61,137 bases of DNA. Origin: Salinadaptatus halalkaliphilus. Its GTDB lineage: Archaea > Halobacteriota > Halobacteria > Halobacteriales > Natrialbaceae. Location: contig NZ_RBZW01000070.1 in the NCBI RefSeq assembly GCF_006543045.1, forward strand, positions 2,415 through 63,551, written 5' to 3'. Within the stretch, counting starts at the first letter, position 1; the number at the start of each line of letters is the position of its first letter. The notes beneath the pieces were generated by a model that was given only the letters and a program-made list of their open reading frames with translations, was not told the DNA's origin and ran no database searches. This document shows, one piece after another, positions 1 to 61,137 of this stretch. A program made the translations under genes and the position numbers.

Positions 1-70
1 ACATCTGGCCGTACCTTACCGGTAAGGATTCGGCTTAATCACTATGAGATACACCGGAACTGAGACACAC

Positions 71-91
71 ACACCGGATTTCCGGTGAAAT
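71..91 (-). repeat. origin recognition box (ORB), inverted
   Basis: Reads ACACCGGATTTCCGGTGAAA on the plus strand, the reverse complement of the TTTCACCGGAAANNCGGTGT boxes near the initiator gene. It marks the outer edge of the AT-rich section. Confidence 0.8.
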
Positions 92-273
92 CCTCAACGA
101 AGGCCTGTGGGAACTGCCGGTCGAAAGTTAGATAGAAGGCGAACTAGATGAGAAGTTTTATTATTTTGGTGTGTTTATAGTCCATTGAATGGATCGCAAA
201 GTAAAAGACAGTCATAGTCGCATTTCTCTTCCACTTGAACTCCTCCTCTATCACCTCTCTCTATTTTATCTCG

Positions 274-377
274 TTAGATTATCTAATCGAGACCGCTCAC
301 TATTTCCCATCAGCAACTCATCCGGATCCTATCACCATCTTAGTTAGATAATCTACTGTCCTGATCAGATAATCTAA
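274..377. repeat. three TAGATWATCTA sites in the AT-rich origin section
   Basis: The near-palindrome occurs as TTAGATTATCTAA (274-286), TTAGATAATCTA (344-355) and AGATAATCTAA (367-377). Three copies in about 100 bp between the ORBs suggests either helical unwinding sites or sites for an unidentified binding protein. Confidence 0.55.
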
Positions 378-530
378 AACCTATTGACTCTCACATTCCG
401 TCTAATAGTGTTCTCATACACTCTACTAGGACTTTCCGTTGAACGCCTACTTACCGTTCTCCAAATCCAGAATGTCTCTTGAGTATTCTCTATTGAATAC
501 CTTTTTCGGTGAATAAACTCTTCCCTCTCC

Positions 531-587
531 CTCTTTCAACTTCCATCCCCTCTTTCAACTTCCATCCCCTCTTTCAACTTCCCTCCC
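531..587 (+). repeat. 19 bp tandem repeat, three units
   Basis: The unit CTCTTTCAACTTCCATCCC occurs at 531-549 and 550-568, with a third copy differing by one base at 569-587. This purine/pyrimidine-skewed array lies just upstream of the two direct ORBs, in the position of an iteron-like array or a strand-biased unwinding aid. Confidence 0.75.
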
Positions 588-603
588 ACACCATTTCAGC
601 CCA

Positions 604-626
604 TTTCACCGGAAACGTGGTGTGTG
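604..626 (+). repeat. origin recognition box (ORB)
   Basis: TTTCACCGGAAACGTGGTGT followed by GTG. It is in the same orientation as the next box 47 bp downstream, and both precede the initiator gene. Confidence 0.8.
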
Positions 627-650
627 TGTCTCGGCGAAACGTTGAAGGTA

Positions 651-673
651 TTTCACCGGAAACACGGTGTCTG
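651..673 (+). repeat. origin recognition box overlapping the initiator gene start
   Basis: TTTCACCGGAAACACGGTGT then CTG. The box contains the possible GTG start at 667 and ends 6 bases before the ATG at 679. Initiator bound here would occupy the start of its own gene, suggesting autorepression. Confidence 0.8.
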
Positions 674-678
674 AGCAA

Positions 679-1893
679 ATGTCCGACTCCGATGATCTAT
701 TCGTTCGGAACGATCCGATATTCGTCAACAAAGAACTTCTCGAGATTAGCCACGTTCCGGACGAGGGTCGTATCGTGGGTCGTGACGACGAAATCGGGCA
801 ACTGGCGAGTGCAGTCAACCCTGCAATCTTCGGCCAGAGTCCGAGTAACGTTCTTATCTACGGCAAGACCGGCACTGGCAAATCCCTTTGTGCAAAATAC
901 GTCTCGAACCGACTCGTGGATACCGCCGAAGAAGAGGGGACGGAAGCTGCGTACGTCTACGTCGATTGTGCACAAGATAGCACCGAAACCCAAACCGTCC
1001 AGACGATCGCTAGTTCGGTCAACACCGAGGAGACTGATATCTACATTCCAGATAAGGGCATCAGTACAGCCACGTACTACAAACGCCTCTGGCGATTGCT
1101 CGATCAGGCCTACGATGTCGTCTTGATTATCCTCGATGAGATCGACAAACTCGAGGATGATGCGATTCTTATGCAACTCTCGCGTGCGGGCGAGGCCGGG
1201 AAACTCACAAATTGCAAAATTGGCGTCATCGGGATCAGTAACAAGATCAAGTACAAAGACCGGATGGACGAGCGCGTCAAATCCAGTCTCTGTGAACGCG
1301 AGTTCGTCTTCCCACCGTACAACGCGACCCAACTCAATGACATCATGGAAGCTCGTAACGATGCGTTCCGAGAGGGTGTCCTCGAGGAGGCTGTGATTCC
1401 GCGTGCAGCGGCACTCGCCGCTCGAGAGCACGGAGATGCCCGGAAAGCGATCGACATTCTACGGTACGCCGGCGAAATCGCCCAATCGACGAGTGCTGAG
1501 ACCGTCCGCGAGGAGTTCGTCGTTCAGGCTCGAGAACGAGCCGAGGTCGACCGGTTTCGCGAACTCATTCGCGGATCGACGCCCCACTCGAAACACGTGC
1601 TTCAGGCGCTGACCGTTCTATCGCTCGATCATGGCTCGCCCAACGCTGACGCCCCCGAACAGGGATTTAGGACCACTCGCATTTACGATGTCTACGAGCA
1701 AATTTGTCGCCAAGAGGGCGTCGAGTCGCTTTCACTCCGTCGTGTTCGCGACCTCCTCAAAGAACACGCGTTCCTCGATGTCATCGAACAATCCCGCCAC
1801 AGCGGTGGCAGTGCCGAAGGCAGCTATACGGAGCACATGCTCCTCGAGGATCCAGAAGTCGTCAAAAACGTTCTCGCTGAGGCTACTGATTGA
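679..1893 (+). CDS. Orc1/Cdc6 family replication initiator
   Basis: AAA+ initiator that binds ORBs, opens the origin and helps load the MCM helicase. Numbering from the in-frame GTG at 667, the Walker A motif GKTGTGKS is at residues 66-73, Walker B LIILDEID at 153-160, and a sensor-1 segment IGISNK follows near 188. The C-terminal third has the winged-helix region typical of the family. At about 404 residues it is full length. I prefer ATG 679 because GTG 667 lies within an ORB; the GTG would add four residues. ORB boxes flank the gene on both sides, so it probably serves this origin. Haloarchaea carry many paralogues, so no numbered symbol is given. Confidence 0.95.
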   Translation: MSDSDDLFVRNDPIFVNKELLEISHVPDEGRIVGRDDEIGQLASAVNPAIFGQSPSNVLIYGKTGTGKSLCAKYVSNRLVDTAEEEGTEAAYVYVDCAQDSTETQTVQTIASSVNTEETDIYIPDKGISTATYYKRLWRLLDQAYDVVLIILDEIDKLEDDAILMQLSRAGEAGKLTNCKIGVIGISNKIKYKDRMDERVKSSLCEREFVFPPYNATQLNDIMEARNDAFREGVLEEAVIPRAAALAAREHGDARKAIDILRYAGEIAQSTSAETVREEFVVQARERAEVDRFRELIRGSTPHSKHVLQALTVLSLDHGSPNADAPEQGFRTTRIYDVYEQICRQEGVESLSLRRVRDLLKEHAFLDVIEQSRHSGGSAEGSYTEHMLLEDPEVVKNVLAEATD

Positions 1894-1945
1894 TATTCTT
1901 TCCTCTCGGAACTACGTGGTACCATTCCCGAAAACGTGTGGCACT

Positions 1946-1968
1946 TTTCATCGGAAACGTGGTGTCCG
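1946..1968 (+). repeat. degenerate ORB downstream of orc1/cdc6
   Basis: TTTCATCGGAAACGTGGTGT differs from the box at 604 by one base (T for C). It lies about 50 bp past the initiator stop codon, linking the left and right ORB clusters. Confidence 0.6.
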
Positions 1969-2068
1969 CTATACTGAATACGCGGCCCTGTTGAAATCCG
2001 ATTTTTCAGTCACCATGTAGAATGAAACAGACGGTAGGTAGGAGATGTGAATTGAGTATTAGAATCGA

Positions 2069-2434
2069 TTACCCGATTGTTCCGTAATGGGTGTACTGGA
2101 AGAGTAAGTGGGGGACAATAATTCCGACTATGAAGACGATGCCAAAGACGATCTCAGATGAAAGAGTAGTCAACGCAGAGAGTCCAAATAGCAGCCCCAT
2201 CGCTAACAGAACGAACACACCGATAACCTTGTTCTCGGCAGTTACCAACCCTTCGCGTCTGATAATGATAACCAGCGAGATTATAAGCAAACCAAGAATT
2301 CCAACAGCAACTGCGGTGAACAACTGTATTGAATCCGTTGCAAGACTGATAAAGAAGCCACCACCCACCAACAGGTATGCAAGTCCAATAGCTGTGATTT
2401 TCATTTTGTCAGTAACGCTCCTGTCCTGCTTCAT
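2069..2434 (-). CDS. small membrane protein, function unknown
   Basis: About 121 residues from the ATG at 2434; upstream ATGs at 2455 and 2482 would extend it to 137. After a short charged N-terminus there are four hydrophobic stretches, consistent with a four-helix integral membrane protein, with a positively charged RRE loop in the middle and a short C-terminal tail. No recognised motif or binding residue is visible. It lies between the initiator gene and a broken transposase, inside the DNA bracketed by the two ORB clusters, and has no operon partner. AT-richer codon use than its neighbours may reflect accessory DNA. Confidence 0.55.
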   Translation of the reverse strand: MKQDRSVTDKMKITAIGLAYLLVGGGFFISLATDSIQLFTAVAVGILGLLIISLVIIIRREGLVTAENKVIGVFVLLAMGLLFGLSALTTLSSEIVFGIVFIVGIIVPHLLFQYTHYGTIG

Positions 2435-2538
2435 TTCCCCTTGAGATGAAATCATGCTTTGAAATTGAATTGGTTTTATCATGCTAAGTATTTGTTCCTC
2501 AGCATGCTACCGCTAGATTTGCACCCTATATTGACCGC

Positions 2539-3043
2539 TCAGAGTGATCGGTCGAGATTGTGAACGAGACAGGCGATGGTGAGCTCACAGAACTGTTTCC
2601 ACCAGCGTCGTGAGCGAACGAGCACCGTACTTCCGCTTGAGCGTTGCGTTGACGGTCTCTGATTGATACGGTTTACTGTAAGTTGTTACCGCCGAAACCG
2701 CGACCCGTCTGCGGTTTCGCCGGTAAATCGTTACAGCAATCCGTATGAGAAGGGCTCGCCAGACGGCCATATCAAGTCTATCGAACGCTTTGCACAGTGT
2801 TGATGGGGAAGGAAGTTCAGTGAGGTTGACCGTGGTCCGAATACGGGGCATCTTGATGAGTTCGTTGAGAAGTGTTCGATACGTCGTATCCTTTCGAACG
2901 TTGAGACAGAGGAGAACGATGTGCTGATGGAGCGTGTAGCGTTGCTTCGAGAACTTCGAGGAGTATCGAGCGACGGCACGTTGGGCTAACTGAAATGCTT
3001 CCTCGACAAACCGGAGCAACCGTGACTTTGGGTGGGTCTGCAT
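2539..3043 (-). pseudogene. IS transposase remnant with a palindromic element in place of its core
   Basis: The first 100 residues resemble the N-terminus of haloarchaeal IS transposases (IS4/IS5-like, beginning MQTHPKSRLLRFVEEAF). The next 26 or so codons are the palindromic repeat at 2666-2746 read as protein. The frame then returns to a typical transposase C-terminus (SETVNATLKRKYGA). After that a one-base frameshift diverts it to a stop at 2585. In the neighbouring frame the expected ending VRSRRWWKQFCEL continues to a stop at 2539. The DDE catalytic middle is missing, so the protein cannot be active. Family assignment is from memory of these IS proteins. Confidence 0.85.
2666..2746 (+). 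repeat. 81 bp palindromic repeat, copy 1
   Basis: Begins ATACGGTTTACTGTAAG and ends TTACAGCAATCCGTAT, with an inner hairpin pairing CCGAAACCGC with GCGGTTTCGCCGG around GACCCGTCT. It is nearly identical to copy 2 at 3715-3795 and lies exactly where the transposase has lost its catalytic core. Confidence 0.9.
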
Positions 3044-3072
3044 CTACTCAAACTACCGACTGAACCTGTAAC

Positions 3073-3094
3073 TACTAAGGGTTTCAACAGAGCC
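3073..3094 (-). repeat. possible IS terminal end
   Basis: On the minus strand this reads GGCTCTGTTGAAACCCTTAG just upstream of the transposase remnant start, the position of a terminal inverted repeat. I could not find the matching end beyond 2539, so the other side of the IS seems lost. Confidence 0.4.
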
Positions 3095-3118
3095 GAATAC
3101 GCTTACTTCCCACAGTGT

Positions 3119-3372
3119 ACACCACGTTTCCGGTGAAATCGCCATCGCGATCGCTCTGTCCCATTTGATTATTTTCCGATCACCATCTGATATTCACCGG
3201 AAACTCGGTGTCTGGCGAGAAACGAGATTAAGTCCAACCAACGCTCGACACACCGAATTTCCGGTGAATTCAATCGGTGAGAAACTACTGGAACCCACCA
3301 TCCATTGGATCACTGCGAACTACTTATTGGACAGTCTGACTGTCGTGGATTTCACCGGAAATTCGGTGTCTG
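3119..3372. other. second ORB cluster (right origin arm)
   Basis: Four ORB-type boxes occur in 254 bp: 3119-3139 inverted, 3192-3213 direct, 3248-3270 inverted, and 3350-3372 direct (TTTCACCGGAAATTCGGTGT). AT-rich DNA follows at once. This repeats the left-arm pattern on the other side of the initiator gene, so the origin has either two candidate unwinding regions or one working and one reserve arm. Confidence 0.8.
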
Positions 3373-3714
3373 TATTCCGAGCCAGTTCTCGAAGCCACTA
3401 TACTGCCAGCTAAATAGTAGACATATAATATACATTCGAATTTGTCAGAATATCTGAAACTGCGTGAATATCGATTCAACATACTGTTGTATGACAGTAT
3501 ATATTAGGGAGAACCACGAAAAAGACATGAATATGAACGAATATGTGTGGATAAGTGTTTATAATCGTATGTGTGGGGAAGAATACATCGAAATGATGGT
3601 AGATTTGACACAGGTACTACCATCTTTTATAGTATAGATCAAACATCGTTTCACGATAAACCTCAAAAATCATAGTTAGATCTTCCACTACTGCACTGCT
3701 CTCGAGCCACTCTC
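3373..3714. other. AT-rich gene-free stretch beside right ORB cluster
   Basis: No coding region is supported. The DNA is strongly AT-rich with runs such as ACATATAATATAC. It contains a palindrome at 3481-3500 whose arms ATACTGT and ACAGTAT flank TGTATG. It is a candidate second unwinding element because ORBs border it directly. Confidence 0.5.
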
Positions 3715-3795
3715 ATACGGTTTACTGTAAGTCGTTACCGCCGAAACCGCGACCCGTCTGCGGTTTCGCCGGTAAATCGTTACAGCAATCCGTAT
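3715..3795 (+). repeat. 81 bp palindromic repeat, copy 2
   Basis: Differs from copy 1 by only one visible base. Its last T (3795) is also the final base of the amidohydrolase stop codon on the minus strand, so the inner hairpin sits directly after the gene, where it could end transcription. Confidence 0.9.
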
Positions 3796-5216
3796 CAATC
3801 GTCGGCTGTCATGTCGAACGGGGGTTCGGCCGCCGGTGGCAGTGGCGTTTCGTACGGTTGGCCAGCAGTCGCGTCAACGAACTCTTCTCGTGCTGCTGCT
3901 AGGGTCTCCGGATCGTTCATCAACTCGTACGTCGATCCAGCGAGTACCTTCGCCGCAAAGATTGCACCCTTCTGGCCGAAGTCGCCGTTGGCTGCGACGA
4001 CTTGCCAGGTGTGTCCAGGTGTGCCAACCGGCCACGTTGCCGCATTGAACCGACCGGTCGGCGTAATGTAACTCACGTCGCCGACGTCCGTCGAGTACGA
4101 CCCGACCTCGCCTTCGTTGAACGGTTCGACGGGATCAGGATAGAGTGCCTGCTCTTCGACTTCCGCACGAAGTTCGTCGGGCAACCCCTCGAGTTCGGCG
4201 TCACGATTGCCCTCTGAAACCGTTTCGAGCAGTTCAGCGGCGAACTCGTAGTCCTCGTCATCGTATTCGATGGGACCGACGTCTTGCATCGTCTCCCAGA
4301 TGACATCGGTGACCGTACTGTTTGGGAGCGTGTCGTAACACCCCGAGAGGAATCGTTCGCTGACCTCGGTCTGGGTCATCAATGCCGCGCCCTCGGCGAT
4401 ATCGCGCAGCCAATCGGTGTTGCGCTCGACTTCGGTCCGTGACGGTGCTCGGACGTAGTACCAGACGGACGCTTCCGAGGGCACGACATTGGGTGCATCG
4501 CCCCCGTTGGTAATCGCGTAGTGTACGCGCGAGGTATCTGTAATGTGTTCGCGCATAAACTCGACACCGTTGTTCATGAGCTGGACCGCGTCGAGTGCAC
4601 TGCGTCCCGATTCCGGCGATCCGCCGGCGTGTGCGGACTCGCCTTCGAACGTAAACATAAGCGAGTTTAGGGCGTTCGAACTGCCGGCTCGCGGCGTGTT
4701 CAAATCGCCGGGATGCCAGCTCAGTGCGGCATCGAGGTCGTCGAAGACGCCTGCGCGGGCCATGTAACTCTTCCCCACAAGAATTTCTTCAGCCGGGCAG
4801 CCGTAGTAGCGAATCGTCCCCTCGAGCTCGCCGGATTCGATGGCTTGTTTGACTGCGATGGCACCGCCGAGTGCGGCGACGCCGAAGAGGTTGTGACCAC
4901 AGCCGTGGCCTGGACCGCCGGCCTCGACGGGATCGCGTTCGGCTTTCACCTGCTGTGAGAGGTCGGGAAGGGCGTCGTACTCTCCCAAGAGGCCGATCGT
5001 TGGCTCCCCATCGCCGTACGTCGCGACAAAGGCTGTCGGCATGCCGCCGATATCCATTTCGACGTCAAAACCTTCGTTTTGGAGCGTCTCGGCGAGTGTT
5101 TCCGCCGAATCGTACTCGTGGAGCCCGAGCTCGGGATTCTCCCACAGCTCTTGAGCGAGGTCGTACAGTCGTTCACGGTTCGATTCAACTGTCCGAAAGA
5201 CAGATGTTGTACTCAT
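3795..5216 (-). CDS. M20 family amidohydrolase, AbgB-like
   Basis: Predicted metal-dependent amidase of the M20/AbgB group, whose best-known member is one half of the enzyme that cuts p-aminobenzoyl-glutamate; the true substrate here is unknown. The metal-site segment GHGCGHN is at residues 103-109, the catalytic-acid segment GCPAEE at 139-144, and a LGEYDALP motif at 78-85. At 473 residues it matches AbgB proteins. No signal peptide is seen, so it should be cytosolic. A TATA-like AT run at 5258-5268 precedes the ATG at 5216. A close paralogue lies upstream at 5565-6986 in the same orientation. There is no AbgA-like partner or AbgT transporter nearby. Confidence 0.9.
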   Translation of the reverse strand: MSTTSVFRTVESNRERLYDLAQELWENPELGLHEYDSAETLAETLQNEGFDVEMDIGGMPTAFVATYGDGEPTIGLLGEYDALPDLSQQVKAERDPVEAGGPGHGCGHNLFGVAALGGAIAVKQAIESGELEGTIRYYGCPAEEILVGKSYMARAGVFDDLDAALSWHPGDLNTPRAGSSNALNSLMFTFEGESAHAGGSPESGRSALDAVQLMNNGVEFMREHITDTSRVHYAITNGGDAPNVVPSEASVWYYVRAPSRTEVERNTDWLRDIAEGAALMTQTEVSERFLSGCYDTLPNSTVTDVIWETMQDVGPIEYDDEDYEFAAELLETVSEGNRDAELEGLPDELRAEVEEQALYPDPVEPFNEGEVGSYSTDVGDVSYITPTGRFNAATWPVGTPGHTWQVVAANGDFGQKGAIFAAKVLAGSTYELMNDPETLAAAREEFVDATAGQPYETPLPPAAEPPFDMTADD

Positions 5217-5564
5217 TTGGTATGCTAATCCGTGGCTAATCGGTTATGTCTCACATCGCATAAATATACCGATTACCAATACCTGAGGTTGATTGGTCAA
5301 CGTGTGGTCAAACAAATCGAAAAACACTCGACGATTCTAACTCGAAGGCGTAACTCGAGTGCGTCAGAGATCGTAATTCGCGGACGTAACTCGAGGATGA
5401 CGTTGTGAACGTTGACGATACGTTCTAGCCACTCCACATCAAATACGCTCCAGTTGCCACTGCAAGTCACCACACACCTGATTGGCTGACGGCTGTACGA
5501 TCAGTGTATGAACCATTTCAGCTCCCATCAGCATCGGTGATCCTGTTCCGAGGAGTGACTATCG
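5217..5564. other. intergenic spacer between amidohydrolase paralogues
   Basis: No gene is supported. It holds the promoter of the downstream amidohydrolase (AT run GCATAAATATA near 5259) and three near-repeats of TAACTCGA at about 5337, 5351 and 5387, possibly regulator sites. Confidence 0.5.
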
Positions 5565-6986
5565 TCAGTCGTCGGCCGTCATGTCGAACGGCGGTTTGGC
5601 CTCCGGTGGCAGCGGCGTTTCGTATGGCTCTCCGTTCGTCGCCTCGGTGAACTCGTCTTTGGCCTTCTCGAGCAGCTGTGAGTTCGTCATGAGTTCGTAC
5701 GTGGACCCGGCGAGTACCTTCGCTGCGAAGATCGCGCCCTTCTGGCCGAAGTCGCCGTTGGCTGCGACGACTTGCCAGGAATGACCTGGTGTCCCAACTG
5801 GCCACGTCGCCGCGCGGAATTGTCCCGTCGGCGTGATGTAACTCACGTCACCGACTTCGGTCGAGCCACCGCCGATTTCCTCCTTGTTGAACGACTCGAT
5901 CGGCTCGGGATACAGAGCGTGGGGCTCGACTTCCTCGCGCAGGTCGTCCGGGAGCGTCTCGAGTTCGGCGTCACGATTGCTTTCCGAGACCGTTTCGACG
6001 AGATCTCGAGCGAGTTCGTAGTCTTCGTCGTCGTACTCGATGGGACCGACATCCTGCATAGTCTCCCAGATAACGTCCGTGACGGTGTCGTTAGCGAGAT
6101 ACGGGTAACATCCCGAGAGGAATCGTTCGCTGACCTCGGTCTGGGTCATCAACGCCGCGCCCTCGGCGATATCGCGCAGCCAGTCGGTGTTGCGCTCGAC
6201 TTCAGTGCGAGTGGGGGCGCGAACGAAGTACCAGACGGACGACTCCGCCGGTACGACGTTTGGCGCGTCACCGCCGTTGGTGATCGCGTAGTGCATACGG
6301 GAGTTATCGGTAATGTGTTCGCGCATGAACTCGACCCCGTTGTTCATAAGTTGGACGGCATCGAGTGCGCTGCGACCGGACTCCGGCGACCCACCGGCGT
6401 GTGCGGACTCGCCTTCGAAGGTAAACTCGAGGGAGTTCAGCGCGTTCGAACTCCCTGCCCAGGGCGTACTCAGGTCGCCCGGATGCCAGGTTAGCGCGGC
6501 GTCGAGATCGTCAAAGACGCCTGCGCGGGCCATGTAGGTCTTGCCGACGAGCGTTTCCTCGGCCGGGCAGCCGTAGTAGCGAATCGTCCCCTCGAGCTCG
6601 CCCGATTCGATGGCACGTTTCACCGCAACCGCACCGCCGAGTGCGGCGACGCCGAAGAGGTTGTGGCCACAGCCGTGGCCGGCCCCACCTTCTTCGATCG
6701 GCGACCGTTCTGCCGTTACTTCCTGAGAGAGCCCTGGAAGGGCGTCGTACTCACCTAATATACCGACCGTTGGCTCGCCATTGCCATACGTCGCGACGAA
6801 TGCCGTTGGCATGCCGCCGATATCCATCTCGACGTCGAAACCTTCGTCTTGGAGCGTTTCAGCGAGGGTTTCAGCCGACTCGTACTCGTGGAGCCCGAGT
6901 TCGGGATTCTCCCACAGCTCCTGGGCGAGATCGTACAACTGTTCGCGGTTCGATTCGACCGTTTCGTAGACTGTCGTCACACTCAT
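5565..6986 (-). CDS. M20 family amidohydrolase, AbgB-like paralogue
   Basis: 473 residues when started at the ATG at 6986, matching its neighbour residue for residue at the N-terminus. A GTG at 7022 would extend it, but an AT-rich promoter-like run at about 7026-7036 argues for the shorter form. It has the same metal-site GHGCGHN and GCPAEE motifs. The two proteins are highly similar along the whole length; most differences lie in the last third and at scattered sites, pointing to a tandem duplication followed by divergence. They may differ in substrate or expression. The gene is cotranscription-ready with the upstream M28 peptidase, 193 bp away on the same strand. Confidence 0.9.
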   Translation of the reverse strand: MSVTTVYETVESNREQLYDLAQELWENPELGLHEYESAETLAETLQDEGFDVEMDIGGMPTAFVATYGNGEPTVGILGEYDALPGLSQEVTAERSPIEEGGAGHGCGHNLFGVAALGGAVAVKRAIESGELEGTIRYYGCPAEETLVGKTYMARAGVFDDLDAALTWHPGDLSTPWAGSSNALNSLEFTFEGESAHAGGSPESGRSALDAVQLMNNGVEFMREHITDNSRMHYAITNGGDAPNVVPAESSVWYFVRAPTRTEVERNTDWLRDIAEGAALMTQTEVSERFLSGCYPYLANDTVTDVIWETMQDVGPIEYDDEDYELARDLVETVSESNRDAELETLPDDLREEVEPHALYPEPIESFNKEEIGGGSTEVGDVSYITPTGQFRAATWPVGTPGHSWQVVAANGDFGQKGAIFAAKVLAGSTYELMTNSQLLEKAKDEFTEATNGEPYETPLPPEAKPPFDMTADD

Positions 6987-7178
6987 AGAACGAATGTCCT
7001 CGGATACCCCATTCTTTGCCACAGGTATAATTATTCGGGTAGCGGATACGGACGATTTTCGAGTAGCCCACGCAGACGATCCTCGCTCTCACAGCACCCA
7101 GTAGAACGGGCATCGAACCATACGTGGGAGAATCGACTATTCGTGCGGGGATCGACTACTCGTGTGTTGTCAGCGACA

Positions 7179-8504
7179 CTATTCGTGTGACCATCGGTCG
7201 AAGAACGTCAGTTCGCGTTCGATATGGTCACCGACCTGTTCGCGATATTCCTGCCGGGAGACGTGTGGTACATGTCGGGCGTTCGTCGCGAGTTCGAGGG
7301 CAACATTCGCGTAGATGATCGCCAGTTCGCGCATGTCCCGCGGATCGATTTTGTCGAGCGTGTCCGCGTGGGTGTGGCCCCATCCACGTCCGGAATCGTC
7401 GGTTACCGATCCAGCAGTAACCGCAGGAATGCCGACTTCGGCGAACGGCCACGCATCGCTATGAGGACTTATCTGGTCTCGAACCTCGAGCGGGACGCCG
7501 AGATCGTCGGTGACGTCCCGGATAATATCGGTCATCACGTCGTACCCGTAGGACCGAACGCTTGGCGTCCTCGAGTCGCCGGCCCCGTCGATGTTTAACA
7601 CGCATTTGATCGAGTCGTGATCGGTCACCGACGCGAACTGATGCGAGCCCAGGAGACCGATCTCTTCGGCACCGAACGTGACCAGCCGGACCGTCGTCTC
7701 GAGGTCGTCCTCGACGGCCGTAAGCAGGCGACCGATTTCGGCCACGAGCGCGCTGCCCGCGGCGTTGTCCCGTGCGCCGTCGGAGATATCGTGGCCATCG
7801 ACGTGTGCGGAGACGACGACCATTTCGTCGGTGTCGGGGCCGACGGTCCCTTCGACGTTGACCGACGTGGCACTCCCGTTCCAACACTCGACACTGAGCG
7901 TGGCTGTGGGCGCCGAATCGGCGTACTGGGCGAGCCGACCGCCGAGTTCGGCGGAGACGCCGACGGCGGGTATCGGCGACGGCCGTCTCCCCCACCCGAT
8001 TTCGCCGGTCGGCGGGAGTTGGCCGTCGACGTGGTTCCGAAAGACGAAGCCGACGGCGCCCTGTCTCACGGCTTCGGCGTACTTTTCGATGCGGTGTACC
8101 CACCGGCCGTACTCGTCGGGAACGTCCGAACGGACCATCACGATGTTCCCTTCAACTTCCGATCCGATCGCTTCGGGGCGACCGTACCCGAGGTCGACTA
8201 GGGTTGCTGTAACCTCGCCGGCTGTCGTTCCCGGCAGCGCGATGACTTCGTGCTCGAGGTCGAACGTCCGGTCGTCGATCCGTACCGACGACGATCCACG
8301 CGACCAGCCGTCGATAGCGAACTCGTTCGTGTCCACGTTCCGGAGGCCCGATTCTTCGAACGCGGTTTCGACGATCGTTGCTCCTGCCTCCTCACCGTTT
8401 TCTCCTGCCATTCGACCGCCGACCTCGACGAGATCTGTGAGCACGTCCCATTCGATACCGTTCTCGTATGCGTCGCCGATAACATCAGCCGGTAGCGGTG
8501 ACAT
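7179..8504 (-). CDS. M28 family zinc peptidase with PA domain
   Basis: 441 residues, predicted di-zinc aminopeptidase. A PA-like insert lies between about residues 85 and 205. The M28 zinc ligands and catalytic residues are visible: H234 (SAHVDGHD), D246 (ARDNAAGS), E280-E281 (FGAEEIGLLGS), D306 (NIDGAGD) and H379 (HTHADTLD). No signal peptide is evident, so it probably acts in the cytosol on imported peptides. A TATA-like TTATTTACAA lies about 20-28 bases upstream of the ATG. Together with the AbgB-like amidases and the dipeptide-type importer across the divergent gap, it fits a peptide or acyl-amino-acid scavenging role. Confidence 0.9.
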   Translation of the reverse strand: MSPLPADVIGDAYENGIEWDVLTDLVEVGGRMAGENGEEAGATIVETAFEESGLRNVDTNEFAIDGWSRGSSSVRIDDRTFDLEHEVIALPGTTAGEVTATLVDLGYGRPEAIGSEVEGNIVMVRSDVPDEYGRWVHRIEKYAEAVRQGAVGFVFRNHVDGQLPPTGEIGWGRRPSPIPAVGVSAELGGRLAQYADSAPTATLSVECWNGSATSVNVEGTVGPDTDEMVVVSAHVDGHDISDGARDNAAGSALVAEIGRLLTAVEDDLETTVRLVTFGAEEIGLLGSHQFASVTDHDSIKCVLNIDGAGDSRTPSVRSYGYDVMTDIIRDVTDDLGVPLEVRDQISPHSDAWPFAEVGIPAVTAGSVTDDSGRGWGHTHADTLDKIDPRDMRELAIIYANVALELATNARHVPHVSRQEYREQVGDHIERELTFFDRWSHE

Positions 8505-9029
8505 AGTCTGTAATACCCAGCATTGTAAATAACAGTGCCGATCGGACGATACTCCCCGAGAGACTCTCCTTTTAGACAGACTCCCCTTTTATTGTATAAC
8601 CCATATTCAGCTATTGTTTCGATTACGAGTACGGTTTCCAGGGTTGGCGACGTTCATCGCGTTTTCCGATGGACATTTACACATGTATTAGCGTAATCCT
8701 CTAAGGTCGATCATATATTGGACATTCATCTCCCAAATCCCGATATTTCGAAATACTGTGCATCTATAGGTGGTGTATGTGTGAAAATAACCGTAAAAAT
8801 CGGGCTTGGGAACAGGTGCGACGAGATCGGTCCACACTCACGACCAGCGGTCTCGTTTGCGGAACCGAGTCGAAGAACTCGCGTCGGACCACCTGTGTCG
8901 TACGCTTTACGGCGCATCACCCTCGAGGCGTTCCAGATGGTTTCCCGCTTCGACGAGCGACGCGGCTGTCGGCACGAACCGTCCCCGGTCAATCTCACCG
9001 CCTACTGAACATTTATCCTCGCATAGTCG
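8505..9029. other. divergent intergenic region
   Basis: Contains promoters for the M28 peptidase (left) and the MATE exporter (right), with an AT-rich core at about 8560-8800. On the minus strand an open frame of 44 codons runs from GTG 9041 to a TAA at 8907, with codon use like real genes but no recognised family. It could be a tiny gene or the 3' stump of a lost one. Confidence 0.45.
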
Positions 9030-10496
9030 GTGGAAGTACACACGATCGTGTTCCGTAGACTGCCGAATCCCCTCCGTCTGTCCATCTTGTGGATCGGTCT
9101 CGCGCTGTCGAAGCTCGGGCTCGTCGACGCAAGGCGGGTGAGACGGGCGACCGACCTCGCGTGGCCGCGGATCGTGACCGGACTGGCGCGGATGTCGAAA
9201 AACGCGGTCGACGTCGCGATGGTCGGTATCGCCGCCGGCTCCGCAGCGATTGCAGGGGTCGGACTCGCGATGCCGTTCTGGGGGCTCGGCCGGGCCGTCG
9301 GCGGCGGGGTCGCCGGCGGAACGATTGCGCTCGTCTCACAGCGATATGGCGCGGATGCCTACGCGGAACTCGGCGATGCGATCCGTTCGAGTTTCGTTCT
9401 GGCGCTCGGCCTCTCGATTCCGTTTACGGTGGCGTTTTTCTTGGTTCCGGAAGAACTGATCTCGCTGCTGACGTCCGACGCCGAATCGATCCGACTTGGG
9501 GCGGTCTACCTGCAGACCGTCAGCCTCGGAATTCCGTTCGCTTGCCTCAACTTGGTCGGGAGTCGGCTTTATGTCGGAATGGACGACTCGTGGACGCCGA
9601 TGGTGATCCGGGCGGGCGGTGCGACCGTGAACATCGTCCTTAACGCGGTTTTCATCTTCGGGCTCGATCTCGGTGTTTTCGGGGCCGCGCTCGGAACTAC
9701 CGTCGCGAGTATTGCGGTGACGGTCGCGTTCGCGGTCGGACTGATCGCCGGTCGGCTGCCCGGAATCGGGACGTTCCCGATACAGGTCGACCCGTTCGGA
9801 TCGTATCTGACCGCCCAGACCCATCGGGAACTGTTCTCGATCGGGACGCCAGTATTGGCCAAAATGGTCGTCTGGCGGCTGTCGGAGTTCCCGATTCTTG
9901 CAATCGTCGCCCGGTTCGGCCCGGAGATCGTCGCCGCATACGTTATCGCACGGCGAATATTCGATCTGATGAACACGCCGGGATGGGGGTTCTCACTCGC
10001 CTGTTCGAGCCTCGTGGGTCAGGAGCTCGGGACCGGAAACGAGCAACGCGCGGAGATCTACGCCCGCGAAATCGTGTTGTTCGCGGTCGTGGTCTACGGT
10101 GTCCTAGGAGCGGCCGTCTTCGTTTTTGCCGAACCCATCACGCTGCTATTCGTCGATGACCCGTCGGAACTATCCGTTTCGACTGCCGTGGCGTTCGTCT
10201 ATTCCGCGTGCGGTGCTGTCGTCTTCAAGGGCGTCGCGCGCGTCACGGACGGTGCGTTGAACGGGGCTGGCGATACGCAGTGGCCGTTCTACAGCCAGGC
10301 GATCGGAATGTTCGGCGTCGCGATTCCGGTCGCGTACATCGGAGCGACGACATCGCTCGGGGTTATCGGGTTGTACTTGATATTCTTCGCGGAGTCAGTT
10401 ATTCCAGCCGCAATAAACTATCGGCGCTTCGACGGCGGCGAATGGAAGGTTATCAGCCGCGGTTATCGTCCCCCCGCGAGCAAGGCAGACGATTAA
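9030..10496 (+). CDS. MATE family multidrug/metabolite exporter
   Basis: 488 residues with about twelve hydrophobic segments in two halves, typical of MATE proteins that export cationic drugs or metabolites in exchange for sodium or protons. Family features include the helix-1 region with NAVDVAMVGIAAGS near residue 55, a PFWGLGRAVGGG stretch in the next helix, and the paired GAGDTQWPFY motif in the second half. The start is uncertain: GTG at 9030, or GTG at 9048 which would drop six residues. No operon partner follows; a palindromic repeat lies 24 bp after the stop. A second MATE gene lies 6 kb downstream, beyond the ABC importer. Confidence 0.9.
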   Translation: MEVHTIVFRRLPNPLRLSILWIGLALSKLGLVDARRVRRATDLAWPRIVTGLARMSKNAVDVAMVGIAAGSAAIAGVGLAMPFWGLGRAVGGGVAGGTIALVSQRYGADAYAELGDAIRSSFVLALGLSIPFTVAFFLVPEELISLLTSDAESIRLGAVYLQTVSLGIPFACLNLVGSRLYVGMDDSWTPMVIRAGGATVNIVLNAVFIFGLDLGVFGAALGTTVASIAVTVAFAVGLIAGRLPGIGTFPIQVDPFGSYLTAQTHRELFSIGTPVLAKMVVWRLSEFPILAIVARFGPEIVAAYVIARRIFDLMNTPGWGFSLACSSLVGQELGTGNEQRAEIYAREIVLFAVVVYGVLGAAVFVFAEPITLLFVDDPSELSVSTAVAFVYSACGAVVFKGVARVTDGALNGAGDTQWPFYSQAIGMFGVAIPVAYIGATTSLGVIGLYLIFFAESVIPAAINYRRFDGGEWKVISRGYRPPASKADD

Positions 10497-10519
10497 CGGG
10501 CACCCCCTCGAGGTGTGTC

Positions 10520-10601
10520 ATACAGATTCCTGTACCGATGTCCCGGCCCAGCTGCCGCCCGGGTCGCGGCTGGGTCGGAACTGACGGACAGAAAACCGTA
10601 T
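10520..10601 (-). repeat. 82 bp palindromic repeat, copy 3 (diverged, inverted)
   Basis: Reads ATACAGATTCCTGTACCGATG at its left and ends GACAGAAAACCGTAT, the reverse orientation of the copy at 54399. It lies just after the MATE stop codon and can fold into a hairpin around GCCGCCCGGGTCGCGGC. Confidence 0.75.
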
Positions 10602-10809
10602 CACGGTCCGCCGATGGCTACGTCGAAAATTTCCATTGGCGATGATACATAATTACGATTCAATTATGATAGCCGTGGGGAGGAGTATCGACTGTATAAG
10701 GGGATACTATACGTATTATGACTGGGGGGTAATTGGCAACAATGGAATCTCGCGGATCGTAACGCATATATGGGTATTCTGTATTTGTCTAAAGGAGTTC
10801 CGGTAAATC

Positions 10810-12438
10810 ATGAAACAGACAGACACGAATAGGCGGGATTTGATGAAGTATATCGGCATGGGTGCTGGTGCTAGTATAAGCGTTGCAATGGCCGGCTGCT
10901 CGGGTGAGTCGGACCCTAACGGCGGCGGAAACGGTGGAACCGAGACGGATGTGGACGACGACACGCTCGTGGCCACGCAGCCGATCTGGCCCGAGTCGAT
11001 GGATCCGCAGAACCACGCGTCGTCGAACACCTACGACATGATCAACTACTCGTTGTACGAGCCGTTGCTCTACAATAACGAGGAGACGGACGACGACGGG
11101 AACTACATCGTCGATCCCTACCCTGGTCTCGCGACTGACTGGGAGTTTATCGACGACGACGAAACCGAACTCCGCTTTTACCTTCGGGAGGGCGTGACGT
11201 TTCACAACGGGAACGAACTGACCCCGGAGGACGTGGTCTTTTCACTCAAGCGCGGACTTGATGTTGAGGAAAGCGAGATCGGAGCACCTCGGGAAACAAG
11301 AGTTCCCACGTACGAAGACGCCGTCGCAGTCGAAGACGAGTTCGCAGTCGACCTCATCATGTCGAACGCGACCCCGAAAGCGATCGATCGAGTATGTGGA
11401 TATCCGTCCATCATGAGCAAGGAGTTCGTGGAGAACAACGATCCGGCTCAGGAACCGAACGGGACGGGCCCCTACCAGCTCGAGGAGGCTGTCGAGGGTG
11501 AAGAGCTGGTCTACACGTACTATGAGGACTACTGGGGCGAGGAACCGGACTTCACGACCGTTCGGTGGAATATCGCCAGCGAAACTCAGACGCAGGTCTC
11601 ACAGGTACAGGCCGGGGAGACGGATCTGGCCGTCGAAATCAATCCCCAGGGGCTCACTCAGCTCCGTGACGACGACAACGCACACACTGCAACGACGCCG
11701 ACCCCGCGGTCCGTGTTCATGCAGATGCGAAACGTGGGCGACGATACGCCGTTCCAGAGCACGGAGTTCAGACAGGCGATGTGCCTGGCGATCGACAACG
11801 AGGACGTAACCGACAACGTCGTCGGTGAGTACGGGGAAGCGACGACGACGTTGGCCCCGGAGTTCTTGCCCGAGAGCCATCCCGACCTCGAGCAGTACCC
11901 GTACGATCCGGGGCGAGCGGAGGAACTCGTCGACGAGAGCGGCTTTGCCGGGACCAGCTTCGAGTTGCACACGCCCCAGGGACGATACCTCAGGGACTCC
12001 GAAGTGGCCCAGGCGATTACCGAGGATATCGATTCGCTCTCGAACGTCTCCTGTGATGTCAACATCCGCGATTCGAACTCCTGGATCGACGATCTGACCT
12101 CCGACAACGCGGCGGATCAGCCCGTCGCGTCGATCGTCGGGTGGGGCGGTGCGGACTTCCTGGTCAAGACGGCAGTCGTGCAGTGTTCGCTGGTCGAAGG
12201 CTCGTGGGGCGGTAACTGTTACGACGAACTCGAGGAGTTGATCGACGAGGCGAACCAGATGAGCGAGTGGGAACCCTACCTGGAGGCGAGTCGGGAGATC
12301 AGCCGGTGGCTTCACGAGGAGTACGTCAACGTGTGGCTGTACAACTCGTTCAATTTGTACGGGATGAGCAATCGCATCGATTTCGATCCACGGATCGACG
12401 AGGCCGTTTACCCTCAGTCCGCAACCCGGAACGAGTAA
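10810..12438 (+). CDS. ABC transporter substrate-binding lipoprotein (dipeptide/oligopeptide family)
   Basis: 542-residue family-5 solute-binding protein. The N-terminus carries a twin-arginine signal (RRDLMKY from residue 8) and a lipobox ending at C30 (VAMAGC), so it should be exported folded and lipid-anchored outside the membrane. An acidic Gly/Asn-rich linker follows. The core shows the family signature LRFYLREGVTFHNG and later TGPYQLEE. It heads an operon with two permeases, two ATPases and a MATE exporter. Peptides are the likely ligands given the adjacent peptidases, but sugars or nickel are also bound by members of this family. Confidence 0.93.
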   Translation: MKQTDTNRRDLMKYIGMGAGASISVAMAGCSGESDPNGGGNGGTETDVDDDTLVATQPIWPESMDPQNHASSNTYDMINYSLYEPLLYNNEETDDDGNYIVDPYPGLATDWEFIDDDETELRFYLREGVTFHNGNELTPEDVVFSLKRGLDVEESEIGAPRETRVPTYEDAVAVEDEFAVDLIMSNATPKAIDRVCGYPSIMSKEFVENNDPAQEPNGTGPYQLEEAVEGEELVYTYYEDYWGEEPDFTTVRWNIASETQTQVSQVQAGETDLAVEINPQGLTQLRDDDNAHTATTPTPRSVFMQMRNVGDDTPFQSTEFRQAMCLAIDNEDVTDNVVGEYGEATTTLAPEFLPESHPDLEQYPYDPGRAEELVDESGFAGTSFELHTPQGRYLRDSEVAQAITEDIDSLSNVSCDVNIRDSNSWIDDLTSDNAADQPVASIVGWGGADFLVKTAVVQCSLVEGSWGGNCYDELEELIDEANQMSEWEPYLEASREISRWLHEEYVNVWLYNSFNLYGMSNRIDFDPRIDEAVYPQSATRNE

Positions 12439-12500
12439 CATGAGACGGAAATCACGGATGAATCGGGTCGACTGGTAGATCATTGCGATGGGTGACTAAT

Positions 12501-13490
12501 ATGGTTTCAGGCAGATATCTCGTCAAACGCTTCGTTCACGGTATTCTCGTAGTGTGGGGTGCGATTACACTGATTTTCGTCCTTCGGCACATCTCGCCGG
12601 GGAGTCCGATAAACGTCATGACGCCGCCGACGGCGAGCCCGGAACTCCGCGAGCGCGTCGCCGAGGAGCTCGGGCTGAATCAACCGATTTACGTCCAGTA
12701 CCTCGATTATCTCGGTGGCGTACTGACCGGTGATCTGGGTAACTCGTACGTCCGGGGCGCCCCGGTCAGCCAGTTACTGATCGATCGCGCCCCAGCGACG
12801 ATCGAGCTCGCGATCGCCGCGACGGTCATCGCGCTCATCATCGCGATTCCGTTGGGCGTTATCAGCGCGACCAATCGCGACGAACCCCTCGACTACGGTG
12901 CCTCGTTGGCCTCGTTGCTGGGTATCAGTACCCCTAACTTCTGGTTGGGACTCATGCTGATCATGGTTGTCTCGGTCCAGATCGGGTTCTTCCCGACGAG
13001 CGGCCGGGGAACCGGGTTCGTGGCTGCGGTACAGCTGCTGGTTTTCGAGATGGATGCCGGCGGATTCGTAACGTGGTTCCAACACATCATCCTGCCGGCG
13101 ATCACGCTTGGCACGTATTTCATGGCGTTGATAACGAGGTTGACCAGAAGCGAAATGCTCGAAGAGCTCGAACAGGAGTACGTTCAGGTCTGCCGAGCGA
13201 AGGGACTTCCCGAGCCGCTGGTCCTGTACAAACACGCCTTGCGAAACAGCATGCTTCCCGTCGTGACCGTCGTCGGACTGCAGGTCGGCTACCTCATCGG
13301 TGGATCGATCGTCGTCGAGGTCGTGTTCTCCTGGCCGGGCGTCGGGAACCTCATAATCGATGCGTTGACCAACAGCGACTGGATGATCATTCAGGGATAC
13401 CTGATACTCGTCTCGGTTTCGTGGGTGACGGTCAACTTCTTCGTCGACGTCACGTACACCGTGCTCGATCCGACGGTCAGTTTGGAGTGA
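12501..13490 (+). CDS. ABC transporter permease, DppB-like
   Basis: Inner-membrane permease of the peptide importer, 329 residues from the ATG at 12501; an in-frame TTG at 12483 is less likely. Six hydrophobic segments are visible, with the N-terminal YLVKRFVHGI helix and the large loop typical of DppB. The coupling-helix region reads EQEYVQVCRAKGLPEPLVLY, which contacts the ATPases. The end is VDVTYTVLDPTV, as in the family. It follows the binding protein by 62 bp and precedes the second permease by 4 bp. Confidence 0.93.
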   Translation: MVSGRYLVKRFVHGILVVWGAITLIFVLRHISPGSPINVMTPPTASPELRERVAEELGLNQPIYVQYLDYLGGVLTGDLGNSYVRGAPVSQLLIDRAPATIELAIAATVIALIIAIPLGVISATNRDEPLDYGASLASLLGISTPNFWLGLMLIMVVSVQIGFFPTSGRGTGFVAAVQLLVFEMDAGGFVTWFQHIILPAITLGTYFMALITRLTRSEMLEELEQEYVQVCRAKGLPEPLVLYKHALRNSMLPVVTVVGLQVGYLIGGSIVVEVVFSWPGVGNLIIDALTNSDWMIIQGYLILVSVSWVTVNFFVDVTYTVLDPTVSLE

Positions 13491-13494
13491 TACG

Positions 13495-14511
13495 ATGTTC
13501 TCGAAACGCACATTACAGAGTTTACGCGACGTATTCCACAGATCACTGCTTCCCAAGATCGGGCTGATCTGCCTGTTGCTCGTGGTCGTCTCCGGGATAT
13601 TCGCCCCGGTTCTTGCACCCCACGATCCGACGGCACAGAACTCGGATATCTCCAACCAGCCGCCGGTGATGGTCTCTCAAGATGTCACCGAAGAGACCGT
13701 CGAACTGGACGGGCTCGAACAGGAAGTGACCCAGGAGACGGTGACGAAGACCGGAACGTTGGCCTACCCACTGGGTACCGATCCGTTGGGACGGGACATC
13801 CTCTCGCGGATCATATACGGGGCTCGCGTGTCGCTGGTCGTTGGGATCGTCAGTACCCTCCTGGCGTTCATGCTCGGGACCGCGTTCGGCCTGACGTCGG
13901 GCTATTACGGCGGCTGGGTCGACGATCTCTTCATGCGATTGATCGAGGTGCGCCTCTCCATTCCGGGACTGGTGCTAGCGATCGCCATTATCGGAATATT
14001 CGGGTCCTTACCCATACCAGTGCCCGATCCGTTCGTCTCGTTGGGTATCACGCCGGACATGCCGGAGACGACCGTCATTCCGGGCGCGATCACCCTCGTA
14101 ATCGCGGTCTTCTCCTGGGACCACTTCGCACGCGTTGCCCGCGGGGAAGCGCTGTCGCTCCGGAGCCAGAACTACGTCCAGGCCGCGAAGGCCTCGGGAG
14201 CGAGCAGCTGGGCGATCATCAGGCGCCATCTGTATCCGAACGCGTTGACGCCGGTGATGGTACTGGCCACGATCCGGGTCGCGTCAGCGATTATCCTGGA
14301 GAGTGTCCTCTCTTTCCTCGGATTCTCCGGGGTGACGCTGTCCTGGGGATTCGACATCGCGTTCGGACGCGAGTACATGGGGACCGCGTGGTGGGTCGCG
14401 CTCTTCCCCGGGCTCGCCATAGTTGTCGCGGTCATCGGCGTGAACCTGATGGGTGATTGGCTCCGGGACGCACTCGATCCGGACGTCGACGCAGGAGGTG
14501 CAGTCGAGTAA
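13495..14511 (+). CDS. ABC transporter permease, DppC-like
   Basis: 338 residues, second membrane subunit of the peptide importer. It has an N-terminal helix, an extended external loop rich in Glu and Thr (residues about 55-85), then HPLGTDPLGRD-type sequence (here YPLGTDPLGRDILSRI) that is diagnostic of DppC/OppC. The coupling segment is SQNYVQAAKASGASSWAIIR. Four bases separate it from dppB-like, and two from the first ATPase gene, so translation is probably coupled. Confidence 0.93.
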   Translation: MFSKRTLQSLRDVFHRSLLPKIGLICLLLVVVSGIFAPVLAPHDPTAQNSDISNQPPVMVSQDVTEETVELDGLEQEVTQETVTKTGTLAYPLGTDPLGRDILSRIIYGARVSLVVGIVSTLLAFMLGTAFGLTSGYYGGWVDDLFMRLIEVRLSIPGLVLAIAIIGIFGSLPIPVPDPFVSLGITPDMPETTVIPGAITLVIAVFSWDHFARVARGEALSLRSQNYVQAAKASGASSWAIIRRHLYPNALTPVMVLATIRVASAIILESVLSFLGFSGVTLSWGFDIAFGREYMGTAWWVALFPGLAIVVAVIGVNLMGDWLRDALDPDVDAGGAVE

Positions 14512-14513
14512 CA

Positions 14514-15668
14514 ATGACTCGAGAGAAAATACTCAAGGCACGGGATCTCAAGGTCCGGTTCTACACGGACGAAGGACAGGTAAACGCGGTCGAGGGCGTC
14601 GACATCGATCTCTACGAAACGGACGTGTTGGGGATCGTCGGCGAGTCCGGCAGCGGGAAAAGCGTGACCGGTCTCACGATCATGGGACTGATCGAATCCC
14701 CCGGTCGGGTCGACGGCGGGGAGATCTGGTACCGGAACCAGTCGCTGGTCGCCGAGTACGAATCCGATCCGTCGGTCGAGACGGACGGGGACTACGTCGA
14801 TATCCTGACGCTGTCCGACGAGGCCCGCCGACGGCTTCGAGCGCGCTCGTTCAGCATGGTCTTTCAGGATCCCATGGAGAGCTTCGATCCCTCGTACACG
14901 GTCGGTGAACAGATAGCTGAAGCCGTCGAAGTACAACGCCGGCTCGCGGACGATACGTCCGGCAGGGAGTACGGCTTGCGGGAATTGATCCTCAGTACGG
15001 TCTCCAACTCCTACACGTTCGTCTCGGAACAGAGTCGCGAGCGAGCCGTCGAGCTCCTCGAGATGGTTGGACTGTCGGACCCGGAACAGCGGGCCCAGGA
15101 GTACCCCCATCAGTTCTCCGGCGGGATGCTTCAACGGGCCATCCTCGCACAAGCGTTGGCGGCGGACCCCGACATCCTCATCGCGGACGAGCCGACGTCG
15201 GCTCTCGACGTGACGATTCAGGCGCAGATCCTGGAGTTGCTGGCAGATATCCAGGAGCAAACCGACATGAGCATCATGCTGATCACGCACAATCTCGGCG
15301 TCGTCGCCAGAGCGTGCGAACACGTGGGCGTGATGTACGCAGGCGAAATCGTCGAGTACGCACATATCGAACGGATCCTCGACGAACCGGAACATCCGTA
15401 CACGCGAGGACTCATGCAGAGCGTTCCGGACATCCAGGTCGACGACCAGCAGCTCCGACCGATCAGTGGAAACGTCCCGTCCCTGATGGACGCCGAAATG
15501 GGTGACCACTGCTACTTCGCGGACCGGTGTCCCGAAGCGAAAGACGAGTGTTTCGCGGAGAAACCGCCCGATGTTATGCTGAACGACGAACACATGTCGA
15601 AATGCGTCCTCGCCGAACCGGACGCACAGAGTATCACTCCGGATACTATCGAACAAGGGGGAGAATAG
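14514..15668 (+). CDS. ABC transporter ATP-binding protein, DppD-like
   Basis: 384 residues from ATG 14514, two bases after the permease stop. Walker A is GESGSGKS, the signature is FSGGMLQR, and Walker B reads [12 protein letters not shown]. The C-terminal extension has the cysteine-containing segment CYFADRCPEAKDECF found in peptide-type ATPases, which may hold an iron-sulfur cluster. A loop of about 50 residues before the signature (LADDTSGREYG and after) is longer than usual. It pairs with the next gene to drive import. Confidence 0.93.
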   Translation: MTREKILKARDLKVRFYTDEGQVNAVEGVDIDLYETDVLGIVGESGSGKSVTGLTIMGLIESPGRVDGGEIWYRNQSLVAEYESDPSVETDGDYVDILTLSDEARRRLRARSFSMVFQDPMESFDPSYTVGEQIAEAVEVQRRLADDTSGREYGLRELILSTVSNSYTFVSEQSRERAVELLEMVGLSDPEQRAQEYPHQFSGGMLQRAILAQALAADPDILIADEPTSALDVTIQAQILELLADIQEQTDMSIMLITHNLGVVARACEHVGVMYAGEIVEYAHIERILDEPEHPYTRGLMQSVPDIQVDDQQLRPISGNVPSLMDAEMGDHCYFADRCPEAKDECFAEKPPDVMLNDEHMSKCVLAEPDAQSITPDTIEQGGE

Positions 15669-16703
15669 ATGTCTACGCCACAGTTGAACGTCAAGAGTCT
15701 CGAAAAGTACTATTACACGAATAATTCGATTACGGATAAGCTTCTGATGGCGGAACAAGAGAGCGTCAAAGCGGTCGACGGGATCTCGTTCAGCCTTACG
15801 GAAGGGGAGTCGTTTGCTATCGTCGGTGAGTCGGGGTGTGGCAAATCGACGGCCGCGGAGTCGATACTCAACCTCCGTACCCCGACGGACGGCGAAATCG
15901 CCTTCAACGGAGAGATAATCTTTCCGGAGGCAACGACGAACCGTGAGGTCCGAACCGAATTCCGACGACAAACCCAGATCGTCTTCCAAGATCCGAACTC
16001 GAGTCTGAATCCCAGGATGACGGTCGGAAAGATCATCACCGAACCCCTGTTGATTCACGATATCGGAACCGCCAAGACGCGACGGGAACGCGCACAGGAG
16101 TTACTCGAGGAGGTCGGCCTGGATTCGACGCATATCGATCGGTATCCCCACGAGTTCAGCGGGGGACAACAACAGCGAATCGCCATCGCTCGCGCGCTCT
16201 CGATCGAGCCGAACTTGATCATCCTGGACGAACCGGTAAGTGCCTTAGACGTCTCCGTCCAGGCACAGATCCTGAACTTGCTTATGGATCTGCAGGACAA
16301 ACACGACCTGACCTACCTGCTAATCAGTCACAACCTTGCCGCCGTAAACCACATCGCGGATCGGGTCGGCGTGATGTACCTCGGGGAGTTCGTCGAGAAG
16401 GGAGCGACCGATACGATCTTCTCGAATCCGAAACATCCCTACACGGAAGCACTCCTCAAGAGCGTTCCGCAGGTATCACTCGAGGAGCGACGCCGAGATG
16501 TCGAGTTGCTCGATGGGGACGTTCCATCCGCCAAGGATCCACCGAGCGGCTGTCGGTTCCACACGCGGTGTCAATACGCTCGTGAGGAGTGTACGAAAGA
16601 GAAACCCCTTCTCCACGATGCTACCGAACACGCCGATCAACAGAGCGCTTGTTTCCGGATCGACGACGACCACGAATACTGGAACAGTGAGTCCCTGCAG
16701 TAA
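15669..16703 (+). CDS. ABC transporter ATP-binding protein, DppF-like
   Basis: 344 residues; its ATG follows the previous stop codon directly. Walker A is GESGCGKST, the signature FSGGQQQRIAIARA, and Walker B LIILDEPVSALD. The C-terminal segment RFHTRCQYAREEC is the cysteine motif shared with DppD-like proteins. An insert after the N-terminal strand (TNNSITDKLLMAEQES) is also seen in many DppF proteins. With its partner it forms the ATPase dimer of the importer. Confidence 0.93.
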   Translation: MSTPQLNVKSLEKYYYTNNSITDKLLMAEQESVKAVDGISFSLTEGESFAIVGESGCGKSTAAESILNLRTPTDGEIAFNGEIIFPEATTNREVRTEFRRQTQIVFQDPNSSLNPRMTVGKIITEPLLIHDIGTAKTRRERAQELLEEVGLDSTHIDRYPHEFSGGQQQRIAIARALSIEPNLIILDEPVSALDVSVQAQILNLLMDLQDKHDLTYLLISHNLAAVNHIADRVGVMYLGEFVEKGATDTIFSNPKHPYTEALLKSVPQVSLEERRRDVELLDGDVPSAKDPPSGCRFHTRCQYAREECTKEKPLLHDATEHADQQSACFRIDDDHEYWNSESLQ

Positions 16704-16735
16704 CCCTGATTCGGCCCCAAGCGCGGTTTCATTGT

Positions 16736-18127
16736 ATGGATAGCCTCGCCGACCGAACTCGTTCGGTTTGGAAGCGAGCGGTCGCGCTGGGGTGGCCGAT
16801 CGCCGTGCAACAAACCCTCAACACGATGATGCGAACGGTCGACATCATCGTTACGGGCCTGTTCTCCCCAGCAGCCGTCGCCGCCGTCGGACTTGCGGAT
16901 CTCTATGCCCAGATTCCACTGCGTATCGGACTGGGGCTCGGGACCGGTGCGATCGCTATCTCGAGTCAAGATACCGGGAGGGGTGCACGCAACGTTCGCG
17001 ACCGGGCGATCACGCAGGCATTACTGATTGGGATACTCTGTGGGCTTCCACTCGTCGTCGTGGGGGTATCGTTCAGTCACGTGTTGATCGACGTTCTCGG
17101 TGCCGAATCAGATGTCGTCCGCCTCGGCGGGGTGTATCTGCTGTTTGTCTTCGCGGCCGCACCGATGCGGATCACCGGACTCGTCGGCGCCCGTTCGTTA
17201 CAGGGAACGGGCGATACGCGGACACCGATGCTCATCAACGGAAGTACGAACGCCCTCAACATCCTGTTGACGGTCGCTCTGGGACTGGGGGTCTGGATCG
17301 TCCCGTCCCTGGGGGTCGCCGGCGTCGGTATCGCGACGGCGATCAGCCGGACGGTCGAAGCGCTCGCGATTACGGGTGCCATAGCGAGTTCACGAACGAC
17401 ACTCTCACTCGCCCGGCCGCGTGATCTCGCAGTCACTCGACAGCTCGTTGAGGTGAGTATACCGACCTTTGCGGAAGGGATGAGCACGTCCCTCGCGAAT
17501 TTTCCGTTCAACGCCCTGCTGTTGCTCTTTGGGACCGAGGCAAACGCGGCGTATCACGTCGCGCGACGAATATACCAGCAGTTTACGGGACCGCTGTACA
17601 GATCGTTTGCGACGACCGCGAGCATTATCGTCGGCCAGCAGTTGGGTGATGGCCGACCAGACGACGCGCGATTCTCCGCAAGTGCACTCGTCGTCCTCGG
17701 GGTTCTCGTCCTCGGTGGAACTGGTGTCGGGCTGTTCGTCGGTGCGTCGCAGTTGGTCTCGGTCTTTACGCAAGACCCACAAACCGTCGCGTACGCGATC
17801 GAGTTCACTCGGGTCTTCGGTATCTCGATGGTCTTTTTCGGCGTCTTCTTCCCGCTTGCCGGCGCGTTGCGAGGGGCAGGGGACACCCGGACCCCGTTCT
17901 ACGCTCGGTTTACCGGTGCGTTCGTCTGCATGCTCGGTGTCTCGTATCTCCTCGGGGTCCCACTGGGCTACGGCCTGCCCGGGATCTACGTCGGCATCTT
18001 TCTCTCGTACGTCTGTTGGGCCGTCGTCGTGGGTGTGGGGTTCCTGTGGGGGAGCTGGGTGGAGACGGCAACGGCGATGATGAGGGAACGGGACGCGGCG
18101 GCCGAAGACGATCGACCGGTCCAGTGA
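16736..18127 (+). CDS. MATE family exporter
   Basis: 463 residues, about twelve membrane helices, second MATE protein in the window. Helix 1 holds the QQTLNTMMRTVDIIVTG segment, and the half-repeat motifs GTGDTRTPM (first half) and GAGDTRTPFY (second half) are clear. It lies 32 bp after the importer ATPase, the spacing of a shared transcript, so export of a peptide-derived or toxic product may be coupled to uptake. It is only moderately similar to the MATE at 9030, so a recent duplication is unlikely. A palindromic repeat begins at its stop codon. Confidence 0.9.
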   Translation: MDSLADRTRSVWKRAVALGWPIAVQQTLNTMMRTVDIIVTGLFSPAAVAAVGLADLYAQIPLRIGLGLGTGAIAISSQDTGRGARNVRDRAITQALLIGILCGLPLVVVGVSFSHVLIDVLGAESDVVRLGGVYLLFVFAAAPMRITGLVGARSLQGTGDTRTPMLINGSTNALNILLTVALGLGVWIVPSLGVAGVGIATAISRTVEALAITGAIASSRTTLSLARPRDLAVTRQLVEVSIPTFAEGMSTSLANFPFNALLLLFGTEANAAYHVARRIYQQFTGPLYRSFATTASIIVGQQLGDGRPDDARFSASALVVLGVLVLGGTGVGLFVGASQLVSVFTQDPQTVAYAIEFTRVFGISMVFFGVFFPLAGALRGAGDTRTPFYARFTGAFVCMLGVSYLLGVPLGYGLPGIYVGIFLSYVCWAVVVGVGFLWGSWVETATAMMRERDAAAEDDRPVQ

Positions 18128-18205
18128 CACGGTCCGCCGTATTCGTTACCGGTGATCGCTGCTCAGTTCGAGCGATCACCGGCACAACGCGACAACGATC
18201 CGTAT
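18127..18205 (+). repeat. palindromic repeat, copy 4 (degenerate)
   Basis: Starts ACACGG and ends CGATCCGTAT, with an inner stem pairing CCGGTGATCGC and GCGATCACCGG. Ends and size fit the 80 bp family, but the core differs. Its first A is the last base of the MATE stop codon. About 258 bp of gene-free DNA follows up to ridA. Confidence 0.5.
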
Positions 18206-18463
18206 GAATCGCCGCGGCTGGACGGTCTGTCGCGTCACCGACAACGGCGACTTCTGGCGGTTGCATCCGGCGGACTCGGGGTTCGTTCGGCCCGCATCGA
18301 CCACGGCTCCGTTTCGGAGCGTCTCTCGAGCCGATCGGACGATCGCGAATAACGCGTCGATACGGCTGTTCAATGTCGGATGGAACACTCGAGTAAGCAC
18401 ATTTTCACAGGACGATAGCCGGAACCGGTAACCATATGAGCAGTTCAGTCGTATTGTCACGCG

Positions 18464-18844
18464 ATGGTTCGAATCATCGAGACGGACGACGCACCGGCAG
18501 CGGTCGGTGCGTACAGTCAGGGAACGACCGATGGACAGCTCGTGTTTACGGCAGGTCAAATTCCGGCCACGCCGGAGGGCGAACTCCTAGACGACGAACC
18601 GATCGAAACCCAGACCGAACAGTGCCTCGAGAACGTCCGTGGAGTCCTCCAGGAAGCGGGACTCGATCTCGAGGACGTGCTCAAAGTGACGGTGTTTCTC
18701 GAGGACATCCAGGACTTCGACGCGATGAACGACGTGTACGCGACGTACTTCGACGAGGAGCCCCCGGCCAGAAGCGCACTCGAGGTTGCGAACTTGCCAA
18801 AGGGCGTCGGCCTCGAGATCGAAGCGATCGCGTCACACGACTGA
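18464..18844 (+). CDS. RidA family enamine/imine deaminase
   Basis: 126-residue cytosolic trimer-forming protein. It hydrolyses reactive enamine/imine intermediates released by PLP enzymes such as threonine dehydratase. Family hallmarks are the N-terminal APAAVGAYSQG-like start, GQIP at about residue 28, and PPARSALEVANLPKG, which contains the conserved arginine that binds the substrate carboxylate. It converges with lpdA, 45 bp apart. The threonine dehydratase 6 kb away is the classical source of its substrate, so the pairing makes sense even though they are not in one operon. Confidence 0.92.
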   Translation: MVRIIETDDAPAAVGAYSQGTTDGQLVFTAGQIPATPEGELLDDEPIETQTEQCLENVRGVLQEAGLDLEDVLKVTVFLEDIQDFDAMNDVYATYFDEEPPARSALEVANLPKGVGLEIEAIASHD

Positions 18845-18889
18845 TCCGCTGGATCGGGACATCTCGAGCTACCGGCCTCGGTCGATCGA

Positions 18890-20344
18890 TCAGATCGTGT
18901 GGATCGCTTCGTCGACGGCATCCAGCGCGGCTTCTTCGATACCCTCCGAGCGGGTTGGATGGGGGTGGACGGTGCCGGCGATATCCGAAACCGTGAGCTC
19001 GTTCGTTATCGCGAGGCCGATCTCGCTGACGAGTTCCGACGCTTGTGGCCCGACCACGTCGCCGCCGAGGACGCGACCGGTCGATTCCTCGGCGACGATT
19101 CTGACCGCCCCGTCGCTCGTGCCGGCGGTCAACGCTCGCCCGTTCGCACGGAAGGGGAACGATCCGACGACGACATCGTCTCGTTCTACGGCGGCCCCGG
19201 GTGTGAGTCCGACGGTCGCAATTTCGGGATCGGTGAAGACGACTGACGGAACGACGGTCGGTTCCACTGTCGCTCCCGCAGTCGCGATCCGTTCGACGAC
19301 GCTCGTCGCCTCGTCGCTGGCCGCGTGGGCAAGCAGCGGTTCGCCCGCCACATCGCCGACCGCGAACACGCGCTCGTTTGCCGTCCGAAACACTTCGTCC
19401 GTCTCGATGTAGCCACTCGAGTCGAGGTCGATACCCGCGTTCTCGAGGCCGACCGAGTCGGTGACCGGTTCGCGGCCGACGGCGACGAGGACGGCATCGC
19501 CGGTCACGGTTTCGCGTCGGTTCGCCGACGAACTATCGTCGCCAGCCAGTCCAGCGGAGTCGCCGTCCTCGCCAGCTAGCTCGACTGTGACGCTTCCGGT
19601 GTCGGTGTCCATCCAGTCGGTGGCGGTTCGTCCGAACGCGAAGTCGATCCCGAGTTCGGCGGCGGTCCGTTCGACGGGATCGGTCAACTCGGCGTCGTAC
19701 GCCGGCAGTATCTTCTCCGCTACTTCGACGACGGTCACGTCGACGCCGAGCTTTGCGACCGCCATCGATAACTCCATGCCGACGTAGCCCGCTCCGACGA
19801 CGACGAGCCGTTCGGGCAGTTCCTCGCGCTCGAGGAGCCTACTCGCGTCGAGTATTCGGTCGTCGTCGAACTCGAATCCCGGAAGCTGGATCGGTCGGCT
19901 TCCCGTCGCGACGATCGCCCGCTCGAACCGCACTCGCGTGCGGTCACCGTCGCCCCGATCAACGGCGACCGATCGATCGCCCTCGAACGTCGCCGTGCCC
20001 TCGAGACGCGTGATGTCGTTTCGATCGCAAAGTATCTCGACGCCTCTCGTGAGACGACGGACGATACGGTCTTTCCATCGCTTGACCCCCTCGAAATCGA
20101 CGCTCACGTCCGCCTCGATACCGAACTCGCTCGCCTCTCGAGCCGTGTGTGCGGTGTCGGCCGCGTGAATGAGCGCCTTCGACGGAATACAGCCGCGATT
20201 GAGGCAGGTTCCGCCGAACCCGTCTCGGTCGACGATGGTCACGTCGAGGCCCAGTTGGCTCGCACGGATCGCTCCGACGTAGCCGGCTGGCCCGGCGCCG
20301 ATGATGAGCAGTTCTGTCGTCGTCGATGGTGAGTCAATCGTCAT
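18890..20344 (-). CDS. lpdA: dihydrolipoyl dehydrogenase (glycine cleavage L protein)
   Basis: 484 residues from ATG 20344. FAD/NAD flavoprotein that reoxidises the lipoyl arm of H protein. The FAD-binding GAGPAG is at residues 16-21, the redox disulfide C47-x4-C52 in GGTCLNRGCIPSK, the NAD-binding GAGYVGME in the middle, and the C-terminal HPHPTRSE with the catalytic His. A Ser/Asp/Gly-rich insert with SAGLAGDDSSSANRRE lies in the NAD domain and is unusual. It is the last gene of the glycine cleavage operon, 20 bp after gcvPB. Having L protein inside this operon suggests a dedicated copy rather than one shared with 2-oxoacid dehydrogenases. Confidence 0.93.
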   Translation of the reverse strand: MTIDSPSTTTELLIIGAGPAGYVGAIRASQLGLDVTIVDRDGFGGTCLNRGCIPSKALIHAADTAHTAREASEFGIEADVSVDFEGVKRWKDRIVRRLTRGVEILCDRNDITRLEGTATFEGDRSVAVDRGDGDRTRVRFERAIVATGSRPIQLPGFEFDDDRILDASRLLEREELPERLVVVGAGYVGMELSMAVAKLGVDVTVVEVAEKILPAYDAELTDPVERTAAELGIDFAFGRTATDWMDTDTGSVTVELAGEDGDSAGLAGDDSSSANRRETVTGDAVLVAVGREPVTDSVGLENAGIDLDSSGYIETDEVFRTANERVFAVGDVAGEPLLAHAASDEATSVVERIATAGATVEPTVVPSVVFTDPEIATVGLTPGAAVERDDVVVGSFPFRANGRALTAGTSDGAVRIVAEESTGRVLGGDVVGPQASELVSEIGLAITNELTVSDIAGTVHPHPTRSEGIEEAALDAVDEAIHTI

Positions 20345-20364
20345 GAATTCTGTCGTCGTCGGTG

Positions 20365-21795
20365 TTATCTCGACTCCAGTTGGTGCCACGAGAGCTGTGG
20401 CTCTCGAGCAGCACTGGTCTGATCGATTCGTTTCGCGGACGTCGCCTTCGGGGCGTCCTCGAGTGCGGACGGCTCGTCGGCCGCGACGGCGCCGAAGGCT
20501 TCGGCCAACTGATCGAGCGACGTCTTGCTCTCGGCTTCGGTCGGCTCGGTCATCAGCGCCTCTGGCACGTTCTCGGGCCACTTCGTCGTCGGCGGGTGGA
20601 CGCCGTAATCGAGCATTCGCTTGGCGAAATCGGCGGCGTCTCGATCGCCCGCGCTCGCGACGAATTCGTGGTGGAACGGCTCGAAGGGAATCTTGAGGTC
20701 GATCTGGCTCGCGAGGTAGTTCGCGTTGAGCACGGCTTTGGCACTCGCATCGCGGAGTCCGTCGCCGCCGAGTCGGCTAATGTAGGCGTGGGCCTTGAGC
20801 AGGACGAGCCAGTTGCCCATCGCGCCGTGGACCTTCCCGATCGAGCGCTCGGGTTCGAACAGTTCGTACTCGCCGTCGCGCTCGCGGACCTGCGGGTTCG
20901 GCAGGAAGGACTCGAGCTGTTCGCTGACCCCGACCGGGCCCGCACCCGGACCGCCGCCGCCATGGGGCGTCGCGAACGTCTTGTGGACGTTGTAGTGCAT
21001 GATGTCGAACCCCATGTCGCCGGGTCGAGCGCGACCCAGTAGCGCGTTCAGGTTCGCCCCGTCGTAGTACATGAGCCCGCCCGCGTCGTGGACGATCGTC
21101 GCGATCTCCTCAATATTGCGCTCGAACAAGCCGAGGGTGTTCGGGTTCGTCAGCATGAGGGCGGCGGTCGAGTCGCCAGCCGCGGCCGACAGCGCCTCGA
21201 GGTCGACTCGTCCGTCGTCGTCTTCGGGGAGTTCGACGACGTCGTAGCCGGCAAGCGCTGCGCTCGCGAAGTTCGTCCCGTGAGCGCTGGTCGGTACGAT
21301 CACCTCGGATCGTTGCTCGCCCTCGCCGTTGTCCTCGTGGTAGGCCTGCGCGATCAGGATGCCCGCGAACTCGCCTGCAGCGCCGGCGGGTGGCTGCAGC
21401 GTGACGGCGTCCATGCCGCCGATGCGGGCGAGATAGTCCTGGAGTTCGTGGTAGATTTGCAAGGTCCCTTGCACGCTGGCTTCGTCCCGATCCGGGTGGA
21501 CCGCCGCGCTGGGTAGCGACGCGATATCCTCGGTGAACTTCGGGTTGTACTTCATCGTACAGGAGCCAAGCGGATAGGGACCGCTGTCGATCCCGTAGTT
21601 CATCTGTGAGAGTCTGGTGTAGTGACGGGCCAGTTCCGGTTCCGAGAGCTCCGGTAACTTGAGCGAATCCCGAGTGAGGTGATCGGGGAGGTCGGTGTCG
21701 TCGACCTCGACGGTCTCGAGATTCCGCTCGGACAGCAGCGGCTCGTACCCCTCGGAGTCGTCGTCGTTCCAGATGGCTTGGGTATGTCGTTGCAT
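20365..21795 (-). CDS. gcvPB: glycine dehydrogenase (decarboxylating) subunit 2
   Basis: 476 residues from ATG 21795, whose A is shared with the stop codon of gcvPA (TGATG). PLP subunit of split P protein: decarboxylates glycine and passes aminomethyl to lipoylated H protein. The PLP lysine is K272 in HYNVHKTFATPHGGGGPG, and PYPLGSCTMKYNP near residue 73 is diagnostic. Length and start fit the family. Confidence 0.95.
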   Translation of the reverse strand: MQRHTQAIWNDDDSEGYEPLLSERNLETVEVDDTDLPDHLTRDSLKLPELSEPELARHYTRLSQMNYGIDSGPYPLGSCTMKYNPKFTEDIASLPSAAVHPDRDEASVQGTLQIYHELQDYLARIGGMDAVTLQPPAGAAGEFAGILIAQAYHEDNGEGEQRSEVIVPTSAHGTNFASAALAGYDVVELPEDDDGRVDLEALSAAAGDSTAALMLTNPNTLGLFERNIEEIATIVHDAGGLMYYDGANLNALLGRARPGDMGFDIMHYNVHKTFATPHGGGGPGAGPVGVSEQLESFLPNPQVRERDGEYELFEPERSIGKVHGAMGNWLVLLKAHAYISRLGGDGLRDASAKAVLNANYLASQIDLKIPFEPFHHEFVASAGDRDAADFAKRMLDYGVHPPTTKWPENVPEALMTEPTEAESKTSLDQLAEAFGAVAADEPSALEDAPKATSAKRIDQTSAAREPQLSWHQLESR

Positions 21796-23162
21796 CAGTT
21801 TACCACCTCCGTGAACGCGTCGACCAGCTCGTCGATCCGGTGTTCGTTCCGATCGCTCACGCAGATCTGTACCGTCTCCTCGTCGACGACGTGAATCGCG
21901 AACCCATTCGCTTCGATCGCTGTGGCGACCGCGTTGGCGTCGTCGACGCGAGCCCGAAACTCCCTGAAGTGGTGGCGGTCCCGAACCGGTGCCGAGACGC
22001 CTTCGATTTCCTCGAGCCGTGACGCGGTCTGTTCCGCGAGTCGATGACAGCGCTTGGCCAGCGAGACGAGTCCCGACGGGCCCAGCGACGCGGCGTGAAT
22101 CGCCGCTCGCAACGCCACCCAGGCCTGGTTCGTACAGATATTGCTCGTCGCCCGCTCGCGTCTGATGTGTTGTTCGCGGGTCTGCAGCGTCAGCGTAAAG
22201 GCCCGATTGCCGTCGTCGTCTCTCGAAGCGCCGACCAACCGTCCCGGAACCTGTCGGAGATACGCCTCGCGACACGCGAACAGCCCCAGTCCCATCCCGT
22301 AGCTCGGCCCCATCCCGAGCACGCTCGCGTCGCCGACGACCACGTCGACGCCGACATCTGCCGGCGAACGCAACAGCGCCAGCGCGACGGGGTCGGTCCC
22401 GAGACAGAACATGCCGTCGTGAGCCGACACGATCTCGCCGATTTCTTCGAGGTGTTCTTCGAGTACGCCGTCGGTCGTCGGACTCTCGAGATACGTCATC
22501 ACGACATCGTCGTCGATCGCTTCCTCGAGTATCTCGGGCGTCGTCACGCCGTCGTCGGCCGGGAGTTCCTCGACGACGAGGTCGGCACCGGCGACGTAGT
22601 TCTCGAGAACGTCGCGTCGCTCCGCCCTGATGTAGTCGGGGACGAGAATGCGATCCCCGGTCGTTTCCCGCACGCGGTCGGCGAGGGTCGCGGCCTCGCC
22701 GAGCGCGGTCGCCGCGTCGTACATCGAGCAGTTGGCGATCTCGAGGCCGGTCAGTTCGACCAGCAGCGACTGGTACTCGAACAGCACCTGCAGGAATCCC
22801 TGGGTGATCTCCGGCTGGTACTGCGTATACGACGTGATAAATTCCGATCGAAGCGAGATGTGATCGACGAGCGACGGGACGTGGTGTGCGTAGTGGCCGC
22901 GCCCGAGGAATTCGATCGGCGCGTCGTTTCGCTCGAGCGTCTCGGTTAGCTCCCGGACGACGGTCTGTTCCGAGCCAGCGTCAATGTCGAACGACTCGTC
23001 GAACCGCACTGCATCGGGGATGTCGAACAGTTCGTCGACATCACTGACGCCGATCGCCTCGAGCATCGCCGCGACATCCTCGTCGGTCTGGGGCGCAAAT
23101 GGCGTTCCCGTCTGTTTCTCGTCCGTCGTTTCTCTCGTCGTCAGTGTGGTATTTCCGTTCAT
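21795..23162 (-). CDS. gcvPA: glycine dehydrogenase (decarboxylating) subunit 1
   Basis: 455 residues from ATG 23162, leaving a 7 bp gap after gcvH; a longer in-frame start at 23201 would overlap gcvH and is rejected. Regulatory or structural half of the split P protein, homologous to the N-terminal half of the fused bacterial enzyme. Family segments [12 protein letters not shown], then [14 protein letters not shown] and [14 protein letters not shown] are clear. It forms a heterotetramer with the GcvPB subunit. Confidence 0.95.
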
Positions 23163-23169
23163 CCGTTGA

Positions 23170-23544
23170 TCACAGCTGTGCTCGGTATTCCGCCGGCTCA
23201 AGAAGGTGATCGAACTCGCCCGTTGGCTCGAGTTCGATCAGCCAGCCGTCTTCGAACGGGTGCTCGTTGATGAGTTCCGGCTGCTCGCGGACCGCCGTGT
23301 TGATTTCGACGACGGTGCCAGCAACCGGCGCGTACACGTCGGAGATCGCCTTGATACTCTCGACGAGTCCGAACGCCTCGTCCCGATCGACCGTGTCTCC
23401 TTCCGCAGGGAGTTCGACGAAGACGATATCGCCGAGTTCGTCCTGAGCGAAATCCGTAATGCCGATCCGAACGACCTCGTCTCGACGGTCTACCCATTCG
23501 TGCGATGCAGCGTACTGTAGTTCGTCAGGTATCTGAAAATTCAT
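23170..23544 (-). CDS. gcvH: glycine cleavage system H protein
   Basis: 124 residues. Lipoyl carrier shuttling the aminomethyl group between P, T and L proteins. The lipoylated lysine is K65 in [13 protein letters not shown]. The N-terminal ASHEWV and the C-terminal DGWLIELEP are typical. It lies 2 bp after gcvT, on the same transcript. Confidence 0.96.
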
Positions 23545-23546
23545 CG

Positions 23547-24659
23547 TTACTTCGTCTCCTCCGTTGTCTCGAGTGATTCGAGGAATCGCTGGTCGACGAC
23601 CGTCGCGTCGACGGCCCGACCGCGAACGTCGACCTCAAGCGACGTTCCCGCCTCGGCGTACGCCGTGTCGAGGTATCCGAGTGCGATCGGACAGCCAAGC
23701 GTCGGACTCATCGTCCCGCTGGTCGCGTGTCCGATCGAGTCCCCATCCTGGAAAATCTCGTATCCACTTCGAACGATCGCTCGCTCGTCGACGCGAATGC
23801 CGACGAGTTGCTCGTCGACCCCCTCGTGCTCGAGGTCGCGAAGCGCTTCTCGGCCGACGAACTCGGGCTTCGAGAAGTCGACGACGAAGCCAAGTCCCGC
23901 CTCGAGCGGCGTTCGTGGCTCGTCGTCGGGATCGAAATCCTGGCCCGACAGCAGGAGGCCGGCCTCGAGTCGAAGCGTGTTGCGGGCACCGAGTCCACAG
24001 GGTTGGACGCCGTCGAACGCGTTCCAGACGGTCGTCGACTCCTCGGCCGGGAAGAATATCTCGACGCCGTCTTCGCCGGTGTAGCCGGTTCGGGCGACGA
24101 GACAGTCCACGCCGTCGATGTCGGTTCGCGTCGCGCCGAACCGTGAGAGGGCTGCGATCGAGCCCGCCGCGACGGATTCGACCGTCTCGATGGCTGCCGG
24201 TCCCTGCACGGCGACCAACCCGGTGTCGTCCGTTCGATCGTGGATGCTCACGGTGAGTCCACGTTTCCTGGCGTAGGTCGACCAACGGTCGGCCATCTGT
24301 TTCCCGTGTCCAGCGTTTGGAACGAAGAGGTATCCGTCCCGTTCGGGATACCGATAGACGACGGTGTCGTCGAGTATCGTGCCGGTCTCCGCGAGGATAC
24401 ACGAGTACTGTGCGTCACCCGGCGCTAACGATCGAACGTCGTTGGTCGTCAGGAGATTCATCAACTCCGTCGCATCGGGGCCACTGACGACGATTTCACT
24501 CATATGGCTGACGTCGAAGATACCAACCGATTCCCGGACGGCAGTGTGTTCCGTCCGAATGGAATCGAACGACACCGGCATCTCCCACCCACCGAAGTCG
24601 GTGAAATCGGCGCCAGCGCCACGGTGTACAGTCGCAAGTGGCGGCGTATGTAACGACAC
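23547..24659 (-). CDS. gcvT: glycine cleavage system T protein (aminomethyltransferase)
   Basis: 370 residues. Transfers the methylene group to the folate or pterin C1 carrier and releases ammonia. The N-terminal FGGWEMPVSF, IFDVSHM with the conserved histidine, ARTGYTGEDG and GLGARNTLRLEAG are all family signatures. First gene of the five-gene operon gcvT-gcvH-gcvPA-gcvPB-lpdA. A TATA-like box sits 24-31 bases upstream of its ATG. Confidence 0.95.
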   Translation of the reverse strand: MSLHTPPLATVHRGAGADFTDFGGWEMPVSFDSIRTEHTAVRESVGIFDVSHMSEIVVSGPDATELMNLLTTNDVRSLAPGDAQYSCILAETGTILDDTVVYRYPERDGYLFVPNAGHGKQMADRWSTYARKRGLTVSIHDRTDDTGLVAVQGPAAIETVESVAAGSIAALSRFGATRTDIDGVDCLVARTGYTGEDGVEIFFPAEESTTVWNAFDGVQPCGLGARNTLRLEAGLLLSGQDFDPDDEPRTPLEAGLGFVVDFSKPEFVGREALRDLEHEGVDEQLVGIRVDERAIVRSGYEIFQDGDSIGHATSGTMSPTLGCPIALGYLDTAYAEAGTSLEVDVRGRAVDATVVDQRFLESLETTEETK

Positions 24660-24680
24660 GTCTTGATCATTCGAATAGTC

Positions 24681-24690
24681 GATTAAATAG
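24681..24690 (-). promoter_or_regulatory. TATA-like box for the glycine cleavage operon
   Basis: CTATTTAATC on the minus strand, centred about 27 bases before the gcvT ATG, as expected for a leaderless haloarchaeal transcript. Confidence 0.6.
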
Positions 24691-24829
24691 ATTTCCCTGC
24701 CGAGTGGATCGCGACTGTCGCGATCTATCGCGTGCTTGCACGGCTAGCGCCCGCGCTGACGGTCTGCAGCCGTTGCCGGTGGCACCGTAACGCGTCGCGG
24801 TCGTACGGTACATCGTTCCACAAACCGTC

Positions 24830-26068
24830 TCAGGCCTCTACCGACGGACACTGGCTTCGATAGCTAACGTCGTATCCACGGTCTCGGATCGAGTCGATAA
24901 TTCGTTCCGTCTGGTCGACCCCGCTGGTCTCGATCCGAAACTGCAAGTAGGCGTTTCCAACGCCGAGTTCTGTGGCCGCTCGCTCGTGACTCACGTCGAA
25001 GATGTTGGCGCCGTGTTCGGCGATGATCGCGGAAATACGGCTCATCTCGCCCGGCTGGTCACGAATGTGGACCCGAAGACGGACCAGCTGATCCCGATGG
25101 GAGAGGCCATGGGTAAGGACCGTCTGGAGATCCGTCATACTCAGATTCCCGCCGGAGAGTACCGGCACGACGGTATCGCCCTCGATGTCCAGTTGGTCGC
25201 TCCGAAGCGCTGCGATCGTGGTCGCGCCGGCTCCCTCGATCATCTGTTTGGTCCGCTCGAGCAGGAACAAGACGTTCTCGGCGATCGCGGTATCCGAGAC
25301 TGTGAGGACATCGTCGACCCGGTCCCGGATGATGTCGTACGTAAGCGGTGCGATCCCGCCCGTCGCGATCCCGTCGGCGATCGTTTGGACCGATTCCACG
25401 GACTGTGGCTCACCCTTCTGCAGACTCTGTGGAACCGTCGCCGCGCCGTCCGCCTGGACGCCCACGAGTCGCGTTTCCGGGGCTAACTCGTCGATTACCG
25501 TCGCAATCCCCGCGATCAGGCCCCCGCCGCCGATCGGCACGATCACCGTATCGACGTCGGGCACCTGCGACAGGATCTCGAGGCCGATCGTGCCTTGGCC
25601 GGCGACGATCTCCGGATCGTCGTACGCGTGGACGAACACCGACTCGTCGTCGACGAGCGTCTTCGCGTGATCCATCGCCTCGCGGAACGTCTTCCCGTGG
25701 AGGGTAACGTCGGCTCCGTAGTCCGCCGTTGCATCGATCTTTGCCTGTGGCGCGTTCCGCGGCATCACGATGGTCGAGTCGAAGCCGGCTTTTGTCGCCG
25801 CGAGCGCAACCCCTTGTGCGTGGTTGCCCGCGCTCGCGGCGACGACGCCTGTCGCTGTCGCCGACGATCCCGTCAGTTTCGCGAGTTTGTTGTACGCGCC
25901 TCGCGTTTTGAACGAGCCCGTTCGCTGGAGGTGTTCCATCTTGAGTCGGACCGTTGCACCGACGGCGTCGTCCAGCGTTCGACTCGTCTCGATCGGTGTC
26001 TGCCGAACGACCGCCTCGTCGTCACACCGTCGTTGTGCCTGTCGAATATCTGTTATAGTTACGTTCAT
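24830..26068 (-). CDS. ilvA: threonine ammonia-lyase (catabolic type, ACT domain)
   Basis: 412 residues from ATG 26068. PLP enzyme that turns threonine (and often serine) into 2-oxobutyrate (pyruvate) and ammonia via enamine intermediates. The PLP lysine is K54 in GSFKTRGAYNKL; the glycine-rich phosphate loop is GGGGLIAG. The last 80 residues form one ACT domain (VRLRVHIRDQPGEMSRISAI), giving probable amino-acid control. Same strand as the glycine cleavage operon, 170 bp upstream of gcvT, so probably a separate transcript. Serine dehydratase activity is an alternative. Confidence 0.9.
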   Translation of the reverse strand: MNVTITDIRQAQRRCDDEAVVRQTPIETSRTLDDAVGATVRLKMEHLQRTGSFKTRGAYNKLAKLTGSSATATGVVAASAGNHAQGVALAATKAGFDSTIVMPRNAPQAKIDATADYGADVTLHGKTFREAMDHAKTLVDDESVFVHAYDDPEIVAGQGTIGLEILSQVPDVDTVIVPIGGGGLIAGIATVIDELAPETRLVGVQADGAATVPQSLQKGEPQSVESVQTIADGIATGGIAPLTYDIIRDRVDDVLTVSDTAIAENVLFLLERTKQMIEGAGATTIAALRSDQLDIEGDTVVPVLSGGNLSMTDLQTVLTHGLSHRDQLVRLRVHIRDQPGEMSRISAIIAEHGANIFDVSHERAATELGVGNAYLQFRIETSGVDQTERIIDSIRDRGYDVSYRSQCPSVEA

Positions 26069-26529
26069 CGCTCTGTCTCGTGCCACCCCGATTGCGGCTG
26101 TTGGAACGACGTCCAGTGTGTCTCGTTTCCTGAGCCATCACCGGTAGCCGCCGTTCGTCAGCCCGTCGCGTGATGGTCGTTCCTGTAAACCGTACGTACG
26201 AACCGTATTATAGCTACGGGTGCCTCTACCGAGGCATCTTCTCGCCCATCGATGAACTGCGTTGCAGACGAAATTCCTCACACTGGGAAACAGAACGGCA
26301 CGCCTAGATAAATTCAGGCTGGAAAATATAAATACCTTATTCTGAATCATGAAATATAGGTCTATGGCAACTGGTAACATACACTGCTGGAATTTCTATC
26401 CTCGAGCCTCGTTGGATTCGTCCAGTCGTGTCCATTTGTCACGGAATTGCGTTCCCAGATACTGAACGCTGGCGACGCTCGTGGGGATTGTCACGTACAT
26501 TTATACCTGCGATTCACCTTGTACTGGAT
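26069..26529. promoter_or_regulatory. divergent promoter region of ilvA and an IclR gene
   Basis: No gene is supported. AT-rich DNA lies at 26310-26370. A TATA-like CATTTATACC at 26498-26507 sits 23-32 bases before the IclR ATG at 26530, which decides that start over upstream in-frame codons. Confidence 0.6.
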
Positions 26530-27288
26530 ATGCCCGACTCGAGGGACGCCGACACGCGAAAAACCACCCAGACGTCGCTTGCAGTCGTCGAAGCGATCAA
26601 TACACTCGACGGGGCGACGTTGACCGAACTGGCCGATCATACCGGCCTCGCAACCAGTACGCTCCATACCCATCTCAAAACGCTCGAGCAAGCGGAGTAC
26701 GTGACCCGAATCGACGGTACGTACGAACTCGGATTGCGACTTTTCTACATTGGGGAAAACGCTCGTCGACGCGACCCCAGATACACCCTGGCCCGAGACA
26801 AGGCATTCGAACTCGCAAATCAGGTGAACGAGGAGGTAAGTTTCGCAGTCGAAGAGTACGGCCGATCGATCATCCTCTACGACGAGACGCCGTCGCCGTC
26901 GGATCCCGGCTTTCAGGTCGGTCGCTACTTCCACATGCATAGCTCCGCAAGCGGCAAGGCGATGCTTGCAGCGTTCTCGGGGGATCGCGTCCACGAGATC
27001 ATCGATACCTGGGGCCTCCCGAAATATACGGAGAATACGATCACCGATGTGGACGAATTACTCGACGAACTCGAGCGAGTTCGAGAACAGGGGTATGCAG
27101 TGAATCGACAGGAAGAACTCGAAGGATTACACTCGGTCGCGATGGTGATCGACAATCCAGACGGATCGGTCTTCGGTTCGTTGGATATCTCCGGCCCACC
27201 GTATCGCCTACCGGAGGATAACGAGATCGCCGCACAGTTACGCCCCGTCGTTACCGAACTCGAGTCCGAACTCGAGCAGTACGACTGA
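26530..27288 (+). CDS. IclR family transcriptional regulator
   Basis: 252 residues. An N-terminal winged helix (about residues 10-70, with ATLTELADHTGLATSTLHTH as recognition region) is followed by the IclR effector domain with HMHSSASGKAMLAA and GYAVNRQEELEGLHSVA. It reads toward the methylaspartate ammonia-lyase gene, which is on the opposite strand and converges with it. Together with the IclR at 29458 it brackets that enzyme, so one or both may control it or the adjacent ilvA. Effector unknown. Confidence 0.9.
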   Translation: MPDSRDADTRKTTQTSLAVVEAINTLDGATLTELADHTGLATSTLHTHLKTLEQAEYVTRIDGTYELGLRLFYIGENARRRDPRYTLARDKAFELANQVNEEVSFAVEEYGRSIILYDETPSPSDPGFQVGRYFHMHSSASGKAMLAAFSGDRVHEIIDTWGLPKYTENTITDVDELLDELERVREQGYAVNRQEELEGLHSVAMVIDNPDGSVFGSLDISGPPYRLPEDNEIAAQLRPVVTELESELEQYD

Positions 27289-27665
27289 TTTACTACTGTA
27301 CTTATGTAAAACATTGTCGTATATAAACTAGTTTTCGAGTGCTATGCAGTAGTATTTACGATGTGTTCTCTCATCAAACAGTCTGAAACTGAGTACTTTA
27401 ATTGGTAAAAACATGATAGGACCGCCGACAGCGAACCTGTATGTACTCTCTTTTGATTGGTATCTATTAAAGATTAGTGAATAATATTGTGTATATATCA
27501 ATAGTAACGAATTTAATCATCCAGCTATCGATTTTAAACGACGAGCGACTATACCCACTATATTGATCGATCTGAATAAAAATTGATTTCATGCTTTATA
27601 AATGTGTGTTGACCGTCTCCACAATTCGGGGTGGGAGCCAGTTAGTCAAGTATGTTTATATGTAG
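27289..27665. other. AT-rich intergenic stretch
   Basis: Nothing coding is seen. Base composition is far below the GC of neighbours, with long A/T runs, so it may be foreign or relaxed DNA between convergent genes. Confidence 0.5.
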
Positions 27666-27782
27666 GGTTTGCACAATTCTGTCCGACAGTATGACTACGC
27701 CGACGTAATCGAAGCAGACATACTCGTTTTGGGTTACCGCGGACGCGGCGGCGAATTCCCACAAGTTCTGCAGCAGTATTAA
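27666..27782 (+). pseudogene. possible 3' fragment of a universal stress protein
   Basis: After a stop at 27663, a 38-codon frame encodes YDYADVIEADILVLGYRGRG followed by GEFPQVLQQY and a stop at 27780-27782. The ADxIEADxxVLGxRGRG pattern is that of UspA C-termini, where the glycine loop binds ATP. No 5' part is present. The stop overlaps the tail of the methylaspartate ammonia-lyase gene on the other strand by three bases. The stretch begins with CTGTCCGACAGTAT, which also ends the palindromic element at 59933-60041. Confidence 0.4.
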
Positions 27783-29014
27783 CTGTTTATTCGATAGCTC
27801 GTCCGAGCCATCTCATTGGCAACGATCTGATACCCTTCGTCGACTCCCATTCCGGGCTTTGCCAGTATCTGTGCCGGTTGTGTCGCGAGCGCTATCTGCG
27901 CACAGACTCGAGCCGAAACATCCGTTTCCGCACAGCTTCCGCCTAAGTATGCACGCGTATCGGTGTTTTCGCAGTACTGGACAGCGTCGATACTTGCAGT
28001 AATTTCACCGAGATCGGGCGTCTTGATCTGGACGACATCGACCGCGCCGGCATCAACAAAGGCGGTGACATCGTCGTAGGTGTTACAAAACTCGTCGGCG
28101 ATGATGTCTACGGGTATCGAACACTCGGTTAGGGCGTCCCGGAGTGTTCCGAGTACACGAATCTGATCATCGCGTGATCCAGCCTCTATCGGACTTTCTA
28201 CTTGGAGTGAATACGGCGATGCAGCGTCGCCGAGAGCTGCGAAGTAGTCTATCACCTCGTTGCGATCGTACGGGGGCGAGAAGATTTCCCCGACCGTCCC
28301 GTAGATATCTACGTGAAATGTCGGGTCGTACTCCGGAGAACTGAGCTCGGTCACTCGATCGCTGAGCCACTCCAGGTACTCGAGGAGCCGTTCTCCATCG
28401 GGGCCGATCTCAGCTACCGAGTTAAACAGCCCGTGAGGAAGAACGGGAACCTCTTTGAGAATCATCTTTTCGGCGTTTCGACGGCGGTCACTGCCGCTTT
28501 GACAGTAGATTGGAACCGGTTTGGGCGTACGGTCGATGCTGTATTCGGCACCGATTACCTCCGTCATCGTCTGTCCGGACGCCGTCGCTGCAGCATCGAG
28601 TAGCGCTTGGGAGACGCCGTATCGGACTGCCGTGTGTAACTCTTCCGTCGCAGCAATATCGCTCAGAATCTCGACGTTGGTCGTAAACTCACGGGCATCC
28701 TGACCGGCGAGGGCTTCTGAAACCGTCGTCTCAATCTGCTCGAGGTGATCCTCCGCAGTAAAAACCGTGTCGCGGCCACCGAATCCCGAGTATTGGACTG
28801 CTGTACAATCACCCAGACCGGTTCGGCCGTCTTCGAGTTCGATTATTACACTTGCGGCTTCGGCTGGCTGGCGGACATCGGTAAATCCCGCGGTAATCAC
28901 CTCTCCTTTGTACAGAAATCCGTCTCGTTCCGCGTTCGCCACGATAGCTTCCTTATCGTCAAAGTAGAATCCACCCGTCGTCTCCACTGCGGTTATGTTA
29001 GCTACCTTTGTCAT
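27779..29014 (-). CDS. mal: methylaspartate ammonia-lyase family enzyme
   Basis: 411 residues, an enolase-superfamily enzyme that removes ammonia from 3-methylaspartate to give mesaconate. The clostridial enzyme also acts slowly on aspartate, giving fumarate. It aligns almost residue for residue with that enzyme: H194 (VLPHG), magnesium ligands D236 (HVDIYGT), E273 (QVESP) and D307 (IADEFCN), and catalytic base K331 (VQIKTPDLG); the end AKPGMGVDEG is also kept. In haloarchaea the family serves the methylaspartate cycle, usually beside glutamate mutase. Here no mutase or mesaconyl-CoA gene is near. Neighbours are IclR regulators, an NhaC-type transporter and an asparaginase, so a different route or substrate is possible. 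Confidence 0.92.
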   Translation of the reverse strand: MTKVANITAVETTGGFYFDDKEAIVANAERDGFLYKGEVITAGFTDVRQPAEAASVIIELEDGRTGLGDCTAVQYSGFGGRDTVFTAEDHLEQIETTVSEALAGQDAREFTTNVEILSDIAATEELHTAVRYGVSQALLDAAATASGQTMTEVIGAEYSIDRTPKPVPIYCQSGSDRRRNAEKMILKEVPVLPHGLFNSVAEIGPDGERLLEYLEWLSDRVTELSSPEYDPTFHVDIYGTVGEIFSPPYDRNEVIDYFAALGDAASPYSLQVESPIEAGSRDDQIRVLGTLRDALTECSIPVDIIADEFCNTYDDVTAFVDAGAVDVVQIKTPDLGEITASIDAVQYCENTDTRAYLGGSCAETDVSARVCAQIALATQPAQILAKPGMGVDEGYQIVANEMARTSYRINS

Positions 29015-29457
29015 TTGTCGTCCATGCCAGTATTTATTGGGGGGTTATATATAAATTCCTATTACAGGGGCAGCATTGCTCTCGGACTGTATCCCGTTGT
29101 GGCAAACTCTTTCTATTATACATGGAATTGTCTTTCCCATGGCTCTTTTCTCGGGTCGGCGAGGAGATCGATTATTTACAAGTGTATGGGTGTAACCCTG
29201 GTGCTGGATCGAAGCGGTGGTACACGGTGGATGACGTATTCGTGTTCCAATTCAACGACTCGGATACGGTGCAGAAGACGGCCAATCCCCCAAAGAGACG
29301 GTGAGCTAAAAATCATGAGGCAGGGTTTTCAGGATACCCCCACCCAGCACGGGAGAGAGCACCTCCGCTACCGATACGATCAGTGGATGTTCGCTACGCT
29401 GAACGACGAGAATTCCATGATACATAGATTTATGAGGGTTAGAGAGCAAGAGAACGT
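29015..29457. other. divergent intergenic region
   Basis: Holds AT-rich promoters for the lyase (GGTTATATATAAATTCC near 29043-29060) and the second IclR gene (TTTATG at 29429-29434, 24-29 bases before its ATG). A short plus-strand frame ending at 29304 has gene-like codons but no recognisable family and may be a remnant. Confidence 0.5.
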
Positions 29458-30222
29458 ATGACCCAGAGTCAACGTTTAACGACGACCGAAACATCGCTAG
29501 CGGTTATCGAGACGATTCAGGAGCTTGACGGGGCGACGCCGGCCGAACTCGCGGCGACACTCGAGTTATCCGAGAGCACCGTATACAAACATCTCTATAC
29601 GCTCTCAAAGCACGGTTACGTCGCCTCTGACGGCGACGAATACCGACTCGGGGCGAGATTCTATCACATCGGGATGTACGTCCGGAACCGCAGCAAGGTA
29701 TACGAACTGGCGGGCAAGTACGTCATCACACTCGCCGAGCAGTCCGACGAGGAATCCGATTTTGGAATCGAGGAGAACGGGCGCATCGTGACGCTATTCG
29801 ATTCGGTCGGCAGTTCCGCCACGCCGAGCTCTCGGCTTAACAACTACGAGTACATGCATACGACGGCCATCGGGAAGGCAATCCTCGCTCGATTGCCCGA
29901 GTCACGCGTCGACGAGATCGTCGACCGATGGGGACTCCCGTCACTCACAGCGGAGACAATTACGTCGCGAGCGGAGCTCGACGCCGAACTCGACCGCATT
30001 CTGGAACGGGGCTACGCGATCAACGATCAGGAGTCGATTCCAGGCAAACGCGTCGCCGGCGTCGTCGCTGAGGATCCGGACGGACACGTCATCGGGGGGT
30101 TCACCGTTTCCGGCCCGGCATACCGGATCGAAGACACTGACCTCCACCAGGAATTTCCCGACATTCTGCAGCGAGTCGTGCCGGAGTTCGAGGCGGAACT
30201 GGTTTCGCAGGGACTCCTGTAA
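29458..30222 (+). CDS. IclR family transcriptional regulator
   Basis: 254 residues. The N-terminal helix-turn-helix reads ATPAELAATLELSESTVYKH, and the effector domain includes YMHTTAIGKAILARLPESR and GYAINDQESIPGKRVAGV. It is divergent from the methylaspartate ammonia-lyase, the usual arrangement for an IclR protein and its target, and reads toward the NhaC-type transporter. It is related to, but clearly distinct from, the IclR at 26530. Confidence 0.9.
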   Translation: MTQSQRLTTTETSLAVIETIQELDGATPAELAATLELSESTVYKHLYTLSKHGYVASDGDEYRLGARFYHIGMYVRNRSKVYELAGKYVITLAEQSDEESDFGIEENGRIVTLFDSVGSSATPSSRLNNYEYMHTTAIGKAILARLPESRVDEIVDRWGLPSLTAETITSRAELDAELDRILERGYAINDQESIPGKRVAGVVAEDPDGHVIGGFTVSGPAYRIEDTDLHQEFPDILQRVVPEFEAELVSQGLL

Positions 30223-30268
30223 CCTGACTCGAGATCGGCGAACGAACGGATAATCTATAGTCGCCACT

Positions 30269-30347
30269 GATACAATTTCCCGTCCGTCAGTTCCGACGCA
30301 ACCGCCGTCCAGGTCGTGGTTGCGCCGGGACATCGGTACAGTACTCA
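30269..30347 (+). repeat. palindromic repeat, copy 5 (degenerate)
   Basis: ATACAATTTCCCGTCCGTCAG at its left is followed by a core GACGCAACCGCCGTCCAGGTC and GTGGTTGCGCCGGGACATCG. This parallels copy 7 at 54399 but with decayed ends. It lies 47 bp after the IclR stop codon. Confidence 0.55.
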
Positions 30348-30468
30348 TCTATTTTCCGGCTATATTTGTTGAATATCCTGTAGTAAACGCCACTGCATCC
30401 CCCAATCTGATCGCTTCCCTCCTTCCATTCAAAAGATTAAAATAGTGTAGGTCTCACATTGAGTGTGT

Positions 30469-32238
30469 ATGACATACGAATCTCTTCCGGTTGCAGCACT
30501 GGCACTGGCACCACCGATTCTCGCGATCGTACTCGCGATGTATACGCGGCAGGTTCTCGTGTCGTTGTTCGCTGGGGTATGGGTCGGTGCATTGATGATT
30601 GCCAGCTGGGATCCGATTGCGGCGACGGCGCTGTCGATGGGTTGGATCGTGGAAGTCGTTAGATCGCCTTTCAACACCACGTTTTTGATCTTAATCATGT
30701 TTATGGGTGCCGGCGCCGCGTTTATCTACAAATCCGGCGGGATCCTTGCGCTTCAGAACTGGATCGGCCACCGGGTGAACACGGCCCGTGACTCCCAGAT
30801 TTTGACGTGGATCATCGGGATTTTCATCTTCTTCGACTCGTATACGAGCACGATCGTTACAGGTAACGCGACTCGAGAACTCTCTGAGGAAACCAATACT
30901 TCCAGGGAGATGCACGCCTACGTGCTCGACTCGACGACGTCGCCGGTGACGACCTTCGGTCCGGTTTCAAATTGGATCGGGTACCAGGTCTCGATGATCA
31001 TTGTCGGGTTCGAGGCCGCGCGCTTCACTGCTTCGGAAGTCGGAATCACTGCCTTTGGTCTGTTCCTCCAGAGCATTCCGTGGAACATCTACTGTTTCCT
31101 GGCCTTTTTTATGGTCGGGTTCATCTCGATCACCCAGCGGTTCTACGGCCCGATGCTGGACGCCGAGTGGCGCTCGCGGGCCGAGAAGAAGACTCGCCGT
31201 GACGACGCGACGCCGCTTTCCGATATCACGACCGATGTCGGTGAGCCAAGCGAGAAGAACCCGACCCTGTTCAACTTCTTCGCACCGATTCTGACGCTGC
31301 TGATCGTCGGCGTCGTCTCCCTGTGGTGGCTGGGCGGCGGCCACCAGCCTGGCGTCGATGTTGCGACTGCATTCCAGGAGACCGATGTTGCGCTCGGACT
31401 TCTGTACGGTTCGTTCGCGTTCATGGTCGTCGGGATGTTCGGTGCGGTTGGCTTTGGCGCCATGGACCTCGAGGAGGCCAGCGACACCGTGATCAATGGG
31501 TTCAAAACGATGATGATCGCGGCTGCGATCATCGTCCTTGCCTGGAGCATCGGCCACGCGGCCGAACAGGTCGGAACGGCACAGTACATCGTCGACGTGA
31601 TGGTCGGCAGCGGTATTCCTGGGTCGTTCTTGCCGCTTATCATCTTCGTCGCTGCGATGTTTATCGCGTTCACGACGGGGACCTCCTGGGGGACCATGGC
31701 GATCCTGACACCGCTTGCGATCCCGCTGGGGTACGAACTGGTTGGCTTGTCGATCCTCCCAGTTTTGATGGGTGTTCTGTTCGGCGGCGCAATCTGGGGT
31801 GACCACGTCTCGCCGATCAGCGATACCACCGTGATGTCTTCGATCTTCGCCGGGTCCGATCACATCGACCACGTGAACACGCAGATCCCGTTCGCGATGA
31901 CCGCAGCCGGCGTGACCGTGGTCGCGTTGCTGCTGTACGCCGTTGGAATCACCTCCGCGATGGTGTTGCTCCCACTGTCGATCGTCCTCACCGCTGGCGT
32001 CGTCGTCGCGCTGAACAAGTTCGACGCGCGCCGCAAGAACCTCCCAGAGGTTATGCCAACGGCCGAGGCGATCGACAACGGCGAGGTCGATGTTGCGGGA
32101 ATCGAGAACGGGAATCGCTCCGCAGTGACGGGCGCTAACGGAACCTACGACTTCTTCACGTCGATCCCGCTTATCGCGGTCGGCGTCGTCCTCGCGTACC
32201 TCGGTCTGGTGTTCGCGTTCGTGACCTTCGGATTTTGA
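30469..32238 (+). CDS. NhaC family sodium-coupled antiporter/transporter
   Basis: 589 residues from ATG 30469, with an AT box TTAAAATAG 24-32 bases upstream. About twelve hydrophobic helices and the family segments FIFFDSYTSTIVTGNATREL and GDHVSPISDTTVMSS are present. The family exchanges sodium or protons, and several members move organic anions or amino acids instead. Placement between the lyase/IclR pair and an asparaginase suggests substrate uptake or exchange for that pathway, but sodium/proton exchange cannot be excluded. Confidence 0.88.
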   Translation: MTYESLPVAALALAPPILAIVLAMYTRQVLVSLFAGVWVGALMIASWDPIAATALSMGWIVEVVRSPFNTTFLILIMFMGAGAAFIYKSGGILALQNWIGHRVNTARDSQILTWIIGIFIFFDSYTSTIVTGNATRELSEETNTSREMHAYVLDSTTSPVTTFGPVSNWIGYQVSMIIVGFEAARFTASEVGITAFGLFLQSIPWNIYCFLAFFMVGFISITQRFYGPMLDAEWRSRAEKKTRRDDATPLSDITTDVGEPSEKNPTLFNFFAPILTLLIVGVVSLWWLGGGHQPGVDVATAFQETDVALGLLYGSFAFMVVGMFGAVGFGAMDLEEASDTVINGFKTMMIAAAIIVLAWSIGHAAEQVGTAQYIVDVMVGSGIPGSFLPLIIFVAAMFIAFTTGTSWGTMAILTPLAIPLGYELVGLSILPVLMGVLFGGAIWGDHVSPISDTTVMSSIFAGSDHIDHVNTQIPFAMTAAGVTVVALLLYAVGITSAMVLLPLSIVLTAGVVVALNKFDARRKNLPEVMPTAEAIDNGEVDVAGIENGNRSAVTGANGTYDFFTSIPLIAVGVVLAYLGLVFAFVTFGF

Positions 32239-32343
32239 CTCACTCGCAATCGATTCTGCCTTTTCCTCGCGTTTGTTCGGGACTGCTTGACCGAACTAAG
32301 ACCGATCATAACCGCTATACGTCTCCTTCTGTTAGTGTCACAC

Positions 32344-33342
32344 ATGCCATCCGTCCATGCTATCGCCACCGGTGGGACGATCGCGGGTACCTCGAGCGAG
32401 GACGGGACCGTCCCGACCGAATCGGTCCAGGAACTGGCGCGAGACTATCCGGATGTCTTCGACCGCGTCGATGTCGAACTGGATCAGTTGATGCAGACGC
32501 CGAGTTCGGAACTGGCTCTTGAAGACCTCGAGGCGCTTGCCGGCCGAATTCGGGCCGTCGCTGACGATGTCGACGGCGTCGTGGTCTTCCACGGAACTGA
32601 CACGATCGAGGAGACGGCCTATTTCCTCGATCTTGTCCTCGAGGGAGACGTGCCCGTCGTCCTTACGGGTGCCCAGCGGGCACACGACCAGATCGGTCCC
32701 GACGGGCCGGCGAACGTCTGTGGCGCGTTTGACGCGGCGAGCCACGAGTACGTCCGTGACGGCGTCTACGTCTTCTTCAACGAACGACTCCATGCAGCAC
32801 GGCCGGTGACGAAGCACCACAGCAGTAATCCCGACGCCTACGACTCGGGGAACTACGGGCCGGTTGCCGAACGGACGCCGGATGGGTTCTGGTTCTACCG
32901 GCGTCCCGAGAGTCTGTCGCGGACGGTCTCGGTTCGGGAACTGACGGCGACCGTCACTGTCGTCCCGACGTCGACGGACACGGACGGCGACCTGATTCGA
33001 GACACCGTCGACCGCGGCGTCGACGGCATCGTCGTCGACGGGCTCGGACTGGGAAACGTCCCCGAAAATGTGGCTGCAGCTGTCGCAGACGCGATAGAGG
33101 CGGGCGTCACTGTCGTCGTCACGACGCGGTGCCGAAACGGCGTCGTTGCCGGCGTCTATGGCTCTGGCGGTGGCGGACGGACGCTCGAGGAGGCGGGTAC
33201 CGTATTCGCGTCGAACCTCTCGGCTCACAAGGCCCGGCTCAAACTCCTTGTCGCACTGTCGGCACGGGACCACGGCGACGATGTCCGTGGGCTCTTTGAT
33301 CCCGAACGGTATGACGGTCACGGATACGTCCGAACTGAATGA
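32344..33342 (+). CDS. L-asparaginase family protein
   Basis: 332 residues from ATG 32344. Hydrolyses asparagine to aspartate and ammonia. The two catalytic threonine motifs are visible, ATGGTIAGT with T12 and HGTDT at 83-87, plus the supporting lysine K157 in TKHHSSN. No signal peptide, so cytosolic. It follows the NhaC-type gene by 105 bp on the same strand. The product aspartate could feed the adjacent ammonia-lyase, giving fumarate. Amidase activity on other amides, including the glutamyl-tRNA amidotransferase D type, is a less likely alternative. Confidence 0.9.
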   Translation: MPSVHAIATGGTIAGTSSEDGTVPTESVQELARDYPDVFDRVDVELDQLMQTPSSELALEDLEALAGRIRAVADDVDGVVVFHGTDTIEETAYFLDLVLEGDVPVVLTGAQRAHDQIGPDGPANVCGAFDAASHEYVRDGVYVFFNERLHAARPVTKHHSSNPDAYDSGNYGPVAERTPDGFWFYRRPESLSRTVSVRELTATVTVVPTSTDTDGDLIRDTVDRGVDGIVVDGLGLGNVPENVAAAVADAIEAGVTVVVTTRCRNGVVAGVYGSGGGGRTLEEAGTVFASNLSAHKARLKLLVALSARDHGDDVRGLFDPERYDGHGYVRTE

Positions 33343-34194
33343 GATGTGTAACTGTCTCCACAAAGCCGACGTTCCGTACAGAAATCGCACAATCAAAACA
33401 GATGTGACCGACTCGACATAATTACTCTATTCTGGTATAATTGGGGAATACTAACTTAGAACCAATATAATAGGAAGGGGACTAACTCAAGCGTCGATGA
33501 TTAGGGCGTCGGGATGTCGATCGGCCGTACCTCTTCTGACCGTTCTCGGCGGCGCTGTGTAGATATGAGATGCCGGAGTAATGCGGTGTAAGTCGGGGTT
33601 TTTGTGCCTACGTTCGACCACCATGACGACCTTCCCACCGAGATTTAGTTAGATTTTGTAGAGTACAACGTATCCCCGAGCGAACTACTATGACGCAATA
33701 TCAAACTCTATGTTCAAAACAACCAACATCGAATACAACTCATAATATTTAACTATTCACTATCCAGACTGCTGGCGGGCTCCTTACGAACGGTGGCGTA
33801 GCGCCCTCGCTCAGCAAACCCACAGCCCAAAACCAGCCGAGACGTTTTTGGCCAGTAGCTTTAGGCTGCCTTTCTCCCAATATTCACCTAGCGGGGGCGA
33901 CGGGATATCGAAGCTTCCAACACCAATTGGCTCGCGCACCCCGCTACTGATCCTATCGGACAGAACTATCGGACGAATTCGCCGGACCGGTCCACCGAAG
34001 TCGCTTTATTGCCCGCTGTCCGACGATATGAACTCCTTGTGACACACCGAGTTCAGGAGGTCGTCGCTCTCGCTCGGGTGGCTCCGCTCGGTCGATGATT
34101 CTATTAACCGATACCGGACTTCTATTACAGATACCTGTTACAGACTTCTGTAGTAACCTGGGAACGGAGATAGCCCACTCGAGGTCTGGCCCCG
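33343..34194. other. 852 bp gene-free stretch
   Basis: AT-rich at 33420-33760. A GC-richer part at 33811-34005 has an open minus-strand frame without a clear start, perhaps a remnant; an overlapping plus-strand frame at 33848-34042 is equally unconvincing. CTATCGGACAGAACTATCGGAC near 33953 and CTGTCCGAC near 34016 form a weak inverted pair. No RNA gene was recognised. Confidence 0.4.
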
Positions 34195-34270
34195 ATACGG
34201 TTTAGTGTACGCTGTTGCCGGTGTAACCGCGACCCGGACCACGGTTGCGCCGGTAACTGTAGCGTTCACC
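34195..34270 (+). repeat. palindromic repeat, copy 6 (partly decayed)
   Basis: Left part ATACGGTTTAGTGTACGCTG and core GGTGTAACCGCGACCCGG then CCACGGTTGCGCCGGTAACT match the family; the right end has drifted. It ends about 14 bp beyond the stop codon of the AbrB-PhoU gene and may help end its transcript. Confidence 0.65.
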
Positions 34271-34283
34271 GCTGGCGGTGCCG

Positions 34284-35279
34284 TTACGGGCTCGGGGCCG
34301 CTTTTTGCAGGGCTGTTTCGGCAATGTTCCCTCCGTAGTCTCCACTTCGGGAAAGCGAGTCGAGAATCAACCCCAGCGATTGGGCGTGGGCCGGCTCGAG
34401 CTCCCGGAGCATGTCGTCGATGTGGCGCGTGTGTTCGTCGATCTCGAGGACTGACTCGAGCGCGTCGTGGCCGAAATCGGTTGCCTGGTCGCTTTCCTCG
34501 GCAAACAGCGCGTCCATCGCTTTCTCGATGATATCGTCGGTATCGCTGTGGAGGTCGAGCAAGGCGTCGGCGACGTTGTCCGGAATGTCGTCCAATTTGA
34601 GCGTCAGCTGACTAATCTTGACGGCGTGATCCGCGATGCGCTCGAGTTGACGGGCACTCGAGTGGTAGTCGAAACAGTCTTCGCGTGGCACACCGAGTTC
34701 TTCGGCGGCTTTCGGTGATCGCAACGTCGCACGAAAGATGCGGGAGACGACGAGCCAGAGGCGGTCGACGTCGTCGTCGCGCTCGGTGACGTCGTGGGCG
34801 ATGTCGTCGTCGTTTTCGACGAGGGCGGTGATCGCGTCCTCGAGCATCGAGGTCGCGATCAGGCGCATTCGGGTGACGGCGTTGATGATCGATAGCTCGG
34901 CGGAGTCGAGCAGATCCTGGACGACGACGGTACCGGTCTGCTCTTCGACGATTTCGACGCCGATGAGCCCCTGGATCGCGTTTCGGATCGCTCGCCGTTG
35001 GTCGGTCGTGATGCGATCTGCCTCGAGCGTGATGATATCGAAGCCGCTGACGTACATCGTGAGGACGGCTCGAATCAGCTGTTCGTCCTCGAGGGTCGCT
35101 ATCTCGAGTGTGCCCTCCTGATGTTCGGTCGTGGTCTGGGGCGTCACGAGCAAGGTGTCGTCTTCGGAGTACAGTTCGACGGTCGAGCCGTTACTGATGT
35201 CGTTTGCCGTTGCCCACGTCTTGGGTAGCGAGACGGTGTATGTCGAGCCTCCAGTTACCTGGACTTTCCGCGTCTCCAT
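34284..35279 (-). CDS. AbrB/SpoVT domain-PhoU domain phosphate regulator
   Basis: 331 residues from ATG 35279; a GTG nine bases earlier is possible. The first 50 residues form a swapped-hairpin AbrB-type DNA-binding fold (METRKVQVTGGSTYTVSLPK, TWA). The rest consists of two PhoU-like helical repeats (SSARQLERIADHAVKIS; SGDYGGNIAETAL). Such proteins are thought to link phosphate transporter activity to gene control in haloarchaea. A TATA-like ATTTATG about 26 bases upstream implies a leaderless transcript. It is divergent from pstS and shares the control region with it. Confidence 0.9.
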   Translation of the reverse strand: METRKVQVTGGSTYTVSLPKTWATANDISNGSTVELYSEDDTLLVTPQTTTEHQEGTLEIATLEDEQLIRAVLTMYVSGFDIITLEADRITTDQRRAIRNAIQGLIGVEIVEEQTGTVVVQDLLDSAELSIINAVTRMRLIATSMLEDAITALVENDDDIAHDVTERDDDVDRLWLVVSRIFRATLRSPKAAEELGVPREDCFDYHSSARQLERIADHAVKISQLTLKLDDIPDNVADALLDLHSDTDDIIEKAMDALFAEESDQATDFGHDALESVLEIDEHTRHIDDMLRELEPAHAQSLGLILDSLSRSGDYGGNIAETALQKAAPSP

Positions 35280-35689
35280 ATAGCGCACTCTCTATGGGAG
35301 GAACATAAATCTATCTTCATCTATAGAGTCAGTGGTGATTGCACGCCACTTGGCGACGATTACTACTGTGTTTGTCCTATCCAAACAGAGAGATACGTTC
35401 GATACTATACCATATATATCACTATATATTTGAATGTACTGCAATCTACGCGCCAGGGGTCTGCTCCCCGTATTCGGGTTTGGTCCGTCGCGGATCTCGG
35501 ATCGTGTTCGTCTCCGTCCGCATTCTGTTCGTGTCGCGTGAGGGTGTACAGTGAGAGACATGGCTAATAGACGATGGTACTGCCCCCTCTTGTGGACTAT
35601 GTATCGATATAGAGAACTCTATTTGGATCAGCAGATAGATATATAGATATTAGCATTGCCTTTATACCGTCCGCGGCACAGTTGACGTG
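35280..35689. promoter_or_regulatory. divergent control region of AbrB-PhoU and pst operon
   Basis: TATA-like CTTTATACC at about 35660-35668, 22-30 bases before the pstS ATG. A motif ACTATGTATCGATATAGAG at 35597-35615 contains GTATCGATA, also present twice upstream of phnD. AT-rich palindromic DNA (CATATATATCACTATATATT) lies at about 35410-35430. No gene is supported. Confidence 0.6.
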
Positions 35690-36715
35690 ATGACGGACAA
35701 CACGTCCGGACAAACCGGTTTCGGCGGGGTATCGAGGCGGAACTTCCTGGCTGTCGGTGCCGTGGCAGGAGTTGCAGCGATTGCCGGTTGCAGCGCGAGC
35801 GGTGACGGTGAGCTTTCCGGGACGATCGATGCGTCCGGGTCGAACACCGTCGCACCGATCACGTCCTGGGCCGGGGAACAGTTCTCCAACGAGTACCCCG
35901 ATGTCCTCGTCGATGTCGCACCGGAGGGAACCGGTGCCGGCTTTCAGGAGTTCTGCCGGGCGAACTCCGACGTCCAGAGCGCGAGTCGACAGATTACGGA
36001 CGACGAAGTCGACCTCTGTGGCGAGAACGATGTCGAGTACGGCTTTATCGAGGTCGGTCTCGACGGACTCGCGGTCGTCAAGAACGCCGAGAACGACTGG
36101 GTCGAGGAGATCACGCTCGAGGAACTGCAGCAGGTCTGGGAATTCGAATCCGACGTCGAAACCTGGAGCGACATTCGAAGCGAGTGGCCCGACGAAGAGA
36201 TCGAACTCCACGCACGTGACAGCGCGTCGGGCACGTTCGACTACTTCACTCGCGAGATCAACGGCGAGATGGGCAACGTCCGCGACGACTACTCCGCGAC
36301 CAGCCAGACCAACGAGATCATGGGTGCCGTGGCCGACAACGAGCACGGCTTCGGCTGGGGTGGTCTGGGCTACCTTCGGGATATCGAAGACGATCAACCG
36401 ATCGAGGCCGTCCCCGTCGAGAGCGACCAGGACGGCGACTTCTATCTCCCCACGCAGGAGAACATCGAGGAGGGGAACTACTCGCCGCTCGCCCGCCCCC
36501 TGTTCGCGTTCGTCAACATCGCCAGCCTCGAGGACCGAACCGACCTCATCGGTTCCTTCGCTCGCTTCTACACCAACGGCCAACACGAGTTCGCCCGCGA
36601 TGAGGGCTTCTACGCCACGACTGACGCCGCACAGCAAGAGAACCACGACAAGATCGACGACTGGCTCGACCAGGTCGGCGCATCGCCCGACGATCTCACC
36701 GTTCAGCGAGCGTAA
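35690..36715 (+). CDS. pstS: phosphate ABC transporter substrate-binding lipoprotein
   Basis: 341 residues from ATG 35690 (GTG 35687 also in frame). A twin-arginine signal SRRNFL at 15-20 precedes a lipobox ending at C34 (AIAGC), so it is a lipid-anchored external phosphate-binding protein. The PstS pattern DASGSNTVAPI near residue 47, APEGTGAGF, and ARDSASGTFDYF give the phosphate-binding loops. First gene of pstSCAB-phoU-phoU2, under the promoter shared with the AbrB-PhoU gene. Confidence 0.94.
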   Translation: MTDNTSGQTGFGGVSRRNFLAVGAVAGVAAIAGCSASGDGELSGTIDASGSNTVAPITSWAGEQFSNEYPDVLVDVAPEGTGAGFQEFCRANSDVQSASRQITDDEVDLCGENDVEYGFIEVGLDGLAVVKNAENDWVEEITLEELQQVWEFESDVETWSDIRSEWPDEEIELHARDSASGTFDYFTREINGEMGNVRDDYSATSQTNEIMGAVADNEHGFGWGGLGYLRDIEDDQPIEAVPVESDQDGDFYLPTQENIEEGNYSPLARPLFAFVNIASLEDRTDLIGSFARFYTNGQHEFARDEGFYATTDAAQQENHDKIDDWLDQVGASPDDLTVQRA

Positions 36716-36730
36716 CCACGGAACCATACG

Positions 36731-37726
36731 ATGAGCACTGAAACGAACCCCGGACCGGGGATTACCGGTGGCGGCGGTGCCGAGGAAGACATGGCGGCCA
36801 ACAGACGTGCTCGCCGTCTCCTTTTCGGCTGTGCGGCAATTACCGTCGTCACGACGCTGGCGATCTTTTTCGTATTGCTCGATAACGCCGCGAGTTACTT
36901 CTTCGGTGCCCGATTTACCGAAATGTTGCTCGGCGCAAGCGCCGAACGGTCGGTCACGTTCACCGAGTTCTTCACCGGGGCCCGGTGGGCCCCCGACCAC
37001 GCGACGCCGGCCCACGGTGTACTCCCCATCGTTTTCGGAACGCTCGCGATCACGGTCGGTGCTGCGTTCGTCTCGATCCCGATCGGGACGGCGACGGCGA
37101 TCTATCTCTCGGAGTACGCTTCCGACGGCGTTCGCGCGAAACTCAAACCGACGCTCGAGATCCTTGCCGGCATTCCGACGATCGTCTACGGATATTTCGC
37201 GATCGCGTTCATCAATCCGGTCGTCCTCAGTCCGATCGCGGAGACGCTGTTCGGGATCAATATCGGTCGATACAGTATGCTCTCGGGGATGCTCGTCGTC
37301 GGCATCATGACTATCCCGATGGTCTCCTCGATCAGCGAGGACGCGATGTCGGCCGTTCCCGACGACCTACGTAACGGGGCCTATGCCCTCGGAGCGACGA
37401 AGTTCGATGTCTCGACGAAGATCGTACTGCCGGCATCGATCTCGGGCGTGTTCGCCTCGTACATCCTCGCGGTTTCGCGGGCGATCGGCGAGACCATGGC
37501 GGTCACGCTGGCGGCGGGGTTCAACGCGAACATCACGCCGAACCCGTTCGACGAGATCATGACGATGACGGCGTACATGGTCTCGATGGCCCGCGGGACG
37601 ACCGCGGTCGGCACCGTCGAGTACCAGAGCCTGTTCGCCGTCGGCCTGCTGTTGTTCGTGATGACGCTGGCGATGAATCTGTGCAACGATTGGTTCAAAC
37701 GCCGCTTCCAGGAGGAATACCGATGA
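36731..37726 (+). CDS. pstC: phosphate ABC transporter permease PstC
   Basis: 331 residues. Six hydrophobic segments with the PstC/PstA signature EILAGIPTIVYGYFAIAFI, and the ATPase-coupling region PDDLRNGAYALGATKFDVST. Sixteen bases from pstS; its stop overlaps the pstA start as ATGA. Confidence 0.94.
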   Translation: MSTETNPGPGITGGGGAEEDMAANRRARRLLFGCAAITVVTTLAIFFVLLDNAASYFFGARFTEMLLGASAERSVTFTEFFTGARWAPDHATPAHGVLPIVFGTLAITVGAAFVSIPIGTATAIYLSEYASDGVRAKLKPTLEILAGIPTIVYGYFAIAFINPVVLSPIAETLFGINIGRYSMLSGMLVVGIMTIPMVSSISEDAMSAVPDDLRNGAYALGATKFDVSTKIVLPASISGVFASYILAVSRAIGETMAVTLAAGFNANITPNPFDEIMTMTAYMVSMARGTTAVGTVEYQSLFAVGLLLFVMTLAMNLCNDWFKRRFQEEYR

Positions 37727-38622
37727 GTACGGAAACGGACGACACTCTGTTTACCGATGTCGACCTCGTGTGGGAACACCGCAAGAACCGGATCTTCCTC
37801 GCCATCATCTTCGCCGCGTCGCTGTTCGGCGTCGTTGCGCTCGCACTGCTATTGCTCGACGTCGCGAGCGACTTCTACGTCGGACTGACCGAATACAACA
37901 TCAGCCTCGTCGATTTCTTCACGCGTGATGGCTCCCGGCGGGAGGAACTCTCCGGCTTCCGAGGCGCTATCGTCGCGTCGATCATGCTGATGATCGTGAC
38001 GGCGATCCTCTCGTTTTTCGTCGGCGTCGGTTCGGCGATCTACCTGGAGGAGTACGCTCCGGACAACCACATTACGCGGCTGATCGAGGCGAATCTGGCG
38101 AACCTCGCTGGCGTCCCCTCGATCGTCTACGGGCTGCTTGCATTGGCCGCGTTCGTCAACGGGATCGGGATGGGACCGATCCTGCTGGCCGGTGCGATCG
38201 CACTCGGGTTGCTCGTCATGCCTATTATCATCGTCTCGTCCCAGGAGGCGCTTCGGGCGGTCCCCGACGGGGTCAGAAACGGGTCCTACGCGACTGGTGC
38301 TACGGAGTGGCAGACGATCCGCCGGGTCGTGCTACCGGCTGCGATGCCCGGCATCATGACCGGAACGATCCTGGGACTCGCCCGTGCGATCGGCGAAACG
38401 GCACCGCTTATCATGGTCGGGGCGCTGTTCGTCAACCGAATGCCGTACGGCCCGCTCGACCGGTTCAGCGCGATGCCAACCCAGATCTACAACTGGGCTG
38501 CCGAACCGAGTCAGCACTTCATCCATCTCGCCGCTGTCGGGATCGTCGTGTTACTCGCGTTCGTGTTCGCGATGAACGCGGCTGCGATCTACGTGCGGAA
38601 CAAGTACGAGACAGAGGTATAA
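37723..38622 (+). CDS. pstA: phosphate ABC transporter permease PstA
   Basis: 299 residues from ATG 37723, chosen because it overlaps the pstC stop by four bases (ATGA); an earlier GTG at 37681 is less likely. The membrane signature [19 protein letters not shown] and the coupling segment [20 protein letters not shown] match PstA. It pairs with PstC to form the phosphate channel. Confidence 0.94.
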
Positions 38623-38623
38623 C

Positions 38624-39478
38624 ATGGCTACAGATCACGAATCGGAACCGACGACGAACGACGCACAGCTCATTACGACCGACGTTCAGGCGACCGGAAC
38701 CGGACGCAATGGAGAGCCGACCGAACCCGTCGTGACGGCGCGCGATCTCGACGTCCACTACGGAGCGGAACAGGCACTCAACGACGTCGATATCGATATT
38801 CCGGAACACCGCGTGACGGCGATCATCGGTCCGTCCGGCTGTGGCAAGTCCACGTTCCTCCGCTGTGTCAATCGAATGAACGACCAGATAGATAGCTGTC
38901 GCATCGACGGCGAGCTGTCGTTCCACGGGAAGAACGTGTACGACGAGGACGTCGATCCCGTCGCGCTGCGACGGAAAATCGGGATGGTCTTCCAGAAACC
39001 CAACCCGTTCCCGAAGTCGATCTACGACAACGTCGCCTACGGCCTCCGCGTCCAGGGGATGGCGGGCGATGTCGACCTCGACGCCGCGGTCGAACGCGCC
39101 CTTCGCGGGGCGGCCCTCTGGGACGAAGTCAACGATCAACTCGACTCGAGCGGGCTCGACCTCTCCGGCGGGCAGCAACAGCGGCTCTGTATCGCACGGG
39201 CGATCGCACCCGATCCGGAGGTCATCCTGATGGACGAGCCGACGTCGGCGCTCGACCCCGTCGCGGCCTCGAAGATCGAAGATCTCATCGACGACCTGGC
39301 CGATGAGTACACCGTCATCATCGTCACGCACAACATGCAACAGGCGGCCCGTATTTCGGATAAGACCGCGGTCTTCCTGACCGGCGGCAACCTCGTCGAG
39401 TTCGACGAGACGCCGACGATCTTCGAGAACCCCGCCGACGACCGCGTCGAGGACTACATCACCGGCAAGTTCGGCTAA
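38624..39478 (+). CDS. pstB: phosphate ABC transporter ATPase PstB
   Basis: 284 residues. Walker [10 protein letters not shown] at 69-77, signature [14 protein letters not shown], Walker [13 protein letters not shown]. An N-terminal extension of about 35 acidic and Thr-rich residues precedes the domain, common in haloarchaea. It begins two bases after pstA. Confidence 0.95.
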
Positions 39479-39480
39479 CC

Positions 39481-40140
39481 ATGTCACGAACCGAATACCA
39501 ACACCAACTCGAGCGCCTACGCGAGGATGTCCTCGAGATGAGCGATGTCGTCTGTCAACGCCTGCGACGGGCGCTCGAGGCCTACGAGCGAACCGACGAG
39601 GACCTCGCACAGCGGGTGATCGACGGCGATCACGAGATTAACCAGCTGTATCTCGACCTCGAGAGCGACTGTATCGATCTCCTCGCGCTCCAACAGCCCG
39701 TCGCGGGCGATCTCAGGTTCATCGCCTCGACGTTCAAGATCATCACCGATCTCGAGCGCATCGGCGACCTCGCGGTGAACCTCGCCGAGTACACGAAACG
39801 CGCGCGGCGCGAGCGCTATCCCGACATCGACATCGCCCACATCGGCACCGAGACCGTGTTGCTGGTCGAAGACGCGATGGCAGCGTACGCGACGAACGAC
39901 GCCGACGCGACGGCCGATATCGCCGCGACGGACGACGAAATCGACTCGCTTTGTGAACGCGCGAGTCGAATCGTCGTTCTCGATCTCGTCGACACGCGAG
40001 GCGGTGACGACGCCCTTCTGGAGGATGTCTCGCGGATGTTGCTGACGATCCGCGATCTCGAGCGGGTCGGCGATCACGCGGTCAACATCGCCGCGAGAAC
40101 GCTGTACATGGTCGATAACGACGACGAACTGATCTACTGA
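39481..40140 (+). CDS. phoU: phosphate signalling protein PhoU
   Basis: 219 residues, all-helical, two PhoU repeats with the metal-binding pattern TDLERIGDLAVNLAEY (first) and DLERVGDHAVNIAART (second). It modulates Pst transport and signalling. Its stop codon overlaps the next gene start (TGATG). Confidence 0.93.
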   Translation: MSRTEYQHQLERLREDVLEMSDVVCQRLRRALEAYERTDEDLAQRVIDGDHEINQLYLDLESDCIDLLALQQPVAGDLRFIASTFKIITDLERIGDLAVNLAEYTKRARRERYPDIDIAHIGTETVLLVEDAMAAYATNDADATADIAATDDEIDSLCERASRIVVLDLVDTRGGDDALLEDVSRMLLTIRDLERVGDHAVNIAARTLYMVDNDDELIY

Positions 40141-41150
40141 TGAGCCAGAATCACCTGTCGCCTGGATCCCAGGAGCCGGTCGAACGGAAGGTACAGATCG
40201 CCGGCAACTCGACGTTCGTCGTCTCGCTTCCCAAGGAGTGGGCGACGGCTCAGGGCCTCGAGTCGGGGACGCCGATGTATCTGTACCCCCACGACGACCG
40301 ACTCGTCGCCGCCGCCAGTACGGTGTCGACTCGAGATCGAACGCGCCGGATCGACGTCGACGGATTGTCCACGGACGCGGTGCTTCGACGGGCCCGGACG
40401 GCCTACGTCGCCGGCTGTGATCGAATCACCGTCGCCGGCCTCGAGGCGGCCGAGCCGGAGCTTCGCCGACAGGTAGAGCGGGCCGTCGCCCGACTCATCG
40501 GGATCACGATTCAGGAAGATACCGCGGACAGGATCGTCATTCGAAACCTGCTCGACGCCAGCGAGGTGTCGCTGCCACAGACGGTCACGCAGGCCCGTCA
40601 GCTCGTCCTGGAGATGTACGCCGATGCCATCGAGTCGCTGTGTACCGACGATACGACACTCGCACGACGGGTTATCGACCGCGACGACGACGTCGACCGA
40701 CTGTTCGCGTTCGTGAGCCGCGGCTTTCACCGCGGGCTCGAGGACGTCCACGAGATCAATCGGCTCGGCACGGACCGCAGCGAGGCGTTTCGCCAGTATC
40801 GGATCGCACGCGACCTCGAGCGAATCGCGGATCACGCCGAAGGGATCGCGACGATCACGACTCGCCAATCGGGACCGCCGGACGACCCACTTGCGGAGCG
40901 ACTCGAGTCGGTCGGCGCTGACGCACGAACGGTCGTCCGACAGGCTCTCGAGGGTGAGATCGATCAGTCCCACGAGACGGCCTCGAGCGTTCGGGCGTCG
41001 ACGGCCGAACTCGATCAGCAGCTGTACGCCCAGAACGAGTCCGACGCGTACCTCTATGGGACTGCGATCCAGCGAGTCCGGCGAACAGCGGCAAACGGCA
41101 TCAACATCGCTACCGCGATGGCCGAAACGTCGATCGATGCTCGAGAGTAA
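40140..41150 (+). CDS. AbrB/SpoVT domain-PhoU domain phosphate regulator, second copy
   Basis: 336 residues. N-terminal AbrB-type fold (VERKVQIAGNSTFVVSLPKE, WA) then PhoU-like helices (ARDLERIADHAEGIATI; AANGINIATAMAE). Same architecture as the protein at 34284 but only moderately similar, so the pst operon is bracketed by two such regulators. It overlaps phoU by one base, so it should be made with the transporter. A 23 bp tandem repeat starts within its last codons. Confidence 0.9.
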   Translation: MSQNHLSPGSQEPVERKVQIAGNSTFVVSLPKEWATAQGLESGTPMYLYPHDDRLVAAASTVSTRDRTRRIDVDGLSTDAVLRRARTAYVAGCDRITVAGLEAAEPELRRQVERAVARLIGITIQEDTADRIVIRNLLDASEVSLPQTVTQARQLVLEMYADAIESLCTDDTTLARRVIDRDDDVDRLFAFVSRGFHRGLEDVHEINRLGTDRSEAFRQYRIARDLERIADHAEGIATITTRQSGPPDDPLAERLESVGADARTVVRQALEGEIDQSHETASSVRASTAELDQQLYAQNESDAYLYGTAIQRVRRTAANGINIATAMAETSIDARE

Positions 41151-41201
41151 CGTCGATCAGTTCACGAGAGTAACGTCGATCAGTTCACGAGAGTAACGTC
41201 G
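41142..41201 (+). repeat. 23 bp tandem repeat spanning a stop codon
   Basis: Two full units starting CGAGAGTAACGTCGATCAG at 41142 and 41165, and a partial third at 41188. The first unit contains the final codons and the TAA of the regulator gene. No other feature is seen up to the HAD gene at 41397. Confidence 0.8.
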
Positions 41202-41396
41202 TTTCTCCACATCGAGGGATTCTCGTCGCCAACCGGCAGTCTTTACATAGCAATATCATCTCCGTAGACCGATCTCTGTCCGTCAAACAGACAGGATCCT
41301 ACGAGAATTTCTAACTGTGTGCGGACGAGAGACTCCGCAAGTCAGCAACGACGATGGGGCGGGAATGCTCTCGTAAAACCGAAACCGAACGATTGC

Positions 41397-42104
41397 CTAG
41401 AGCAATTCGGGCAGCATTTCCAGCGACTCGACCTCGAGGTATGTCTCGAGTTCCGGTTCGATGTCGTCGTTGTGCGCTCGTCGAACGAACACCGGCATCA
41501 GGCCGGCCCGTTCGGCGGCGATGAGATCGGTAACCCGGTCACCGACGTAGTAGCCCGCCGAGACCTCGAGCGCGTCGAGGGCCTCCTCGAGATAGTACGG
41601 ACTCGGTTTGCGCCGGAAGAAGCCGTCGACGCCGAGGTCCCGACCGCGGACGAACGAGAACTGCTCGAGTTCGAAGTGATCGACGACGAACGAGACCGCG
41701 GGATCGTAGTTGTTGCTCACGAGGCCAGTGTGACAGTGCTCCTGTATCTGGTCGAGGGCAGTCACGTCGGGGTACAATTCTCGTTTACCGGCGCGGATCC
41801 GGTCGATGATGTAGCTCGTCGAATACTCTTCGCGGCGGTGATACAGTTCGGTCGGATCGATGTCGATCGTCTCACAGGCCGCTTCGAAGGCCGAGGTATA
41901 CTCGTAGGTCTCGAGCGGTTGCCGTTCGCTGCGGTCGAGATCGAGTCCGAGGTCGTCGAGCACGTCCTCGAGGGCGTTAGTGTGGACGACTGGATCGGAC
42001 CCTCGTCCCTCGAGGATCACGCCGTCCATGTCGAAAAGCACGGCGGCGTCGCTTCGGTCGTCGGGCGTTGCGTTCAATCCGTCGTTTGCTAATGTCGTCG
42101 TCAT
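41397..42104 (-). CDS. HAD family hydrolase
   Basis: 235 residues. Motif I DMDGV at 25-29 gives the nucleophile aspartate; motif II is the serine of GLVSNN; motif III the lysine of RRKPSPYY; motif IV GDRVTDLIAAERAG. A helical cap lies between motifs I and II, as in phosphoglycolate and phosphonatase-type phosphatases. It is the last gene of the phosphonate-type importer operon, 26 bp after the small lipoprotein gene, so the substrate may be a phosphate ester brought in or produced there. The lysine that marks true phosphonoacetaldehyde hydrolases in the cap is not apparent. Confidence 0.88.
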   Translation of the reverse strand: MTTTLANDGLNATPDDRSDAAVLFDMDGVILEGRGSDPVVHTNALEDVLDDLGLDLDRSERQPLETYEYTSAFEAACETIDIDPTELYHRREEYSTSYIIDRIRAGKRELYPDVTALDQIQEHCHTGLVSNNYDPAVSFVVDHFELEQFSFVRGRDLGVDGFFRRKPSPYYLEEALDALEVSAGYYVGDRVTDLIAAERAGLMPVFVRRAHNDDIEPELETYLEVESLEMLPELL

Positions 42105-42130
42105 TGGTACGGTAGCGTTTCGGTTTCGTG

Positions 42131-42355
42131 TTACTCTGGACAGCCACAGTCGTCGGCTGTCGAATCTGGATCTTCGTCAGTAGTCGAATCGCTGTCATCA
42201 TCAGCAGTCGAATCCGTCTCCGCGTCGGCATCGTCGTTCGACTCGTCCTGGTCCGTTGCATCGACGAGACAGCCCGCAAGCGCCGTCGACAGCCCCAGAC
42301 CAGCTCCTCCGAGGAGGCGTCGACGACTCGGCCGATCGATCGGTGTCTCAGCCAC
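42131..42355 (-). CDS. small twin-arginine lipoprotein, unknown function
   Basis: 74 residues from GTG 42355, five bases after the end of the permease gene. The start RPSRRRLLGGAGL then TALAGC is a clear twin-arginine signal with lipobox and lipidated C29. The mature part is only 45 residues, almost all Asp, Ser, Thr and Glu, and ends with CGCPE. The two cysteines at 70 and 72 plus acidic stretch suggest metal binding or a tether, but no family is recognised. It sits within the phn-type operon between a permease and the HAD gene, so it is probably an accessory of that importer. Easily missed because longer frames overlap it. Confidence 0.75.
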   Translation of the reverse strand: MAETPIDRPSRRRLLGGAGLGLSTALAGCLVDATDQDESNDDADAETDSTADDDSDSTTDEDPDSTADDCGCPE

Positions 42356-42360
42356 GTCGA

Positions 42361-43158
42361 TCACCGGACCATCGCTCGAGCGCGAGCGGAGACGGTTTCG
42401 CTCAGGAGGACGATACCCAGGATCGCGATGAGTATCAGCGCGACGGTCGACCACTGGAACGCGTCGACGGCGTCGAACAGTTGGACGCCGATACCGCCGG
42501 CGCCGACGACACCGAGAATGGTCGCCCCGCGGACGTTGATATCCCAGCGGTAGACGCTGATGCCGACCAGTGCGGGCTTGATCTGCGGGATGACCCCGTA
42601 GAGCAGCACCTGGAACGTGGAGGCGCCGGTCGCGTCGATTGCCTCGACCTGGTCGAACGCGATCTCCTCGATTTCCTCGCCGAGGAGTTTGCCGACGAAC
42701 CCGATGGATCGGACGCCGATCGCGACCATGCCGGCGAAGGCCCCGGGACCGAACATGACGACGAACAACATCGCCCAGATGATCGTGTGGACCGAGCGCG
42801 ACACCGTCACGATGAGTTTGCCGACCGCGTAGGTCACCCTGTTGGGGGTCGTATTTCTCGCTGCGAGAAAGGCCACCGGGATCGACAGTACGACGGCGAG
42901 AATCGTTCCCACGACGGCGATGTGGATCGTTTCGATCAGTGGCATCACGATATCGGGCGCGTAGGCCCACTCCGGCGGATACATCCGGACCGCCAGGTCG
43001 AGCAGTTCGGGCGGCGAACTCGCGACGTACTGCAGATCGAGGTCGAGCCAGAGCCACGAGCTGAGGACCGTCGCCGCCGCAAGTACCGCGATCGCCAGCC
43101 GCTTGATTCGGTCTCGAGTGTCGTACCGTTGCCAGTTGCGTCCGGGTTCGACAGCCAT
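42361..43158 (-). CDS. phnE: phosphonate-type ABC transporter permease (PhnE-like, second)
   Basis: 265 residues from ATG 43158, which overlaps the stop of the preceding permease (TGATG). Five or six hydrophobic segments. The PhnE coupling segment reads DATGASTFQVLLYGVIPQIK, followed by YRWDINVRGATILGVVGAGG, which is diagnostic for this family. It pairs with the other PhnE to form a heterodimeric channel. Confidence 0.9.
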   Translation of the reverse strand: MAVEPGRNWQRYDTRDRIKRLAIAVLAAATVLSSWLWLDLDLQYVASSPPELLDLAVRMYPPEWAYAPDIVMPLIETIHIAVVGTILAVVLSIPVAFLAARNTTPNRVTYAVGKLIVTVSRSVHTIIWAMLFVVMFGPGAFAGMVAIGVRSIGFVGKLLGEEIEEIAFDQVEAIDATGASTFQVLLYGVIPQIKPALVGISVYRWDINVRGATILGVVGAGGIGVQLFDAVDAFQWSTVALILIAILGIVLLSETVSARARAMVR

Positions 43159-43991
43159 CACTGAACCCTCCGTCGGACGTACGCGCTAAATAATTCGCCT
43201 GCAAGCACCACGACGATGATCGCGACGAGGATCGTCCCGGCGAAATCGTACTCGTAGCGATCGAACGACCGCATCAGTAGGGTTCCGATGCCGCCGGCTC
43301 CGACGATGCCGATGATCGTCGAGGAGCGGATATTGATGTCCCAGCGGTAGACAGTTAACCCGATAAACCGGGGTGCAACCTGTGGGATGACCGCGTACAC
43401 GAACGTCTGGAAGCGAGACGCGCCGCTGGCTTCGATCGCCGATTTGGCTCCCATGTCGATATCTTCGATGTCCTCGGCAAACAGCTTCGAGAAGAAGCCG
43501 ATCGTCAGGTAGCTGATCGCGATGATTCCCGCGAGCGGGCCGACGCCGACCGCCTTGACCGCGATGATCGCGATAATGAGTTCGTCGATCGATCGCGTGA
43601 TACTGATAATACCACGGTTGAGGTAGTACAGCGGTTTCGGGGCGAGGTTTTCGGCCGCACCAACCGCGACCGGCACCGAAATCAAGACGCCGGTAAACGT
43701 CGCGACGAACGCCATCGCGATCGTTTCGACCATGTAACGGCTGACACGTTCGAGGTTCGCACTCGAGGTGTCTGGCGGGACCATGCTCTCGACGAGCAAC
43801 ACGCCATTTTGGACGCCGATCAGCACTCTCGGTAGCGTGACGCCCGACAGGAGCGAGACGATCGACCAGAGCACGAACAGCGTCGCGCCGCCGTAGACGC
43901 CCCACTTGAGCCGCTGACTCCGAAAGGCGGTCGGCCGCTGCCAGTCGCCGTTTCCGGTGGTCACCTCGCTAGCGCCGTCCTGTGTCGCCAC
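43158..43991 (-). CDS. phnE: phosphonate-type ABC transporter permease (PhnE-like, first)
   Basis: 277 residues. The start is the GTG at 43991, one base past the phnC stop codon, giving an N-terminus MATQDGASEVTTG; longer frames upstream run through phnC and are rejected. Family motif EASGASRFQTFVYAVIPQVA and YRWDINIRSSTIIGIVGAGG. Its partner is the adjacent PhnE. Confidence 0.88.
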   Translation of the reverse strand: MATQDGASEVTTGNGDWQRPTAFRSQRLKWGVYGGATLFVLWSIVSLLSGVTLPRVLIGVQNGVLLVESMVPPDTSSANLERVSRYMVETIAMAFVATFTGVLISVPVAVGAAENLAPKPLYYLNRGIISITRSIDELIIAIIAVKAVGVGPLAGIIAISYLTIGFFSKLFAEDIEDIDMGAKSAIEASGASRFQTFVYAVIPQVAPRFIGLTVYRWDINIRSSTIIGIVGAGGIGTLLMRSFDRYEYDFAGTILVAIIVVVLAGELFSAYVRRRVQ

Positions 43992-43992
43992 A

Positions 43993-44829
43993 CTAATCAC
44001 CCGTGAGTGACGGTGTATCGACGACGCGTTCGGTGTCGTCGGTCCCACCGGATTGGGACGTCGTGTCTCGATCGGCCGTCGACGCTGCGATGGCTTCGCC
44101 CCGATAGATGACGTCTTTGGCGTTCTTGTCGAGGTCGTCCGTCGGGCCGTCGAAGACGAGCTCGCCGTCGTGGAGACCGAGAATTCGGTCGGCGTACTCG
44201 ACGGCCAGCGGGACCTCGTGAATGTTGATAATGATGGGGATATTCCGTTCCTCGGCGATGGCCGTGAGCAGTTCCATGACGGCGTGAGACGAGTCGGGAT
44301 CCAGACTCGAGGTGGGCTCGTCGGCCAGGAGTATCGTGGGCTCCTGGACGACGGCACGGGCGATGCCGACGCGCTGGCGCTGGCCGCCGGAGAGTTCGTC
44401 GGCGCGCTTGTTCTCCATGTCGGCGAGGCCGACCGTCTCGAGGATGTCGTAGGCCCGCTCGACGTCTTCGGGCGGGAAATTTCGCCGAAGTGCGGCCCAG
44501 TTCGAGACATAGCCGAGGCGACCGGAGAGGACGTTCTCCATGACGGTCAGGCGTTCGACCAGGTTGTACTCCTGGAAGACCATCCCGATGTTTCGCCTGG
44601 CCGCTTTCATCTCGTCGTCCGCGAGCGCGGTGAGATCCTCGCCGTCGAGTCGGACCTCGCCCTCCGTGGGTTCGGTTAGTCGGTTGATACACCGGATGAA
44701 CGTCGATTTTCCGGCTCCGCTGGGGCCGATCATCGCGACGATTTCGTTCCCTTCGACCGTCGTCGAAACGCCGCTTACTGCCTCGTCGCCTGTCGAATAC
44801 ACCTTGCGTAGGTCGATTGTTTCGAGCAT
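43993..44829 (-). CDS. phnC: phosphonate-type ABC transporter ATPase PhnC
   Basis: 278 residues. Walker [10 protein letters not shown] at 35-43, signature [14 protein letters not shown], Walker [16 protein letters not shown], as in PhnC. A Ser/Thr/Asp-rich tail of about 30 residues is extra. It follows phnD by 30 bp and precedes the first permease by one base. Confidence 0.93.
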
Positions 44830-44859
44830 AATTGGTTACCGTGGACTACTGTCGGTCGG

Positions 44860-46053
44860 TTACAGGTTCGCTTCGTCGTACTCGACGTCGTTGTACTGCT
44901 GGTTGATCATGACATCGTGCCAGTGGTTGACGTAGTCGACCTCGACGAACTGCGGGTAGGCGGCTTCGGCGTAGGTGGTTCCCTCCCAGTCCGTGTGCAG
45001 CCAGGTTTCGCGTGCGCCCTCGATAATCTCTTCGTGGAGGTTGTACCGATAGCCGATCGGGCCAGGCGGGAACGGATCGGCCGCCCAGACGACCTTGAAG
45101 TCGTCGAAGTCGATGTCGTCGACCGCTTCGACCGTCTGCTCCCAGCAGGTGCTGCAGATCGGCCCGCAGTCGTAGTCGCCGTAGGCGATTCCGCGAGCGG
45201 ACTGTTCGTGTCCGCCGGACATCTCGGGATTGTAGTTCTCGCCGTTGGTCAAGCCAAAGTGTTCGTCGAACAGCGCCGACGGTGCCTGGTTCCCCGAATT
45301 CGACGACGCTTCCGTGTGTGCGACCCGGTGGTCGTTGAAGTCTGCGACGCTTTGAATCTCGTCCATGTCGGCCCGGGTAATCGCCAGCAACCGGTAGCCG
45401 AACTGGCCGTCGCCTGCGACGCCGGTCGCCAGCGGGACCATCCCGGCCATGTTCACGCCGAACGGCGTGTTCCCCGTCGCGAAGTTCGCGAGGTGGATCC
45501 GTTCGGACCGCATCCCCTCGACGACCGCCGCGTAGCTGTCGATCGTCTGAAACTCGACGTCGCGACCGGTTTCGGCCTCGAGTTTCTCGATCATCGGCTC
45601 GATCTGGTCGCCGTAGGCCTGCTGGGTGTCTTCGCGAGGGAGGTCGGCGTAGACGATCGGGTCCGGATCGATCCATTCCGAGGAATCAGCAGGGTGAGCT
45701 GCCGGTTCCTGTCCGTAGACGGCCGACTCACGGCCACGATTTCCCATCGCTTCGAGGTCGTGTTCGGAGCCACGGATGAAGTCGTGCTCGGCCATCTTCC
45801 CCCCGAGGTAGTTGTTGTTCTCCCAGTCGGGATTCTGTGGGTCGAAGTCGTCCGAGAGCATCGGGTCACCGATCCCGCCGTTACCGTTGCCATTGCCGTT
45901 ACCGTCGTCACCGCCGAGTCCGGCACCTGCCTCGCCACCGTTACCGTCTCCCTCGAGACAGCCGGCTAGTGCGGCCGTCCCGACTGCTCCCCCAGCAACG
46001 ATGAAGTTTCGTCGCGTCCGATCGATACTCGAATTGGAGTGGTTGTCCACCAT
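44860..46053 (-). CDS. phnD: phosphonate-type ABC transporter binding lipoprotein PhnD
   Basis: 397 residues. Twin-arginine signal (RTRRNFIVAGG) and lipobox with C32, followed by a Gly/Asn/Asp linker with a GN repeat to about residue 62. The PhnD-like fold has YGDQIEPMIEKLEAETGRDV, ANFATGNTPFG and AHTEASSNSGN. The last two are typical of the ligand loops for phosphonate, phosphite or phosphate. It heads an operon phnD-C-E-E-lipoprotein-HAD. No C-P lyase genes are in the window, so the ligand may be a phosphonate, phosphite or a phosphate ester. An AT box at 46087-46093 lies about 35 bases upstream. Confidence 0.9.
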   Translation of the reverse strand: MVDNHSNSSIDRTRRNFIVAGGAVGTAALAGCLEGDGNGGEAGAGLGGDDGNGNGNGNGGIGDPMLSDDFDPQNPDWENNNYLGGKMAEHDFIRGSEHDLEAMGNRGRESAVYGQEPAAHPADSSEWIDPDPIVYADLPREDTQQAYGDQIEPMIEKLEAETGRDVEFQTIDSYAAVVEGMRSERIHLANFATGNTPFGVNMAGMVPLATGVAGDGQFGYRLLAITRADMDEIQSVADFNDHRVAHTEASSNSGNQAPSALFDEHFGLTNGENYNPEMSGGHEQSARGIAYGDYDCGPICSTCWEQTVEAVDDIDFDDFKVVWAADPFPPGPIGYRYNLHEEIIEGARETWLHTDWEGTTYAEAAYPQFVEVDYVNHWHDVMINQQYNDVEYDEANL

Positions 46054-46176
46054 CAGCAGTATCTCGCGACGCCCTCCTCAATAACACTTATATTATTGAT
46101 ACTTTCGGCCGGGTACGACTCGGTACGCCGCAGGGACGCAAGTAGTGTGAACAAGTTACAACGTACTGGCCCGATC

Positions 46177-46227
46177 GATACGTATCGATACCTACTGGTC
46201 AAACCGGTACGTATCGATACCCAGTAG
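46177..46227 (-). promoter_or_regulatory. direct repeat upstream of phnD, candidate operator
   Basis: Two 22 bp near-copies 29 bp apart. GATACGTATCGATACCTACT begins the first (46177-46198) and GGTACGTATCGATACCCAGT the second (46206-46227). Both hold GTATCGATA, also found before pstS. They lie 84-140 bases upstream of the phnD AT box. Confidence 0.6.
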
Positions 46228-46307
46228 ACAGTTCGAATACGGTCGAATATATCTGTTTGAGCGCTCGAAAACCGAGAATTTGAAATGGTGGGACGCAAAG
46301 AGACGGT

Positions 46308-47006
46308 ATGATTCGCAGGCGATTGCTCACCAAGGGGCCGGCAGACCCGCCGGGGTTCGACCGGGCGGCGTGTCCATCGTCGCCGACCGACCTCTACATC
46401 AGCTACGACGGATCACGATTCCACTGTCAGGCGGTTTCGTCGGCCAATGGGTCGTGGGAGCTGTTGTTCGGCCGGCGAGCGGACGGCGATCGTTCACGCT
46501 GGTTTCGCTTTCGGCAGGACGAACTCGTCGATACGCGACACGTCTCACGGCCGGTCGACGGTGCGATCGCCGACGACGGGACTGCAATCGTGGTCTCGGC
46601 CGGCGACCCTGCGACGCTCGGTGGCGAACTGACCGTTCTCGGCGACGACGGGATCGTCCTCTCTCGGCAGTTCGACCGGAGCCTCGGCCGTCCCGTCGTT
46701 CGGCCGGACGGCGACGTCTGTGCCATCTCCACTCGGCCGCCGGAGCCGACGGTGTACGGATGCTGTCTGCGGACGGAAACGTGGATCCTCGAGCGAACGT
46801 TTCGGGAACGGACGATTCGGCTGCTTGGCTTTCACGCCGACGGCGACGAGTCGTATTGTTACGTCGGCGTTCGTTCGGCTGGGGATCCGTATCTGGCACT
46901 GGACGAAGAGGGCGAGGTCGCCTGGGAGAGCGACCGACACTGGGCGACGCGGTCGCTTGCCGACCGTGTCGGCTCGTTCGTCGACTCGATTCGATTGGGT
47001 GCCTAA
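46308..47006 (+). CDS. haloarchaeal protein of unknown function
   Basis: 232 residues, cytosolic, no signal or membrane helix. The sequence has regularly spaced short hydrophobic strands with turns such as VVRPDGDVCAIS, LTVLGDDGIVLS and LALDEEGEVAWES, the look of a small beta-propeller or repeat-sheet protein. No catalytic motif is visible. It converges with the transglutaminase-like gene, 36 bp apart, and is probably transcribed alone. Confidence 0.7.
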   Translation: MIRRRLLTKGPADPPGFDRAACPSSPTDLYISYDGSRFHCQAVSSANGSWELLFGRRADGDRSRWFRFRQDELVDTRHVSRPVDGAIADDGTAIVVSAGDPATLGGELTVLGDDGIVLSRQFDRSLGRPVVRPDGDVCAISTRPPEPTVYGCCLRTETWILERTFRERTIRLLGFHADGDESYCYVGVRSAGDPYLALDEEGEVAWESDRHWATRSLADRVGSFVDSIRLGA

Positions 47007-47042
47007 ACACACGCAATCGCCGCCGACGTGACTCCCAGCGGG

Positions 47043-48245
47043 TTACGAGTAGTAGTCGACGAACAGCCGACACTGTGTCTCGAGGCTGTCGCTGACCGAC
47101 TCCCAGTCGACGAAGCGATGCGTGGGTCCGATAACGGCGACGATCGGCTCGTCTCGATAGACGCCGATCGATCGCTTGGCCGTGGTTTCGATCGCGACGT
47201 AGGGACCGTCCCGAATCGTCTCCGCGTCGCGATACGGCTGGGGCAGGTCCGATCGCCGAACGCCGAGGAGGAGATGGTTCGGCATGAATACGAGCGCGGT
47301 CTCGTAGTCGAACGGTGGCTGGGAAAGCACGCCGGCCAGCAGGTAGGTTCCGTCTTTACAGTCACTCACGCCGTCGACGAGCGTTTCCTCGACGGTCCGA
47401 TGATAGTCGTGGACACCCTTCGAGTCGATGTCGGCGGCGTACTCGAACGACTGGACGAATCGCACGACGGTCACGAGCTCTGCTCTTCCGAGACCGTTCG
47501 TTTCGGTCAGCTCTCGATCCGAATTCGCCGGCAACAACTGATCGACGAGGTGGCGGGCGTACGGATTTCGCGTCGACTCGAGAAACGTCCGGAAATATCC
47601 GCGGGGACGATTCCGGGATCGATAGTACGCGGCTTTGCTTACCGGATACGTCAGTTCGGTCGCTCGAGCCCCGGCTCCGATCCAGCGATACTGCGTCTCG
47701 AACCGACCCTCGAGATCGGCTCGGGTGAGGTCGAACCACGCGCCCGAACCGTCGGTCGGTGGGTCGTCCACCTCGTCGATGTCGTCCGCTGATCGCCCGC
47801 GGGGATTCGATTCACAGAGGTACTGCCCCGCCGTGGTTTCCGTCTCCGGGAACCGGCATCGAATCTCGTATTGCCAGCGTTCGACGAGGGACTCGAGCAC
47901 CGCGTCGTCGAACTCGAACGTCACCGTTGGTGGCTTCGTCGACTCACAGACCAACGGCCCGTCTCGAGCGCGAAGTATTTTCCCGTCCGGAAAGCGGCGT
48001 TTGTACGCGATCGGCTCGAACGCGGGCATTCGACCCGACGAATCGAACTGAACCGTGATCGACTTCGACGACTGCGCGACGATCGTCGCCTCGATCGACG
48101 TTCGATTGATCGCGACCGGGTCGGCAAACCCCTGATCGGCTAGTTTGGACACGACCGACCGTGTGGCGGTTGATGGGCCGTATGCGAGCCCGCTGCCGAT
48201 CGATCCGATACGTGCGACAGCCGTCAGTAAGTCACGGCGGTTCAT
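47043..48245 (-). CDS. transglutaminase-like protein with N-terminal export-type signal
   Basis: 400 residues. Begins MNRRDLLTAVARIGSIG, a twin-arginine-like signal without a lipobox. The C-terminal half carries a transglutaminase-type cysteine protease triad in order: C296 in GVSDCKDGTYLL, H324 in FMPNHLLLG and E353 in YVAIETTA, where the usual aspartate is a glutamate. The N-terminal half has no recognised fold. It may act on cell-surface proteins or peptides; no partner gene is evident. Confidence 0.75.
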   Translation of the reverse strand: MNRRDLLTAVARIGSIGSGLAYGPSTATRSVVSKLADQGFADPVAINRTSIEATIVAQSSKSITVQFDSSGRMPAFEPIAYKRRFPDGKILRARDGPLVCESTKPPTVTFEFDDAVLESLVERWQYEIRCRFPETETTAGQYLCESNPRGRSADDIDEVDDPPTDGSGAWFDLTRADLEGRFETQYRWIGAGARATELTYPVSKAAYYRSRNRPRGYFRTFLESTRNPYARHLVDQLLPANSDRELTETNGLGRAELVTVVRFVQSFEYAADIDSKGVHDYHRTVEETLVDGVSDCKDGTYLLAGVLSQPPFDYETALVFMPNHLLLGVRRSDLPQPYRDAETIRDGPYVAIETTAKRSIGVYRDEPIVAVIGPTHRFVDWESVSDSLETQCRLFVDYYS

Positions 48246-48546
48246 AGCGGTAGGTGACCGGCGCCGATCCGGCCCTAAGTGGGTGTTTTCACAATCGCGT
48301 CTTTAATACATCGAATTTTTTATATTTAGGGACGCGTACCCACAGGTACTTGTACGGTCGACTATGTATCGTGTGGGTTTTGAAATCAGGTGCTTCGAGT
48401 CTCCTCGTGGGCGGATTCGATGCTCAGACGGCTACATCTCTCGCGGGAGTCTCGATCACGTGATTCTCTGTATCCGTATATAGTCCTCTACATCGAACAT
48501 ATAAACGACTTATCCATCTCTAGCCGACGGTTCCAGTAACTCAGCT
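48246..48546. other. intergenic region upstream of prpA-like/ppk operon
   Basis: No gene. AT run TTTTTTATATTTAGGG at about 48316-48331 and CGACTATGTATCGTG at 48359-48373, which shares its first eleven bases after C with the pstS upstream motif. Confidence 0.4.
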
Positions 48547-49242
48547 GTGACATCTGTGCATCCGACAGCTACCGACCGGCTGCCGTTCGACCAGCACCGC
48601 CTCGAGCTCGACCAGTACGCCGACATCTACGTCGCCGGTGACGTCCACGGCTGTCTCGCGGCTCTGGAGCGGCTCCTCGAGACGCTCGATCTCGGCGCCG
48701 ACGATCTCGTCATTTTCGTCGGAGATCTGGTACGAAAAGGGCCGGCGAGCAAAGCCGTTCTCGAGCGCGTTCGGTCGTCCCCGCAGTTGCTGAGCGTTCG
48801 CGGGAACAACGAGCAAAAGCTCCTCGACGGGGACGCGACGCTTCCGGCCCTCGACGAGGCGGACTACGAGTACATGGCGTCGCTCCCCGTCGCAATTTCG
48901 TGGGACGGTGGACTCGTCGTCCACGGGGGCGTCGATCCGGAGCGGGCACTATCCGAGCAAACGGGAGCGGATCTACTGACGATGCGCGCACCGAACGGAG
49001 ACGGGTACGACGGTCCGTTCTGGTTCGACGACTACGACGGACCGCGACGGGTCTTTTTCGGCCATACGGTCCTCGACGAACCGCTCGAGCGCGAGTGGGC
49101 CGTCGGGCTGGATACCGGCTGCGTGTACGGCGGCAGTCTCAGCGCCTACGACGTTCGACGCGAGACGGTCATCAGCGTTTCCGCGAGCGGTCACGTGTCC
49201 AGGTCGGACGACAAGATCGTTACCATTACCGATCGGAAATGA
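48547..49242 (+). CDS. PP1/PrpA-like metallophosphoesterase
   Basis: 231 residues from GTG 48547. Protein-phosphatase-like or diadenosine-polyphosphatase-like enzyme of the PPP superfamily. Motifs are GDVHG (31-35), GDLVRKG (59-65), RGNNE (85-89, with N in place of the usual H), VHGG (125-128) and FGHT (171-174). Its stop overlaps the polyphosphate kinase start (ATGA), so the two are cotranscribed; it may regulate the kinase or degrade a related nucleotide. Confidence 0.9.
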   Translation: MTSVHPTATDRLPFDQHRLELDQYADIYVAGDVHGCLAALERLLETLDLGADDLVIFVGDLVRKGPASKAVLERVRSSPQLLSVRGNNEQKLLDGDATLPALDEADYEYMASLPVAISWDGGLVVHGGVDPERALSEQTGADLLTMRAPNGDGYDGPFWFDDYDGPRRVFFGHTVLDEPLEREWAVGLDTGCVYGGSLSAYDVRRETVISVSASGHVSRSDDKIVTITDRK

Positions 49243-51554
49243 GCGAGGAACGCCCATCCGAGTCCGACGACGGCAGGTCGGTGTCGACGTCGACGACCGA
49301 TTCGGACGAGAACCCGTCCGACGAGGCCGACACGACGCCCGACGACGAGGCCGACACGACGCTCGAGTTCGTCCAGCAGCGCGAATTCTCTCCGTGTGAC
49401 CCCGAGCGAGAGACGGACCGACGGAGCGACGCGGTGAACACCAGCGACGGAGTCGACGCATCGACTGACTCTCGCCCATCCGATCACGCTGTGGACGTCG
49501 ATCTGTCCGATCCGAAGTACTATCTCAACCGCGAGCGGAGCGAACTCGCGTTCCAACGTCGGGTTCTGGCGGAGGCGATCGACGAGGACAACCCACTGCT
49601 CGAGCGCGTGAAGTTTCTGGCTATCTTCACGACGAATCTCGACGACTTCTTCCGGAAACGGGTCGGCGGTCTCAAACAACAGATCGCCGCGGGGGTGACC
49701 GACGAAACGCCCGACGGTCGCACACCTCGAGAGCAGTGGAGTGCCGTCCTCGAGGACGCTCGAGCGCTCTTCGAGCGACAGAGTCGGTGTTATCGCGAGG
49801 CCGTCCGCCCGGCGCTGGCCGAGGCCGGCATTTCGATCGTCGACTACGACGACCTATCGTCTAACGAACGAGACGAGATACGATCGTCCTTCGAGAGTTC
49901 GGTCCTCCCGACGCTGACCCCGCTGACGTTCGATCCCGCACACCCCTTCCCGTTTATTTCGAATCAGAGCCTCTCGCTGGCCGTTCTCACTCGAGAGCGT
50001 CCGAACGCCGAACTGACGTTTTCTCGGGTGAAAATCCCGCGTAATCAGGTTCGGCTCGTCCAGGTCGGTACCGAGACGCGGTACGTCCTTCTCGAGGATA
50101 TCGTCCGAGCCAATCTCGACGCGCTCTTTCCGGACGTCGAGATCGTCGATACGGCGCTCTTTCGCGTCACCCGTAACGCCGAAGTTCGGCGCAACGAGGC
50201 CGTCGCCGAGGACCTAATCGAGATGATCGAGGAAGTGATCGAAGAACGACGGTTCGCGACTGCGGTTCGTCTCGAGATCGAGCCCGACGCGCCGGAACTG
50301 GTCCGCGAGATCCTCACCCGTGAACTCGATCTCGAGGACGACGAAGTCTTCGAACGACAGGGACCGCTCGATTACCGCGACTTCGCGACCCTGACGGATC
50401 TCGACCGCGACGACCTCACGCTCTCGGAGTGGACGCCCCACCCACATCCGCGACTGGCTTCACCGGAGACCGACCGAAACGTCTTCGACGTGATTCGTGA
50501 TCGCGACGTACTCGTCCATCACCCTTACCACTCCTTCGAGGGGACCGTCCAGCGATTTCTCGAGACGGCGGCGAACGATCCGGATGTCCTGGCGATCAAG
50601 GCCGCGATCTACCGGACGGCGAGTGACTCCCAGGTCATCGAGAGCCTCCTCGAGGCGGCTCGCAACGGCAAGCAAGTCGCCGTCATGGTCGAACTCAAAG
50701 CGCGCTTCGACGAGAAGAACAACCTCGAGTGGGCGAAGAAACTCGAGGAAGAAGGCATCCACGTCGCCTACGGGACGATCGGCTACAAAACGCACACGAA
50801 GACGTCGCTCGTCGTGCGTCGGGAAGCAGACGGCGTCAAGCTATACTCCCACGTCGGCACCGGAAACTACCACTCCGAGACGGCAAAACGGTACGAGGAC
50901 CTTGGCCTGTTTACCGCCGACCGGGACATCGGACAGGACCTCGTGAAACTGTTTAACTACTTCACGGGCCACTCGATGCCTCGGGAGTACCGCGAACTCC
51001 TGATCGCACCGGGAAACATGCGCGATCGGTTCGTCGAGTTGATTCGCGCCGAAGCCCAGCGCGCTCGAGACGGCGAGCCGGCCCGCATCGTCGCGAAGAT
51101 GAACCGCCTCGAGGATCCCGAGATGGTTCGCGAACTCTATCGGGCCTCGATTGCCGGCGTCGACATCGACCTGATCGTCCGCGATATCTGTCGGCTCCGC
51201 CCGGGTCTCGAGGGCGTCAGCGAGACGATCGGCGTCCACAGTATCGTCGGCCGCTTTCTCGAGCACTCTCGAATCTGGTATTTCTACGCCGGGGACGACG
51301 AGCGATACTACATCGGGTCGGCCGATTGGATGTCCCGAAACCTCGACAACCGCGTCGAAGCGGTGGCACCTATCGACGATCCGGGACTTCAGGAGACGCT
51401 CGAGACGATTCTCCACACGCTGCTTCGAGATACCGACAACCGCTGGATCATGGACGCCGATGGGAACTACGAACCGGCGACGAAAGCCGCTGGTGAGGAC
51501 GGCTGTGACGTCCACGAAACGTTCATGCGGGCCGCACGGACCGACGACTCGTAA
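49239..51554 (+). CDS. ppk1: polyphosphate kinase 1
   Basis: 771 residues from ATG 49239, chosen because it overlaps the preceding stop; longer in-frame starts run through the phosphatase gene. Makes polyphosphate from ATP reversibly. The core begins near residue 88 (LSDPKYYLNRERSEL). The phospho-acceptor His is H545 in HVGTGNYHSETAK, with VMVELKARFDEKNN and KTHTKTSLV around the ATP site. The first 87 residues are an acidic, Ser/Thr/Asp-rich extension with the repeated phrase DEADTT, absent from most PPKs. It completes a phosphorus-storage theme with the pst and phn operons. Confidence 0.94.
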   Translation: MSEERPSESDDGRSVSTSTTDSDENPSDEADTTPDDEADTTLEFVQQREFSPCDPERETDRRSDAVNTSDGVDASTDSRPSDHAVDVDLSDPKYYLNRERSELAFQRRVLAEAIDEDNPLLERVKFLAIFTTNLDDFFRKRVGGLKQQIAAGVTDETPDGRTPREQWSAVLEDARALFERQSRCYREAVRPALAEAGISIVDYDDLSSNERDEIRSSFESSVLPTLTPLTFDPAHPFPFISNQSLSLAVLTRERPNAELTFSRVKIPRNQVRLVQVGTETRYVLLEDIVRANLDALFPDVEIVDTALFRVTRNAEVRRNEAVAEDLIEMIEEVIEERRFATAVRLEIEPDAPELVREILTRELDLEDDEVFERQGPLDYRDFATLTDLDRDDLTLSEWTPHPHPRLASPETDRNVFDVIRDRDVLVHHPYHSFEGTVQRFLETAANDPDVLAIKAAIYRTASDSQVIESLLEAARNGKQVAVMVELKARFDEKNNLEWAKKLEEEGIHVAYGTIGYKTHTKTSLVVRREADGVKLYSHVGTGNYHSETAKRYEDLGLFTADRDIGQDLVKLFNYFTGHSMPREYRELLIAPGNMRDRFVELIRAEAQRARDGEPARIVAKMNRLEDPEMVRELYRASIAGVDIDLIVRDICRLRPGLEGVSETIGVHSIVGRFLEHSRIWYFYAGDDERYYIGSADWMSRNLDNRVEAVAPIDDPGLQETLETILHTLLRDTDNRWIMDADGNYEPATKAAGEDGCDVHETFMRAARTDDS

Positions 51555-52016
51555 CGAGGTGCTCTCGTCGACTCACCCAGCGACGGCAGTTGCCGATTAT
51601 GTGACTGGCCGGCGGTTGCGGTTCGGTCACCGAATCGTCCGCAAAAGCCGTTGCGATCAGCTCGTTTCGGCGATCATCACAGCGGCGTTCGGCATCGCGA
51701 ACGGTTTGGATCTCCTCGACGACCGATCCGGACTCGCGCTGCTCTGTGATCTCCGTAGAGCTCTGCCGGAGTACGGAGCGACGACCGGTTGTTCGGCTCT
51801 GGGTCTGTGCAGTGTGGTCGGGGAACGAACTTCGCTGTATTCTCGGGCGAACCGATGTGCCGTATCGGTAATTTGGCATACATTGACAAACAGTATTTTA
51901 CGGAAATACGGATGTAATTCGACGCTGCGTTTTCAGTCTGTGATACGAGACCAGACGCAGTTGGTGCCGTGTATTCCCACTGAAAAGCGGACTTGTCGGC
52001 CGTCGTCTCGGAACGC
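51555..52016. other. 462 bp intergenic stretch
   Basis: No gene is firmly supported. Overlapping frames on both strands have moderate codon bias, among them a minus-strand frame at 51523-51879 that would overlap ppk1 by 32 bases, but no family is recognised. AT-rich DNA at 51880-51920. Confidence 0.4.
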
Positions 52017-53009
52017 CTACGGACCGTCGACAAGCGGTTCACCGGCGACTCGAGGCGGTTCGTAGCGCACCGGACACGCTTCGAGCGTGGTCTCGGTGAG
52101 CCCGAGTAGCGTTCGGACGAATGGGGGACCCGTTGCTGCGAGTTCGTAGGCTTCTTGCCGAGCGTTCTCGGTCGCGTTCGACACCAGCCAGACGTTCGTT
52201 CCGGTCGGATCGATCTCGAGCAGGCAGTAGGCCTGCGGATAGGATGCGATCGCCGGCGCGATCAGCTGGCGGACGCCACCGTGACTCGCCAGCGACGGCA
52301 GGTGGTGATGGCCACTGAGAACGAGCGACACGTCGTTCGCCTCGAGGACGGCTCGAACCCGATCCTGATTCTGCATCGTGAAGGTCTGCCAGGGCTCGAC
52401 GGCGCGAAGGGGCGGACCCGCTATCGGAAACGGGTTGTGATGGCCGACGACGATCGGCGTCGTCGCCGTCGGAAGCTGCTCCTCGAGCCACGCCAGTTGA
52501 CGTTCCGAGATCGTCCCGCGGTGGGTGTCGGTGTACGGTCCATTCGGTCCGCCTGCGGTGTTGACGACGAAGAGCTCGAGATCCCCGATCTCGTATCGCA
52601 GCGGATACGACCCGGTAGCGTAGCGGTCCGCGAACGTTGCCGTCGAGATGCAGCTGTGATCGTGCTGGCATTTCTGCAGATCGTGGTTTCCCGGCGTCGC
52701 GAGCAGCGGCGCCTCGAGTTCTTCGAAAAGCACGTCGACACGTTCGACGTTCCACGGTTCGCCGTCTTTCGTCAGGTCGCCGGGACAGACGACGAGATCG
52801 ATCGCCTGCTGATTGAGTTCCTCGATCACTGTCCGAAGGCGCTGTTCGGTTCGGTGAAACACGCGAGGCGTTCTTGTCGCGCGCGTCGCCACGTGTGGAT
52901 CACCGACGACGGCGAGTCGCGTCGCCGCCTCGGTAGTCGGTTGCTCGAGGCGACCCAGAAGCACTCGGTCGTCGACAGCGTGTAATCCCTGCATCGGTGC
53001 TTCGCTCAT
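52017..53009 (-). CDS. Icc/cAMP phosphodiesterase-like metallophosphoesterase
   Basis: 330 residues. Calcineurin-like motifs in order: GDPHV (36-40, in place of GDxH), GDLTKDGE (77-84), GNHD (107-110), GHHNPF (189-194) and GHHH (233-236). Two metal ions would be bound. The family acts on cyclic nucleotides, phospholipids or nucleotides; the substrate cannot be told. It stands alone. Confidence 0.88.
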   Translation of the reverse strand: MSEAPMQGLHAVDDRVLLGRLEQPTTEAATRLAVVGDPHVATRATRTPRVFHRTEQRLRTVIEELNQQAIDLVVCPGDLTKDGEPWNVERVDVLFEELEAPLLATPGNHDLQKCQHDHSCISTATFADRYATGSYPLRYEIGDLELFVVNTAGGPNGPYTDTHRGTISERQLAWLEEQLPTATTPIVVGHHNPFPIAGPPLRAVEPWQTFTMQNQDRVRAVLEANDVSLVLSGHHHLPSLASHGGVRQLIAPAIASYPQAYCLLEIDPTGTNVWLVSNATENARQEAYELAATGPPFVRTLLGLTETTLEACPVRYEPPRVAGEPLVDGP

Positions 53010-53460
53010 GGTTTTCCCCCGCTTGGATGTCCCCTCGAGTTATGGTTGCTCGGCAGTCGAACGATAGCTGTCGTGGCGGTGGATTGCCGACCCATTTGTG
53101 AGAGTTTTGCCCCGAGCCCGAAAAGGAGTTTATATGTTGTGTTCATAGCCGACACGTCGTACGCCGTGTTCTCCGGTGTGGATCTGTGGAGAACGTGCGT
53201 CTATCGAGCGTCGGTGTTCCTGTTGGGGCGTCTCGTGGGATCGATACCCGAACACCCGACTCCGTACTGCTGTTAGCAACTATCTTATACCGGTCGACCG
53301 TTCCCTACTGTGGGTGGTGAATTGACCACCATCACATCGATACGGTGGCCACACTGCACCGCTGTCTGTTATGGACTGCTGTCAGTTATCCCGGCAGGCG
53401 CTTTCCTGTAGCCGCACCGGTACACCGACAGCAGTCCGTGTGATTGATCAATACTCCCTG
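53010..53460. other. 451 bp intergenic stretch with a long inverted repeat
   Basis: No gene is supported. GGACTGCTGTC at 53373-53383 and its exact complement GACAGCAGTCC at 53427-53437 enclose 43 bases, just after the stop of the minus-strand gene at 53461, in the place of a terminator or a small palindromic element. Confidence 0.5.
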
Positions 53461-54264
53461 CTACGATCGTCGTCCGAAAAGCCCCGTCTCGACGGTCGTC
53501 CTCGCCCGCTCGATGCTATCACCGACCTCCGCGATCGACGCAAGCACCGGATACGTACACTCGGCATCCTCGTAGAGATAGCGCTCGAAGGTTCCAACGC
53601 GGGCCAAAGAGCACTGTCTGTTCTGTCGCACCTGTCGTTGTCGGCGAGCCGCAAGCTCGTCACAGTGCTGTCGCAGCCCGACCAATCGTCGCCGCGTGAG
53701 TCGCAACGCGTTGTACTCTACCGACTCGATCGGCTGCTCGAGAATCGATCGAAGATCCGCACAGATCGACGTAAGCATCCGTTCAGCGTCGGTAATAGCG
53801 TCGGCTTCGCTCTCGAGTTGCTCGAGGAGTTGGGTCCGATTCTCGATTGCTTGCGTGGTCGCCGTTCGTAGCGACTGCTGTAGCTGCGGGTGGAGTTGCG
53901 TCGCCTGGGCAACCGCAGCCGCGATTTCGGGGCCGAACTCTGCAGCCATATGCTCGTCCCACGGTTCGCCGTAGACCGACTCGTAGTGTGAGACATCGAG
54001 CACCGTCTTTTTGTACGTCGCTGTGACGGCTGAGAGACCACTCGGTTGCGGGCGTGTTCTGGATACCACCGACGTGGTCCCACCCAGCTGGGTAGTCGTC
54101 GTCGATGGACTCGCTTTCGGCGACCGTGTCGATGTCGGCTCGAGTTCCCGGATACGCGTGCCGAACCGCTCGAACGCACGCCGCTCCTCGCGTAACTGCC
54201 CTCGCTCTCGCTCGAGCAGCCGATCGAGGTGGTCGAAATCGATCGTCGGAATATCACCCTGCAT
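53461..54264 (-). CDS. haloarchaeal coiled-coil protein (DUF7260-like)
   Basis: 267 residues from ATG 54264; an upstream in-frame ATG at 54342 is less likely. An N-terminal coiled coil of Glu/Arg-rich heptads (residues about 5-45), a Ser/Thr/Pro linker, then a helical domain starting YKKTVLDVSHYESVYGE, with a charged arginine-rich stretch near the end. I recognise the pattern of a widespread haloarchaeal family of unknown function. No partner gene is near. Confidence 0.7.
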   Translation of the reverse strand: MQGDIPTIDFDHLDRLLERERGQLREERRAFERFGTRIRELEPTSTRSPKASPSTTTTQLGGTTSVVSRTRPQPSGLSAVTATYKKTVLDVSHYESVYGEPWDEHMAAEFGPEIAAAVAQATQLHPQLQQSLRTATTQAIENRTQLLEQLESEADAITDAERMLTSICADLRSILEQPIESVEYNALRLTRRRLVGLRQHCDELAARRQRQVRQNRQCSLARVGTFERYLYEDAECTYPVLASIAEVGDSIERARTTVETGLFGRRS

Positions 54265-54398
54265 GATAGTATCGCACCGAAGCCGACGACCGTAAACGTC
54301 ACTAGTAGTCGTTACGACAGCTAGCGTGGGCACCATAGTCACGGATAGACTATTCCGCCAGAGGTACTGCCGGCTCGGTCTACGTTTTCGATCGACTG

Positions 54399-54480
54399 AT
54401 ACGGTTTACTGTAAGTCATTGCCGGCGCAACTGCGACCCGGGCGGCGGTTGCGCCGGTACATCGTTACAGCAATCCGTAT
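54399..54480 (+). repeat. 82 bp palindromic repeat, copy 7
   Basis: ATACGGTTTACTGTAAGTCA at left, ACATCGTTACAGCAATCCGT and AT at right, inner stem GCCGGCGCAACTGC with GCGGTTGCGCCGG. It is a well-preserved copy between the coiled-coil gene and the small DUF7511-like gene. Confidence 0.9.
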
Positions 54481-54625
54481 GAGTCGGTTCTTCGCGTGCG
54501 ACGCGGCTCCCGACACCGACGTGAGTACGAAGCGCTTGCGATTCGTCCATACGTCTCAATAGGACAACTAGCAGTAGCTTTGTACGGCACCCCCGATGAG
54601 TCTGATACGAGGCCCACCGATTCCC

Positions 54626-54853
54626 ATGACAGACTCCTCGAGCAGATACGACGCGACAGATCACACGCAGCGATTGGCCGATGCGAATCCAGAGACGCCC
54701 CGAACGGCCGATCTCGATTCGATCGTCGTTCGGTACGACGACGGTCCGGATCGGTGTACGATCACGCCTCGCGAGTGCCCCGAGCGACTGCAGCTGACGG
54801 CGTGGTTGTCGGCGGATATCGACGCGTTCGTCGACCTCCAGGAGTGTCGATAG
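54626..54853 (+). CDS. small haloarchaeal protein (DUF7511-like)
   Basis: 75 residues from ATG 54626. A central segment DLDSIVVRYDDGPDRCTI and the ending LTAWLSADIDAFVDLQECR look like a small conserved haloarchaeal family of unknown function. Acidic, no membrane segment. It stands alone, downstream of the palindromic repeat. Confidence 0.65.
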   Translation: MTDSSSRYDATDHTQRLADANPETPRTADLDSIVVRYDDGPDRCTITPRECPERLQLTAWLSADIDAFVDLQECR

Positions 54854-55005
54854 TTCATCTCCCAGGCGTGGCATCCGAAAAAGCTGCCACTGCACCTTCG
54901 AGTGACGGTGGCCTCCGACTGCGACGGAATCTGGTGTCGGTTTCGCTGGTCCCAACCCACGAACTCGAGCCCACCTCACCAACTCCGGAAGGCTTATTGC
55001 TTATC

Positions 55006-55019
55006 TGAACAGCTGTTCA
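55006..55019. promoter_or_regulatory. ArsR-type operator palindrome
   Basis: TGAACAGCTGTTCA, a perfect 14 bp palindrome four bases upstream of the ATG of the ArsR stump, just after an AT-rich TTATTGCTTATC. This form is typical of haloarchaeal ArsR/SmtB binding sites. Confidence 0.65.
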
Positions 55020-55022
55020 TCT

Positions 55023-55145
55023 ATGAGTCGCTCCGACCACCGACGCCGACGACTCCTCGAGGCGCAACTCGGGAGTGTCGTGACGCGACCGTCCAGACCC
55101 GTCTCGAGACACTCGAGGCCACGCGAGGTGAGACAGCGTGGCTGA
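55023..55145 (+). pseudogene. ArsR-family regulator N-terminal stump
   Basis: The frame begins MSRSDHRRRRLLEAQLGS, then diverges. In the next frame the expected continuation ECRDATVQTRLETLEATRGE is present. Together these resemble the N-terminal leader of haloarchaeal ArsR-type repressors. A one-base shift near 55075-55085 breaks the frame, and the helix-turn-helix domain is absent: the sequence runs straight into the ArsC-like gene. So the regulator has lost its DNA-binding part. Confidence 0.6.
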
Positions 55146-55566
55146 CCGGCCGATCCAAGTCGCGTTCGTCTGCGTCCAGAACGCCGGACGAAGCCAGATG
55201 GCGACGGCGTTCGCAGAGCGCGAGCGCCGTGATCGCGACCTCGAGGACGAGGTCGTCGTACACACCGGCGGCACCGATCCGGCCGACGAGGTCCACGATG
55301 TCGTCGTCGAGGCGATGGCCGAACGCGACGTCGATATCGGCGACCGCGTCCCGCAGGCGATCTCGACCGACACGCTCGCCGACTGCGAGTACGTCGCGAC
55401 GATGGGCTGTTCGACCCTCGAACTCGACGACGATGTCGACGTCCGCGACTGGGCGCTCGAGGACCCCCACGGCGAGGACCTCGAGACCGTTCGTGAGATT
55501 CGCGCCGAAATTGAAGGTAACGTTGCTGACCTGTTCGACGAGATCGCGCCGGATACGAACCGCTGA
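55138..55566 (+). CDS. ArsC-like / low-molecular-weight tyrosine phosphatase family
   Basis: 142 residues from GTG 55138. P-loop C12-V-Q-N-A-G-R-S with the preceding FV, and the acid-loop region DWALEDPHGED. These fit arsenate reductases of the thioredoxin-linked type or protein-tyrosine phosphatases. It follows the ArsR stump and its operator, supporting an arsenate role, but a partner efflux protein is broken (next entry), so resistance may be lost. Confidence 0.88.
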   Translation: MADRPIQVAFVCVQNAGRSQMATAFAERERRDRDLEDEVVVHTGGTDPADEVHDVVVEAMAERDVDIGDRVPQAISTDTLADCEYVATMGCSTLELDDDVDVRDWALEDPHGEDLETVREIRAEIEGNVADLFDEIAPDTNR

Positions 55567-55581
55567 ACGATCCGGGAGACC

Positions 55582-56483
55582 ATGGTCGCTGCGTTCACCT
55601 CGTGGGAACTGCTGTTAGTCGCGTTCTCGGGTGGCGCGTTACAGTCGTTCTCGCTGGCCGGACTCGTCGTGACCGTCGGTGAACTGTACGCGCTGGTTTT
55701 CCGGACGACCGGAGGAACGGCGCCGCCGGTCGATCTCACGGATACGATCGCGTTCGGCGCAGTGCTCGGTCCACACGTCGCATTCGGTTGCGGCGCCGTG
55801 GCCGCAGCGTTCGCGGCCCAACGGGGCTATCTCGAGACCGGTTTCGAGTACCACGACGCGAAAAGGGTGTCGTCCTCTCGGCACTCGCCCATCGCATCGT
55901 GTTCGGCTACGATCTGTTCGGCGCATCGCCGCGAACGCTCTTGGACATATCTCAATACGAGCACAACGAGCGTCGAGATCCGTCGGGTGGGATCCCCTCG
56001 GACGGCGGTCGGCTGGGTCGGGGCTGGAAGTCCTTCGGCGTCGGCGCACCCGGTCGTCGAGCAGGCGACGGTGTCGTCCGAACTGGCGGCCGGGTTCGCG
56101 AGTACGGAGACGTTTCGACGCACGGTCTCTCTCGTCGGGCCCGTCTTCACAGCGGTTCTCATCGCGGGTCATTCCGGCTTTTCGATCGGTCTTCGCACGC
56201 CCTCGCGGTCGCGGTCGCTTTCGGTGCGGGGGCACGATCGTCCAGCAGTCCCGCTACGACGCCGGTCAGGATCCTATCGGGGATTCGTTCGATGGCGTCG
56301 CACAGATCAGACGGATCTGTGCGAGATCGTTCGGACCGCCGTCGTCATCCCGATTGCAGCCATCGAGGACGTTCTCTGGGTGTAGGTCTGACCCGAATTT
56401 CCCTTCCTATCACCGCCGTCATCGGTACGGTCGGCACTGGCTACTTTCTGGTGTTGTGCGAGGCGTTCGAGGCGTATCGCTAG
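55582..56483 (+). pseudogene. frameshifted multi-helix membrane protein
   Basis: Starts MVAAFTSWELLLVAFSGGAL with hydrophobic segments and reaches ETGFEYHDAK near 55863. The frame is then lost: GVVLSALAHRIVFGYDLFG continues in another frame, FRRTVSLVGPVFTAVLIAG appears in the first frame again near 56115, and the last helix LPITAVIGTVGTGYFLVL then CEAFEAYR is in the second. At least three shifts are needed. The pieces look like one integral membrane protein with about six helices. It lies 15 bp after the ArsC-like gene and was presumably cotranscribed with it. Confidence 0.75.
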
Positions 56484-57055
56484 GCTCCGATCCGGGCCTC
56501 GAGACCGATGGGTTCCGCCGCCTGGAACCGATGGCGCCGCCACAGTCTCTGGCTTATGCCAATCCACACATTCTATATTATACTATTAATCCGGTCTATT
56601 ATAGATATGGATATAAAGAGCAATATAACTTGACCCGGCACCGTCTCAGTTTTCTCCCGTTGTCTCCTATTACGTTGATTGTCAAACGGGGGATAGAACC
56701 TTCTGTTGAGTAGCTCATCCGATGTCCGTTGCCACGAAGAATCGAACGACTACCACGTCGGAGTGGACCCTCTCTCGAATCGACCGTATACCGTTCTATC
56801 TTCCGTAAATGAGGGCCCTGTCGTCCGTTCCGCGTATCGATCGCCTTCGATTCACGGCCTCGAGTGAGATCGACTCGAACCAAGTAGTATTGCTATAATA
56901 GTGGAATACTATATGGGAAAATTACAATCAAATATATGTTATCAACCGCAACGACTGCCGTGTCTACGGAACGACCACGGCTCGGACAGACGGCTACTCG
57001 AAACGAGTTTTCGAGGCCAACGTCGACCGATAGCTCGGCACGACGGATCGGACGA
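56484..57055. other. 572 bp gene-free stretch
   Basis: Nothing coding is recognised. Very AT-rich at 56560-56640 and 56890-56940, with AGTATTGCTATAATAGTGGA and ATACTAT at 56886-56912 forming a small inverted repeat. Confidence 0.5.
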
Positions 57056-58537
57056 TCAGGCGTCGGGCCAGCGTTCGATGTAGACCGCTTTGTCCGTATA
57101 GAAGTGGATCATGTCCTCGCCCTGCGCGTGGAGGTCACCGAAGAACGAGTCTTTCCAGCCGCCGAAGTGGAAGAAGGCCATCGGTGCGGCGGTGCCGACG
57201 TTGACGCCGATATTGCCGATGTCGGCCTCGTGACGGAATTTCCGGGCGTCGGCACCGCGTCCGGTGAACAGGCTGGCTGCGTTCCCGAACTGGCTTTCGT
57301 TCAGTCGTTCGATAGCATCGTCGACCGAGGCGACCGAATCCAGCGCGAGCACCGGTCCGAAGATCTCTTCCTGGGAAATCACCATGTCTCCAGTGACATC
57401 GCCGAAGACCGTCGGGCCGAGGAAGTTCCCGTCCTCGTATCCCTCGACGGTCACGTCCCGGCCGTCTCGCAGGAGCGTCGCACCCGCTTCGATCGCCCTT
57501 TGGACGTAGTTGCGAACCGTCGATTCGTGCTCCTCGCTGATGAGCGCCCCGATATCGGTGCCATCCTCGAGTCCGTAACCGATGGTCTGGGTCTCGGCTT
57601 CCGCGACGACGAGGTCGCTAAACTCGTCGTAGACACTCTCTTCGACCAGGATGACGTCGTTGGCCAGACAGCGTTCGCCGGCGCAGGCACACGCCGAGGC
57701 GACCGTCTTCTCGGCGGCGAACTCGAGGTCGGCGGTCTCGGTGACGACGATGTGGTTCTTCGCGCCGCCCTGGGCTTGGACGCGTTTGCCGGTCGCAGCC
57801 GCCCGCTCGTAGACGAGCTTCGCGATGGGCGTCGAGCCGACGAAGGAGATTCCTTCGATGCCATCGTGGTCCAGCAAGGCGTCGACCGCGTCCGGCCCGC
57901 CGTTGACGAGTTGGACGACGCCGTCGGGAAAGCCGGCCTCGTCGATGAGTTCGAACAACCGCTGTGCGACCAGCGGATTCTGCTCGCTGGGTTTGAGGAT
58001 GAAACTGTTACCCGTCGCGACCGCGTACGGCAGGAACCACAGCGGGATCATCCCCGGGAAGTTAAAGGGGGTGATAGCTGCGAACGTTCCCAGCGGCTTG
58101 CGAACCGCACTCTCGTCGATTTCGGGCGCCGCGTTCAACAGCGTCCCGCCTTGCATCATCGACGGAATGCCACAGGCGACCTCGACGTTCTCGATCCCCC
58201 GACGGAGTTCGCCGCGGGCTTCCTCGAGGGTCTTTCCGTGATCCCGGACCAGCAGCTCCGCGAGTTCGTCCTGGTGGTCCTCGAGCAACGTCTTCAGCCG
58301 GAACAACGGCTGAATTCGCTCTTCGACGGGCCTCGACGACCACGTTTCGAATGCCTCGTTCCCCGTTCGAACGGCATCGTCGACCGCCGCGGCCGAACTA
58401 CAGGGGACCGTCGCTAGTTCCGCCCCCGTGGCCGGATCGATCGTCGTCAGTTCCGCGCTGGCCTCGGGCCTAATCCAGTCGCCGCCGACGTAGTTCCGAA
58501 CCGTTTGATTCGCCCCGAGCGATTCGATTTCGATCAT
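57056..58537 (-). CDS. mmsA: methylmalonate-semialdehyde dehydrogenase family (CoA-acylating)
   Basis: 493 residues from ATG 58537, with a TTTATT box 22-30 bases upstream. Aldehyde dehydrogenase with catalytic C290 in AGERCLAND and the MMSDH-type stretch ITPFNFPGMIPLWFLPYA. The catalytic-site glutamate usual in hydrolytic aldehyde dehydrogenases is replaced (QAQGGAKNH), as expected for CoA-dependent members that make propionyl- or acetyl-CoA. It acts in valine or inositol breakdown in bacteria; here a broken DapA-family gene and an IclR gene lie downstream in the same direction, suggesting a former sugar-acid or amino-acid pathway. Confidence 0.9.
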   Translation of the reverse strand: MIEIESLGANQTVRNYVGGDWIRPEASAELTTIDPATGAELATVPCSSAAAVDDAVRTGNEAFETWSSRPVEERIQPLFRLKTLLEDHQDELAELLVRDHGKTLEEARGELRRGIENVEVACGIPSMMQGGTLLNAAPEIDESAVRKPLGTFAAITPFNFPGMIPLWFLPYAVATGNSFILKPSEQNPLVAQRLFELIDEAGFPDGVVQLVNGGPDAVDALLDHDGIEGISFVGSTPIAKLVYERAAATGKRVQAQGGAKNHIVVTETADLEFAAEKTVASACACAGERCLANDVILVEESVYDEFSDLVVAEAETQTIGYGLEDGTDIGALISEEHESTVRNYVQRAIEAGATLLRDGRDVTVEGYEDGNFLGPTVFGDVTGDMVISQEEIFGPVLALDSVASVDDAIERLNESQFGNAASLFTGRGADARKFRHEADIGNIGVNVGTAAPMAFFHFGGWKDSFFGDLHAQGEDMIHFYTDKAVYIERWPDA

Positions 58538-58855
58538 AGTGGACACACCACAGGGGCGAAAATAAATGCTTTGGATATAATTGATTGAATATGGAAGATA
58601 GCGCCGCATGCAGAACCAATTTCTCTTTTCGGAATATCATACGTATATTATCCAATTTTCATTTGATTATTGGAACCTCGTTCACCTACGGAGTGAGTGG
58701 TGATGCGTGATAGCACGGACTTTTCGACGGTTGTTCCCGACCACCGTCGTACTCGTAGTGGGTATCGTAGCTAGCTGGATGGTTCGACTCGCAGGGATCG
58801 ATACCGTGTTTCGATCGCCGGTCGGGATCGCTATGAACGCCGACGATAATTCCTC
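58538..58855. other. 318 bp spacer
   Basis: Holds the mmsA promoter and otherwise nothing recognised; AT-rich at 58555-58680. Confidence 0.4.
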
Positions 58856-59545
58856 TCAGTCGATGAGCCGTTCGATATTTTCGTCGAGTTCCGCGTACAG
58901 CTCCTCCGCTCGCCGGCGGTCCGCACTCGACAGGGATCGGATCGGCTCGCGGACGGGGCCGCCGTGCAGTCCCGCACACGCGAGGCCCGCCTTTACTGCG
59001 GGAATGCTGATCGCTCCCGGAATTTCGTTTTCGTCCCCACGTTCGTCGCGGAAGTTCTGGTACGGCAGACAGATGTCCCGAAGGGCTTGAGCCCGCTCCC
59101 AGTTGCCGGCCGACAGCGCGTCGTACAGCTCGAGACCGATTTCCGGCCGGAAGTTGCTGACGCCGGCGGAGAACCCCCCGACACCTTCCGCCCAGTAAGC
59201 GACGGCGTAGGGCTCGGCTAGCCCGTCGACCCAGACGATGTCGTCGTCGCCGGCGGCGATACCGGCGCCGAGGGTGACGGTGTCGGCCAGCGCGTACTTG
59301 ATTCCAACGACGCTGTCGATTCGCGTGAGCTCGTCCAGATAGGACGTTGAGGGGCTAAATCCGCGGACGTACGGTACGAGCGGTCGATCGGTAGCCGAAC
59401 CGAGTTCGCGGTAGTACTGTAAGAGCCCCTGCTCGTGGATGTAGGTGTGATCCGGCGGCATGATCATCATCGCATCGACGCCTTCCTCGTCGTACGCTCG
59501 GATGAGTGTCTGTGCGTTCGCCGTACTTCCGCCGACGCCGGCGAA
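58856..59545 (-). pseudogene. DapA/KDG aldolase-dehydratase family gene lacking its 5' part
   Basis: The remaining C-terminal two-thirds starts at FAGVGGSTANAQTLIRAYDE, after a TAG, and continues through MMIMPPDHTYIHEQG to the end at 58856. It keeps the Schiff-base lysine in VVGIKYALADT. The N-terminal beta strands of the barrel are missing, so the protein should be inactive. Members include dihydrodipicolinate synthase and 5-dehydro-4-deoxyglucarate dehydratase. It is joined directly to a DMT transporter fragment. Confidence 0.8.
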
Positions 59546-59785
59546 CTACCCTACGGTCACGATCTCGTCGAGAACGAAGAACGCGACAATCGATCGAACT
59601 GTGAGGGTTGGGTTCGGATCAACCATCGCCGTAAGCGGTACGAGGATTACGATATTGTCGGCCATCACGACCAACAGAACGTCGGTCGGCCGCCCGTTTT
59701 GCGTTGCAACCCGAATTGTCAGTGCTTGGCCCGCAAGACAACACGCAGCGAGCAGCGCGAGTGTAATACCGATCAGTGACACCAT
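59546..59785 (-). pseudogene. EamA/DMT transporter 5' fragment
   Basis: 79 codons from ATG 59785. MVSLIGITLALLAACCLAGQ followed by ALTIRVATQ is the first half-repeat of a drug/metabolite transporter, with two helices and the beginning of a third. It then changes to VLDEIVTVG and stops at a TAG whose next codons belong to the DapA-family gene. About 70 codons of genuine transporter remain. Confidence 0.7.
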
Positions 59786-59932
59786 GTCGTCTACCTGGAC
59801 CTTCGAATTCCAGGCTCCTAATTCAATCCCTTAGGTGACCGCCACTCTCGACCTGAGGCTGTTCTACGCACCACTCGCGGTTTCATTTGCAGTCGTGAAC
59901 GTACGGACTGGTGAACCGATGTACAGCTTCTC

Positions 59933-60041
59933 ATACTGTTGGACAGAACTATTCAACGATCGGTCGCAGTACTGCGGCCGTCACCGTAAGGACGGCCGCG
60001 AATTCGCGACCGACGTGTCACTGACTTCTGTCCGACAGTAT
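59933..60041. repeat. 109 bp palindromic element, second family
   Basis: Ends ATACTGTTGGACAGAA and TTCTGTCCGACAGTAT are complements except one base. Inside, CGGTCGC pairs with GCGACCG and GCGGCCGTC with GACGGCCGC, so most of the element folds into one long hairpin. No open frame. It has the form of a MITE. Confidence 0.8.
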
Positions 60042-60498
60042 CAACAACGGATTACAGACTCGCTCATACCTGTTCCCCAAAGGCAAACGATCGATTTCGG
60101 TGACTCGGTGATCGCTGCGCGTTTCCAGCGGATTCACACGAAACCTCCCTTTCCGCGACCATCTATTACGGAAGCACGTCTGTAACCCTCTAGTCGTATG
60201 TTACCACGACTCTGTCAATTACCGTCGTCGTACTCGGAGATCGATTATCGGCAATCCTTCGACTTTCGAGAGCCGACGAGACAGCCTCCACATTACAATA
60301 GTATGTGTGTAATTAGTCGGTACTTTGCGTTCCGATATGGGGAACGCTAACGGCGGAGTCGACCTCGGAATCGGTAACTTGTGTGTTAGTCGGCGGACTA
60401 GCGGTATTACGGACGGAGCTGCGATACTGCTACCGGCTCTCGTGTGCAGACCAGTATCGGGCGGTGTGGATTCGAGAACCGACCGGTCGCCGCGTACA
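60042..60498. other. 457 bp gene-free stretch
   Basis: Nothing coding or repeated is recognised apart from unremarkable short frames. Confidence 0.45.
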
Positions 60499-61137
60499 CT
60501 ACTGATACTTTGCGTTAATCTCGATCACACGCGCCGTATTTTGTAATAGATCGGCGAGTTCTTCGATAAACCCGTTGTGATCGAATCGCTGCGTCGGTCC
60601 GGAAACGCTGAGTCCGCCGAGCACCTCGTCGTCACGCATCACTGGGACGGCGACACAGCGGAGGCCGCGAATTCGTTCCTCGTCGTCCACGGCGTACCCT
60701 CGCTCCCGAATTTCTTCTAGCTCCGCATAGAGTTCCGCTCTATCGGTAATCGCCTGTTCGGTTATACCCGGAATACCCCACCGATAGATTATTTCCTCTA
60801 CGCGTTTCTCTGGAAGTTACGAGAGTATCGCCTTTCCAACGTCCGTCGAATGCAAATGAACGCGCGTTCCGTCGTGTGCATCCGTCTGTACGGCCTTTTC
60901 ACCCCGGGACTGGTACAAATAGACTCCACGTCCGTGTTCTTCGACGACGACTTTCACCGATTCGCCCGTCTCTTCGGCGAGGTCGTCGATCTCCGTTCGG
61001 GCGAGTTTGTAGAGTTCTTGCTGGCGCCTCGAGTAGCCACCGAGAGAGAGAGAGAGAGAGAGAGAAATCGCAGTCCGACGTGGTACTCGTCGCTATCTTG
61101 TCGAAGGTAGTCGAGTTCGACGAGCGTCGTGAGATGC
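60499..61137 (-). pseudogene. IclR family regulator, broken, 5' end beyond the window
   Basis: From the window edge the frame reads HLTTLVELDYLRQDSDEYHV then GLRFLSLS, enters a (TC)12 tract and shifts by two bases. In the shifted frame it resumes as GGYSRRQQELYKLARTEID and so on, reaches VHLHSTDVGKAILS, meets a TAA at 60817-60819, and continues in frame as LPEKRVEEIIYRWGIPGI through to ARVIEINAKYQ and a stop at 60499. Two separate lesions in an otherwise well-kept effector domain imply recent inactivation. Confidence 0.85.
61042..61065. repeat. (GA)12 dinucleotide tract in the IclR gene
   Basis: Twelve GA units (TC on the coding strand). Eleven or fourteen units would join the two halves of the IclR frame; twelve does not. 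Slippage could switch the frame, as in phase-variable genes. Confidence 0.85.

Follow-up and report, generated by a model that had tools for sequence, protein, structure and literature searches.

Gene order at the phn locus

The window, that is, the whole stretch of 61,137 nucleotides of Salinadaptatus halalkaliphilus DNA analysed here, carries a phn operon on its minus strand, with the gene order phnD, phnC, phnE1, phnE2, small gene, HAD. We call the position between phnE2 and the HAD gene the slot.

44860..46053, minus strand: phnD, Tat-lipobox substrate-binding protein (Pfam PF12974, E 4.8e-47; TIGR01098 above cut-off)
43993..44829, minus strand: phnC, ABC ATPase (NCBIfam TIGR02315, E 6.9e-93)
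43158..44009, minus strand: phnE1, ABC permease, start approximate (NCBIfam TIGR01097 PhnE, E 1.4e-79)
42361..43161, minus strand: phnE2, ABC permease (NCBIfam TIGR01097 PhnE, E 4.5e-85)
42131..42355, minus strand: coding sequence of the CGCP-tailed lipoprotein, 74 aa (translation; same-slot orthologues)
41397..42104, minus strand: HAD-family hydrolase downstream of the slot (Pfam PF00702, E 4.2e-14)

The placement of the small gene between the second PhnE and a HAD hydrolase, given in an earlier note on this DNA, holds, and the HAD gene follows the slot in the same order at most related loci. A search for the HAD gene in plasmids returned only relatives below 60% identity. Divergent from phnD lies an ORF of 232 residues (46308-47006, plus strand) with no Pfam or NCBIfam match; its relatives (31-55% identity) also sit beside phnD at L059, L060, L061, L065, L068, L069, L070, L071, L100 and L155.

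From 35687 to 41150, a pstS-C-A-B-phoU cluster, whose genes were named from a reading of their ORFs, converges on the phn operon. Furthermore, PstB or PhoU relatives are found near the locus in L061, L065, L069, L070 and L071. These neighbours, in the window and in its relatives, make a phosphorus context likely. The more specific label 'phosphonate-type', used in the earlier note, is not established, because PhnJ (PF06007) is missing from the window genome and because PhnD reaches only 93.6 bits against the TIGR03431 PhnD equivalog, whose cut-off is 261.1. PhnJ is also missing from 10 of the 11 other genomes checked; G041 is the only positive one of the 12. In that genome, an apparent C-P lyase cluster (L154 1-4540; PhnJ confirmed by PF06007, PhnK, PhnL and PhnM by reading) adjoins a phnCDE operon whose PhnD is without the CSTC motif discussed below.

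Architecture of the small protein

The minus-strand translation of 42355-42131 reads V(M)AETPIDRPSRRRLLGGAGLGLSTALAGC(29)LVDATDQDESNDDADAETDSTADDDSDSTTDEDPDSTADDCGCPE* and comprises the following parts.

42272..42355, minus strand: Tat signal peptide, residues 1-28, SRRRLL...STALAG (sequence; haloarchaeal Tat-lipoprotein rules, PMC2945643)
42269..42280, minus strand: lipobox LAGC, residues 26-29, with Cys29 as the predicted lipid-bearing residue (sequence)
42152..42268, minus strand: acidic low-complexity linker, residues 30-68 (composition; alignment; AlphaFold2)
42134..42151, minus strand: conserved C-terminal tail D-C-G-C-P-E, residues 69-74 (invariant Cys pair; pattern search)

The twin-arginine signal, the lipobox at C29, the acidic spacer and the terminal CGCPE which had been described for this protein are thus all present. 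The arginine pair is followed by a hydrophobic stretch (SRRRLLGGAGLGLSTALAG). In haloarchaeal Tat lipoproteins, the distance from the arginine pair to the cysteine is 12-21 residues, and the lipobox cysteine, 12-21 residues past the second arginine, is followed by leucine or serine (PMC2945643). The window protein fits these rules, with 15-16 residues between the arginine pair and Cys29 and a leucine after LAGC. From these motif rules we infer that the predicted lipoprotein would be exported by the Tat pathway and lipidated at C29.

Only 46 residues remain from Cys29 on, which bears out the view that a binding domain would not fit into the mature protein. This part counts 20 Asp/Glu but is devoid of Lys, Arg and His. 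The linker carries DSTADD-like repeats and varies in length among orthologues, as seen in an alignment of eight short forms. In the window, the segment 42131-42268 is built of GATTCGACTGCTGATGA-type (DSTADD) repeats, which suggests length change through slippage. An AlphaFold2 prediction of the small protein, made from eight sequences only, gave a mean pLDDT of 54 and zero secondary structure, consistent with a disordered spacer. C-terminal prenylation (CaaX or terminal CXC) was considered for the tail and rejected, since the two cysteines sit at positions -5 and -3.

Neither Pfam nor NCBIfam yielded a meaningful match for the small protein, and no curated family of theirs covers it. Weak profile matches (for example RnaseEMycob, formate_TAT and, on a relative, a RiPP model; E 0.01-0.1) were judged to be chance. 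A whole-protein search of its own genome gave 53 matches, all of which, except the gene itself, reflect generic lipoprotein-like similarity.

Start codon and coding evidence

The gene starts with a GTG codon at 42355, which aligns with the methionine of the orthologues (MA-ETPIDRPSRRR versus MASIDRLTSRRS). An alternative GTG at 42364 overlaps the phnE2 stop and would give 77 aa. The start lies 5 bp past the phnE2 stop, and the ORF ends 26 bp ahead of the HAD ORF. No stop interrupts the reading frame for 380 codons upstream, across phnE2, so that an open frame is weak coding evidence here. Codon-position GC is unhelpful as well: the profile is unlike that of the neighbours, with an atypical third-position GC of 0.57 versus 0.78-0.84.

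Evidence for a gene comes instead from recurrence. Tail-bearing ORFs occupy the same slot at seven other loci, the tail cysteine codons vary between TGT and TGC only, and the tail is rare; together these support an ORF beyond chance. Judged by sequence, the small ORF is a genuine gene. The ORF at 42131-42355 proposed earlier, for which no strand had been given, lies on the minus strand and is confirmed both by its translation and by its recurrence in the slot elsewhere. A spurious open frame, or a mere untranslated spacer between phnE2 and HAD, would account for a frame that is open by composition far upstream and for the atypical codon-position GC. This explanation is highly improbable nonetheless, as an export-type signal and a rare tail recur in the same slot of distant genomes.

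The rarity of the tail was assessed with the pattern [EDG]C[GDE]CP[EDG]-stop in 392 haloarchaeal genomes. It returned 11 sites, five of which belong to the CGCP-tail family; the remaining six look like background, as they close very short frames or belong to an unrelated, PhoU-like end. A reversed-pattern control gave about nine sites, a similar background. Single tail-pattern sites are therefore meaningless, and their meaning comes from the slot. We define the CGCP-tail family by a C-terminal C-x-C-P-x tail on a protein of exported type whose gene lies between phnE2 and HAD; the window protein belongs to it.

Distribution of the short form

PhnE2 was searched in 125 family genomes, 392 order genomes and additional named genomes. 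The window genome (G000) measures 4.5 Mb, and Natrialba, Halobiforma and Natronorubrum are among its relatives in the family. A lack of conservation across phn-type operons elsewhere, named in the earlier note as a refuting outcome, did not show up: the slot holds a tail-bearing ORF in 7 of the 10 Natrialbaceae genomes whose PhnE2 is at least 75% identical (G000, G034, G035, G080, G083, G046 and G044), and a MAG locus, L060, is the eighth. The eight short-form loci are the window, L060, L061 (Halobiforma nitratireducens), L064, L065 (Natrialba chahannaoensis), L069, L070 and L071. In all of them the start stays near the phnE2 stop. In the Natrialba chahannaoensis contig (L065/L018), the end of phnE2 shows a sequencing-adapter-like stretch with an N, probably an assembly artefact.

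Seven columns are invariant among the eight short forms: Met1, Arg12, Asp54, Thr59, Thr66, Cys70 and Cys72. The cysteine tail is the conserved part, as a metal or thiol role would predict; in L070 the tail reads CGCHG. L060 keeps the arginine pair and the lipobox cysteine (SGC), and the six short forms other than the window and L060 keep the hydrophobic segment but have tyrosine or tryptophan in place of the lipobox cysteine; one short form has KR instead of RR. Tat-lipoprotein features are found in the window protein; lipid anchoring of the short forms in general is not supported, the lipobox cysteine being gone in six of the eight.

The small gene is absent in Natronorubrum thiooxidans (L059, PhnE2 86%) and in L062. 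For the former we speak of absence and not of decay, because a nucleotide comparison found no decayed remnant. In L068 the gene is disrupted; a tail-like piece alone remains, out of frame and with tyrosine in place of the first cysteine. Pairwise dN/dS among the short forms is mostly 0.4-0.9, which indicates weak selection on the whole protein. At the DNA level, the window ORF has no significant similarity to the Natrialba/Halobiforma group, and their orthology therefore rests on slot, signal and tail.

Halocyanin-type proteins with the same tail

A link missed by the earlier note is that to halocyanin-type lipoproteins ending in the same tail. In Natronocalculus amylovorans (L063), the slot is filled by a 203-residue cupredoxin lipoprotein which ends in PDCGCPE. 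Its cupredoxin domain matches Pfam Copper-bind (PF00127, E 8e-14), and by reading it has the Cys, His and Met of the C-x-x-H...M copper motif. The slot of L100 (genome G380) is filled by a 184-residue relative ending in GDCGCPK, in which most copper ligands are lost. A 234-residue relative in L154 (G041) ends in DDCGCPG; it is found next to a HAD remnant, some 7 kb away from the phnE2 whose operon adjoins the C-P lyase genes. Both tail cysteines are invariant across the eight short forms and these three halocyanin-type proteins.

Among 30 cupredoxins fetched with L063, only L063, L100 and L154 carry the tail. These three group together in a tree even with the tail removed (support 89/89), the G380 protein sitting on a long branch. 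A second tail pattern, run over the family of G380 (170 genomes), matched in G380 and G250 only. When PhnE2, HAD and PhnD are used to build a tree, L063 comes out as the sister of the Natrialbaceae clade having the short form, and L100 in the neighbouring clade. The tail goes with the phn locus and not with the cupredoxin fold. On sequence comparison, this distribution fits a single ancestral cupredoxin-tail gene followed by losses; transfer of such a gene is also conceivable. Titles and abstracts on halocyanin and phosphonate, and on CXC and cupredoxin, held nothing about this locus.

Because the relatives' cupredoxins end in the same two-cysteine tail, the small protein looks like a pared-down copper-protein gene. 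It is most likely a halocyanin-type lipoprotein which has been reduced to an anchor, a disordered acidic spacer and a CXC tail. A serious rival is that it is a decaying relic, a cupredoxin gene without its domain whose remaining ORF drifts towards loss and is functionless in most lineages. The dN/dS values, the lost lipobox cysteines, the absent or disrupted genes (L059, L062, L068), the lost copper ligands of L100, the low third-position GC and the CGCHG tail of L070 would all agree with decay. Such drift is somewhat unlikely, given that both tail cysteines persist in 8 of 8 short forms despite widely varying synonymous positions and linker, that the frame is intact at eight loci and that the start is still near the phnE2 stop.

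Cysteines of PhnD

The window PhnD carries the motif DCGPICSTC, with cysteines at positions 296, 300 and 303. C300 and C303 show a conservation of at least 90% across 40 haloarchaeal sequences. In a model of PhnD (mean pLDDT 83), C300-S-T-C303 is located at a strand-helix junction. This near-invariant haloarchaeal motif is not aligned with cysteines in PtxB.

CXC peptides are mimics of protein disulfide isomerase. The tail might accordingly act as a thiol-disulfide helper, exchanging disulfides with the CSTC of PhnD or linking both proteins through a mixed disulfide. The conservation of C300 and C303, modelled where a strand end runs into a helix, speaks for this idea, as does the predicted location of PhnD and the small protein on the same membrane face and in one operon. 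We consider it a real rival but a rather unlikely one. CSTC occurs in nearly all haloarchaeal PhnD whether or not the tail gene is present, and the extra C296 is not distributed like the tail: L063 ends in the tail but lacks C296, and L072, L095, L102 and L103 have C296 without the tail. With no strict co-variation between PhnD cysteines and the tail, docking to PhnD, as put forward earlier, is not supported; the suggested metal-binding or docking role is conceivable.

Proposed role of the tail

Our favoured reading, held tentatively, is that the small protein serves as a disordered tether with a lipid anchor, and that its CXC site would receive a soft metal ion beside the importer. The ancestor would have been a halocyanin-type lipoprotein in the phnE2-HAD slot, whose folded domain was lost, if we have the direction of evolution right. 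The Tat pathway would export the precursor, and cleavage ahead of C29 would leave this residue to take the lipid anchor. The spacer would hold the terminal C-G-C-P a few nanometres off the outer membrane face, where the two tail thiolates may bind a soft metal ion, Cu(I) or Zn(II), near the importer. The tail probably displays a putative metal or thiol site beside the importer. In this role the small lipoprotein would be an accessory of the PhnCDE-type importer beside pst/phoU genes, with a conceivable effect on transport.

Several observations count against the metal tether. Two cysteines alone are an incomplete metal site unless chains pair. Moreover, six of the eight short forms are without the lipobox cysteine, KR replaces RR in one, and dN/dS of about 0.4-0.9 suggests weak whole-protein selection. 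Natronorubrum thiooxidans and L062 do not have the gene, and L068 has it in disrupted form. The third-position GC unlike that of the neighbours and the non-significant DNA similarity to the Natrialba/Halobiforma group also weigh against it. It is unlikely, in our view, that the CXC tail is an undescribed extracytoplasmic metal/thiol module of haloarchaeal PhnCDE-type importers, first a blue-copper-lipoprotein tail and still working after loss of the copper domain.

Should the favoured reading be true, a copper-protein lineage would be tied to phosphorus import in haloarchaea, and its domain would have been lost while a five-residue tail was kept. Slot and tail make the small gene recognisable across genomes where composition is uninformative, and the cysteine pair is directly testable in genetically workable haloarchaea.

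Comparison with known systems

Very small proteins with closely spaced cysteines are known from haloarchaea as zinc-finger micro-proteins, which have two CPxCG motifs. The window protein is alike in its tiny size and its closely spaced cysteines, but it has a single CGCP at the extreme end instead of two CPxCG and is predicted to be exported.

Like PhnCDE importers of phosphonate, phosphite or phosphate, the window has phnD, phnC and two phnE genes. The PhnCDE of Escherichia coli is reported to transport phosphate too (PMC6469041). The window differs by the additional small lipoprotein and HAD genes, in a genome without PhnJ.

With the haloarchaeal Tat lipoproteins (PMC2945643), the window protein shares the twin arginine, the hydrophobic stretch, LAGC-Leu and the distance of 15-16 residues, whereas its mature part has just 46 residues and no predicted folded domain. 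Halocyanin-type lipoproteins (plastocyanin/azurin, PF00127) have a Tat signal and lipobox as in the window protein, and L063, L100 and L154 share the DCGCP-x tail and, in two cases, the operon slot; the other sampled halocyanin relatives are without the tail. In contrast to them, the window protein lacks a cupredoxin domain (PF00127 or TIGR03102; Pfam gave no match) and the type 1 copper ligands (His, Cys, His, Met), its mature part having neither His nor Met. We regard it as a variant of known haloarchaeal lipoproteins that stands out by the slot and the tail which it has in common with halocyanin-type proteins.
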